Origin: Helicobacteraceae bacterium
GTDB lineage: Bacteria > Campylobacterota > Campylobacteria > Campylobacterales > Sulfurimonadaceae
Reading direction: 5' to 3'
DNA: 36,894 nt
Assembly (NCBI GenBank): GCA_013138865.1
Contig: WTBY01000044.1
Coordinates: forward strand, 1-36,894
Shown: one piece after another, positions 1 through 36,894 of the stretch
How the letters are laid out: every line of letters starts with the position of its first letter
Numbering within the stretch: position 1 is the stretch's first letter
Made by a program: the position numbers and the translations under genes
The notes under the pieces: model-generated
What the model was told of the DNA's origin: nothing
The model's input: only the letters and a program-made list of their open reading frames with translations
Database searches by the model: none

Positions 1-2
1 AA

Positions 3-122
3 ATACTAACAAAAATCTCTGAAATACAAAATGTTGTCAAGGAGAATAAAGATTTACTACAGATTATCGCTATACTCAGTGCTTACACTCAAAAAGAGTT
101 AGGTTTTATGTGCGAAAGTTGA
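3..122 (+). CDS. 3' end of an unidentified phage gene entering from the left edge
   Basis: The third forward frame is open from the first bases of the window to a TGA at 120-122, giving about 39 residues rich in Leu, Ile, Glu and Lys that end in GFMCES. The composition (for example KENKDLLQIIAILSAY) looks like the helical C-terminus of a real protein. The minus strand has no sensible reading here once the MuF gene stops. The last 17 bases overlap the 3' end of the convergent MuF-like gene. The family cannot be named from this fragment; the position suggests a gene of the phage early or middle region. Confidence 0.5.
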   Translation: MLTKISEIQNVVKENKDLLQIIAILSAYTQKELGFMCES

Positions 123-1023
123 GTAGATGTCTATCTTGCTTCTTAATTTTAGAGTGTCCACTAGCACTTGTAAATAGCTGTTCATCTATGATCATAGGAT
201 CACCTACTTTATCTATGTAAGTCACTCCAGCACTAACACCTAAAGTTTTATAAAACTGCTCTTGAAGTTCTATCTCGCTAAGATTTATATTTGAGCTTTG
301 CTCTACACTTTTAAGAGTTCTTAGAGTTGAGAGTGAACTATCTAAGTCTATCTTTGTTAGTTTAGACAAATTAGATTTACGCCTAGTGTCATAAGCCCAA
401 TCTGTGTGAGCTATATTTGGTAGCTCTTCTTTATTTATGCTCCATCCATTTTTCTCTATATCTCTTTTAGAGTGAGCTGTTTTAAAACACTTACAACCCC
501 ATCCATTAAGAGGTGAGTTTGTTTTCCACCACTCATCATCTTTATGTTTTATAATACCATGCATACGAGCATGGTTATCTCTTGTAGTTGGAATTAAAAC
601 AGACACGTATCTTCTATATACAGACAAAGGAAGAGCGTCCATGGCTTCTTCACGAGCTACATTATAAGCCATACGAGTATTAGTTTCAAAAATTGTTTTT
701 AACCTTCGTGAGCCTATGTTTATAGTTTTAACTTCACCTGTACTTGGATTGACTATATCTTTCTCACCCCACCAACCTTTTTTTTGAAGAGTTGGTTTTA
801 TACCTTTTTTAAAGTCCTCAAATGTTCTGCCATCTTTTAGTGATTCGTTAAGTGCTGTATGTATATCATTAAGCAGATCTAACCTTGTCACTTTTGCAAC
901 TGTGAAAGCTTTATGGTGAGCCTCTTTCTTTAGTTCATCATAATTAAAGGAGAGTTTAAAACCTTTGTTCTTTAAGTACTCCATAGCTTCATCAGGTGCA
1001 AGGTTAAAGTCAAAGCTAACCAT
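106..1023 (-). CDS. MuF-like phage head morphogenesis (minor head) protein with a short C-terminal nuclease-like tail
   Basis: Homologue of Mu gpF / SPP1 gp7 minor head proteins, which sit at the portal vertex and act in capsid assembly or DNA ejection. The family signature is visible: a helical N-terminus, then TRDNHARMHG (about residue 147) and PLNGWGCKC (about residue 172), the usual Cys/His-rich MuF core. I start at the ATG at 1023, which has AAGAGA about 8 bases upstream and overlaps the portal stop by 8 bases. An ATG at 1050 would add nine residues but has no ribosome binding site. After the MuF core the last 45 or so residues (TLGVSAGVTYIDKVGDPMII and on to LLNFRT) resemble the start of the PBECR2-type phage nuclease domains often fused to MuF, but the protein stops before the expected C-terminal helix. 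MuF assignment is strong; the nuclease reading is from memory of the family only. Confidence 0.85.
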   Translation of the reverse strand: MVSFDFNLAPDEAMEYLKNKGFKLSFNYDELKKEAHHKAFTVAKVTRLDLLNDIHTALNESLKDGRTFEDFKKGIKPTLQKKGWWGEKDIVNPSTGEVKTINIGSRRLKTIFETNTRMAYNVAREEAMDALPLSVYRRYVSVLIPTTRDNHARMHGIIKHKDDEWWKTNSPLNGWGCKCFKTAHSKRDIEKNGWSINKEELPNIAHTDWAYDTRRKSNLSKLTKIDLDSSLSTLRTLKSVEQSSNINLSEIELQEQFYKTLGVSAGVTYIDKVGDPMIIDEQLFTSASGHSKIKKQDRHLLNFRT

Positions 1024-2392
1024 TAGGGTTCTCTTCTTCGACCTCTGCATGAGCTAATATATGCGAAGAAGCTACATACTTATATATCATCTGCTCTAAG
1101 TCTGAGGTGTTAGTATTTGGATAAAGCTCTAATAGTTTCTCTTGTAACTCTTTATAAGAGCTAGACTCTTCCACAACTTTTAACATTTGAATTTGAAATG
1201 CAAGTGGTGTTGTTGTATCTATGTTACTTGTTTGAGCTTCTAGTTCATCTTGTGGTAGTTTAGAACTAAAGCTATAGAGCTTATTAGCGTATGCAGTTGC
1301 ATTCTTTTCTACTTCTACATCTTCTACATCTATGTTATATGTCTTTTGTATGTACTCTTTAGTAGGTTTATAACCCATCTCAAAAATAGTTTTGTCTCTG
1401 GTACTTAACTCTATATTTGGATCTTCTTTATCTTTTAACTCTATTAGTAGTTCATGCTCATAGTGATTTACCTCTTTGAAGTACTGAAGAGTGGTTTTGA
1501 GGAAATTATTTAATATGTTCTCATCTGCACGTGCTAAGTCTATGCGTATCTCATTGTGAACAGTTGCAGCAGCTTGAGAACCACCTTTTACTTGAGCTGT
1601 TAAGTTACCACCTAAGATAACCTCTCTTATTTGGTTATCAAGGTACTCTATGATCCCTTTGAAGTCACCACTCTTGTCTGCTGTTTTTATCTCAAGAGAG
1701 TCATCAATTCCAAGAACTGCACCATCACCACCTAACATGTTGTAGATCTCATCTGCTAGCTCGTTTTTGTTGTCGTCTGTTTTAGCAATAACCCATGGTG
1801 TACCAAACCTCTCAAGTAGATCGATCCAAAACTCCATCGATCCATTTTTAAACTCTATAAGCCAAAATAGAGGGTTATAGATAGGCTGACCATAGGTTTT
1901 ATTTGGTTTAGCTTTGTAAGTTGCATGAACTGCTTTATAGGGTGGAATACTCTCATTAACACCTGTTGCATTAAACTTTAACTCACCACTATCAAGCACA
2001 AACTCTTTATAGTCTCTCTCAACTAACTTCGGATACCAAATATACTCTCTCTCACTCCAGTTGATCTCAAAAACACTAAATCCTTGATATGGTGTGTCCA
2101 AGATAGAGTCCACTAGCTCATAGTTAAATATATTCTCAATACTGCTTTTGATCTTCTCATCTTTACAAGTAACTACGATCTCTTTTTTAAGTGTAGCTGC
2201 TTTTCTAGATCCTATAGCTGCTGATACTGTTGAGTCTCTGTTTATTTTATCTATAGTCTCACTATCTAACCACTCCTCTTGTATAGGAAGCTCAAAGAGT
2301 GCTTTTAAAGTATCTTTAGCTCTACTGTTTACATGTAGAGTTGTTCTCGCTTTACTCTCTTTCTTTTTCTTTGAATTTTTACCCCAAAACAT
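1016..2392 (-). CDS. Phage portal protein, Mu gp29-like (DUF935)
   Basis: The 458-aa protein matches the DUF935 family, the portal of Mu-type phages, which forms the dodecameric DNA channel at one capsid vertex. Recognisable stretches are the AAIGSRKAATLKKE segment (about residue 55), GFSVFEINW (about 105), the YGQPIYNPLFWLIEFKNGSMEFWIDLLERFGTPW core (starting about 168) and KGGSQAAATVHNEIR (about 270). Length is typical. The start ATG overlaps the terminase stop as TAATG, and its 3' end overlaps the MuF start, so terminase, portal and MuF are probably translationally coupled. The N-terminus is very lysine-rich (KKKKESKAR). Confidence 0.92.
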   Translation of the reverse strand: MFWGKNSKKKKESKARTTLHVNSRAKDTLKALFELPIQEEWLDSETIDKINRDSTVSAAIGSRKAATLKKEIVVTCKDEKIKSSIENIFNYELVDSILDTPYQGFSVFEINWSEREYIWYPKLVERDYKEFVLDSGELKFNATGVNESIPPYKAVHATYKAKPNKTYGQPIYNPLFWLIEFKNGSMEFWIDLLERFGTPWVIAKTDDNKNELADEIYNMLGGDGAVLGIDDSLEIKTADKSGDFKGIIEYLDNQIREVILGGNLTAQVKGGSQAAATVHNEIRIDLARADENILNNFLKTTLQYFKEVNHYEHELLIELKDKEDPNIELSTRDKTIFEMGYKPTKEYIQKTYNIDVEDVEVEKNATAYANKLYSFSSKLPQDELEAQTSNIDTTTPLAFQIQMLKVVEESSSYKELQEKLLELYPNTNTSDLEQMIYKYVASSHILAHAEVEEENPNG

Positions 2393-4131
2393 TATCTTCT
2401 CCCTTTAGGTTGTCTAGTAAATCTTTTAGCATTTCCACGAACATTGGTTCTAGCTCCACTACCACCTTTTAACTTTTTAAGTTTTGAAAGTTGGTATATA
2501 GCTGAGAGTGGATCATGCAGGTCATCATGATCAGCTTCTGGGAAGTCATCCATCTGTGCAAATAGCTCATCATGCTTTCCAACAAAAACTATATCTTTCT
2601 CATCTATAGGAAACTCAAGCTCACCCATACGATCTTCTTTATTTTGAGTATGGTGTATGAACTTAGTACTTGGCATTCTGACACCTAACTTCCAAGCATC
2701 ATCTTTGATCCAATCACGCAACATATAAAAACCACCATTTTTATCACCACTTAGTAGGTCCACTTTTAATGACTTTAAAAGTTTAAGAGTCTCTACAACT
2801 ACAGGCTTACCTTTTATGCGCTTTTGCTTTGAGTAGAACACATATAGTTTTTGAGTTACATTAGATATACCAGCACCTATAAAACCACAGTAGTCACCAA
2901 CTACACTGTCGCCCTTAGCATCAACATATAAAAATGTACGATCTAGCTTAGGCATTTCAGTATGACTAATAGTCTCAAACGAAGCAGAGTTAAACTTTTG
3001 GTTTTCACTATTAGGGTTATTTTGTTGCTCTTTTTGAAAGGCTTTTGCATTAGCTGCTCTTTTTTGCATGAGGTGTTCTAACTCTATTGCATCCCATAGT
3101 AGAACTGCACCCTCATCCATAAGCTTCTTATTTTCAAGGTAGTAGTTATGAGCCTCTTCTACACCCTCATATTTATAGAGTGCTGTGTACTCGTCCCACA
3201 TATCTATATGTTTAGGATAGCTTACTAACGCTCTAAAAGTAACTGGATGCCAGAACTTCAACTTTAACTTACGAGCAAGAACAGAGTCACGATGGAGTAT
3301 TGTTCCTATGTAGAGTATGTCCATAGAACCATCAACTGAACCTAAATTGTCAATAGCCTCATCTAACCACTCTTCAAGTTTGTCACGCTGTTTTCTACTT
3401 CTTACATTGGTATCATTTTCAAGATCATCTATAATTGCAAGGTCTGGTCTATGTACACCATGCTTTATACCTCTTACTTTTTTACCACTACCAAAACCTT
3501 TTATTTTGATGTTGTTAGAAGTAACGATCTCACCTATCTTCCAAACCTTACCAATACCACAAGCGTGAGAAAAGTCAGCACGAAGTCTCTCATTGTCTTC
3601 TAGCTCTACTTTGATCGCTTCTATAAGAGTCTCTGTTAGCTCTATTGCATCTGAAAAAATAGTAGGGTAGTGTTTAAGTGCATAAACAACACACCAAATA
3701 GGAAAGACTATTGAAGCATCAGTTGATTTACCCATACCACGTGGAGCTGCTTTTGCAAACTTCAAACCACTTGGTTTATTTGGTGCAACTATTTTGTTAT
3801 AGGTACTCTCAAGGTCATCTTGTAATTTACTTTTACCCTCAAGAGTGTAGTAGTGAGGAAAGTATGTAAGTCTAAAGTAGTGAAAGTCTTCTCTAGCTTT
3901 TTTTATACGTTCATCTTTAAGAGCTGGGTCTAGTAGTGAAGAAGCTTTTATAGACTCTCTTAACTCTGATGTAAAACCATCTAACCATTTATGGAACTCT
4001 TTCTTAACTAACTTTTGAGCTTTTATAGGATCATGATTTAAGGCTCTTTGCTCGTTAAGCAGTGATAAAAGTTCCTCTTTATTAAATAGTGACACTTGAT
4101 AACTCTTCAGATATTTGTGAGACTGTTTCAA
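2392..4131 (-). CDS. Phage terminase large subunit, Mu gp28-like
   Basis: ATP-driven DNA packaging motor and nuclease. An N-terminal helical part is followed by a Walker A motif APRGMGKST (about residues 129-137), a Walker B LAIIDD (231-236), and a C-terminal RNase H-like nuclease beginning at LYVDAKGDS (D404) and closing with ADHDDLHDPL (about 533-542), where acidic metal ligands are expected. The tail is basic (RFTRQPKGRR). Length of about 570 residues fits the gp28 group. Start choice is open: a TTG at 4131 has GGAGA six bases upstream, while a GTG at 4095 has GAAGAG seven bases upstream and gives a shorter overlap (14 bases) with the DUF1804 gene. Confidence 0.93.
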   Translation of the reverse strand: MKQSHKYLKSYQVSLFNKEELLSLLNEQRALNHDPIKAQKLVKKEFHKWLDGFTSELRESIKASSLLDPALKDERIKKAREDFHYFRLTYFPHYYTLEGKSKLQDDLESTYNKIVAPNKPSGLKFAKAAPRGMGKSTDASIVFPIWCVVYALKHYPTIFSDAIELTETLIEAIKVELEDNERLRADFSHACGIGKVWKIGEIVTSNNIKIKGFGSGKKVRGIKHGVHRPDLAIIDDLENDTNVRSRKQRDKLEEWLDEAIDNLGSVDGSMDILYIGTILHRDSVLARKLKLKFWHPVTFRALVSYPKHIDMWDEYTALYKYEGVEEAHNYYLENKKLMDEGAVLLWDAIELEHLMQKRAANAKAFQKEQQNNPNSENQKFNSASFETISHTEMPKLDRTFLYVDAKGDSVVGDYCGFIGAGISNVTQKLYVFYSKQKRIKGKPVVVETLKLLKSLKVDLLSGDKNGGFYMLRDWIKDDAWKLGVRMPSTKFIHHTQNKEDRMGELEFPIDEKDIVFVGKHDELFAQMDDFPEADHDDLHDPLSAIYQLSKLKKLKGGSGARTNVRGNAKRFTRQPKGRR

Positions 4132-4579
4132 CTATAGTCTCCATGCACTCACTCTCTATTTTTTCATTAAGTGAAGTAAGTAGAGTTCTAATAACATGCT
4201 TAATAATTCCTAACCTATAAGCTTCAGGATCATCTGATGCAGCTATACGTCTCATCTTTGAGAAACTATCACCAATAGCAGCTATTGCACTTGCTTTTTG
4301 AGGAGCTGACATCTTTTCATCTTCTCTTACTTCTTTTACGGAGTCGTACATATAACCTATGAAGTCACTATAAAGTCTCTCTTTATCATCACCAGAGTGT
4401 TCTATGTAAGTTGTAGCTCTTAGCTCATACCAATCAACACCTAACTCTTTATCGCTTGATCGATAGTTTGCAATCGTCCGTTCTGATTTATCTAAAATAT
4501 CAGCTATTTCTGCATCATTTTTCTTAGAGTCTACAAACAGAGTTCTTGCTAAAAGTCTGTTCTTCTCAGCATTAGTCAT
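4082..4579 (-). CDS. DUF1804 family protein, probable small terminase subunit
   Basis: 165 aa. An N-terminal helix-turn-helix (DAEIADILDKSERTIANYRS, residues 22-41) is followed by GVDWYELRA, closely matching the DUF1804 pattern of an HTH followed by a DW..AR motif in Mu-like phages. Small terminase subunits commonly have this HTH plus helical oligomerisation layout, and the gene lies immediately before the large terminase, so DNA recognition in packaging is the likely role. The start overlaps the upstream DUF1320 stop as ATGA; the 3' end overlaps the terminase start by 14-50 bases depending on which terminase start is used. Confidence 0.8.
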   Translation of the reverse strand: MTNAEKNRLLARTLFVDSKKNDAEIADILDKSERTIANYRSSDKELGVDWYELRATTYIEHSGDDKERLYSDFIGYMYDSVKEVREDEKMSAPQKASAIAAIGDSFSKMRRIAASDDPEAYRLGIIKHVIRTLLTSLNEKIESECMETIVETVSQISEELSSVTI

Positions 4580-4983
4580 CTAAAACCTTTCATATTTACT
4601 CGTCGTCTACCTCTATGTGCAAATGCAAAAGATGATGTATTCTCATCTACTGAAGCAGTTGATGTTGGTGTAACTTCTGTTTTTAACTTTCCGCTACTCA
4701 TGCGTGATAAATAAGACTCGTTCTCTTTTTTTAAATCTTTGTCACTATCACTAAGTAAGCCATTTTTTCTGCGTAGCTCATAGATAGTAAGATCTACAAC
4801 TATCTTTTTTAATAGTGGTGTTGGACCATCAGGTAGGATGATAAAAGACTCAATAAAAGATATAGCATCATTAAGTGCATCATCAATGACACTTTGGTTA
4901 ATTGAGCCACTTGCATTTATATCACTAAGTTGTGTTAATTCTTGAGTGCTTATCTCTTTTAGTAAATCTTCGTTAGTTATCAT
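4576..4983 (-). CDS. Head-tail connector-like protein, Mu gp36-like (DUF1320)
   Basis: 135 aa starting MITNEDLLKE. The layout (short acidic N-terminus, DDALNDAISFIESFI helix, LKKIVVDLTIYELRR) is that of DUF1320, the gp36-like protein of Mu-type phages thought to close the head-tail interface. I prefer the ATG at 4983, which has GAGG nine bases upstream, over the ATG at 4998, which has none. The C-terminal 40 residues are Ser/Thr-rich and end in basic RGRRRVNMKGFR. ATGA overlap with the next gene. Confidence 0.8.
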   Translation of the reverse strand: MITNEDLLKEISTQELTQLSDINASGSINQSVIDDALNDAISFIESFIILPDGPTPLLKKIVVDLTIYELRRKNGLLSDSDKDLKKENESYLSRMSSGKLKTEVTPTSTASVDENTSSFAFAHRGRRRVNMKGFR

Positions 4984-5000
4984 TATGTAAAACCTCATAT

Positions 5001-5090
5001 AGGGTGTTTAAACCCTGTTTAAAAATCATTATCTCTTTTTGTTCGATACATTTATCGCTTTAGGCATTAAAGGGCGTTAATGCCCTTTAA
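5001..5090 (-). terminator. Two hairpins between the capsid and gp36-like genes
   Basis: The gap downstream of the major capsid gene holds two inverted repeats. One has a 9-bp stem TTAAAGGGC (5067-5075) with GCCCTTTAA (5082-5090) and a 6-base loop. The other pairs AGGGT (5001-5005) with ACCCT (5012-5016). Read on the minus strand, neither is followed by a clear U-run, so these may be an attenuator or RNA-stabilising processing hairpins that keep capsid mRNA more abundant than the genes behind it, rather than a full terminator. Confidence 0.5.
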
Positions 5091-5102
5091 ATTGATTTGT
5101 TA

Positions 5103-6080
5103 CTAAGCTGAGAATTTCAACTTAATAAGAGCACCTGGTCTAACACAATATGGAATCATTTTAGTTTCAGTCTCTAATCCCCAACCTTTACCTTTTTCTA
5201 AAAGTTCAGGACGTGCAGCAAAAAATAGTTGAGGAGCTGCTTTCATAGCTTCAGTATGATCAGCTCTTCCATACACATGTTGGAACACATCAGAACTTAA
5301 TGGAATAACCACAGCTTCTGCTTCTGCAATGAATGGTTGCTTATCACCATTCTCATCAACCCATGATGCACGAAATGGAATATATCTTTTAGAGTGAACC
5401 ACAAGAACTCTCTTACCATCTTCATCTAACCATTTTGCTTGACCATTTTCAAATAGTTTTGAAGCTTTAGCTGCAATAGCAACTCTTGAGATAAATTTAG
5501 CATCTGCTAGAATCTCATAAGGTACTTCAGTCCCAAGTTCATCTACAAGAGCATTGTCGATATCATCAAGACAATCAATATTTTCTCTATTTTTAAACTC
5601 AACTGGGTCAGCAGTTGTTGTGAACTCTAGTAAGACCTTACCTTCACCATCAACGACTTTTCCAAAAAGAGCACCTGTTGCCATGTACTCAATAGTTGTC
5701 ATATAGTCCTCTTTATGCTCTGCATATATCTCTGCGATCTTTTGAGAAATAGCTTGAACTTTTGCTTGACCTTCTAGTGACTCAAACTCATTAATCTCAG
5801 AAGCCAAAATTTGACCGCTCAAACCAAAACGAGGAATCTCTATAGTTAGCTCATAAATATCTTTAGTATCTTTAACTAAACGATCAGCACCTGCAGCAAT
5901 TGTTGTAAGTACAATAGAAGCACCTTTTTTAATTTTCAACTTTGCTGTATTGCCAAGAACTGCTTTACCTTTAGTTTTAAAGTACTTATCAAAAATATAA
6001 GTACCAGTAACTTTAACTTGATTGATCGCTTTCATAGTCGAAACCAAAGTCCATAACTTCATAATATCTGCAAATTTCAT
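5103..6080 (-). CDS. Major capsid protein, lambda gpE-like
   Basis: 325 aa. The layout fits the lambda gpE capsid family (HK97 fold): a central LFENGQAKWLDEDGKRVLVV segment, IPFRASWVDENGDKQPFI, then AEAVVIPLSSDVFQHVYGRA and a C-terminus MKAAPQLFFAARPELLEKGK, mirroring the y...G....fi....vvl...yG...e...aPl...P pattern of that family. It does not look like Mu gpT. The ATG has GAGG five bases upstream. The upstream neighbour is the decoration protein and the protease/scaffold gene lies before that, the usual order for a capsid assembly module. Family call is by pattern only. Confidence 0.78.
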   Translation of the reverse strand: MKFADIMKLWTLVSTMKAINQVKVTGTYIFDKYFKTKGKAVLGNTAKLKIKKGASIVLTTIAAGADRLVKDTKDIYELTIEIPRFGLSGQILASEINEFESLEGQAKVQAISQKIAEIYAEHKEDYMTTIEYMATGALFGKVVDGEGKVLLEFTTTADPVEFKNRENIDCLDDIDNALVDELGTEVPYEILADAKFISRVAIAAKASKLFENGQAKWLDEDGKRVLVVHSKRYIPFRASWVDENGDKQPFIAEAEAVVIPLSSDVFQHVYGRADHTEAMKAAPQLFFAARPELLEKGKGWGLETETKMIPYCVRPGALIKLKFSA

Positions 6081-6088
6081 ACTAACCT

Positions 6089-6556
6089 CTATTTCACTAA
6101 AATTTTATTGTCGAATAATGGAACTCTTAAGAACTCATCATAACCATGTAAATACTTCTGTTTTACACTACCACTTACAACTACTGTTGTCTTTTTAGAC
6201 TCAAGTAAATCGTTATATAAAACACCATTAGATGCCCAAATACCTAAATAGTCCCAATCACCTACATCTGGAACTGTTGTATTGTCAACGACTGTACTTT
6301 TGTATAAGCCACCCTCAAAATATACTTCATCATCTACTGCATAAGTTGATGCTACATCATGAGAGGCAGTTGTTAATGCTTCCCAATTTTTACCACCATC
6401 AGTTGATCTTAGAAGTGTCCCCATTTTTAATGGTTCTTCTGCACTTATTAAAGCAGCACTTATCGCAACTACTCCAACTACGGTCTGTTTTTGATCTGAG
6501 AAAATATCACTCTGTTTTACCTTTGTGACATTTGCAATACTTGCACCTGTAAGCAT
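6089..6556 (-). CDS. Head decoration protein, lambda gpD-like, with an inserted carbohydrate-binding-like segment
   Basis: 155 aa. The C-terminal part (GVLYNDLL, TTVVVSGSVKQKYL, YDEFLRVPLFDNKILVK) has the features of lambda D-type decoration proteins: a G(I/V)L..D motif, a VVVSG.V strand and an L...GI/KI end. Residues about 68-107 (STYAVDDEVYFEGGLYKSTV followed by VGDWDYLG) form a separate unit with the Y..gD.V.y.G..Y......P...W pattern of chitin-binding type-3/ChiC-like modules. Start ATG is fused to the protease stop as TAATG, with AGGAGG nine bases upstream. Gene position next to the capsid supports the decoration role. Confidence 0.65.
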   Translation of the reverse strand: MLTGASIANVTKVKQSDIFSDQKQTVVGVVAISAALISAEEPLKMGTLLRSTDGGKNWEALTTASHDVASTYAVDDEVYFEGGLYKSTVVDNTTVPDVGDWDYLGIWASNGVLYNDLLESKKTTVVVSGSVKQKYLHGYDEFLRVPLFDNKILVK

Positions 6557-6876
6557 TATTCAATACCTCCTAATTTAACTACATCATATTTAGCTTCACC
6601 ACCAGAACCTTCTCTACTAGAAGCTGCATACATATCATCACTAGCTGGAGCTTGAGTTGCTGTTTTAGCAGCTGCTATAAACTTATCAAATCCTTCTGGA
6701 TCATTTTGTGAAAAAGCCATCATTGACTCTGCTTGATCAGGATGGATCTTTTTAGCAGCAACTGCTTCATCAACTTTTGCTTTTGCTTTAGCTTTTTTTA
6801 GCTCTGCAATCTCAGCTTTTAAAGCCTTGTTTTGCTCTTTGAGTTTCTCAAACTCTTTTTTCTCATCTTCGTTCAC
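6556..6876 (-). CDS. Internal in-frame start: capsid scaffold protein (Mu Z / lambda Nu3-like)
   Basis: Within the protease gene a GTG at 6876, in frame at codon 174, is preceded by AAAGGGG with a 5-base gap, a much better ribosome binding site than the protease itself has. Translation from here gives about 106 aa, VNEDEKKEFEKLKEQNKALK onward, i.e. only the coiled-coil and C-terminal region, which lacks the protease motifs. This is the arrangement known for Mu I/Z and lambda C/Nu3, where a separately started product serves as scaffold. It is inferred from the start signal and the domain boundary. Confidence 0.65.
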   Translation of the reverse strand: MNEDEKKEFEKLKEQNKALKAEIAELKKAKAKAKVDEAVAAKKIHPDQAESMMAFSQNDPEGFDKFIAAAKTATQAPASDDMYAASSREGSGGEAKYDVVKLGGIE

Positions 6877-7395
6877 GGTTTCCCCTTTATTTTGAATTGA
6901 ATTTTTATACGATTCGGCATTTAGTGCCTCACTTGCATTGGCTTGTTGAGCCTTATTAATTCTTAACTCATCTAGCTCTTCAAAAAATGGTTTGTTTGTA
7001 AGAGCTACTGAGTGAAGTGACCAACCTATGTTTTCTCCACTCACTTGATCTATAGTGGAAGGATTTATTACTGGTGATAGATACTTGTACTTCTTATCTT
7101 TAATAAGTTTTACTGCATCATCTAACCACTCTACTTTTGCATAAAGTGCGTCATTCTCAACTTTTAACTCTTTAATCCATCCAGCTGCTTCTGCTTTATC
7201 TGCATAAAGTGTTGAATGTTCATAATCAACAACTATCTCAGTAGCTTTCGCATCTTCAAAGTTCTTAAGTATTTGAGTTAAGTCTTCAGTACTTAATTTA
7301 AAAGCACCATTGTTATGACCTCTCCACTCACCAACGATGGCAATTTTTTGCCACCCTTTTGTAGAAGCCTTACTTCCAGCTTCCTTTGCACTCAA
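6556..7395 (-). CDS. Mu I-like prohead protease with C-terminal scaffold domain
   Basis: Mu gpI-like (gp32) maturation protease that cleaves the internal scaffold during capsid assembly. Motifs: GEWRGHNNGAFKLS, IVVDYEHST (about residue 54), KYKYLSPVI, and SVALTNKPFF (about 127). After about residue 170 comes a charged coiled-coil scaffold region (DEKKEFEKLKEQNKALKAEI). The TTG at 7395 is the only ordinary in-frame start but has no ribosome binding site. The frame is open further upstream to at least 7464 and encodes a hydrophobic stretch (KKLIACSVVGALSLIALSA) like the N-terminal helix of other Mu I proteases. The true start is therefore probably an unusual codon, such as ATT at 7455 or 7434, near the gp37 stop. 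Confidence 0.85.
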   Translation of the reverse strand: MSAKEAGSKASTKGWQKIAIVGEWRGHNNGAFKLSTEDLTQILKNFEDAKATEIVVDYEHSTLYADKAEAAGWIKELKVENDALYAKVEWLDDAVKLIKDKKYKYLSPVINPSTIDQVSGENIGWSLHSVALTNKPFFEELDELRINKAQQANASEALNAESYKNSIQNKGETVNEDEKKEFEKLKEQNKALKAEIAELKKAKAKAKVDEAVAAKKIHPDQAESMMAFSQNDPEGFDKFIAAAKTATQAPASDDMYAASSREGSGGEAKYDVVKLGGIE

Positions 7396-7448
7396 CGCTA
7401 TAAGACTTAAAGCACCTACAACGCTACACGCAATTAATTTCTTCGTCC

Positions 7449-7895
7449 TTAAAATTCTCCTTTTAGTATTGGATTTGGTACGCTTAATAAGATCTCTTTT
7501 TGATAAATAGTTACATATCCACCAGCAGTAGATGCATCATAAATTTTACGAAGTTTTTTAAATTCAATTGGTTCTGAGTCTTCAATTGGTTTAAATGCAA
7601 GTTGTTTGTAAACTGCTTTTAATAGCTCATGTATTTCAGTTCTAGCAGTTATTCTTGTAGCTTTATTTTTTGAGTAAGCGATATGTACTATGTATAAGGA
7701 AAACTCTATATCTATAGTAGTAGGTTTTGAAGTATCATCTTGAATAAAGTCAATATATATAATAGGAAGTGAGCCTTTTAAGAAATTACCTTCTTGAGGT
7801 TTCTCTAACTCTCCAAAATATTGCTCTGCTTTTATAGCTACAGTAGTAATAGCATTAATAGCGTTAATTAAACCATCTTGATATTTCTGATACAT
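7449..7895 (-). CDS. Mu gp37-like protein (DUF1834)
   Basis: About 148 aa with the layout of DUF1834: YQDGLINAIN helix, GELEKPQEGNFLKGSLPIIYIDF strand region, then IEFSLYIVHIAYSKNKATR, a helix IHELLKAVYKQLAF, and a C-terminal GGYVTIYQKEILLSV strand pair. In Mu-type phages gp37 lies with gp36 near the head-tail joining genes. Start ATG at 7895 has AAAGAG eight bases upstream; a GTG at 7904 is the alternative. First gene of the leftward head operon. Its last codons contain the AAAAGGAG sequence that may drive the following protease gene. Confidence 0.75.
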   Translation of the reverse strand: MYQKYQDGLINAINAITTVAIKAEQYFGELEKPQEGNFLKGSLPIIYIDFIQDDTSKPTTIDIEFSLYIVHIAYSKNKATRITARTEIHELLKAVYKQLAFKPIEDSEPIEFKKLRKIYDASTAGGYVTIYQKEILLSVPNPILKGEF

Positions 7896-8060
7896 TTTAC
7901 TCACTCTTTAATATTTATTATCAACGAATAGTATGCGAAAATCAGTAGGTTTTCTACGCCTATTTTTTATACAACTCTCTTTCAAAATAGACTTAGTAGA
8001 TAACAAGTCACACTATGACCTACAATGCGGTTCAATTAAAAAAAGTAGAAGGATTTTAGA
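7896..8060. promoter_or_regulatory. Divergent promoter region between head and tail operons
   Basis: 165 bases with no gene, separating the leftward head genes from the rightward tail genes. Rightward, a TACAAT -10-like hexamer (8021-8026) is preceded by a short dyad GTCA-N5-TGAC (8007-8019). Leftward, AT-rich -10-like matches are present (revcomp TACTAT near 7931). A second small dyad GTAG-N5-CTAC lies at 7945-7957. No clear -35 elements are seen, as expected if these late promoters need a phage activator of the Mor/C type. The individual hexamers are weak evidence; the divergent layout is not. Confidence 0.45.
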
Positions 8061-8312
8061 GTGTTACAATTTTTAATAGACCTTTCACCTCTTCTAAATG
8101 TTATTTTTTTAGCTGTTTTAGTTCCTATATGGACACTTGCAAAGTCGCTAAAAACTTCTAAAGATGAGTTAAGTGAGTTAAAGAAGCTAAATAAAAGTAT
8201 GGTTCAAGAGTTAACTATCTTAAAAATAGTTGTCTTTCAATACCTACCAGATGAAGCTGCTAAAACTTACATGAAAGAGCTACTACAAAAAGAAAACTCT
8301 AAAACAAAATAA
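8061..8312 (+). CDS. Small single-pass membrane protein with coiled coil, unknown function
   Basis: 83 aa, GTG start with AAGGA seven bases upstream. One strongly hydrophobic segment (residues about 5-27, LIDLSPLLNVIFLAVLVPIW) is followed by a charged heptad-like stretch (SLKTSKDELSELKKLNKSMV) and another hydrophobic patch near ILKIVVFQYL. It is the first gene of the rightward operon. I do not recognise a family. The layout could suit a membrane-associated assembly or lysis-timing protein, but position gives no firm role. Confidence 0.6.
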   Translation: MLQFLIDLSPLLNVIFLAVLVPIWTLAKSLKTSKDELSELKKLNKSMVQELTILKIVVFQYLPDEAAKTYMKELLQKENSKTK

Positions 8313-8321
8313 GGAGAGTAA

Positions 8322-8474
8322 ATGCCAGAAGCAAAAAAAGTAACCATTAGAGCACTTAAACCTTTAAGAGGTGAAGATGGTAAAAAAGTAGCAGTTGGAT
8401 CAACAACTGAAGTATCTCAAAGCACTTCAGAGATTTTAATTAAACACAAGCATGCTGAGCTTGTAACAAAATAA
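8322..8474 (+). CDS. Small phage protein of 50 aa, unknown function
   Basis: ATG at 8322 with a near-perfect AAGGAG seven bases upstream, ending TAA at 8474, nine bases before the tail tube gene. Sequence runs MPEAKKVTIRALKPLRGEDG, then KKVAVGSTTEV and a C-terminal ILIKHKHAELV. This K(A/V)LKPL.G...V..G....V......ELI..G.A..V layout is common for tiny proteins beside tail tube genes in phages (an SH3-like or connector-like fold is sometimes suggested), but I cannot assign a function. Confidence 0.65.
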   Translation: MPEAKKVTIRALKPLRGEDGKKVAVGSTTEVSQSTSEILIKHKHAELVTK

Positions 8475-8483
8475 GGAGACGAC

Positions 8484-9044
8484 ATGGCAATTGAAAGATA
8501 TATAGGTGGTGGAAAACTATACTTCGCAAAGTTTAACGGGGTTGATTATGATACAGAAGTAGAGATTGGTGAGATACAAAGTGCTTCTTTAAAGGTTAAT
8601 GCTAATTATACAGATGCTCTTTCTAAAGATACAGGTGTTGCTAAAAAAGTTGACAAAGTAGCAACCTCTACAGACTCAAGTATCTCTTTTACTACTCAAA
8701 ATGTAAATAAAGAGAACATGGCTATGGCTATGTTTGGTGATTTAACAACTGAAACTTTTGCTATTGGTGAGCTTCTTCCAGATGGAACTGTTGCAACTGC
8801 TGAAGTAACTATACCTGTAATTATCGGTGCACAACAACCTAAAGTTGAAGGTAAACTAAGATTAGTTGGTGTCAACGTGACAGGTACAGAAGATCCTGTC
8901 CTTTTAGTTCATCATGCAGCGATCACACCAAGTGGTGATGTACGTGATTATTTTGCTGATAAGCACTCAACACTTGGCTTTGATGGTGAAGTTATGGAAA
9001 TCAATGGCGAGTACTTCAAAGAGTACTTCATACCAAAAGCGTAA
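8484..9044 (+). CDS. Phage tail tube (major tail) protein
   Basis: 186 aa, AAGGAG seven bases before ATG. Starts MAIERYIGGGKLYFAKFNG, then IGEIQSASLKVNANYTDALS, and beta-rich segments with a central TDSSISFTTQNV. This is the layout of siphovirus tail tube subunits (short N-terminal strand, tube-forming beta sandwich, loops). Position just before the frameshifting chaperone and tape measure supports it. No tail sheath gene precedes it, which argues for a non-contractile tail. Confidence 0.7.
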   Translation: MAIERYIGGGKLYFAKFNGVDYDTEVEIGEIQSASLKVNANYTDALSKDTGVAKKVDKVATSTDSSISFTTQNVNKENMAMAMFGDLTTETFAIGELLPDGTVATAEVTIPVIIGAQQPKVEGKLRLVGVNVTGTEDPVLLVHHAAITPSGDVRDYFADKHSTLGFDGEVMEINGEYFKEYFIPKA

Positions 9045-9054
9045 GGGTTAAGTG

Positions 9055-9534
9055 ATGATAAAAACTAGATACCCTATTGCTCTAGAGATTGACGATCAGC
9101 CATTCTCTATCGTTGTTAATGAACCTACAAAAGCTCAACAAAAAAAGATTGGTGATATCTTTGATAAAAGTGCTTTAGAGCACTCTAAAAGAGATTCTCT
9201 ACAGAGTGAGTTAAATGAAACTCAAAATGAGTTTGATATTAACAAACAGATCTTATCTGAAGATGATGTTAATGATAGACACTCAATCCTATTAGAGCAA
9301 AAAGCTCACAACAAGCGTATTCCACAAATTCTAAAAGATATAACAGAGCTTGATAAAACTTTAACAAATATGAGTGAAACTCTAAATGAGGCTTTTGCTA
9401 AAAGATTTGATCTTTTAGTAAGTGGAAATGATAAAGCTGCACTAAAAAAAGAGATCGAAACTAAAAATATCAACTATCAAGTGCTATTTAATGCGATCTC
9501 TGAGCTTGTTAAAAAAGAGAAAGTAAAAAAGTAA
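9055..9534 (+). CDS. Tail assembly chaperone (lambda G-like short form)
   Basis: 159 aa from the ATG at 9055 (AAGGG seven bases upstream; a GTG at 9052 directly precedes it). It has a beta-like N-terminus (TRYPIALEIDDQPFSIVVNE), a long charged coiled-coil middle (about residues 25-110) and a C-terminal helix ISELVKKEKVKK. No enzyme motif. Identification rests on context: it lies between tail tube and tape measure and ends at a slippery A AAA AAG directly followed by its TAA stop, the conserved layout of G/GT chaperones that bind the tape measure during tail assembly. Confidence 0.75.
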   Translation: MIKTRYPIALEIDDQPFSIVVNEPTKAQQKKIGDIFDKSALEHSKRDSLQSELNETQNEFDINKQILSEDDVNDRHSILLEQKAHNKRIPQILKDITELDKTLTNMSETLNEAFAKRFDLLVSGNDKAALKKEIETKNINYQVLFNAISELVKKEKVKK

Positions 9535-9573
9535 ATAACATTATCACCTACCTAAAACAAGGCAGTGATAATG
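9525..9573 (+). promoter_or_regulatory. Programmed -1 ribosomal frameshift signal
   Basis: Slippery heptamer A AAA AAG at 9525-9531, in the correct phase for -1 slippage (0-frame codons AAA AAG), with the 0-frame stop TAA next. After a 7-base spacer there is a perfect 9-bp stem, CATTATCAC (9539-9547) with GTGATAATG (9565-9573), enclosing a 17-base loop. The heptamer is the one used by E. coli dnaX. Heptamer, spacing and stem together fit the classical mechanism. Confidence 0.85.
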
Positions 9574-9770
9574 GAATATTTAGCGTAAAACTCATTTGTG
9601 AATGGGAGATACGCATTTCAAACTTAGTCAACTTAAGCACTAAGGGTGGAATGAGTGGTGTAGAGATCGAATATATGATCGTAAAAGATTATTGTGAAAA
9701 GTATGAACTTGACACTATAGAGATCTACGAAACAGTAAAGCACATCTGTGCAGAGGTTTATAAAAAGTAA
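9531..9770 (+). CDS. Frameshift-only extension of the tail chaperone (GT-like T domain)
   Basis: In the -1 frame relative to the chaperone, codons run open from the slippery site to TAA at 9768-9770. They encode VNNIITYLKQGSDNGIFSVK, then a region with CEWEIRISNLVNLS and VEIEYMIVKDYCEKYEL, ending CAEVYKK (79 aa). No good start codon with a ribosome binding site opens this frame, so it is expected only as a fusion, giving a GT-like protein of about 239 aa. The stop overlaps the tape measure start as TAATG. Confidence 0.8.
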   Translation, partial: VNNIITYLKQGSDNGIFSVKLICEWEIRISNLVNLSTKGGMSGVEIEYMIVKDYCEKYELDTIEIYETVKHICAEVYKK

Positions 9771-12700
9771 TGGATAAAGAGCTAAAAATAAAAATATCTG
9801 TTGATAAAAAGACAGGTAATATTAAAGTTGTTGGTAATGAGTTTGACCTACTAAAAGGTAAAACTCAAAAAACTACTGATGGCATAAACTCTTTAAATAG
9901 CTCAATACTAAACCTCGCCAAAGGTGCTACTGCAATATATGCACTCAAACAAGCTTTTGACTTCTCAAGAGAAATTGTAACTACAGGTATAGCTTTTGAG
10001 TCACTAAGAGACTCTTTAAGTGCTGCTACTGGTGGAGTACATCAAGGAGCCAGAGCTTTATCATTTTTAAAAGAAGAGACTGAACGTTTAGGAACTTCTT
10101 TTGAACCTTCAATAAGAGGTTTTAAAGATCTCTCTGCTGCAGCTGAGGGTACAACTCTAAACACACAAACAATCAGAGATATTTTTACAGGTGTTTCAGA
10201 AGCATCTACTGTTATGAAGCTCTCTGTTGATGATACTAACGGTGTTTTTAGAGCTTTATCTCAAATTATGAGTAAAGGTACAGTTCAAGCTGAAGAGTTA
10301 CGAGGTCAGTTAGGTGAGAGATTACCAGGGGCTTTTGTTACAGCTGCAAAAGCTATGGGTGTGACAACTAGAGAACTTAATAAAATGTTAGAGCAAGGAC
10401 AAGTAATATCAGATGAATTTTTGCCTAAGTTTGCAGATGAACTTAGCCGAAGATTTGGAAAAGATGTTCCAATAGCAGCTAAAAGTGCTCAAGCTTCTAT
10501 GAATAAGTTTGGTAATGAATTATTGAACCTAAAAGTAGCCATTGCTGATAGTGGTGTAACTGATTTAGCTCAAGATTTTACAGATATTAGTACGGAGATA
10601 TTAAAAGCAACTTCTAACTTTATCAAAGGACTTAAAGTTGAGCTTCAAAGTGTTAATGAAATAAAAGAGTATGAAGAATACTTTACTAAGATGGCTTCAT
10701 TAGGTGCTGAATGGTCAGAGTACGAAGATAAAAAAAGTCTTTGGTACTATCCTAAAGATGCAGCACTTCAAAAACAAAAAATGATTGAGGGTGAAATTTC
10801 TTTACTGAGAGAAAAGTATAGATGGATCGAAGATACTCAAGAGATCGAACTAAATGATCCAAAACCTACTAAACCTAATTCTAAAACAAATGAAGAGATA
10901 AAAGCTCAAGAGAAATTAATAGCAGCTAACAATAAAGCTTATGACTCATATGTACAGATAACTGGTTCTTCTTATGATAAGTGGTTAAGTAATACTAACA
11001 ATACCATGATAGATCTTGCTACTAATGGTAACTTAACAACTAAGCAACTAATGCAAGTTTGGAGTACTTTAGAGCAAGGCTTTAATGAGTCACAAATAGA
11101 TACAACTTGGAGCGACACCCTAAACAAAAACTACACAACCATGCTCGACTCTCAAATAGATCTAATCAGCTCAACTAACGAGTGGCAAAATGGTTTAAGT
11201 GGTGTAGCTGAGTCTATATATGGTATCTCTACTTCACTATCTAAACTGAGTGTAGATAATTTAACTTATACAAAAGAGCAATTTTTACTAGATAATAAGT
11301 TTGAAGCTGAACGTGCAAAATATAGTGATGACAAAATAAAACAAGCTGTCTTAACTCACCAGTACACAAAAGATAGTGCAGCTTTAAAACAAAAAGCTTT
11401 TCAAAATGAGCTACAAGGTTACGCTCAACTCACAGGTGCAATGAGTGGAATGTTCGAGCAAGGTTCTCGTGAAGCTGCTGCTTTTGAAATGGCACAGTCA
11501 GGTTTAGCCTTAGTAGCTGGAGTAACTGCAATAGTCTCTCAAGGTGCTGGTGATCCATATACTGCATTTGCTCGTATAGCAGCTATGAGTGCATTAGTCG
11601 TTTCAACTCTTCAAAGTGCTGGTATAGCTTTTGGTGGTGCTGGAACTACTACAACCTCTTATGACACATTCTCAGCAGAAACTGCAAATGTAGGAGCTGG
11701 TACAACTCTTGGTGATACAACTGCACAAAGTGAGTCTGTAGTAAACTCACTATCACTATTAGAAGAGTTGGCACAACCAGAGTTTGAGTTAATATCTCAA
11801 ATGACTAAAAGTTTACTCTCTATTGAACAAAATATAGGTGGTCTTACAGGTAACATTATTAAACAAGGTGGCTTTGCACTTGGTGAAGGATTTACACCAA
11901 GTTCAAGCCTAAGCTTCTTTGAGAAAAATATGGATCTCATCATTGGTACTGCATTACCTAAGTCACTTGATCTTTTTGTAGATCCTGTTACTTCGTGGAT
12001 CGGTTCTGCTCTTGGAGGAGTTCTTGGTGGAAGCTCATCAAGCTCACTCTCTGATAGTGGTTTATCTTTTAATGAGCAACTTATAACAGATGCGATCAAC
12101 AACATAAGTGGTAATAGTTACCAAACTATAAAAACCGATACAGATGGTGGATGGTTTAGTAGTGACAGTACTAGCTACAACTCTTACTTTGAGATGTTAG
12201 AGTATGAAACATCTTCACAATTCGAGCTAGTTCTCTCAAATCTTTATGAAACAGTTCTGCTAAGTAGTGATGCTCTTGACATAACTCTTTTAAAAACTAC
12301 AAGGGAGCTTTCAGACTTCTATGTGGACCTTGGAAAAATATCTTTAAAAGGTAAAACTGGCGAAGAGATCCAAGAAGAGCTAACTAATATCTTTGGTGCA
12401 GTTGCAGATGAGATGGCTTATGATGCTTTTCCACTTCTTTCAAACTTCCAACATGTAGGTGAAGGTCTTTTTGAGACTCTTTCACGTGTTAGTGTAGGAA
12501 TGGAAGAGGCAGAGTACTATATAAATAGACTAGGTTACGCTTTTGATGATGTAACTTACACTCAAATCTCAAACAAACAAGGTGACATAGCACTAGAAGC
12601 TCTGCAACAATCGATCGTAAAATTTGATGAAGCAATTTATGGTTTAGATAATGGTGTAGTAAAAATGGTTGAGAACATCAATGGTTCAGTAGCTGATCTA

Positions 12701-14527
12701 TATGAGAGCTATGAGACTTTCACAAAACTACGATCACAACTAGCAATGATAGGAAAAGATGAGAGTTACTTAACTTCAAATATGTTGCTTGGTGCTGGTG
12801 GAGTTAATGAACTATCTTCTGGAATGGATAGCTACTTTGAGAACTACCTAAGTGATGATGAACAACTAAAATACAACACTCAATCTATGAGAGCTGAGTT
12901 TGATAAACTAAATTTAACTATACCTCATACTAAAGAGGACTTTAGCAACTTAGTTGAATCACTAAACATATCAAGTGCAAGCGGTCAAGAGCTATATGGT
13001 CGTCTTATTTTACTCTCTGATAGTTTCTCATCACTACAAGATGAAGCAGCTGTTTGGGATGAGAGTATTAAAAGTGCAATAGAAGCTTATGATGACTCAT
13101 ACACTAACTCATTAGATGAGATAAATAGTGAGTTAAATAGTTTTGTAAGCTCACTAAAAGGTGTTACAAAAACTCTTGATGTCACTCTCTCTAAAATAAC
13201 AGGAACTAGAGATGACTTAGCTCTTACAAATCAGAGTGCAACCGATCAAGAGTTCTACCTACTAAGCAGATATAACCAAGAGTTAAGTGAGTTTAACGCT
13301 GCACAAACTAGCTACTTTGAGAACCCATACGATGTTGAAGCTGCTAATAACTACACTACAAATAGAGATGAGCTTTTAAGTGTTATCGATAGTTACAGAA
13401 CAGTAGTTGATGAGAACGGACTCTCAAATGCTGGTGTTGATGCAATGGATCTAACTCTATCAAATATCTACGATGCAACTACGATCGAGCAAAACTTAAT
13501 GGCGCAACAACTCAAAGAGCTTGAAGATATTCAAGCTAACACTTTTGCACAAAACGAGCAGTTACTAGCTGTTAATACAAATATAGCAGAACAGCTTCGT
13601 CTTCAACTAGCAGAAATTACAGCAGCTAAAGATGCAATCACTCCAGCTGAGTTTATGTACGACACAACACTTAGTGGACGTGCAACTGCTGATGGTTTTA
13701 TCTTTGATGATGGAGCTGATTTTAAACTCACTATGGCAGATGGAGCTATCATACAAAGAGAGTACTCAACACTTGATGAAGCGATCGTAGGTCTTAAAGA
13801 TATTATAGAGCAGTACCCAACAGAGTTTTTATATGAACAGGCTTCAAGTGCAATTGATTATTACACTATGGCGAAAGATGCACTTGCTCCTTATGAGGGT
13901 GAATACACTAACCTAGATAGTATGCAGTACTACGAAGCACTTGCATATTTAAGAGATGAGCAAGTAGATGTTGCAACATACATGAACCTCTCTGCAAGGT
14001 TAATTAGTGAAGCATTTAATGCAAATGGACAGAGTTACTACACAGGTAACTATACCGATCCAAATGGTCTCTCAACATACTCACCTTGGACTCCTTCATA
14101 TCATATGGATGAATATTTTAAAACAGCTACAAATCAAGACCTTCTTAACTCAGGTCTTAACGCAGGGTTTGATAATGAAATGGGTATCACAATAGATCAA
14201 AACTGGTTACGTCTTATGGGTAGTGCAATTAATTTACCAAGTTATGATGTAGGAACTTCATTCGTGCCTCATGACCAGATAGCTAAAATTCATCAAGGTG
14301 AAGCTATTTTACCACTTGATCATGCAAAAGTTTATAGAGAGCGAGGTCTAAATATAGGTAACGATCTAAATGGAATAATTCTAGTTGTGGGTGAGCTTCA
14401 AAAGCTTAACTCTAAGATAGAAAACTTAGAAGAACAGAATGCAACCTTGGTTGAAATTACTCACACTTACACATCTGCAGAAGCTAGAAAAGATCGTGAA
14501 GTTAGAGCTAAGGAGCTAATAGCATGA
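9770..14527 (+). CDS. Phage tail tape measure protein
   Basis: 1585 aa, the largest gene in the window. Residues about 100-250 carry the tape-measure N-terminal signature (LSQIMSKGTVQAEELRGQLG, then RLPGAFVTAAKAMGVTTREL and LEQGQVISDEFLPKFADEL). Hydrophobic, small-residue-rich segments lie around residues 560-625 (SGLALVAGVTAIVSQGAG, ARIAAMSALVVSTLQSAGIA). Near residue 1490 the C-terminal YDVGTSFVPHDQIAKIHQGE motif is typical of tape measures. By the usual rule of about 0.15 nm per residue the tail would be near 240 nm (inference). The start overlaps the frameshift product stop as TAATG; the stop overlaps the next gene as ATGA. Confidence 0.93.
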   Translation: MDKELKIKISVDKKTGNIKVVGNEFDLLKGKTQKTTDGINSLNSSILNLAKGATAIYALKQAFDFSREIVTTGIAFESLRDSLSAATGGVHQGARALSFLKEETERLGTSFEPSIRGFKDLSAAAEGTTLNTQTIRDIFTGVSEASTVMKLSVDDTNGVFRALSQIMSKGTVQAEELRGQLGERLPGAFVTAAKAMGVTTRELNKMLEQGQVISDEFLPKFADELSRRFGKDVPIAAKSAQASMNKFGNELLNLKVAIADSGVTDLAQDFTDISTEILKATSNFIKGLKVELQSVNEIKEYEEYFTKMASLGAEWSEYEDKKSLWYYPKDAALQKQKMIEGEISLLREKYRWIEDTQEIELNDPKPTKPNSKTNEEIKAQEKLIAANNKAYDSYVQITGSSYDKWLSNTNNTMIDLATNGNLTTKQLMQVWSTLEQGFNESQIDTTWSDTLNKNYTTMLDSQIDLISSTNEWQNGLSGVAESIYGISTSLSKLSVDNLTYTKEQFLLDNKFEAERAKYSDDKIKQAVLTHQYTKDSAALKQKAFQNELQGYAQLTGAMSGMFEQGSREAAAFEMAQSGLALVAGVTAIVSQGAGDPYTAFARIAAMSALVVSTLQSAGIAFGGAGTTTTSYDTFSAETANVGAGTTLGDTTAQSESVVNSLSLLEELAQPEFELISQMTKSLLSIEQNIGGLTGNIIKQGGFALGEGFTPSSSLSFFEKNMDLIIGTALPKSLDLFVDPVTSWIGSALGGVLGGSSSSSLSDSGLSFNEQLITDAINNISGNSYQTIKTDTDGGWFSSDSTSYNSYFEMLEYETSSQFELVLSNLYETVLLSSDALDITLLKTTRELSDFYVDLGKISLKGKTGEEIQEELTNIFGAVADEMAYDAFPLLSNFQHVGEGLFETLSRVSVGMEEAEYYINRLGYAFDDVTYTQISNKQGDIALEALQQSIVKFDEAIYGLDNGVVKMVENINGSVADLYESYETFTKLRSQLAMIGKDESYLTSNMLLGAGGVNELSSGMDSYFENYLSDDEQLKYNTQSMRAEFDKLNLTIPHTKEDFSNLVESLNISSASGQELYGRLILLSDSFSSLQDEAAVWDESIKSAIEAYDDSYTNSLDEINSELNSFVSSLKGVTKTLDVTLSKITGTRDDLALTNQSATDQEFYLLSRYNQELSEFNAAQTSYFENPYDVEAANNYTTNRDELLSVIDSYRTVVDENGLSNAGVDAMDLTLSNIYDATTIEQNLMAQQLKELEDIQANTFAQNEQLLAVNTNIAEQLRLQLAEITAAKDAITPAEFMYDTTLSGRATADGFIFDDGADFKLTMADGAIIQREYSTLDEAIVGLKDIIEQYPTEFLYEQASSAIDYYTMAKDALAPYEGEYTNLDSMQYYEALAYLRDEQVDVATYMNLSARLISEAFNANGQSYYTGNYTDPNGLSTYSPWTPSYHMDEYFKTATNQDLLNSGLNAGFDNEMGITIDQNWLRLMGSAINLPSYDVGTSFVPHDQIAKIHQGEAILPLDHAKVYRERGLNIGNDLNGIILVVGELQKLNSKIENLEEQNATLVEITHTYTSAEARKDREVRAKELIA

Positions 14528-15414
14528 GATATGTTGAGCCTATAGACTTATTAGATACGTTAGTAATTAACTATAACTCAGTTGATTCTGCATTAAGCGA
14601 GTGGGATCCTTCTAAAAGTGATTATGCTCTTGGTAATGTAGTCAAAGTAGCAGCTGATAAGAAGAAATATAAACTAGCAGCTTCAGTAGTTGAAGCTGGA
14701 GCAATGCCTTCTCAAAATCCTACCATCTGGCAAGGCTCACCATTAAGTGAATATGCAATGTTCGAGCATAAAAAATCAACTCTTTCACAAAGTTTAGAGG
14801 GTATCAAGTTTTCATTTTCTGGTGCTGGAGTTGATACCCTCTACTTGCAAGATATAGATGGAACTCAGGTAAGTGTTCATGAGAAAAATGAAGCTGGAGA
14901 GATTTTACAAACTCAAACTAAAGATATTTATGAGTATGAGATAGCTTCATTAGGTGAGTACTTATTTCAAAGAGATACACCAAAAAATAGAACTATACAG
15001 TTTAATATTAACTCTCTTTTAGTTCATACGATCGAAGTTGAGATAACAGGTGTTTGTGAGTGTAGATATTTCATAGCTGGTCAAAAGGCTGAACTAGGTC
15101 ATACTCTAGTTGATGGTATAGACTATAACTTAGATGACTTTTTTACTCAAGAGCGTGACGCATGGGGTGACATTATTTGGAGTGATAGTAGAATTATAGA
15201 GAGTGCAACACTTCCAGTTCTAGCAGATAACTCAGTTATAAACTCAAATGTTAATAGACTTCAATTCTTACAAGGCAAACCAATACTATGGATCGCAGAT
15301 GATCGTGAAGTAGTAGAGTTTGACTTTATAAATATTTTTGGAAGGCTCTTAAATGTAAGAGTCTCACCACTTATCAACAAATCAACCAAATCATTACAAA
15401 TAGAAGGGATGTAA
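14524..15414 (+). CDS. Putative tail tip / distal tail protein with a carbohydrate-binding-like N-terminal segment
   Basis: 296 aa, ATGA-coupled to the tape measure. Residues about 27-70 (WDPSKSDYALGNVVKVAADK, then KYKLAASVVEAGAMPSQNPTIWQ) follow the W....Y..G..V......Y.......P......W pattern of small carbohydrate-binding modules. The remainder is beta-rich, with a C-terminal VEFDFINIFGRLLNVRVSPL segment. The role as a distal tail or hub component is inferred from its place between tape measure and fibre; I do not recognise a named family. Confidence 0.5.
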   Translation: MRYVEPIDLLDTLVINYNSVDSALSEWDPSKSDYALGNVVKVAADKKKYKLAASVVEAGAMPSQNPTIWQGSPLSEYAMFEHKKSTLSQSLEGIKFSFSGAGVDTLYLQDIDGTQVSVHEKNEAGEILQTQTKDIYEYEIASLGEYLFQRDTPKNRTIQFNINSLLVHTIEVEITGVCECRYFIAGQKAELGHTLVDGIDYNLDDFFTQERDAWGDIIWSDSRIIESATLPVLADNSVINSNVNRLQFLQGKPILWIADDREVVEFDFINIFGRLLNVRVSPLINKSTKSLQIEGM

Positions 15415-15415
15415 A

Positions 15416-17974
15416 ATGGAAATAACACAAATTATAAATGCACTAGGTAGTTTTCCAAACTATACAGAGTATCAATCAAGTGGTAAAGTAGCGTATGCGA
15501 ATGCAGTTCAATCATGGCTTTCACAATTAATAGAGTTACAAACACAGTTAAATGGGCTACGCACTCAAGCAAATGCACTATCTACTGACTTAAACGCTAA
15601 GAGTGAATTAGTAGTTGAAAAAGAGGCTCTTATGAGTCCACATTATGATGCAATAGAGGCTGTAAATAGTAATGCAAACAATGTTAATTTAGTAGCCTTA
15701 GGTATGGATAATATCAATACAGTAGCAGTTGATATAGTAAAAATTACAACAGCTGCTAATGATCTAAACGAAGCAGTATCTGAGATAGATGTAGTTGCAA
15801 CTAACATAGATACTATAAACTCCATAGGTCTAAATATAGCAAATATTATAAGTGTGAGTGAAAACCAAACAAACATAAATGTTGTAGCAGCTGCTATATC
15901 AAGTATTTTAGTAGTTGCAGCAGACATAACAAACATTAACACAATAGCTGAGCAGATAAACTCTATGCTTAATGACTATTACACAAAAGCCCAAACAGAT
16001 GCAAAGATAGATGAAAAAATAGCACAAAAGCAGATAGCACAACCAGCTTTTAGTATGTCACAAATTATTGATGAAAATACTTTTGAAGTGGTTGCTGTAA
16101 TTAGTGGTCGTGACTCTAATTTAATTTATAAATTTGAGACAAATATCGGTACTCTTACTTATGATGGTGGCGATAGTGCTACTATTGATATTAAAGATAT
16201 TGCAGATGATTTAGACTTTGTGGGTTATGTTAAGTGCTGGGCTTCTAAACTTGGCTACTTAGCAAGTGAGCCTTTTGAACTTGAAGTGACTGTAACTTTT
16301 GTTGACGAGGTTTTTGCACTAACTTTACAAAATAGTGACTTTGTAGCTAATGAGGCACAAAGTAGAGACTTTAACATAGCTACAAGCTCACTTACTTCAA
16401 CTCAAAAAGGTGCACAATATATAGAGAATAACTCAAACATAGCAAATATGGTAGCTCAAAAGAACACAACACTTAGCTTTATACCTAAAGAGATAACTAT
16501 AGATGCTAGTAGTACAAAAAATAGTTTAGTTACTTATGACAAAATAAAAACTGCACAAGCTGTTAGATTTATTAAGAGTGATAATAGTGTAAATGATGTA
16601 GAACTTGGAAGTGTAAGTGAAGATGGTGTGGATCTAATAAGTTTATCTAACCCTTTTAATGATGATAGTTTAGCATATAAATTAGAACTAGATGGCAATT
16701 TAGATGACACTACTAATACATATTTGGCTTCAATAGTGGGAAGTCTGTCATATGAAACAGGTAAATTTGGTAGTGCTCTAAAGTTTACAACGAGTTCAAA
16801 CTATGTAACTACTAATTATAATCTACCTAGCTTTGGGTCATATTCGATATCGTTATTTATTAAAGCAGATACGATTAACTCTATAAACCAGAGACCTCTA
16901 TCTATAAATGGTTCAGGAGATACTCTTTTAAAGATAAATAATGATGGTGCTGTTAAACCAGGAGCATTATATTTTAGTGTAGCTGGCACTACTGCTGAAT
17001 CAAATGAGATCATACCTGCTGATGGTAACTACCATCATGTTGTAATTGTTAAAAATGATAGTGATGAAAGTGTAAAGATATATTTAGATAATGTTGAGTG
17101 TACTTACAATATTAATATCTTTTCTTCTGATGGAGCAACACAAGGGAATATTTGGCTTGGAAGATACTATAATTCTTCCACAAATAATAGACCTCCATTA
17201 GGTTTAGAACAAATAGAGTTTTACCATAAGGCTATATCGGTTGATGAAATAGCCTTATTAAATATTCAAAATAATATTCAATACACAGCTGTTATAACTC
17301 AAGATGAAACACCTGTTAAAACTTTCTTTGATGATAAAATATACCTATCACTAGCAGTAGCTTCAGCACTTAATAAAAATATTATTACTTTAGATACTGT
17401 ACTAACTATTGAAGCTACAAGTACATCAACATTACTTGAAGTTACAGAAGAAATTAAAACTAATGAAGTACTTATTCTTAATGGTGTTAAAGACAATATA
17501 GGCACAGTAAGTGGTACTGCTCCATATAGTGTAGACATTACAAATTTTGGATTAAATAGTAGCGTTAAACTTGCACTAAAACAAGGTGTTAAGTCTTTAA
17601 GCATAAGTGGAACTCCTACAACAACTACAGCTACAGTTACAACCGATACAGCAGATTTAATATCTAGCGGAGACAGTTTACTGCTTGACGTTACAAAAGT
17701 ACTTATAACTAATGTGGTTGAAACAGACTTAGGTAATGGAATATATCAGTATGACTTAACATATTCTATAACTACAGCACCTACAACAATAAGTATAGCT
17801 AGTAAAAATATAGCCTATACAGAAGCTACTAATATTTATAATCCAGATACTGAAAGATTTGATGTTATTTTTGATGATAAGAGTGAAGCTGGTGAGTGGA
17901 TGCATCGCTCAGTTGTTTGTGAAACTGAGGGTACAACTCTTTACGCTCCACTTAATACAGATATTTACACATAG
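15416..17974 (+). CDS. Tail fibre / receptor-binding protein with LamG-like domain
   Basis: 852 aa. The N-terminal 60 residues are helical (QSWLSQLIELQTQLNGLRTQ). Residues about 80-185 consist of repeated short units of the form N..NI..VA..I..I (for example NNVNLVALGMDNINTVAVDI), a trimeric fibre shaft pattern. The common phage motif DYYTKAQTDAKIDEKI follows at about 190. Residues about 415-615 form a LamG/concanavalin-like domain (YKLELDGNLDDTT, FGSALKFTTS, YSISLFIKAD, YHHVVIVKND, IKIYLDN-like VKIYLDNVE, and LEQIEFYHKAIS). The C-terminus is Thr/Val-rich beta structure. Likely adsorption to surface glycans. Confidence 0.75.
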   Translation: MEITQIINALGSFPNYTEYQSSGKVAYANAVQSWLSQLIELQTQLNGLRTQANALSTDLNAKSELVVEKEALMSPHYDAIEAVNSNANNVNLVALGMDNINTVAVDIVKITTAANDLNEAVSEIDVVATNIDTINSIGLNIANIISVSENQTNINVVAAAISSILVVAADITNINTIAEQINSMLNDYYTKAQTDAKIDEKIAQKQIAQPAFSMSQIIDENTFEVVAVISGRDSNLIYKFETNIGTLTYDGGDSATIDIKDIADDLDFVGYVKCWASKLGYLASEPFELEVTVTFVDEVFALTLQNSDFVANEAQSRDFNIATSSLTSTQKGAQYIENNSNIANMVAQKNTTLSFIPKEITIDASSTKNSLVTYDKIKTAQAVRFIKSDNSVNDVELGSVSEDGVDLISLSNPFNDDSLAYKLELDGNLDDTTNTYLASIVGSLSYETGKFGSALKFTTSSNYVTTNYNLPSFGSYSISLFIKADTINSINQRPLSINGSGDTLLKINNDGAVKPGALYFSVAGTTAESNEIIPADGNYHHVVIVKNDSDESVKIYLDNVECTYNINIFSSDGATQGNIWLGRYYNSSTNNRPPLGLEQIEFYHKAISVDEIALLNIQNNIQYTAVITQDETPVKTFFDDKIYLSLAVASALNKNIITLDTVLTIEATSTSTLLEVTEEIKTNEVLILNGVKDNIGTVSGTAPYSVDITNFGLNSSVKLALKQGVKSLSISGTPTTTTATVTTDTADLISSGDSLLLDVTKVLITNVVETDLGNGIYQYDLTYSITTAPTTISIASKNIAYTEATNIYNPDTERFDVIFDDKSEAGEWMHRSVVCETEGTTLYAPLNTDIYT

Positions 17975-17983
17975 GAGTTGATG

Positions 17984-18259
17984 ATGAAGTATAAAAGAGG
18001 AAGAAAAGCAGTAGGAAATGAGCCTCATAATCGTATGGTTATGCAAGAACATTATGAGCTAGTGTTAAATACTAAACTAACTGGTCTTACAGCTAAAAAG
18101 AAAATGGCCATTTTAAGCCTTATTAGTGATGGATCACAAATGACACTTTTTGCTACTTTACTAGAGCAGATTGGTGAGAAAATAGGTCTTGATACTCCTG
18201 AGTTTCTAGAGGGTAAAGCTAAGTTTGCTCAAGTTAGAGAGATTTTAACAGATGCATGA
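17984..18259 (+). CDS. Small phage protein of 91 aa after the tail fibre, unknown function
   Basis: I choose the ATG at 17984, six bases after AGGAG; TTG at 17978 and ATG at 17981 are too close to it. The protein starts MKYKRGRKAVGNEPHNRMVM, is basic at the N-terminus and helical after that (HYELVLNTKLTGLTAKKKMA, LLEQIGEKIGLDTPEF). No recognised family. It sits between the fibre and the lysis cassette and overlaps the next gene by eight bases, so it is co-translated with it. A fibre-assembly or lysis role is possible but not shown. Confidence 0.55.
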   Translation: MKYKRGRKAVGNEPHNRMVMQEHYELVLNTKLTGLTAKKKMAILSLISDGSQMTLFATLLEQIGEKIGLDTPEFLEGKAKFAQVREILTDA

Positions 18260-18545
18260 AAAATTAGAGAACTGGTGTGAGCGAGGTCAAGCGTGTAGCT
18301 GTTTTATAGATGGCTGGTGGAGCAATGCTTGTAAAGAGCATGACTTAGATTATCAAAATCAGAGAGTAAAAAGCAAAATAGTATCAGACCTAAAGTTACT
18401 TAAAAATGTAACTTTCTCAAAGTGGTACTTAGTACCTCTTAGTTTTACGATCGCAGTTCCTATGTTTTTAGCTCTTAGCTTTGCACCAAAGAGTCATAAG
18501 CATTGGGAACGTTATAAAAAATTGAAAGGAGAAACAGATGTTTAA
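18252..18545 (+). CDS. Small membrane protein with a phospholipase A2-like Cys-x-x-His-Asp motif
   Basis: 97 aa. The N-terminal part has several cysteines and the segment GWWSNACKEHDLDYQNQ (residues 21-37), in which C27, H30, D31 and Y34 match the C..HD..Y active-site pattern of secreted and phage PLA2-like proteins. A transmembrane helix follows (about 59-79, WYLVPLSFTIAVPMFLALSF), then a basic tail. It lies directly before the holin and overlaps it by eight bases, so a membrane-directed role in lysis or host-envelope disruption is plausible. The PLA2 relation is a motif-level inference; the domain is very short. Confidence 0.5.
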   Translation: MHEKLENWCERGQACSCFIDGWWSNACKEHDLDYQNQRVKSKIVSDLKLLKNVTFSKWYLVPLSFTIAVPMFLALSFAPKSHKHWERYKKLKGETDV

Positions 18546-18774
18546 TTTTACAGAAGCAACAGAGTTCGCTCTGCTGGACACTTTAATACGCATAGCTATG
18601 GTGGTCATCGCTTCAACACTACTTTTTATGTCACTTCGTATTCGTGACAAAATAGCTAAGATTGACTTCAAAGAGTCATTTGAAATTATAAAAAAGGATC
18701 CACGTGCGTTATCTACTTATTATTCTACTTGGGTATTCGTTATCGGCATCATCACTGCCACTCTCTTCGCTTAA
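18538..18774 (+). CDS. Probable holin
   Basis: 78 aa, GGAG eight bases before ATG. Two hydrophobic segments (about residues 14-34, LDTLIRIAMVVIASTLLFMSL, and 61-78, YSTWVFVIGIITATLFA) are separated by a charged loop (RIRDKIAKIDFKESFEIIKK). Small size, two membrane spans and position directly before and overlapping an SLT endolysin with a signal-like N-terminus identify a holin or pinholin. It is assigned by layout, not by a named family. Confidence 0.65.
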   Translation: MFNFTEATEFALLDTLIRIAMVVIASTLLFMSLRIRDKIAKIDFKESFEIIKKDPRALSTYYSTWVFVIGIITATLFA

Positions 18775-19249
18775 GTATGACCTATACATAAAAAAGTCAG
18801 TCAAACACTACTGGGTGTTTGATGATTGGAAATATTGGAAAGCTCAACTCTATCAAGAGTCACGCTTTAAAGTTGATGCAATTTCACCAGTTGGGGCAAG
18901 TGGACTAGCTCAGTTTATGCCACGTACATGGAGAGCAGTAGCAAAGAGACTCAACTATGAAAAATACTCTCCAAAAATTCCAAAGTATGCAATTTATGCT
19001 GGAGCTTTTTACATGAGACAGCAATGGAATATGTGGAGTTCACCACGTCCACAACTTGATCGCCTTTTTTTAGCTCAAGCTTCTTACAACGCTGGAGCTG
19101 GAAACATAATAAAAGCACAAAAAGAGTGCAACATGGCTTCTACTTACGAGGGCATTATAGAGTGCTTACCTAAAGTGACAGGACATCACTCAAAAGAGAC
19201 TATAACCTACACGAAAAGGATAAAACGATGGCGTTTATTACTAGATTAA
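18704..19249 (+). CDS. Phage endolysin: lytic transglycosylase (SLT / GH23)
   Basis: 181 aa, GTG start with AAGGA five bases upstream, overlapping the holin by 71 bases. The N-terminus RYLLIILLGYSLSASSLPLS is a secretion signal or signal-anchor. The catalytic segment QLYQESRFKVDAISPVGASG then LAQFMPRTW carries the SLT motif with catalytic Glu52, and ASYNAGAGNI (about 127) is the conserved NAG motif. It cleaves peptidoglycan glycan strands. An exported endolysin next to a small holin suggests release triggered by membrane depolarisation (SAR-like), which is an inference. Confidence 0.88.
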   Translation: MRYLLIILLGYSLSASSLPLSSLKYDLYIKKSVKHYWVFDDWKYWKAQLYQESRFKVDAISPVGASGLAQFMPRTWRAVAKRLNYEKYSPKIPKYAIYAGAFYMRQQWNMWSSPRPQLDRLFLAQASYNAGAGNIIKAQKECNMASTYEGIIECLPKVTGHHSKETITYTKRIKRWRLLLD

Positions 19250-19638
19250 TTGGGACTAGTATGTTTAAATATCTACTTTTTGGTGGACTTGCTTTAGGTG
19301 CGATCGCATTTGTGGCTTTTCAGAACTACCAAATAAACTCTCTTGAGAATGATCTAAAAGAGACAAAAAAAGAGTTAAGCTCAGTTCAACTACAACACCA
19401 AAATGCAGTTAATACAGCTAATAAAAATGCAGATAAGTTTAGTACTTTTAAAGAGGCTCATGAGCAAACTTTAAAAAGCTTAGATCTAAAACATAAAGCT
19501 CAACTACAAAGAGCTAAAGAGTTCACAAAAATAACAGAAAGGATCGTTCATGTTAAAAACAGCGAAGATGGTGCTATTGCTCCTATTCTTAACTCTACTC
19601 TTAACAGCTTGCAGCTCTACCAAAACTCTAACCATTAA
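19228..19638 (+). CDS. i-spanin (Rz-like inner-membrane lysis protein)
   Basis: 136 aa, ATG with AAAGGA seven bases upstream. One N-terminal membrane span (about residues 13-31, FKYLLFGGLALGAIAFVAF) is followed by a long periplasmic coiled coil (NSLENDLKETKKELSSVQLQ onward). This is the layout of Rz-type i-spanins, which join the o-spanin to fuse inner and outer membranes at the end of lysis. The o-spanin gene begins inside its 3' part in another frame. Confidence 0.82.
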   Translation: MAFITRLIGTSMFKYLLFGGLALGAIAFVAFQNYQINSLENDLKETKKELSSVQLQHQNAVNTANKNADKFSTFKEAHEQTLKSLDLKHKAQLQRAKEFTKITERIVHVKNSEDGAIAPILNSTLNSLQLYQNSNH

Positions 19639-19816
19639 AGAGGTACTAGAAGTTAAACAAGAGATACCTAGTGAGCTATTAGTAAGCCAAGAGTTACCAA
19701 CTATTCCAGTTGATGCTAAAAAGCAGAGTGAAGTTGCTACATATATAACAGAGCTATTAGAGGTTGCTATTGAATGTAAAAGCAACCAAGATGAGATTAG
19801 GAGGATTATAAAGTAG
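19550..19816 (+). CDS. o-spanin (Rz1-like outer-membrane lipoprotein)
   Basis: 88 aa. ATG at 19550 lies inside the i-spanin gene in the +1 relative frame, with AAAGGA six bases upstream; 89 bases overlap. It has a short hydrophobic signal ending in the lipobox LLTAC (Cys21), then SSTKTL and a periplasmic part (about 67 aa) with EIPSELL, QELPTIP and a helical C-terminus with a single Cys. Spanin pairs with this overlapped architecture are well known. Longer than lambda Rz1 but fully consistent. Confidence 0.82.
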   Translation: MLKTAKMVLLLLFLTLLLTACSSTKTLTIKEVLEVKQEIPSELLVSQELPTIPVDAKKQSEVATYITELLEVAIECKSNQDEIRRIIK

Positions 19817-19830
19817 TTAAGGAGTAACAG

Positions 19831-19872
19831 ATGAACTCTCCTTCATCTGCTACAAAAAAGAGTTTAAACTAA
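19831..19872 (+). CDS. 13-codon mini-ORF with strong ribosome binding site, in frame with the following methylase
   Basis: AAGGAG stands six bases before ATG 19831; the reading is MNSPSSATKKSLN then TAA. The same frame stays open after the stop and runs into the methyltransferase ATG at 19927 (96 bases, exactly 32 codons). It is either a short leader peptide that tunes methylase translation or the remnant of a longer methylase N-terminus interrupted by a stop. Confidence 0.35.
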   Translation: MNSPSSATKKSLN

Positions 19873-19926
19873 AAAAGATTTAAGAATGCAAAAATATTGC
19901 ATTTTGCAATAAAATGGAGAGTAGAA

Positions 19927-20706
19927 ATGAAAGTTACTAAGTTAAAACCACCACATGGCTGGGTTGGTGGAAAATCACGTTTAGCAAAAGAGATTGTTAA
20001 TTTAATACCTGAAGATCATAGGTTATATGTTGAAGTATTTGGCGGAGCTATGAATATACTCTATGCAAAAGAGAAGCAGAGTGTAGAAGTTGTAAATGAC
20101 ATCAATTCAGAACTTATAAACCTACACCGCTCTATCAGAAATAATCCTCAATCACTAACAATGTACCTTAACAATATGCTTATATCTCGTGAGCTATTTG
20201 ATGATATTAAGAACCAACGACTACGATACACAAACAACATACAAAGAGCAGCATACTATTACTATCAACTTACTCAGAGCTTTGGAAGTAAAGGTGAGAA
20301 CTTTGCTATGAATGCAAAGAGTAGAAAACCTAAAAATATCTATAGAGAGTTCACTAAGTGGTCCGAACGCTTAAAAGGTGTAACGATCGAGAATATGAGC
20401 TTTGAGAAACTACTTAAAACTTACGATAAAGAGGATGCTTTTTTCTATTGCGATCCACCATACGTTGAGACTGAGAGTTACTATAAAAATACAGGTGGAT
20501 TTGGAGTTAAAGAGCATGAACTCTTAGCAGCTACTTTGAAACAGGTGAAAGGTAAGTTTTTACTTTCATATAATGATCATAAGCTGGTAAGAGAGCTGTA
20601 CAAAGATTTTAAGATTGTTCAGAGTGGCGAGATTGAATATACGCTTGGTAAAGGTGTGAGTGGTAAGTCTAAAAAGGTTCGAGAGATCTTTGTTATGAAT
20701 TATTAG
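19927..20706 (+). CDS. DNA adenine-N6 methyltransferase, D12 class (phage, first of two)
   Basis: 259 aa from the ATG at 19927 (GGAGA six bases upstream). Motifs: WVGGKSRLAKEIVNLIP (motif X, start), VEVFGGAMNIL (AdoMet-binding motif I, about residue 38), VVNDINSELINLHR, and the catalytic motif IV YCDPPYVETESYY (about 174). C-terminal FLLSYNDH matches motif VI. D12/Dam-type enzymes methylate adenine in short sites. In phages this usually protects DNA from host restriction. It follows the lysis genes and ends at a strong terminator. The recognition site cannot be read from sequence. Confidence 0.9.
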   Translation: MKVTKLKPPHGWVGGKSRLAKEIVNLIPEDHRLYVEVFGGAMNILYAKEKQSVEVVNDINSELINLHRSIRNNPQSLTMYLNNMLISRELFDDIKNQRLRYTNNIQRAAYYYYQLTQSFGSKGENFAMNAKSRKPKNIYREFTKWSERLKGVTIENMSFEKLLKTYDKEDAFFYCDPPYVETESYYKNTGGFGVKEHELLAATLKQVKGKFLLSYNDHKLVRELYKDFKIVQSGEIEYTLGKGVSGKSKKVREIFVMNY

Positions 20707-20714
20707 GATTTGAT

Positions 20715-20759
20715 AAAAGGTACTGCATCGCTATCTTTAACGATAGAGTACCTTTTTTT
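20715..20759. terminator. Bidirectional rho-independent terminator between the two convergent methylases
   Basis: AAAGGTACT (20716-20724) pairs with AGTACCTTT (20747-20755), with an inner CTATC/GATAG pairing. The plus-strand arm is followed by a run of seven T (20753-20759). On the minus strand the hairpin is followed by CCTTTTATC, so it may end both transcripts. The loop side contains an ATCG-N10-CGAT dyad. Confidence 0.8.
20727..20744. promoter_or_regulatory. Operator-like dyad 1 (ATCG-N10-CGAT)
   Basis: ATCGCTATCTTTAACGAT. Half-sites ATCGCTAT and (reverse) ATCGTTAA. It lies inside the terminator hairpin. Member of a four-copy family around the second methylase. Confidence 0.5.
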
Positions 20760-20772
20760 AAAAAGCTAAAGC

Positions 20773-20790
20773 ATCATCATTTTTGACGAT
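20773..20790. promoter_or_regulatory. Operator-like dyad 2 (ATCA-N10-CGAT)
   Basis: ATCATCATTTTTGACGAT, 19 bases past the 3' end (stop at 20809) of the minus-strand methylase. Half-sites ATCATCAT and (reverse) ATCGTCAA. Confidence 0.5.
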
Positions 20791-20808
20791 GGCAGAAGCT
20801 GCTAAAAA

Positions 20809-21519
20809 TTAAAAGTGATTTGACAACTCTAACCCAAAATTTTCACTTATATTTGCTAGTAAAAAATTACGTTCATCACTTGGAAGCTTATCAAGGTTAT
20901 TAATCCATCTTTGAGACTTTCTTTTTATACGTTCTCGTTCTCTAAAGTCAGCACCTATATAGCTATAGTCATGTTTAATATGTTCACCTGGGATAAAGTT
21001 ACACCAGAGAGCTTCTGTTCTAACTCCTTTGCGTGTCATTGAGTTAAAAGTAAACAGGTGCCATTTATCTTTATTGAGTAGTTTTGTATACAGTTCTGAC
21101 TCATAACCACTAATCATAACGAAACAGTTTAAACTATCAAGTAGTTCTAATAGCTCAATGTGATCGTTATTATCATACTCATGTTTATATAAAGCTTTTT
21201 TATTTTTTCTAGTTTCAAACACATAAGGTGGGTCTGCATATACAAGCTCATAGCCTTTGAAGTCATAATTAGTTAAAAAGTTAATGCAGTTGTCATTTAT
21301 AAATTCATGTGCACCATCATCATTTTTAGAGATAGAGTACTTAAACTTTTTTAGTTCTGCAGTATCGATCTCAATAGCGATGTTACATGACGCTTTTTTC
21401 TTTTTTAAAAGAATACTACCACCACCTAAGTGAGTCTCAATATATACTCTATGCTTTGGCATTTTATTAATGATTTGTTGATGCACACCACTTGCACCTT
21501 TTCCACCGTTATAATTCAT
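20809..21519 (-). CDS. DNA adenine-N6 methyltransferase, D12 class (phage, second of two)
   Basis: 236 aa. N-terminal NYNGGKGASGVHQQIINKMP, YIETHLGGGSILL (AdoMet motif I), acidic IAIEID (about 47), catalytic motif IV VYADPPYV (about 93-100) and CFVMISGYESELY. Belongs to the compact phage group of D12 methylases and is clearly different from the other methylase in this region. The C-terminal part is basic (DFRERERIKRKSQRW). No ribosome binding site precedes the ATG, but a TATACT -10 lies only six bases upstream, so the mRNA may be leaderless. Two operator-like dyads overlap and flank this promoter. It converges on the first methylase. Confidence 0.88.
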   Translation of the reverse strand: MNYNGGKGASGVHQQIINKMPKHRVYIETHLGGGSILLKKKKASCNIAIEIDTAELKKFKYSISKNDDGAHEFINDNCINFLTNYDFKGYELVYADPPYVFETRKNKKALYKHEYDNNDHIELLELLDSLNCFVMISGYESELYTKLLNKDKWHLFTFNSMTRKGVRTEALWCNFIPGEHIKHDYSYIGADFRERERIKRKSQRWINNLDKLPSDERNFLLANISENFGLELSNHF

Positions 21520-21525
21520 AAAAAT

Positions 21526-21531
21526 AGTATA
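21526..21531 (-). promoter_or_regulatory. -10 element of the second methylase promoter (possibly leaderless)
   Basis: TATACT on the minus strand, six bases before the ATG at 21519. With usual spacing transcription would begin at or next to the start codon. The -35 to -10 spacer region is covered by dyad 3. Confidence 0.5.
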
Positions 21532-21537
21532 TCAAAT

Positions 21538-21555
21538 ATCGTCATAAAAAGCGAT
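21538..21555. promoter_or_regulatory. Operator-like dyad 3 (ATCG-N10-CGAT)
   Basis: ATCGTCATAAAAAGCGAT, just upstream of the -10 of the second methylase, where a bound protein would block or contact RNA polymerase. Confidence 0.55.
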
Positions 21556-21567
21556 GCTTCATGGAAC

Positions 21568-21585
21568 ATCGTTATAAATGATGAT
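21568..21585. promoter_or_regulatory. Operator-like dyad 4 (ATCG-N10-TGAT)
   Basis: ATCGTTATAAATGATGAT, exactly 30 bases (about three helical turns) from dyad 3, placing both on the same DNA face upstream of the second methylase. Confidence 0.55.
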
Positions 21586-21600
21586 ACTTGAGTAAAAAGT

Positions 21601-21627
21601 TTTGAATTTGAAAATGAAATGTCAGTA
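21601..21627 (+). repeat. End-repeat A (transposase-binding-like)
   Basis: Copy A of a motif with core GAATTTGAAAATGAAATGTC. Copy B begins exactly 50 bases further in the same orientation and an inverted copy C follows. Two direct and one inverted copies of a site in the 20-odd-base range near a Mu-like prophage border match the layout of MuA R-end sites. Confidence 0.6.
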
Positions 21628-21650
21628 AGGTAGTAAGTAAATATAACTTA

Positions 21651-21677
21651 TTTGAATTTGAATATGAAATGCAAGTA
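21651..21677 (+). repeat. End-repeat B (transposase-binding-like)
   Basis: Core GAATTTGAATATGAAATGCA. Differs from copy A at only a few positions (ATATG for AAATG, GCAAGTA for GTCAGTA). Confidence 0.6.
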
Positions 21678-21707
21678 GTGGCTTAAAAAGGGTTGTTTTT
21701 GTCTAAG

Positions 21708-21728
21708 TACTGACATTTCATATTCAAA
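21708..21728 (-). repeat. End-repeat C, inverted copy
   Basis: On the minus strand TTTGAATATGAAATGTCAGT, the same as A/B but lacking one TTTGAA unit. Its flank (minus-strand CAAGTTA) resembles the flank of copy B (ACTTA). Confidence 0.6.
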
Positions 21729-21918
21729 TAACTTGCGTTTTAAATTTGGTTTTACACATAAATACAACAAGTTTATACCATCAGAAATAAGGAAAATTGA
21801 CAAGTCAATTGGTCTGTTTTGAAAGTGCTATACAAAAAAAGTTATATGTGAAAAATATTTTAGCTACCGTAAGTTTTGAATCTCTTGAAATGTCGTGTTT
21901 TTGGGGGTTTAAATTGAG

Positions 21919-21993
21919 TGGCTCCGGATATTGGATTCGAACCAATGACCAAGGCATTAACAGTGCCCTACTCTACCGCTGAGCTAATCCGGA
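21919..21993 (-). tRNA. tRNA-Asn(GTT)
   Basis: On the minus strand a 75-base cloverleaf: acceptor stem TCCGGAT/ATCCGGA, D-arm with AGCTCAGCGGTAGAG, anticodon stem-loop GGGCA-CTGTTAA-TGCC (anticodon GTT), T-arm with GGTTCGAATCC, and an encoded 3' CCA. All stems pair. First host element right of the prophage. A TACAAT -10-like box for it lies at 22030-22035 (minus strand). Confidence 0.96.
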
Positions 21994-22106
21994 ATGTTTT
22001 TGAAAGCGGCTAATCGTTTTCATGGTGCAATTGTACTTTAACAAAATTAAACAAAAATTAAATTCGTGTTTTTTTTGATCAAAAGAACAATTAAACAAAA
22101 AAAAGA

Positions 22107-22112
22107 TAGAAT
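22107..22112 (+). promoter_or_regulatory. -10 element upstream of argB
   Basis: TAGAAT 25 bases before the argB ATG in a very AT-rich region with no conserved -35, as is usual for the main sigma factor of Campylobacterota. Confidence 0.4.
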
Positions 22113-22137
22113 ATATCAATTAAACGTAGGATTATTA

Positions 22138-22995
22138 ATGATCAAAAAGAATGATACAGTACAGACCCTTTTAGATGCACTTCCTTTTATTAAAGAGTTT
22201 AACAATCAAATTGTAGTAATTAAGTATGGTGGTAGTGCTCAAACTTCACCAGAGCTTGTTCAAAAATTTGCTGAAGATATTTCACTTTTGTACACAGTTG
22301 GTATTAAACCTGTGATCGTACATGGTGGAGGTAAAAAGATCAACGATATGCTAGAGGCTCTAAATATTGAAACATCTTTTATAGATGGGCAAAGAGTTAC
22401 TACACCTGAAGTTATGAGAATAGCAGAAATGGTTTTAGGTGGAGAGATCAACAAAGAGATTGTTTCACTTCTTAACTCTCACTCTATAAAAGCTATAGGT
22501 ATTAGTGGTAAAGATGCTCACTTTATTAAAGCAGAACCAAAATGTGAAGAGAAGTGGGGACTTACTGGAAACATTACAGAAGTTAATGCAGAAATAGTTC
22601 ATAATCTTATTAAAGATGGCTATGTACCTATAATCGCACCTATTGCAGCAGGAGATAACCTTGGTCACTCTGGCTTTAATATAAATGCAGATCTTGCAGC
22701 CTCTTTTATAGCAAAGTCTATAGGTGCTAATAAGGTTGTTTTTTTAACAGATACTCCGGGTGTTTTAGATGCTAACATGGAACTACTTTCAACTCTTAGT
22801 GAAGATGAAGTAATAGAGTTAAAAGATAGTGGCGTAATAAATGGTGGAATGGTACCAAAAGTAGATGCTTGTTTAGAAGCAGTAGAAGGTGGAGTTCCTA
22901 AGGCTCATATTATTGATGGCAGAATAGAGCACTCAATACTATTAGAACTTTTCACTTCAGATGGTATCGGTACTGTAATCAAACTAGAAAATTAG
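22138..22995 (+). CDS. argB: Acetylglutamate kinase (arginine biosynthesis)
   Basis: 285 aa from ATG 22138 (TAGGA six bases upstream; the frame is open further but without a better start). It phosphorylates N-acetyl-L-glutamate, the second step of arginine synthesis. Visible motifs: VIKYGGSAQ (K29), VIVHGGGKKI (about 60-68), LGGEINKEIV, GLTGNI, INADLAASFIA, FLTDTPGVLD, and C-terminal GGMVPKVDACLEAVEGGV with IDGRIEHSILLELFT. Length is normal. It is followed 40 bases on by thrC in the same direction. Confidence 0.96.
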   Translation: MIKKNDTVQTLLDALPFIKEFNNQIVVIKYGGSAQTSPELVQKFAEDISLLYTVGIKPVIVHGGGKKINDMLEALNIETSFIDGQRVTTPEVMRIAEMVLGGEINKEIVSLLNSHSIKAIGISGKDAHFIKAEPKCEEKWGLTGNITEVNAEIVHNLIKDGYVPIIAPIAAGDNLGHSGFNINADLAASFIAKSIGANKVVFLTDTPGVLDANMELLSTLSEDEVIELKDSGVINGGMVPKVDACLEAVEGGVPKAHIIDGRIEHSILLELFTSDGIGTVIKLEN

Positions 22996-23035
22996 ATATA
23001 ATTCAAAAAAATAAAAAATAAAAAATGAGAATATT

Positions 23036-24505
23036 ATGAAATTTATAGAAACACGTGGAAACGATGGTATACATCCTACAAAAGTTACATTTTCAGAAGC
23101 GATTTTAAATCCTATCGCTTCATTTGGTGGTATTTATGTACCCGAGGAACTTCCAACTTTAGGTGAAGCATTTTTAAGTAAACATCTAAACTCTAGTTAC
23201 AAAGTTTTAGCAAAAGATCTTTTAAATAGTTTTGAGATTGATGTTGATGAAGCCATTATAGATGAAGCTTTAGCGCTTTACGATCATTTTGATGATAGTT
23301 CAAACCCTGTACCAGTTGTAAAAGTTAAAGATGATTTATACGTAAGTGAACTTTACCATGGTCCAACTCGTGCTTTTAAAGATATGGCACTTCAACCTTT
23401 TGGTGTAGTTCTATCAGGTGTAGCAGCACAAAGAGATGAAAAATATCTTATCTTAGCTGCAACAAGTGGTGACACTGGTCCCGCTGCACTAGAGACATTT
23501 AAAAACCGTAAAGGTGTACAAGTAGCTTGTATGTACCCTGATGGTGGAACAAGTGATGTTCAACGCTTACAGATGGTTACAGAAGATGCTCCGAACTTAA
23601 AAGTAATAGGTATTAAAGGTGACTTCGATGATGCACAGAATGCTCTTAAGTCACTTTTAGGATCAACTACATTCAAAGCAAAACTAAAAGAGAAAGGCAT
23701 CTCTTTATCAGCTGCAAACTCTGTAAACTTTGGTCGAATAATTTTTCAAACAATTTATCATATTCATAGTTACTTAGAGTTAGTTCGTCAAGATGCTATT
23801 AAAATGGGTGAAAAAGTTTATTTAAATGTTCCAAGTGGTAATTTTGGTAATGCACTTGGTGGTTATTATGCACAAAAAATGTGTTTACCAGTTGAAAAAA
23901 TAATTATTGCTTCAAATGAAAATAATGTTTTAACTAAACTAATCAATAGTGGTAAATACGATCTACGTGATTCAAGTGTAGTTTCTACAACATCACCAGC
24001 TATGGACATTTTAAAATCTTCAAATATAGAACGTATTTTATATGATCTTTTTGGTTCGAAACGCACAAAAGAGCTTATGAACGATCTTGACAGTAACAAC
24101 TGTTATGAATTAAACTCGAATGAGTTAACAGCACTTCAAGAAATGTTCTCAGCAGACTTCTGTAATGGAGATGAAGGTAAAAAATATATTAAAGATGCAT
24201 TTACTAACAACTACTTAATGGATCCTCACACAGCAACATGTTTTAAAGCTTATGAGACTTGTGCAACAAAAAATATTGTAACAATTGCATACTCAACTGC
24301 TGAGTGGACTAAGTTTTCACCTACGATCGCAAATGCTTTAACTGGTGAAGTAGATGCTGAAGATATTACAGCATTAGAGTCTATCTCAAAAGAGGCTAAT
24401 GTAGCTATTCCATCTATGATCAAAGCACTATTTAACAAAAAGATAACGCAAGACACGATCATTGAAAAAGAAAATATTGAAGAAGAGATTTTAAAATTTA
24501 TATAG
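23036..24505 (+). CDS. thrC: Threonine synthase
   Basis: 489 aa, PLP enzyme converting O-phosphohomoserine to threonine. N-terminus TRGNDGIHPTKVTFSEAILN, PLP lysine in ELYHGPTRAFKDMALQPFG (K115), AATSGDTGPAALE, the phosphate-binding region, SAANSVNFGRIIFQ and SGNFGNALGGYYA. It belongs to the longer form (about 480-490 aa) found in Campylobacterota and many proteobacteria. Ends at a palindromic hairpin that overlaps the stop. Confidence 0.96.
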   Translation: MKFIETRGNDGIHPTKVTFSEAILNPIASFGGIYVPEELPTLGEAFLSKHLNSSYKVLAKDLLNSFEIDVDEAIIDEALALYDHFDDSSNPVPVVKVKDDLYVSELYHGPTRAFKDMALQPFGVVLSGVAAQRDEKYLILAATSGDTGPAALETFKNRKGVQVACMYPDGGTSDVQRLQMVTEDAPNLKVIGIKGDFDDAQNALKSLLGSTTFKAKLKEKGISLSAANSVNFGRIIFQTIYHIHSYLELVRQDAIKMGEKVYLNVPSGNFGNALGGYYAQKMCLPVEKIIIASNENNVLTKLINSGKYDLRDSSVVSTTSPAMDILKSSNIERILYDLFGSKRTKELMNDLDSNNCYELNSNELTALQEMFSADFCNGDEGKKYIKDAFTNNYLMDPHTATCFKAYETCATKNIVTIAYSTAEWTKFSPTIANALTGEVDAEDITALESISKEANVAIPSMIKALFNKKITQDTIIEKENIEEEILKFI

Positions 24506-24547
24506 CGAAATAATTTCGCTATATATAAAAAGTCTAACGAGACTTTT
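24500..24547. terminator. Two hairpins between convergent thrC and the small lipoprotein gene
   Basis: ATATAGCGAAA (24500-24510) pairs with TTTCGCTATAT (24514-24524), an 11-bp stem with a 3-base loop covering the thrC stop. AAAAGTCT (24528-24535) pairs with AGACTTTT (24540-24547), loop AACG. Both sit between convergent genes and probably end transcription in one or both directions. U-runs are short. Confidence 0.65.
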
Positions 24548-24671
24548 CTGGAGGTATTTTATTTGCCTCTTTATATCTTTGAAGTGGATGTTTATAGTCA
24601 ACTTTTTCACAACCTGCCAGAACCATACTTAACGAAAAAAGTGCTATAAACGTAAATGCAATACTTTTCAT
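24534..24671 (-). CDS. Small lipoprotein of 45 aa coupled to ppk2
   Basis: Starts MKSIAFTFIALFSLSMVLAG and ends KYKEANKIPPEKSR-like (YKEANKIPPEKSR). The signal peptide ends in lipobox LAGC (Cys21), leaving a 25-residue acylated peptide with EKVDYKHPLQRYK. The ATG overlaps the ppk2 stop as ATGA, with AAAGGAG six bases upstream, so it is translated with ppk2. Family unknown. It resembles the many tiny envelope lipoproteins of Campylobacterota. Confidence 0.75.
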   Translation of the reverse strand: MKSIAFTFIALFSLSMVLAGCEKVDYKHPLQRYKEANKIPPEKSR

Positions 24672-25615
24672 TTGTTACTCCTTTGTTTGTTTGAACTCAT
24701 TTCAACTTCCATAGTCACTATTTCTTTAGAAGCATCTATAATAACAAGATCGTCAGTTTGAAGCTTTTTATTAGATATTTTACCCGGATACTCCATATGC
24801 TGTAAAATATGTTTTATACAGTTAATACGCGCTTTTTTCTTATTGTCAGAACGTACAACCATCCATGGTGAGTGATCAGTATCAGAAGCCAAAAGCATAG
24901 AGTACTTAGCGATCGTATATTTTTCCCACATCTCTTGTGACTTTTCATCAACTGGTGAAAGTTTATACTGCTTAAGTGGATCAGTTCTTCGTTTATCAAA
25001 CCTTTTCTTTTGCTCTTTTTTTGAAACAGAGAAATAAAACTTTAAAATTATAACACCAGAGTTACGGATCATCTTCTCAAAAGCTGGGACTTCATGTAAA
25101 AACTCACTATGCTCTTTCTCAGTACAGAAGTTCATAACAGGCTCAACTCCACCACGGTTATACCAGCTACGGTCAAAAAGTACAATCTCCCCAGCTGATG
25201 GTAAGTGTTTAGTATAGCGTTGAAAGTACCACTGAGTCTGTTCTATATCTGATGGCTTATCAAGTGCAACAACACGAGCACCACGTGGGTTTAAATGTTC
25301 AGTAATACGTTTTATTGTACCACCCTTCCCTGCAGCGTCACGTCCCTCAAAGATCATAAGTAATTTTTCACCACTATCTTTTAAATGATTTTGCATTTTT
25401 AGAAGCTCTATTTGAAGAGTTTTTAGTTCATTTTCATAAGCTAAAACTTCTTCTTTAACCCATACAGCTACACGTTTATAACCACCTTTTTGGTTACGTT
25501 TATTAACTTTTTCTTGCTCTTTTTTACTTAAACGTCTATCTTCATGTACAATTTCTTCCAAGACAGATAAACTTGTATCTAATTCAGCATCAATCATTTT
25601 TCTTTTTGAACTCAT
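24668..25615 (-). CDS. ppk2: Polyphosphate kinase 2 (class I PPK2)
   Basis: 315 aa. It transfers phosphate between polyphosphate and nucleotides (usually GDP/ADP to GTP/ATP for one-domain class I enzymes). P-loop IFEGRDAAGKGGTIK (about 88-102), lid and NPRGARVVALDKPS, Walker B-like IVLFDRSWYNRGGVEPVM (about 144-162), and YFSVSKKEQKKRF. The N-terminal 50 residues are highly charged and the C-terminus extends about 25 residues past the core. AAGGAG precedes the ATG and it has its own promoter in the end of dctM. Confidence 0.93.
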   Translation of the reverse strand: MSSKRKMIDAELDTSLSVLEEIVHEDRRLSKKEQEKVNKRNQKGGYKRVAVWVKEEVLAYENELKTLQIELLKMQNHLKDSGEKLLMIFEGRDAAGKGGTIKRITEHLNPRGARVVALDKPSDIEQTQWYFQRYTKHLPSAGEIVLFDRSWYNRGGVEPVMNFCTEKEHSEFLHEVPAFEKMIRNSGVIILKFYFSVSKKEQKKRFDKRRTDPLKQYKLSPVDEKSQEMWEKYTIAKYSMLLASDTDHSPWMVVRSDNKKKARINCIKHILQHMEYPGKISNKKLQTDDLVIIDASKEIVTMEVEMSSNKQRSNK

Positions 25616-25638
25616 ATAATAGCTCCTTATTTTGAGTG

Positions 25639-25668
25639 ATTATACTATTTTGACTATATAAAAGCAAA
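25639..25668 (-). promoter_or_regulatory. Promoter of ppk2
   Basis: On the minus strand TTGCTT (25663-25668), an 18-base spacer, TATAAT (25639-25644), 24 bases before the ATG. It lies across the dctM stop codon, so ppk2 can be expressed apart from the upstream operon. Confidence 0.65.
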
Positions 25669-26937
25669 AACTAATATAGGAAAAGCTATTACAAGCCCAA
25701 GTGCTACTAATTGTAAAAGAATAAATGGCACTACACCCTTATAGATCTGCATAGTTGTAAGCATATTTTTTGAGCTTCCTTTTAAAAAAAAGAGTGCCAG
25801 ACCAAAAGGTGGTGTCAAAAAAGAGGCTTGTAGGTTCATAGCTATTAAAACTGCAAACCATATAGGATCAATTCCAAAAGCCTCTACAACGGGCACTAAG
25901 ATCGGAACTATAATAAAACTAATCTCTATAAAGTCTATAAAAAATCCCAAGATGAAAATGCTAAGCATAGCAACTACTATAAATACCCAAACATCTGCAA
26001 TATCCTTACTAAAAAAGTCAACAACTATGTCTGTTCCACCCAACTCATTAAAAACAAGAGAAAAGGCTGTTGCACCAATAAGGATCATAAAGATCATCCC
26101 ACTTAGTTTTATACTCTCACTTAATGTGTATGAGATCATCTCTTTTGAGATTGTTTTATTAAACAGACTTAAAATTAGTGCTCCAACTACTCCAAAGGCT
26201 GCTGATTCAGTAGCAGATGCAACCCCTGAAAATATTGACCCTAAAACTGTAAACATAAGTAAAAGAGGTGGCAAGATAGCTTTAAAAGCTTCTATATAGT
26301 CTACCTCTTCATCACTCTTGAAAGCAGGAACCATCTCAGGTTTTAGGTAAGCTAATACAACTATATACAAAATATACAAACCTACTAATAACACACCAGG
26401 CAGAACAGCTCCTAGAAACAGTTCACCTACACTAACACTCATAACATCACCTAATATAATTAGTATTATTGATGGTGGTATTATTTGTCCAAGTGTACCA
26501 CTTGAAGCTATAACACCAGAACTAAGTGAGCGATCGTAACCTGCTTTGATCATAAGTGGAAGTGCAATTACACTCATCATAACAACTGAAGCACTAACAA
26601 TTCCCGTAGAAGCAGCAAGCATAGCACCAACTAAAATAACACTAATAGCTAAACCACCTTTAACGCTTCGAAAAAGTGAACTCATAGATATAAGTAGTTT
26701 TTGAGCCATTCCACTTTTTTCTAAAATAAGACCCATTAAAATAAAAAGTGGTACTGCCATTAAAGTTGTATTTGACATAATTCCAAAAATTCTAAACGGA
26801 AGAACATTAAAAATTCCAAGTCCTACATCTGGAACAAAAAAAGCAAAAATAAGTGCTACTCCACCAAAGACAAAAGCTACTGGAATACCTACTAACAAAA
26901 GTGTTAAAGATGTAAAGAACATATAGATAGCAATCAT
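25654..26937 (-). CDS. dctM: TRAP transporter large permease subunit (DctM-like)
   Basis: 427 aa, about 12 hydrophobic segments. Family features: LVGIPVAFVFGGVALIFAF, VPLFILMGLILEKSGMAQKL, GGLAISVILVGAMLAASTGI, SGTLGQIIPPSIILIILGD and LTPPFGLALFFLKG near the C-terminus. It forms the Na+-driven transmembrane part of a TRAP transporter for organic acids. Start overlaps the dctQ stop as ATGA. No DctP solute receptor gene is next to it. Substrate unknown (dicarboxylates are only one option). Confidence 0.93.
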   Translation of the reverse strand: MIAIYMFFTSLTLLLVGIPVAFVFGGVALIFAFFVPDVGLGIFNVLPFRIFGIMSNTTLMAVPLFILMGLILEKSGMAQKLLISMSSLFRSVKGGLAISVILVGAMLAASTGIVSASVVMMSVIALPLMIKAGYDRSLSSGVIASSGTLGQIIPPSIILIILGDVMSVSVGELFLGAVLPGVLLVGLYILYIVVLAYLKPEMVPAFKSDEEVDYIEAFKAILPPLLLMFTVLGSIFSGVASATESAAFGVVGALILSLFNKTISKEMISYTLSESIKLSGMIFMILIGATAFSLVFNELGGTDIVVDFFSKDIADVWVFIVVAMLSIFILGFFIDFIEISFIIVPILVPVVEAFGIDPIWFAVLIAMNLQASFLTPPFGLALFFLKGSSKNMLTTMQIYKGVVPFILLQLVALGLVIAFPILVFAFI

Positions 26938-27416
26938 ACTCTTAACTCTTTAATATTAATTAGTATCTCTCGTACTGACTGTAATAGTACAAAAATAAAA
27001 GCTATAGGCATAAGTGCTTTAACTATATAACGATATGACAAACCACCAGGATTTGAGCTACACTCCATTTGTGAAAAACTGATACTTACAAACTCAAAAC
27101 CTACATAAATTATAAGAAGTGAAAGAGGAGTAATAAAGAGTATTAGTGAAGCTAAATTTATGATATTTTTAACTCTTTGACTAAAGTTATCATAAAAAAT
27201 ATCTACTCTTACATGAGCATTATGATGCATAGTATAAGCAATAGAAAAAAGGATCACAACATCAAAAAGGTGCCACTGAAACTCTTGAATAGCGATTGAT
27301 CCTTGAGAGAAAAAGTAACGCATAAGTGCATCATAAACGACAAGCACTACAAGAAGTACTAAAGAAAAAGAACTTAAGAATGATGCCGTTTTTATCAGTC
27401 GATCAAAAAAGATCAT
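26934..27416 (-). CDS. dctQ: TRAP transporter small permease subunit (DctQ-like)
   Basis: 160 aa with four membrane spans (about 12-32, 46-62, 88-108, 132-150). The family signature is the sequence around YDALMRYFFSQGSIAIQEFQWHLFD, the conserved (R/V).. F......w..El. core, followed by HNAHVRVDIFYDNFS. It pairs with DctM to form the membrane complex. Overlaps both murF (ATGA) and dctM (ATGA), so all three are translationally linked. Confidence 0.9.
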   Translation of the reverse strand: MIFFDRLIKTASFLSSFSLVLLVVLVVYDALMRYFFSQGSIAIQEFQWHLFDVVILFSIAYTMHHNAHVRVDIFYDNFSQRVKNIINLASLILFITPLSLLIIYVGFEFVSISFSQMECSSNPGGLSYRYIVKALMPIAFIFVLLQSVREILINIKELRV

Positions 27417-28867
27417 ATAAAGTTTGGTGCGTCATTTGCAAAGTAAATTATGTCACCACTATATGTCATTTGAGCAAGTATTTTAGTAAGCGTTGCTTTA
27501 TCATTCAACATAATTTTTTGTGCTACCTTTAAGTTCTTATCAAAAAGGGTTGCATTTAACTTTCCTGTTACGATCACAACATCAAAAACTTTGTTTATTT
27601 CACTAATTAGTTCTAAATTAAGTTTATCACTACTCTCAACTAAACCAGGTGTCACAATTACTTTTCTACCATTATGTAAACTACAAAGACGTATACCCTC
27701 ACGCATACCCTCTATATTTCCATTATAACCATCATCTAAAATAATTTTACCACCAGCATCTATACGCTGAAGACGGTGTTCAACACTCTCTAAAGCTTTA
27801 ACACCTGAAACTATATCTTCAACATAGAAGTTAAGACGATCAGCAACAAGAGCAGCTGCATTTATGTTAGTAGCTTGAAAAGAGCCTAATACAGAAGTTT
27901 CTAGGTGCATATGTTTATAGTTAATAACTACATCAAAAGAAGTTCCATCAAGTGTTGCATTCATATTTGTAATTTTATTTCCAAAAAACTGAACTCGATC
28001 GTGTCTCTCACTTGTAACAGAGTGGTGAACATAGGCTATTTCTAGTCTATTAGATTGAAGTAGTTCTAGTTTAGTTCTTTTAATATTATCTAATGTTTTA
28101 AAGTACTCTAAATGTTGCTCCCCTACTTCACCAACTATAACTATATGAGGATTCAGAAGCTGGGCTATTTTATAAATATCTCCACGTTCACGTGCCCCTG
28201 CTTCACAAACATATACTTGTGTGGCAAACTCATCTAGGTTTTCGTTTATATCTCTTATGATTCCACCAACCGTATTTACACTTCTAGGTGTTGAATGAAC
28301 TGTGTACTTCTCTTTTAACAGCTGAGTTGTAAAGTTTTTTATACTTGTTTTACCGTAACTACCTGTAATACAGATAATTTTTAAATTTTCCATTCTTGTA
28401 AGTTTTGCAATCGCATTTTTCTTGAATGCTTCATAAAGAAACTTCTCTATTCCTATAGATCCAACAACTGCTATTAAAAGTGGTATAAAAACACCATATA
28501 GCTCACAACCTTCTTTTAAAGTACATAAAAAGTTTTGAAAAAGAGTAAGTCCAAAAAGAAGAATAAAAAAACGTTTTACTCTCCATGTTAAAACTAATTT
28601 TTTATCTAACTTTTTATTCCAAAGGTAAATAGATGGCAGAACAGCAAAGTAAAAAAAGATCCCAAAAAAGTCACCAGTTGAGTAGTAAGCACCAAGAGGA
28701 ATTAAAAAATATATTATGTGCCATAAAGGTTTATGATGTTTAAAAAATACTCTCTCAACTCTATAGTCATACCACTGTAAAAGTGTGATTAAATACCAAC
28801 CTAAAGTTAGTACAAAAATAATATTTGTTACAAAATTAAAAATAAGCATACCGTTAATTAACTCCAT
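27413..28867 (-). CDS. murF: UDP-MurNAc-tripeptide--D-Ala-D-Ala ligase with N-terminal membrane domain
   Basis: 484 aa. It adds D-Ala-D-Ala to the UDP-MurNAc-tripeptide, the last cytoplasmic step of peptidoglycan precursor synthesis. Residues 1-145 hold about four hydrophobic segments, a membrane domain typical of Campylobacterota MurF. The ligase core follows: P-loop CITGSYGKTSIKNF (about 166-179), PRSVNTVGGI, VCEAGARERGDI, NINAAALVADRL, EHRLQRI and LDDGYNGN (substrate loop). It lies directly after ddl and a hydrolase, so the enzyme making D-Ala-D-Ala and the one using it are co-expressed. Confidence 0.93.
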   Translation of the reverse strand: MELINGMLIFNFVTNIIFVLTLGWYLITLLQWYDYRVERVFFKHHKPLWHIIYFLIPLGAYYSTGDFFGIFFYFAVLPSIYLWNKKLDKKLVLTWRVKRFFILLFGLTLFQNFLCTLKEGCELYGVFIPLLIAVVGSIGIEKFLYEAFKKNAIAKLTRMENLKIICITGSYGKTSIKNFTTQLLKEKYTVHSTPRSVNTVGGIIRDINENLDEFATQVYVCEAGARERGDIYKIAQLLNPHIVIVGEVGEQHLEYFKTLDNIKRTKLELLQSNRLEIAYVHHSVTSERHDRVQFFGNKITNMNATLDGTSFDVVINYKHMHLETSVLGSFQATNINAAALVADRLNFYVEDIVSGVKALESVEHRLQRIDAGGKIILDDGYNGNIEGMREGIRLCSLHNGRKVIVTPGLVESSDKLNLELISEINKVFDVVIVTGKLNATLFDKNLKVAQKIMLNDKATLTKILAQMTYSGDIIYFANDAPNFI

Positions 28868-29599
28868 TTACAGACTCCTTTTTATGATCGAATTTTCTAT
28901 CTCTTGTGCTATATCATGATGATATTTCATAAAGAAATAGTGATCACCTTCATATGTTTTAAGTGTAGAATTTTTAAGTAATTCACTCATCTTAGTTGCA
29001 CACTTAATAGGTGTTGCACTATCAGTTGTTCCCCAAAAAAGAAGAGCTTTATTACTAAAAGATGAAAACTCAAATGAAAAGTCCTCATTAACCACATTTT
29101 TAAAAGTTTTATACATATTTTCACTTAAACTTTTAGCATCATCAGCTACTAGATGTTTTCTAAACTTTGATAAACCAAATAAATTAAATATTTTTGTAAG
29201 GATTATTTTAGCTTTAATCTTAACTGATTTAGGTAATTGTATGCCCGCACTTGCTACTAAAACTAAAAGCTTAGGTTGAAGAAGAAGAGCAACTTTACCA
29301 CCAAATGAGTGACCTAAAATAATCTCTTTACTAACATTTATCTCTTCTAAAAAAGTATCTATAACTTGTGCATAACAATGAGTAGTCATTACATTATTAC
29401 ATGTACTATTTCCAAAGCCAGGCAGATCAATATAGATGTGACGAAAAGCTTTTAACTCATCTTTAAAACTACTCTTCATTAGCTCTTTATTTGATCCCCA
29501 ACCATGTAAAAAAACTATGTCATGAGAAGCTGTTGGATTTAAAATTTCATAACTTATGTTAAATGTTTTATGATTATATTGAAGTGATTTTAGAGCCAA
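28868..29599 (-). CDS. Alpha/beta hydrolase of the ddl-murF operon
   Basis: 243 aa. Alpha/beta fold: oxyanion region VFLHGWGSNKELM (about 29), YIDLPGFGNS, nucleophile elbow ILGHSFGGKVALL (Ser98), acid in LFWGTTDSATPI (Asp about 193) and His in YEGDHYFFMK. The complete triad suggests an active esterase/hydrolase. Substrate unknown. The stop abuts the murF start and its start is two bases after ddl, so a role linked to the envelope or to peptidoglycan precursors is likely. Confidence 0.88.
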   Translation of the reverse strand: MALKSLQYNHKTFNISYEILNPTASHDIVFLHGWGSNKELMKSSFKDELKAFRHIYIDLPGFGNSTCNNVMTTHCYAQVIDTFLEEINVSKEIILGHSFGGKVALLLQPKLLVLVASAGIQLPKSVKIKAKIILTKIFNLFGLSKFRKHLVADDAKSLSENMYKTFKNVVNEDFSFEFSSFSNKALLFWGTTDSATPIKCATKMSELLKNSTLKTYEGDHYFFMKYHHDIAQEIENSIIKRSL

Positions 29600-29601
29600 A
29601 G

Positions 29602-30639
29602 CTATTTACCTTTTGCTGATGAAATGGAGTTAATGTACTGATATGACACAGATGGATAACTCTTAGTTGGAAGAGAGTTAAATAGAGTTGTAAGAGAGAT
29701 TTTAAAGTCACTAAAAAGATAGTTAGCCATAGATCCTGGAATTGGGTTTATTTCGTTTAGATAGATCTCATTCTCTATTATGAAAAAGTCACAGCGTATA
29801 AGTGAACCTTCAAAAGTAGTGTTATAAATTTTGCTGAACGTATCTTGAAGTTTTTCTATCATCTCAGTTGAGAGCTCTGCTTCACTTACTTGTTGTGATC
29901 TAGAAAAGTCTAAGTACTTCTTATCAAAGTCTAAGAACTCATTTTTTTGAGGCTCTTCAACTATAGAGTAGTTAATTTTACCATTAGCTTTAAAACCTGC
30001 TAAGTTGTACTCTTTTACGTTATTTATAAATGGTTCAATAATAACAGTGTTGTCAAACTCAAAAGCGACATCTAAAGCATAATTCAACTCAGACTCCTCT
30101 TTAACTATACTTACACCTATAGAGCTACCTAACGTTGTAGGTTTTACTATAAAAGGGTAAGAAGTTTTAACATCTCTTTTATCTGTAATAGTTAAAAATT
30201 CATGAGAGAGTGTCTTAACTCCAAAAGATGAAGCATATAGTTTTGTATAGTGTTTGTTGAAACTGAACATAGCAGCCTCTTTACGAGGACCTATGTAGTT
30301 AATTTTGTAAAAGTCTAAAAGAGAAGCTATTGAGCCATCTTCACCATCACCACCGTGAATAAGGTTTAAAACAGTTGAGTCTATTGTTGTTGAAGAGAAT
30401 AGTGAGCTGTTAGTGAATGATCCTAAAGTAAGTGTCAAACTTTTTGATTTTTTGTACTTACCTGAGCTAAAAAAGTTTGCTTTCATATTTGAAGCTTCTA
30501 TTAAATAGAAAGTATGATCTTGATCGCAAAAGATAAAACTTAACTCAAAGTTGTCTAACTTAGCTTTAACTGTGATCGCACTTACAATGCTAATTTCATG
30601 TTCAAAACTAGCACCACCAAATAAAATAGATAATTTCAT
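29602..30639 (-). CDS. ddl: D-alanine--D-alanine ligase
   Basis: 345 aa ATP-grasp enzyme joining two D-Ala. N-terminal LFGGASFEHEISIVSAITVK is the Ddl signature, followed by VLNLIHGGDGEDGSIASLLD, PFIVKPTTLGSSIGVSIVKE (ATP-binding), and the metal/substrate site FFIIENEIYLNEINPIPGSM. First gene of the run ddl-hydrolase-murF-dctQ-dctM. AAGGA precedes the ATG. Confidence 0.95.
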   Translation of the reverse strand: MKLSILFGGASFEHEISIVSAITVKAKLDNFELSFIFCDQDHTFYLIEASNMKANFFSSGKYKKSKSLTLTLGSFTNSSLFSSTTIDSTVLNLIHGGDGEDGSIASLLDFYKINYIGPRKEAAMFSFNKHYTKLYASSFGVKTLSHEFLTITDKRDVKTSYPFIVKPTTLGSSIGVSIVKEESELNYALDVAFEFDNTVIIEPFINNVKEYNLAGFKANGKINYSIVEEPQKNEFLDFDKKYLDFSRSQQVSEAELSTEMIEKLQDTFSKIYNTTFEGSLIRCDFFIIENEIYLNEINPIPGSMANYLFSDFKISLTTLFNSLPTKSYPSVSYQYINSISSAKGK

Positions 30640-30742
30640 AACGACTTGTCCTTAATAGTTAATATGAGAATTAAGCATTTAGCGATCCAAACTCTGCAAT
30701 TTAAGTTTGTAGTTTTTAACTTAGCTTTCATAGCATAGCTGA

Positions 30743-30748
30743 TATAAT
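30743..30748 (+). promoter_or_regulatory. -10 element for the 68-aa gene
   Basis: TATAAT in TGATATAATTT, 41 bases upstream of the ATG at 30789, in the divergent gap from ddl. No matching -35. Confidence 0.5.
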
Positions 30749-30788
30749 TTTTTACTATTTAAAAATTTAAGAGGAGCACACCTATAAT

Positions 30789-30995
30789 ATGCAAACAAAA
30801 GAGCAGTTATTAGACGATATAGAGAAGTTATTAAATAGTTATGAAGATAGTTCTATAACTACAATTAACCCAGATATTTTAAAATTTATGGACGAAGAGT
30901 CACTTAAAGGTATTATCTCATCTTTATTAGATCAAAAAGAGAAAACTTTAGAAACTAATGCTGAATGGATAGAGCAATTTAAATCAGAAAAATAG
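30789..30995 (+). CDS. Small acidic protein of 68 aa, unknown function
   Basis: Starts MQTKEQLLDDIEKLLNSYED, followed by ITTINPDILKFMDEESLKGI and a C-terminal coiled stretch EKTLETNAEWIEQFKSEK. No membrane span, no cysteine, strongly helical and acidic. GAGGAG is present but about 12 bases from the ATG. Typical of small conserved cytosolic proteins in this group; I cannot assign a function. Stands alone between ddl (divergent) and the cytochrome gene. Confidence 0.6.
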   Translation: MQTKEQLLDDIEKLLNSYEDSSITTINPDILKFMDEESLKGIISSLLDQKEKTLETNAEWIEQFKSEK

Positions 30996-31048
30996 GAACT
31001 ATTTTTGCTATATTTAAATAATTAGGAATATTTTACGAATGGAATATA

Positions 31049-31318
31049 ATGAATAAATTTATACTAGTAACACTCACTTGTAGTGTTACTCTTTTTGGTG
31101 CTGTAAATGTTAGAATTTGTAAAGAGTGCCATGGTCAAAACTTTGAAAAACATGCACTTCATGCATCTAGAATTATTTCGGAATTACCAAAAGAGGAGAT
31201 CTCCGCTATTTTAATTGGTTTTAAATATGGTACTTATGGTCCAGAACAGAGCATTATGAGAGGTCGTGTTTTCAACTATAGTGACGAAGAGTTGAGAACT
31301 ACGGGTATAGGCAAATAA
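31049..31318 (+). CDS. Small monohaem cytochrome c-like protein
   Basis: 89 aa. A signal peptide (residues 1-19, MNKFILVTLTCSVTLFGAVN region) is followed at once by the haem-binding motif CKECHG (C24, C27, H28). MRGRVFNYSDEELRTTG near the C-terminus corresponds to the distal Met plus last helix of class I cytochromes c. It is short for the family, about 70 residues mature. Periplasmic electron transfer is expected. The lipoprotein gene begins directly after its stop. Confidence 0.72.
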   Translation: MNKFILVTLTCSVTLFGAVNVRICKECHGQNFEKHALHASRIISELPKEEISAILIGFKYGTYGPEQSIMRGRVFNYSDEELRTTGIGK

Positions 31319-31795
31319 ATGTATATTAAATTAACACTACTAGTTGCTACTATATTAACATTTACATCTTGTTCTAAAACAAATGCTTTCACATACTTCA
31401 GCATAAGCAATGAGAGTGAAAAAGCAATTAGTTCACTCCAAAGTGCTACTATTAAAGATAATAAAAAAACCACTGTTATATTCTCAGCTATCAACATTAA
31501 CACTGTTACAGACAAGAGAGAGGATTATGAAAATTTTCTAATATCTATATATTTAGAAGATAAAGATTATTCTGAAGAACTTATGAGTAAGTCATTAACT
31601 CTAAATTCTAAAGCTCCACTAGTTGTTCAAGAGCTTGATGAAAACTCAACACTTCTTAAATTAATGCCTATAAAAAATAGATGGAGCAGATATTACGAAG
31701 TTATGTTTACAAGTGAAAAAAGTGAAAAACTAAATCTTATATATCAAACCTATGACAAGAAGATGGCTTCTTTAACTTTTCAAAAAGAGAATTAA
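31319..31795 (+). CDS. Lipoprotein of unknown function
   Basis: 158 aa, ATG immediately after the cytochrome TAA. Signal peptide with lipobox LTFTSC (Cys18), then SKTNAFTYFSISNESEKAIS and a beta-rich body (KTTVIFSAININTVTDKRED, ISIYLEDKDY, RYYEVMFTSEKSEKLNLIYQ). The length and strand pattern suggest a small beta-sandwich periplasmic domain. Its last 59 bases overlap the 3' end of the convergent slt gene. Confidence 0.68.
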   Translation: MYIKLTLLVATILTFTSCSKTNAFTYFSISNESEKAISSLQSATIKDNKKTTVIFSAININTVTDKREDYENFLISIYLEDKDYSEELMSKSLTLNSKAPLVVQELDENSTLLKLMPIKNRWSRYYEVMFTSEKSEKLNLIYQTYDKKMASLTFQKEN

Positions 31796-33350
31796 TACTT
31801 ATATCTTCACCTAAAATTTGTTTGTAAATTACATAGTTTGCGAGCACTTTTTTTCCATATTCACGACTCTCTGTATTTGACATTAGCTCCATACTTATAA
31901 ATGGCTCATACTTCTCATGTTTACTAAAAGCACCTGTTTGTAAGTGACGTTTTGTAAAGCCCATCCCGCCATTGTAAGCATAAGCAATAAATAGTGGATG
32001 ATACAAAGAACTTTTAATCCATTTTACATGTTTATAAGCATAAGCAATATTACGATCAGCATCAAACATATCTGAGAGTGACTTCATAGGGTTATCTTGT
32101 TTTTTATCAAGTATCTTTGCTAAAAAAGGCATTATTTGCATAACACCAAGTGCATAAGACCTAGAAAGTGAAGCTGGAATAAAACGACTCTCTTGACGCA
32201 TTAGAGACAGCATAAGTGCAACATCATCTTTAGAAAACTCTTTCATAGCATCTTTATATGGCATTATGTAATTATGGTTTGTATAGCTTGATTCACGCTC
32301 CAAAATAAATGATTTTACTGGTATAAGAGATGGATGGGAATAGTGCTTAGCCAATTTTTTCAAGTTAGCTTTAGGTGTTGCTTTAATCTCTTTTAAAATT
32401 TTGTTCCATACAAAAGGGTCTTCTATATCATGTGAAGTTGCTTTTTTATCTACATCTAACTTAATGAAGTAGTTATCAACTCTCTTTTTTAGCTTCTCTT
32501 TTGCATATAAAGAGTAAATGTTAATATCAACACTTTCAGCTAACTCTTGAAGATATTTTTTCTCTTTTTTTATCTGATACATCCAAAACTTGGCTTTATC
32601 TTTATCCATACGATAATAAGACTTCTTATATGTTAAAGCAAGGTAGTGTTTTGATCTAGTTTTATAGTGATATTTTAGTGCATTAATAGCCAAAAAGAAG
32701 TTTGTTTGAGCATTTAGTTTGTCACTTTTAACATTAAATAGTGACTGCTGTATTTTTGAAAGTTTTTTATTTGTAGTTACTTTTTTTACAAAAGTAGAAA
32801 AACCTGATGTAGACGAGAGTCTATTAAGATACTCTTTTGAGATATGAAAGTTAAAATTTTTAACTCTATTTGCAGTTCCAGCTGAGTTAAACCAGTATAG
32901 GAATGCACGAGGAGAGTATTTCTTATAGTTTTTCTTTATGTTTTTCTCTGTAGATATTTTCAACCAATAGAGGTCTTTATTATCTTTAAAACGCTTATAA
33001 AGTAATTTTCTATCTTTAAAAGAGAGCTTCGATACTTTGTATGCACCAAGTCCTAACCAAACACAATCATCATCTTTATTACTCAGAAGTTTTTTAGAGC
33101 TAATTCCTCTGCACTCTTTAACATATTTAAAAGTTTTATCATCAGTTTTTTTTGTATAAGCATTAAAAAGTTTGAAATTTACATTTTCTAACTGATAAAA
33201 TGCTTTGTCTGCTTGAGAGGGAGTAATATCTTGTTTAAAATATTGCCAAATCATAAAGTTTTTTGCACGAGAAGATGGTTTTTTATCTATTTCACTTAGT
33301 GTGATCGCACTAAGTGTAGTAGCTAAAAATATAAGTACTAAGAGTTTAAT
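31737..33350 (-). CDS. slt: Soluble lytic murein transglycosylase (Slt family)
   Basis: SLT-domain enzyme cleaving peptidoglycan. A long helical superhelix region precedes the C-terminal catalytic domain SLMRQESRFIPASLSRSYAL then GVMQIMPFLAK (catalytic Glu in QES) and AYAYNGGMGFTKRHL. An ATG at 33254 is the only ordinary start, but it would drop the signal peptide. The frame is open upstream to 33350 and encodes IKLLVLIFLATTLSAITLSE, a clear export signal. I therefore start at ATT 33350, whose A is the last base of the yggT stop (TAATT), with GGGG five bases before it. Third gene of gltX-yggT-slt. Confidence 0.85.
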   Translation of the reverse strand: MKLLVLIFLATTLSAITLSEIDKKPSSRAKNFMIWQYFKQDITPSQADKAFYQLENVNFKLFNAYTKKTDDKTFKYVKECRGISSKKLLSNKDDDCVWLGLGAYKVSKLSFKDRKLLYKRFKDNKDLYWLKISTEKNIKKNYKKYSPRAFLYWFNSAGTANRVKNFNFHISKEYLNRLSSTSGFSTFVKKVTTNKKLSKIQQSLFNVKSDKLNAQTNFFLAINALKYHYKTRSKHYLALTYKKSYYRMDKDKAKFWMYQIKKEKKYLQELAESVDINIYSLYAKEKLKKRVDNYFIKLDVDKKATSHDIEDPFVWNKILKEIKATPKANLKKLAKHYSHPSLIPVKSFILERESSYTNHNYIMPYKDAMKEFSKDDVALMLSLMRQESRFIPASLSRSYALGVMQIMPFLAKILDKKQDNPMKSLSDMFDADRNIAYAYKHVKWIKSSLYHPLFIAYAYNGGMGFTKRHLQTGAFSKHEKYEPFISMELMSNTESREYGKKVLANYVIYKQILGEDISINSLFEKLKKPSSCHRFDI

Positions 33351-33643
33351 TACTGCCCCATTGCTAATGAATTAAGTACGTTTACTAATACCACACTAAT
33401 AACTTGAAGTCCTACTATTATTATAATAGGTGCTAAATCAAGTCCATTAAAAACAGTTGGTATATTTCTAACTAGGCTGTAAGCCGGCTCTGTTAAGCGT
33501 CTTAAAATTTGTACCACTGGGTTAGATGGATCTGGTTGAACCCAAGAAATTAACGCTGCTATAATTAAAACCCAAATATAAACATTTATAAGTGAATTTA
33601 AAATACCACCTATTCCTACAACTATTCCTATTACTGTATCCAT
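33350..33643 (-). CDS. yggT: YggT family membrane protein
   Basis: 97 aa with two YggT-type hydrophobic stretches (about 4-37 and 70-92) around the conserved WVQPDPSNPVVQILRRLTEP motif and the following YSLVRNIPTVFNGLDLAPII. An inner-membrane protein found widely beside cell-envelope or division genes; exact function not settled. Eleven bases after gltX and overlapping the inferred slt start. Confidence 0.88.
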   Translation of the reverse strand: MDTVIGIVVGIGGILNSLINVYIWVLIIAALISWVQPDPSNPVVQILRRLTEPAYSLVRNIPTVFNGLDLAPIIIIVGLQVISVVLVNVLNSLAMGQ

Positions 33644-33653
33644 TTACTTTTCC

Positions 33654-34952
33654 TTATTTTACTATTTCGCCTAAATAATTTTTAATATGTCCATAAAGAG
33701 CACTTAAGTCAGGTCCATTTTCAGAACCACTAAGAACAATACGAAGAGGTTTAAAAAGGTTTTTTCCTTTAAGTCCACTCTCGCTCATAATATGCTTTTT
33801 AAACTCATCATACTCACTGAAAAATGGTGCATTTTTTATAACTTCACTCAGTTTAGCAACACCCTCTTTATACTCATCGGCTACGTCTTTTGAAGCAAAA
33901 ACTGCTCCAATCTTTTGACGTAACTCTTTAAGTGTACTAGCCTCTTCTAAAAATAGTTTCGCAAGTTCGCCTATCTCTTCATCAGCAAAGCCAACAAAAC
34001 GAGAAAGCTCTTTTGAGTCCATCATTTTTAGATGTTCATGGTTAATAAAACGTAACTTAGTCATATCAAACTTAGCAGGAGCACGAGATATTTTAGTTAA
34101 ATCAAACCACTCTTTGGCCTCATTCATAGTAAAAATTTCATTAGGCACTTTGTTACCTATTAAAATAAGATAGTTTATGATCGCACTTGGTATAAAACCC
34201 TCTTCAAGTAACCACTTAACACTTGAAGCATCATCACGTTTACTCATTTTTTTACCATCATTATTTAAAATAATAGGTAAGTGAGCATACTCAACTTTTT
34301 TGTTATAACCTAAAGCAGATCTAACTAACATCTGTTTAGGTGTATTACTTACATGGTCTTCTCCACGAATGACTAAAGATATATCGCTAATCATATCATC
34401 AACAGCACACGCAAAGTTATATGTTGGGTACTTATCTTGACGCATAATAATAAAGCTATCTACATCATCAGCTTTAAAAGTAATGTTTCCTTTTATAAGG
34501 TCAATTACCTCTGTATCACTTTGCGGTTTTTTAATACGAACAGTAAAAGGGTTCATATTATCAATAGTAAGCTCAGCCGGAAGGTTTGTACAACTATCAT
34601 CATACCTAAAAGGTTTTTTAGCTTCAATAGAAGCTTCACGCTTTTGATCTAGTACGGCAGAAGTACAAAAACAGTTAAAAGCTTTTTTCTCTTGTAGAAG
34701 TTGAAGCGTCATAGCTCTATGATGTTTTAGGTTTTCACTCTGGTGAGTTACATTTATATACTCAATCCCAAAAAGTCCTAAAATATCTAAGATCTCTTTA
34801 TCTTTTCCCTCAATATTACGCTCTTTATCTGTATCTTCTATACGGATAGTTAGAGGCTCATCTCTTTGAAGTGAGACTAAGTAGTTAAAAATAGCAACAC
34901 GAAGGTTACCTATATGCATATCACCTGTTGGACTTGGCGCAAATCTAAGCAT
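33654..34952 (-). CDS. gltX: Glutamyl-tRNA synthetase
   Basis: 432 aa, class I synthetase. N-terminal [20 protein letters not shown] with HIGN as the HIGH motif, [13 protein letters not shown], and [20 protein letters not shown] as KMSKS motif. Campylobacterota generally carry two GltX paralogues, one charging tRNA-Glu and one mischarging tRNA-Gln for the amidotransferase route; which one this is cannot be read here. Shorter than the E. coli enzyme (471), in the usual range for this group. First gene of an operon with yggT and slt. Confidence 0.94.
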
Positions 34953-35036
34953 TGAAGCTCCTGAAAATTAATTAGTGGAATTCTAGCGAAATTTTGTTAA
35001 TTTTGTTAAATATTTATGAATAAAATTATATCAGAA

Positions 35037-35684
35037 CTAAATTATATTTTTCATAGCTACTCTTAACTCTTTCTCATTAGGTAGTATTTTAGCAACTTCT
35101 GAGTGAAAAGATTTTGAGTGATTCATATATATTAAATGTGCTAATTCATGTACCACAACATAGTCAATAAATTCTGGCTCTATTTTCATAAGATTCGTGT
35201 TAAAAGTTAAAACTTTTTTTGAGCTACAACTTCCCCAGCGACGCTTCATCTTTCTAAAAACTATTTCATTAAAATTCAAGTTCATCAACTTAGCATAATA
35301 GCGAGTACGATCAACTATATAATTTTGCGCCATTGTTCTATAAAAATTATCATGCTTTTTTTCTAGAAAACTTTGTGATCTATTTATACTTTTTAGAAGT
35401 AAGTTAAACTCTTCATCACTGTGAATTTCTCTAATAGCACCAAGATATCGTATATGAGTTTTAAGATCATAATTTTGTGGTTTTTTTTTCTCTAATCTAT
35501 TTAAAGTCTTTAAGATCCAAGACTCTTTTTGCATAAAAAAATTATTTATACATTTGGTAGGGGTTTTAAAAATTACATTTAGGTTTTCATCTATTTTAAT
35601 ATAACTATTTTTTAACTTTTTATTATATATATGAGTAAGTTCAACTCCATTAATAGTGAGTTTAAACGTACTCAATAGGATCAC
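35037..35684 (-). CDS. YgjP-like zinc metalloprotease (DUF45/M48-type)
   Basis: 215 aa. Conserved family features: LGAIREI region after a variable N-terminus, [20 protein letters not shown] with RWGSCS, and the zinc motif [20 protein letters not shown] with H179, E180, H183 and a third His downstream. Cytosolic metallopeptidase of unknown substrate. Start is a GTG at 35684 inside the queC end (23-base overlap), the last gene of rhodanese-queC-ygjP. Confidence 0.88.
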
Positions 35685-36327
35685 TCAACCCAGCTACATT
35701 AAAACCATTAAGTCTAAGTCTACAACTATCACAAACTCCGCAAGCTTTGTTACTATTTTTGTAACAGCTCCAAGTTAAGTGAAGCGGAACATTAGACTTA
35801 ATCGCTTCTTTAACTATTTCACTCTTTTTTAAGTTAACTAGAGGCATCTCAATTTTAACTTTAATTTCAGTAGCAGTACCTAAGTTAATAGAGTTTTCAA
35901 TAGAGTTTATAAACTCTTCACGACAATCAGGATAACCACTACTATCTTCTTCAACAACACCTATACTTAAAACGCTACATCCCTCTTTTTCTGCAATTGC
36001 ACCTGCTATACTTAAAAAAATACCATTTCTAAAAGGTACATAAGTAACAGGGACACCCTCTTCTACTCCGCTAATTGGAACTTCTATGCTTTCATCAATC
36101 AGTGCAGAAGCACCAATCTGTTTAAAAAAATCAAGGTCTAAGTTGTATGAGTTTTTAACACCTAGCGCCTTAGATATATTTTCAAAGCATTCAAGCTCTT
36201 TTTTTTGAGTTAGTTGATCGTAATTAAAATGAAGAGCTATTATTTCATAGCCTTTTTCCTTCATCATAAATGCAGCTAAAGTGGAGTCCATACCTCCACT
36301 CATAATACAGAGTGCTTTTTTACTCAT
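35662..36327 (-). CDS. queC: 7-cyano-7-deazaguanine synthase (queuosine pathway)
   Basis: 221 aa. PP-loop ATPase motif [20 protein letters not shown] (about 7-26), [18 protein letters not shown], and the C-terminal zinc cysteines in [20 protein letters not shown]. It makes preQ0 from carboxydeazaguanine for tRNA queuosine. All key residues present. ATGA overlap with the rhodanese gene. Confidence 0.94.
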
Positions 36328-36725
36328 TTTATAAGTTTAAACCCGTCACTGCTCCATCTACTAACACCACCTTTAATATTATATGGATTGAAACCATTTG
36401 CATGTAGTATTCTCGAAGCAGTAACACTTCTATTTCCACTTGCACAATAGACCAATATTTTTTTATTTTTAAACTGTTTTAGGTAGTCAAGTTCTTTTTC
36501 AAGATTTTGAACAGGAATTAAAATAGCATTAGCGATGTGTCCAACATTTTTATATTCTGCTGGTGTTCGTACATCTAAAATAGTCATATTACTCTCTTCA
36601 TTTTTAATAATATTAGTAGCCTCAGCAGGAGTTATAGAGTTAAAATTAGCAAAAATAATACCTTTTTGGTATAGTAAATATACTCCAGCTAATCCAATAA
36701 AAATATACAGTAAATAGTTGTTCAT
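36324..36725 (-). CDS. Membrane-anchored rhodanese-like protein
   Basis: 133 aa. One N-terminal span (residues 3-19, [17 protein letters not shown]), then a rhodanese domain: [20 protein letters not shown] (about 49-68) and active-site loop [12 protein letters not shown] (Cys94), ending in [12 protein letters not shown]. The catalytic Cys is retained, so sulfur transfer is possible. Anchored on the inner membrane; the side cannot be told with certainty. First gene of the operon with queC. Confidence 0.88.
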
Positions 36726-36746
36726 TAAGTTCCTTAACTTTTATCT

Positions 36747-36857
36747 CTAAAAGTATATCCTTAAAGATCCCAAATAATTCCATAATATTTCACTTACTCC
36801 TAAATTCATAAAAAAACCATCTTTTTTTAATCCTGATGCACCTTTAGAAGCTATCAA
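36747..36857 (-). pseudogene. Short open fragment upstream of the rhodanese gene, possible gene remnant
   Basis: Minus-strand frame reading DLIASKGASGLKKDGFFMNL then GVSEILWNYLGSLRIYF and TAG. The stretch has protein-like composition, but the frame is closed by TGA/TAG near 36885-36890, it lacks a ribosome binding site, and neighbouring frames carry short open pieces (SDGVKNM). It may be a decayed gene end. Otherwise the last 169 bases of the window hold nothing I can support. Confidence 0.25.
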
Positions 36858-36894
36858 ATCATTTTTTACATATTTTTGACTCCATCACTATTAA

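Follow-up and report, generated by a model that had tools for sequence, protein, structure and literature searches.

Gap-4 DNA dyads linked to a family of short D12-class phage methyltransferases, probable sites for the methyltransferase itself

The locus and its dyads

Within a 36,894-nucleotide stretch of a Helicobacteraceae contig (WTBY01000044.1, the window), four 18-bp dyads of the form ATCR-N10-YGAT lie on both sides of a gene for a short D12-class DNA methyltransferase, MT2 (Table 1). A sequence-only reading of the window had taken them for the operator set of a phage regulator, with a repressor, a Com-like protein or an autoregulating methylase as candidates. All four dyads were recovered as exact matches where that reading had placed them, two upstream of the minus-strand gene, those at 21538 and 21568 showing the 30-bp periodicity that it had described, and two past the 3′ end, of which the one at 20727 does lie within a GGTACT..AGTACC terminator hairpin with convergent genes on either side.

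Table 1 Coordinates of features at the MT2 locus in the window.
Feature	Positions	Strand	Evidence
MT1, second, larger D12 methyltransferase	19897..20706	+	Pfam E=2.2e-33
Hairpin/terminator between the convergent methylase genes, holding dyad 1	20719..20752	.	fold z -6.3/-7.8 (two strands)
Dyad 1, inside the terminator hairpin between convergent genes	20727..20744	+	exact match; A at +6 on both sides
Dyad 2, interval from MT2 stop codon to terminator	20773..20790	+	exact match; A at +6 on both sides
MT2, D12-class (Dam-like) amino DNA methyltransferase, 236 aa	20809..21519	-	Pfam MethyltransfD12 E=4.5e-7
Weaker dyad within the MT2 coding sequence	21316..21333	.	A at +6 on both sides
Dyad in the MT2 coding sequence, codons for IAIEID	21364..21381	.	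A at +6 on both sides
Putative -10 GATATT below dyad 3	21535..21540	-	inferred by register from five phages; not reported by consensus scan
Dyad 3, upstream of the MT2 ATG	21538..21555	-	exact match; A at +6 on both sides
Dyad 4, 30 bp upstream of dyad 3	21568..21585	-	exact match; A at +6 on both sides

The four window dyads are not a product of chance. The pattern ATCRN10YGAT occurs nine times in the window against 1.25 expected, a count reached in 0 of 100 shuffles, and the general half-site rule places six dyads within about 860–900 bp, two of them inside the MT2 coding sequence, with a maximum of two per 900 bp in 100 Markov simulations under the same rule. Of the two coding dyads, that at 21364 may be a by-product of the amino-acid motif IGIDID. 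Across the host genome (3.03 Mb) the motif gave 67 matches vs 67 for a reversed control pattern, which is chance level apart from the MT2 cluster, and the sole strict match elsewhere falls inside an ORF reading like peptidyl-tRNA hydrolase; the motif therefore belongs to the MT2 locus.

MT1 and MT2 converge at the right edge of the left part of the window, which has gp36 and DUF1804 matches and looks like a Mu-like prophage. No dyads were found at the 5′ end of MT1 itself. The 27-bp repeats at 21601-21677 (TTTGAATTTGAAWATGAAATG), situated 16 bp away from dyad 4, have an inverted copy at 21708-21729 and resemble binding sites for the transposase at the right end of the Mu-like prophage. A mobile cassette with inverted ends around MT2 was considered and rejected, as the inverted arrangement is not kept in orthologues, and a likeness of the intergenic elements to MT2 coding DNA was traced to the dyads in the IGIDID codons and is possibly coincidental.

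Dyads across MT2 homologues

Relatives of MT2 were gathered from viral contigs, and 55 dereplicated loci were compared using the cross-phage dyad architecture NNNGYYA-N4-TRRCNNN. The half-site form of the earlier reading (ATCR...YGAT) holds in the window, although it is better written as ATCGYYA with a fixed N4 centre and an outward reach to an A or C at position +6. The density of gap-4 dyads per 10 kb was 58 over the 100 bp preceding MT2, 18 at 100–300 bp upstream, 15 in the first 100 bp downstream and 1.3–2.4 in distant flanks, so that density within 100 bp upstream is ~45 times that of the distant upstream flanks; related loci are among those counted, but the strongest tests, namely the gap specificity, the independent validation loci and the negative results for P2 and 186, do not rest on such counts. 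Gaps of 2, 3, 5, 6 and 8 and a direct-repeat control showed no rise near MT2 in the 55 loci. Several of the 55 loci have no recognisable dyad. The earlier reading had named absence of the motif from orthologous methylase loci as the result that would speak against it, and MT2 homologues in unrelated phages do carry dyads.

A blind search of 2.9 million viral contigs for two dyads 6–24 bp apart returned three contigs, in two of which MT2 adjoins the array. One of these (L049) was already known, and the other (L133), not used in defining the motif, encodes, immediately beside its array, an MT2 that shares about 46% identity with the query; in the third, an 11-kb fragment (L135), MT2 was not found. 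Phages P2 and 186, both without MT2, have no such dyads, which are present in the MT2-bearing relatives 3LV2017, SW5 and SEN5.

MT2 is the only family found in 54 of the 55 dereplicated loci, the next being the P2 replication protein gpA with 37, in a shared-neighbour test that a fast-evolving small regulator could escape. The outer three bases of the half-site (the prefix) follow the MT2 tree across phage types, with ATC in the window clade plus six further loci (L051, L063, L065, L071, L091 and L093), and with ATA/GTA/ACA and ACC/ACT in P2-like MT2 clades, a set in which the MT2 phylogeny is partly confounded with phage phylogeny. Some other phage- or host-encoded regulator could bind the dyads, leaving MT2 merely as the regulated gene, and such a regulator would fit both the position of dyads in the MT2 promoter, as any repressor would, and their presence near other genes. 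This explanation is unlikely, given that no other gene family is common to the loci, that the half-sites track the MT2 tree and that MT2 is present in two of the three contigs from the blind search; in addition, the hosts span 30–63% GC, a difference in base composition that makes a single host factor improbable. No Com-like or repressor partner, as the earlier reading had envisaged, emerged as a shared neighbour of the loci. Among its candidates the autoregulating methylase appears to fit best, since MT2 is the only near-universal family and half-site identity tracks its tree.

In four loci (L034, L035, L129 and L130) dyads are found well away from MT2, indicating that they are not solely MT2 operators. 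Their spread could instead reflect a proliferating repeat, REP- or RPE-like, that accumulates between genes and in permissive linkers, MT2 being its helper or a passenger, and arrays of at least eight dyads with a 26–28 bp period, a dyad array inside the linker of a predicted lipoprotein ORF with an SH3-like domain (L129 5482-5552) and near-duplicate blocks of ~230 bp in phage G228 are in keeping with such an element. However, only gap 4 is tolerated, the half-sites are independent and the register with the promoter is fixed, which argues for selection on the sites rather than copying alone and renders a repeat element improbable.

Several other repeats were observed at these loci. KTCACA boxes recur every 24 bp in intergenic DNA of phage G228, and in several genomes the codons for the C-terminal linker of a cytosine methyltransferase contain them as TGTGAC or TCACA (loci concerned: L030 3830-3920 and 4750-4900; L034 2290-2480; L035 1420-1540; L043, L045); the boxes are perhaps an analogous site set for the cytosine methyltransferase. 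The GACACACTCTTTRTGCC pattern of L030 and the KTCACA blocks were set aside as a separate repeat. A terminator-like inverted repeat, GTCTCCGACATC-GTCGGAGAC, stands beside dyad clusters in two otherwise different phages (L031 4692-4720, L034 2230-2260). Among MT2-bearing P2-like loci, 7 of 27 have a dyad on the 3′ side of the P2-type origin nick motif, at 48, 64 or 78 nt, with 0.56 expected (L076, L101, L104, L106, L107, L109 and L120; also L138, L139 and L140, in the gpA gene), and this dyad is absent in P2 and 186. In phage 186 (L137 20897-21147), predicted arm-type sites for Int (YAYCGCCAYTY) look like one half-site of the MT2 dyad, probably by coincidence; these sites (CACCGCCATTC and similar) share the half-site likeness but are not gap-4 dyads, and were rejected as such.

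DNA sites or RNA hairpins

With one window dyad inside a terminator hairpin, and three of the four pairing fully on one strand if G.U is allowed, the dyads might act as RNA hairpins in termination or translational control. Over 82 distinct dyads, however, the two halves vary independently of each other at YY (0.50 vs 0.48 and 0.56 vs 0.55 expected), so compensatory base-pair changes were not found, there is no clear strand bias (G.U 45 vs A.C 32), and the large array of L129 comes after a terminator and does not form one. An RNA role is accordingly very improbable, and the strand-specific, G.U-only look of the window dyads was discounted on the independence of the halves across the same 82 dyads. 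This independence favours a DNA-binding protein that is symmetric and tolerates either pyrimidine at YY.

Promoter register

Within 110 bp of MT2, five phages (L050, L051, L065, L091 and L093) have as their best sigma-70 promoter TTGACA-17-GATAAT (TAGACA in L093), and in all five a dyad begins exactly 8 nt downstream of the first base of the -35, such that the terminal GAT of the dyad forms the first half of the -10. A specific site at a fixed register in the gene's own promoter, as expected of an autoregulating methyltransferase, is thus present in these five phages, with the register in the window (Table 1) inferred from them. The consensus scan gave no recognisable -35 for the window MT2 promoter; Campylobacterota sigma-70 promoters often have no conserved -35. 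A promoter role fits this register in several phages, but it does not extend to the two nearest orthologues (L030 and L031), where MT2 stands behind other genes and every dyad is either within MT2 or 3′ of it, the intergenic ones being between MT2 and MT1. A promoter role is therefore not universal. The broader proposal of an operator-like set, acting at the DNA level and tied to a phage methylase, is supported by its recurrence at MT2 homologues in unrelated phages and by the fixed register in several of them.

The MT2 protein

MT2 scores 30.3 bits against PF02086 (gathering threshold 22), which places it in the D12 class, and its DPPY motif is invariant across an alignment of 24 MT2 homologues. 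Against the Dam family model TIGR00571 it reaches 31.5 bits, well below the curated cut-off of 114.85. In Dam-type enzymes the TRD takes up about 90 residues, from motif I/ExD to DPPY; MT2 has ~45 residues in the interval from its ExD motif to DPPY, not enough to accommodate such a domain. The alignment also revealed a conserved basic helix at the C-terminus, FRERERIKRKxxRW, written FRERERIKRK/DRxRIKRK across homologues. An AF2 model (pLDDT 83) has a Rossmann methyltransferase fold with C-terminal helices, and its best Foldseek match is E. coli Dam (TM 0.49). MT2 therefore resembles the Dam family (TIGR00571/PF02086) in catalytic motif and fold, and differs from it in having no TRD insert and extra conserved C-terminal basic helices. 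Without a TRD, MT2 would need other means of target choice, which binding to the dyads would supply.

Sequence flanking the dyads

The site extends beyond the 18-bp dyad core to about 30 bp. Of 140 flanks in the non-P2 loci, 129 have A or C at position +6 counted outward, as do 18/20 flanks of the independent loci L133 and L135 together and 97/108 flanks of P2-like loci, and the six window dyads have A there in 12/12 flanks. This preference was not built in, as the dyad finder used positions 1–18 only. Both A and C bear a major-groove amino group of the kind methylated by the enzyme class of MT2, which suggests that +6 is the base that MT2 methylates or contacts.

The +6 A/C is frequently part of a 6-bp palindrome, the sequence of which varies. 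Perfect 6-bp palindromes at offset 0–5 were present in 48.6% of non-P2 flanks, vs 6.8% at random sites and 11.6% in shuffled flanks, with 22 different palindromes represented; the proportion was 55% in L133 and L135 together and 55% in P2-like loci, in which TGGCCA, CTGCAG and GGTACC recur, partly by descent. In one locus (L129 1522-1860), about a dozen dyads at 26–28 bp spacing have spacers with different 6-bp palindromes, giving the look of a natural polylinker; this array has a terminator on one side and, on the other, a small HTH gene close to an integrase.

Binding by MT2 does not account for the flanking palindromes. With the +6 base often set in a different restriction-type palindromic hexamer at each site, the array could be a bank of methylation-sensitive switches. 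The TRD-less MT2 would then find its target via the separate dyad and methylate the +6 A/C, and the switches would sense host modification marks on phage DNA and set methylase expression, a scenario that we consider quite improbable as a whole.

A model for MT2 and its dyads

The dyads are best explained as DNA sites for a symmetric MT2-linked protein, most likely MT2 itself acting as its own regulator, a reading to which we assign a probability of roughly 0.55. A pair of MT2 molecules would span the fixed 4-bp centre, each recognising one half-site (ATCGYYA in the window clade; ATA/GTA/ACA-GYYA or ACC/ACT-GYYA in others), making the 18-bp dyad the core site of MT2. Where a dyad sits between -35 and -10, its occupancy would silence transcription of MT2, a negative autoregulation; the additional dyads 5′ and 3′ of MT2, within it and at other phage positions would serve as further sites of binding or methylation, and the exocyclic amino group of the +6 A/C would be methylated or contacted by MT2. 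The dyads, their fixed gap, their association with MT2, the half-sites particular to each clade, the promoter register, the independence of the halves and the A/C at +6 were all observed; MT2 as the binder, repression by binding and +6 methylation are what we infer.

Autoregulation by a methyltransferase has precedents in the m5C enzymes of the M.SsoII, M.EcoRII and M.MspI type, which bind their operators through an N-terminal extension. As in those systems, the MT2 gene has a palindromic site in its own promoter; unlike them, MT2 is a short D12 amino-methylase without an N-terminal extension, and its system comprises many dispersed sites with an A/C at fixed distance from the dyad. The C-protein boxes of type II restriction-modification (R-M) systems, which are tandem dyads upstream of an R-M gene, recall the tandem dyads upstream of MT2, whereas MT2 dyads lie on both sides of the gene and elsewhere; no small controller family common to all MT2 loci was found, as a C-protein-controlled R-M operon would have, and no endonuclease partner was identified at them. 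The stoperators of mycobacteriophage L5, dispersed and asymmetric sites bound by the immunity repressor, are likewise many related sites spread over the intergenic regions of one phage, but the MT2 dyads differ from them in being gap-4 symmetric and linked to a methylase. In the literature searched, coverage of which was partial, we found no published description of the dyad/MT2 system.

These results connect a defined site of ~30 bp, with clade-specific half-sites, to phage orphan methyltransferases that form a large family of uncharacterised function. The varied flanking palindromes are a strong regularity of that site and its conserved +6 A/C predicts the modified base, and having a defined site makes the specificity and regulation of these methyltransferases directly testable.
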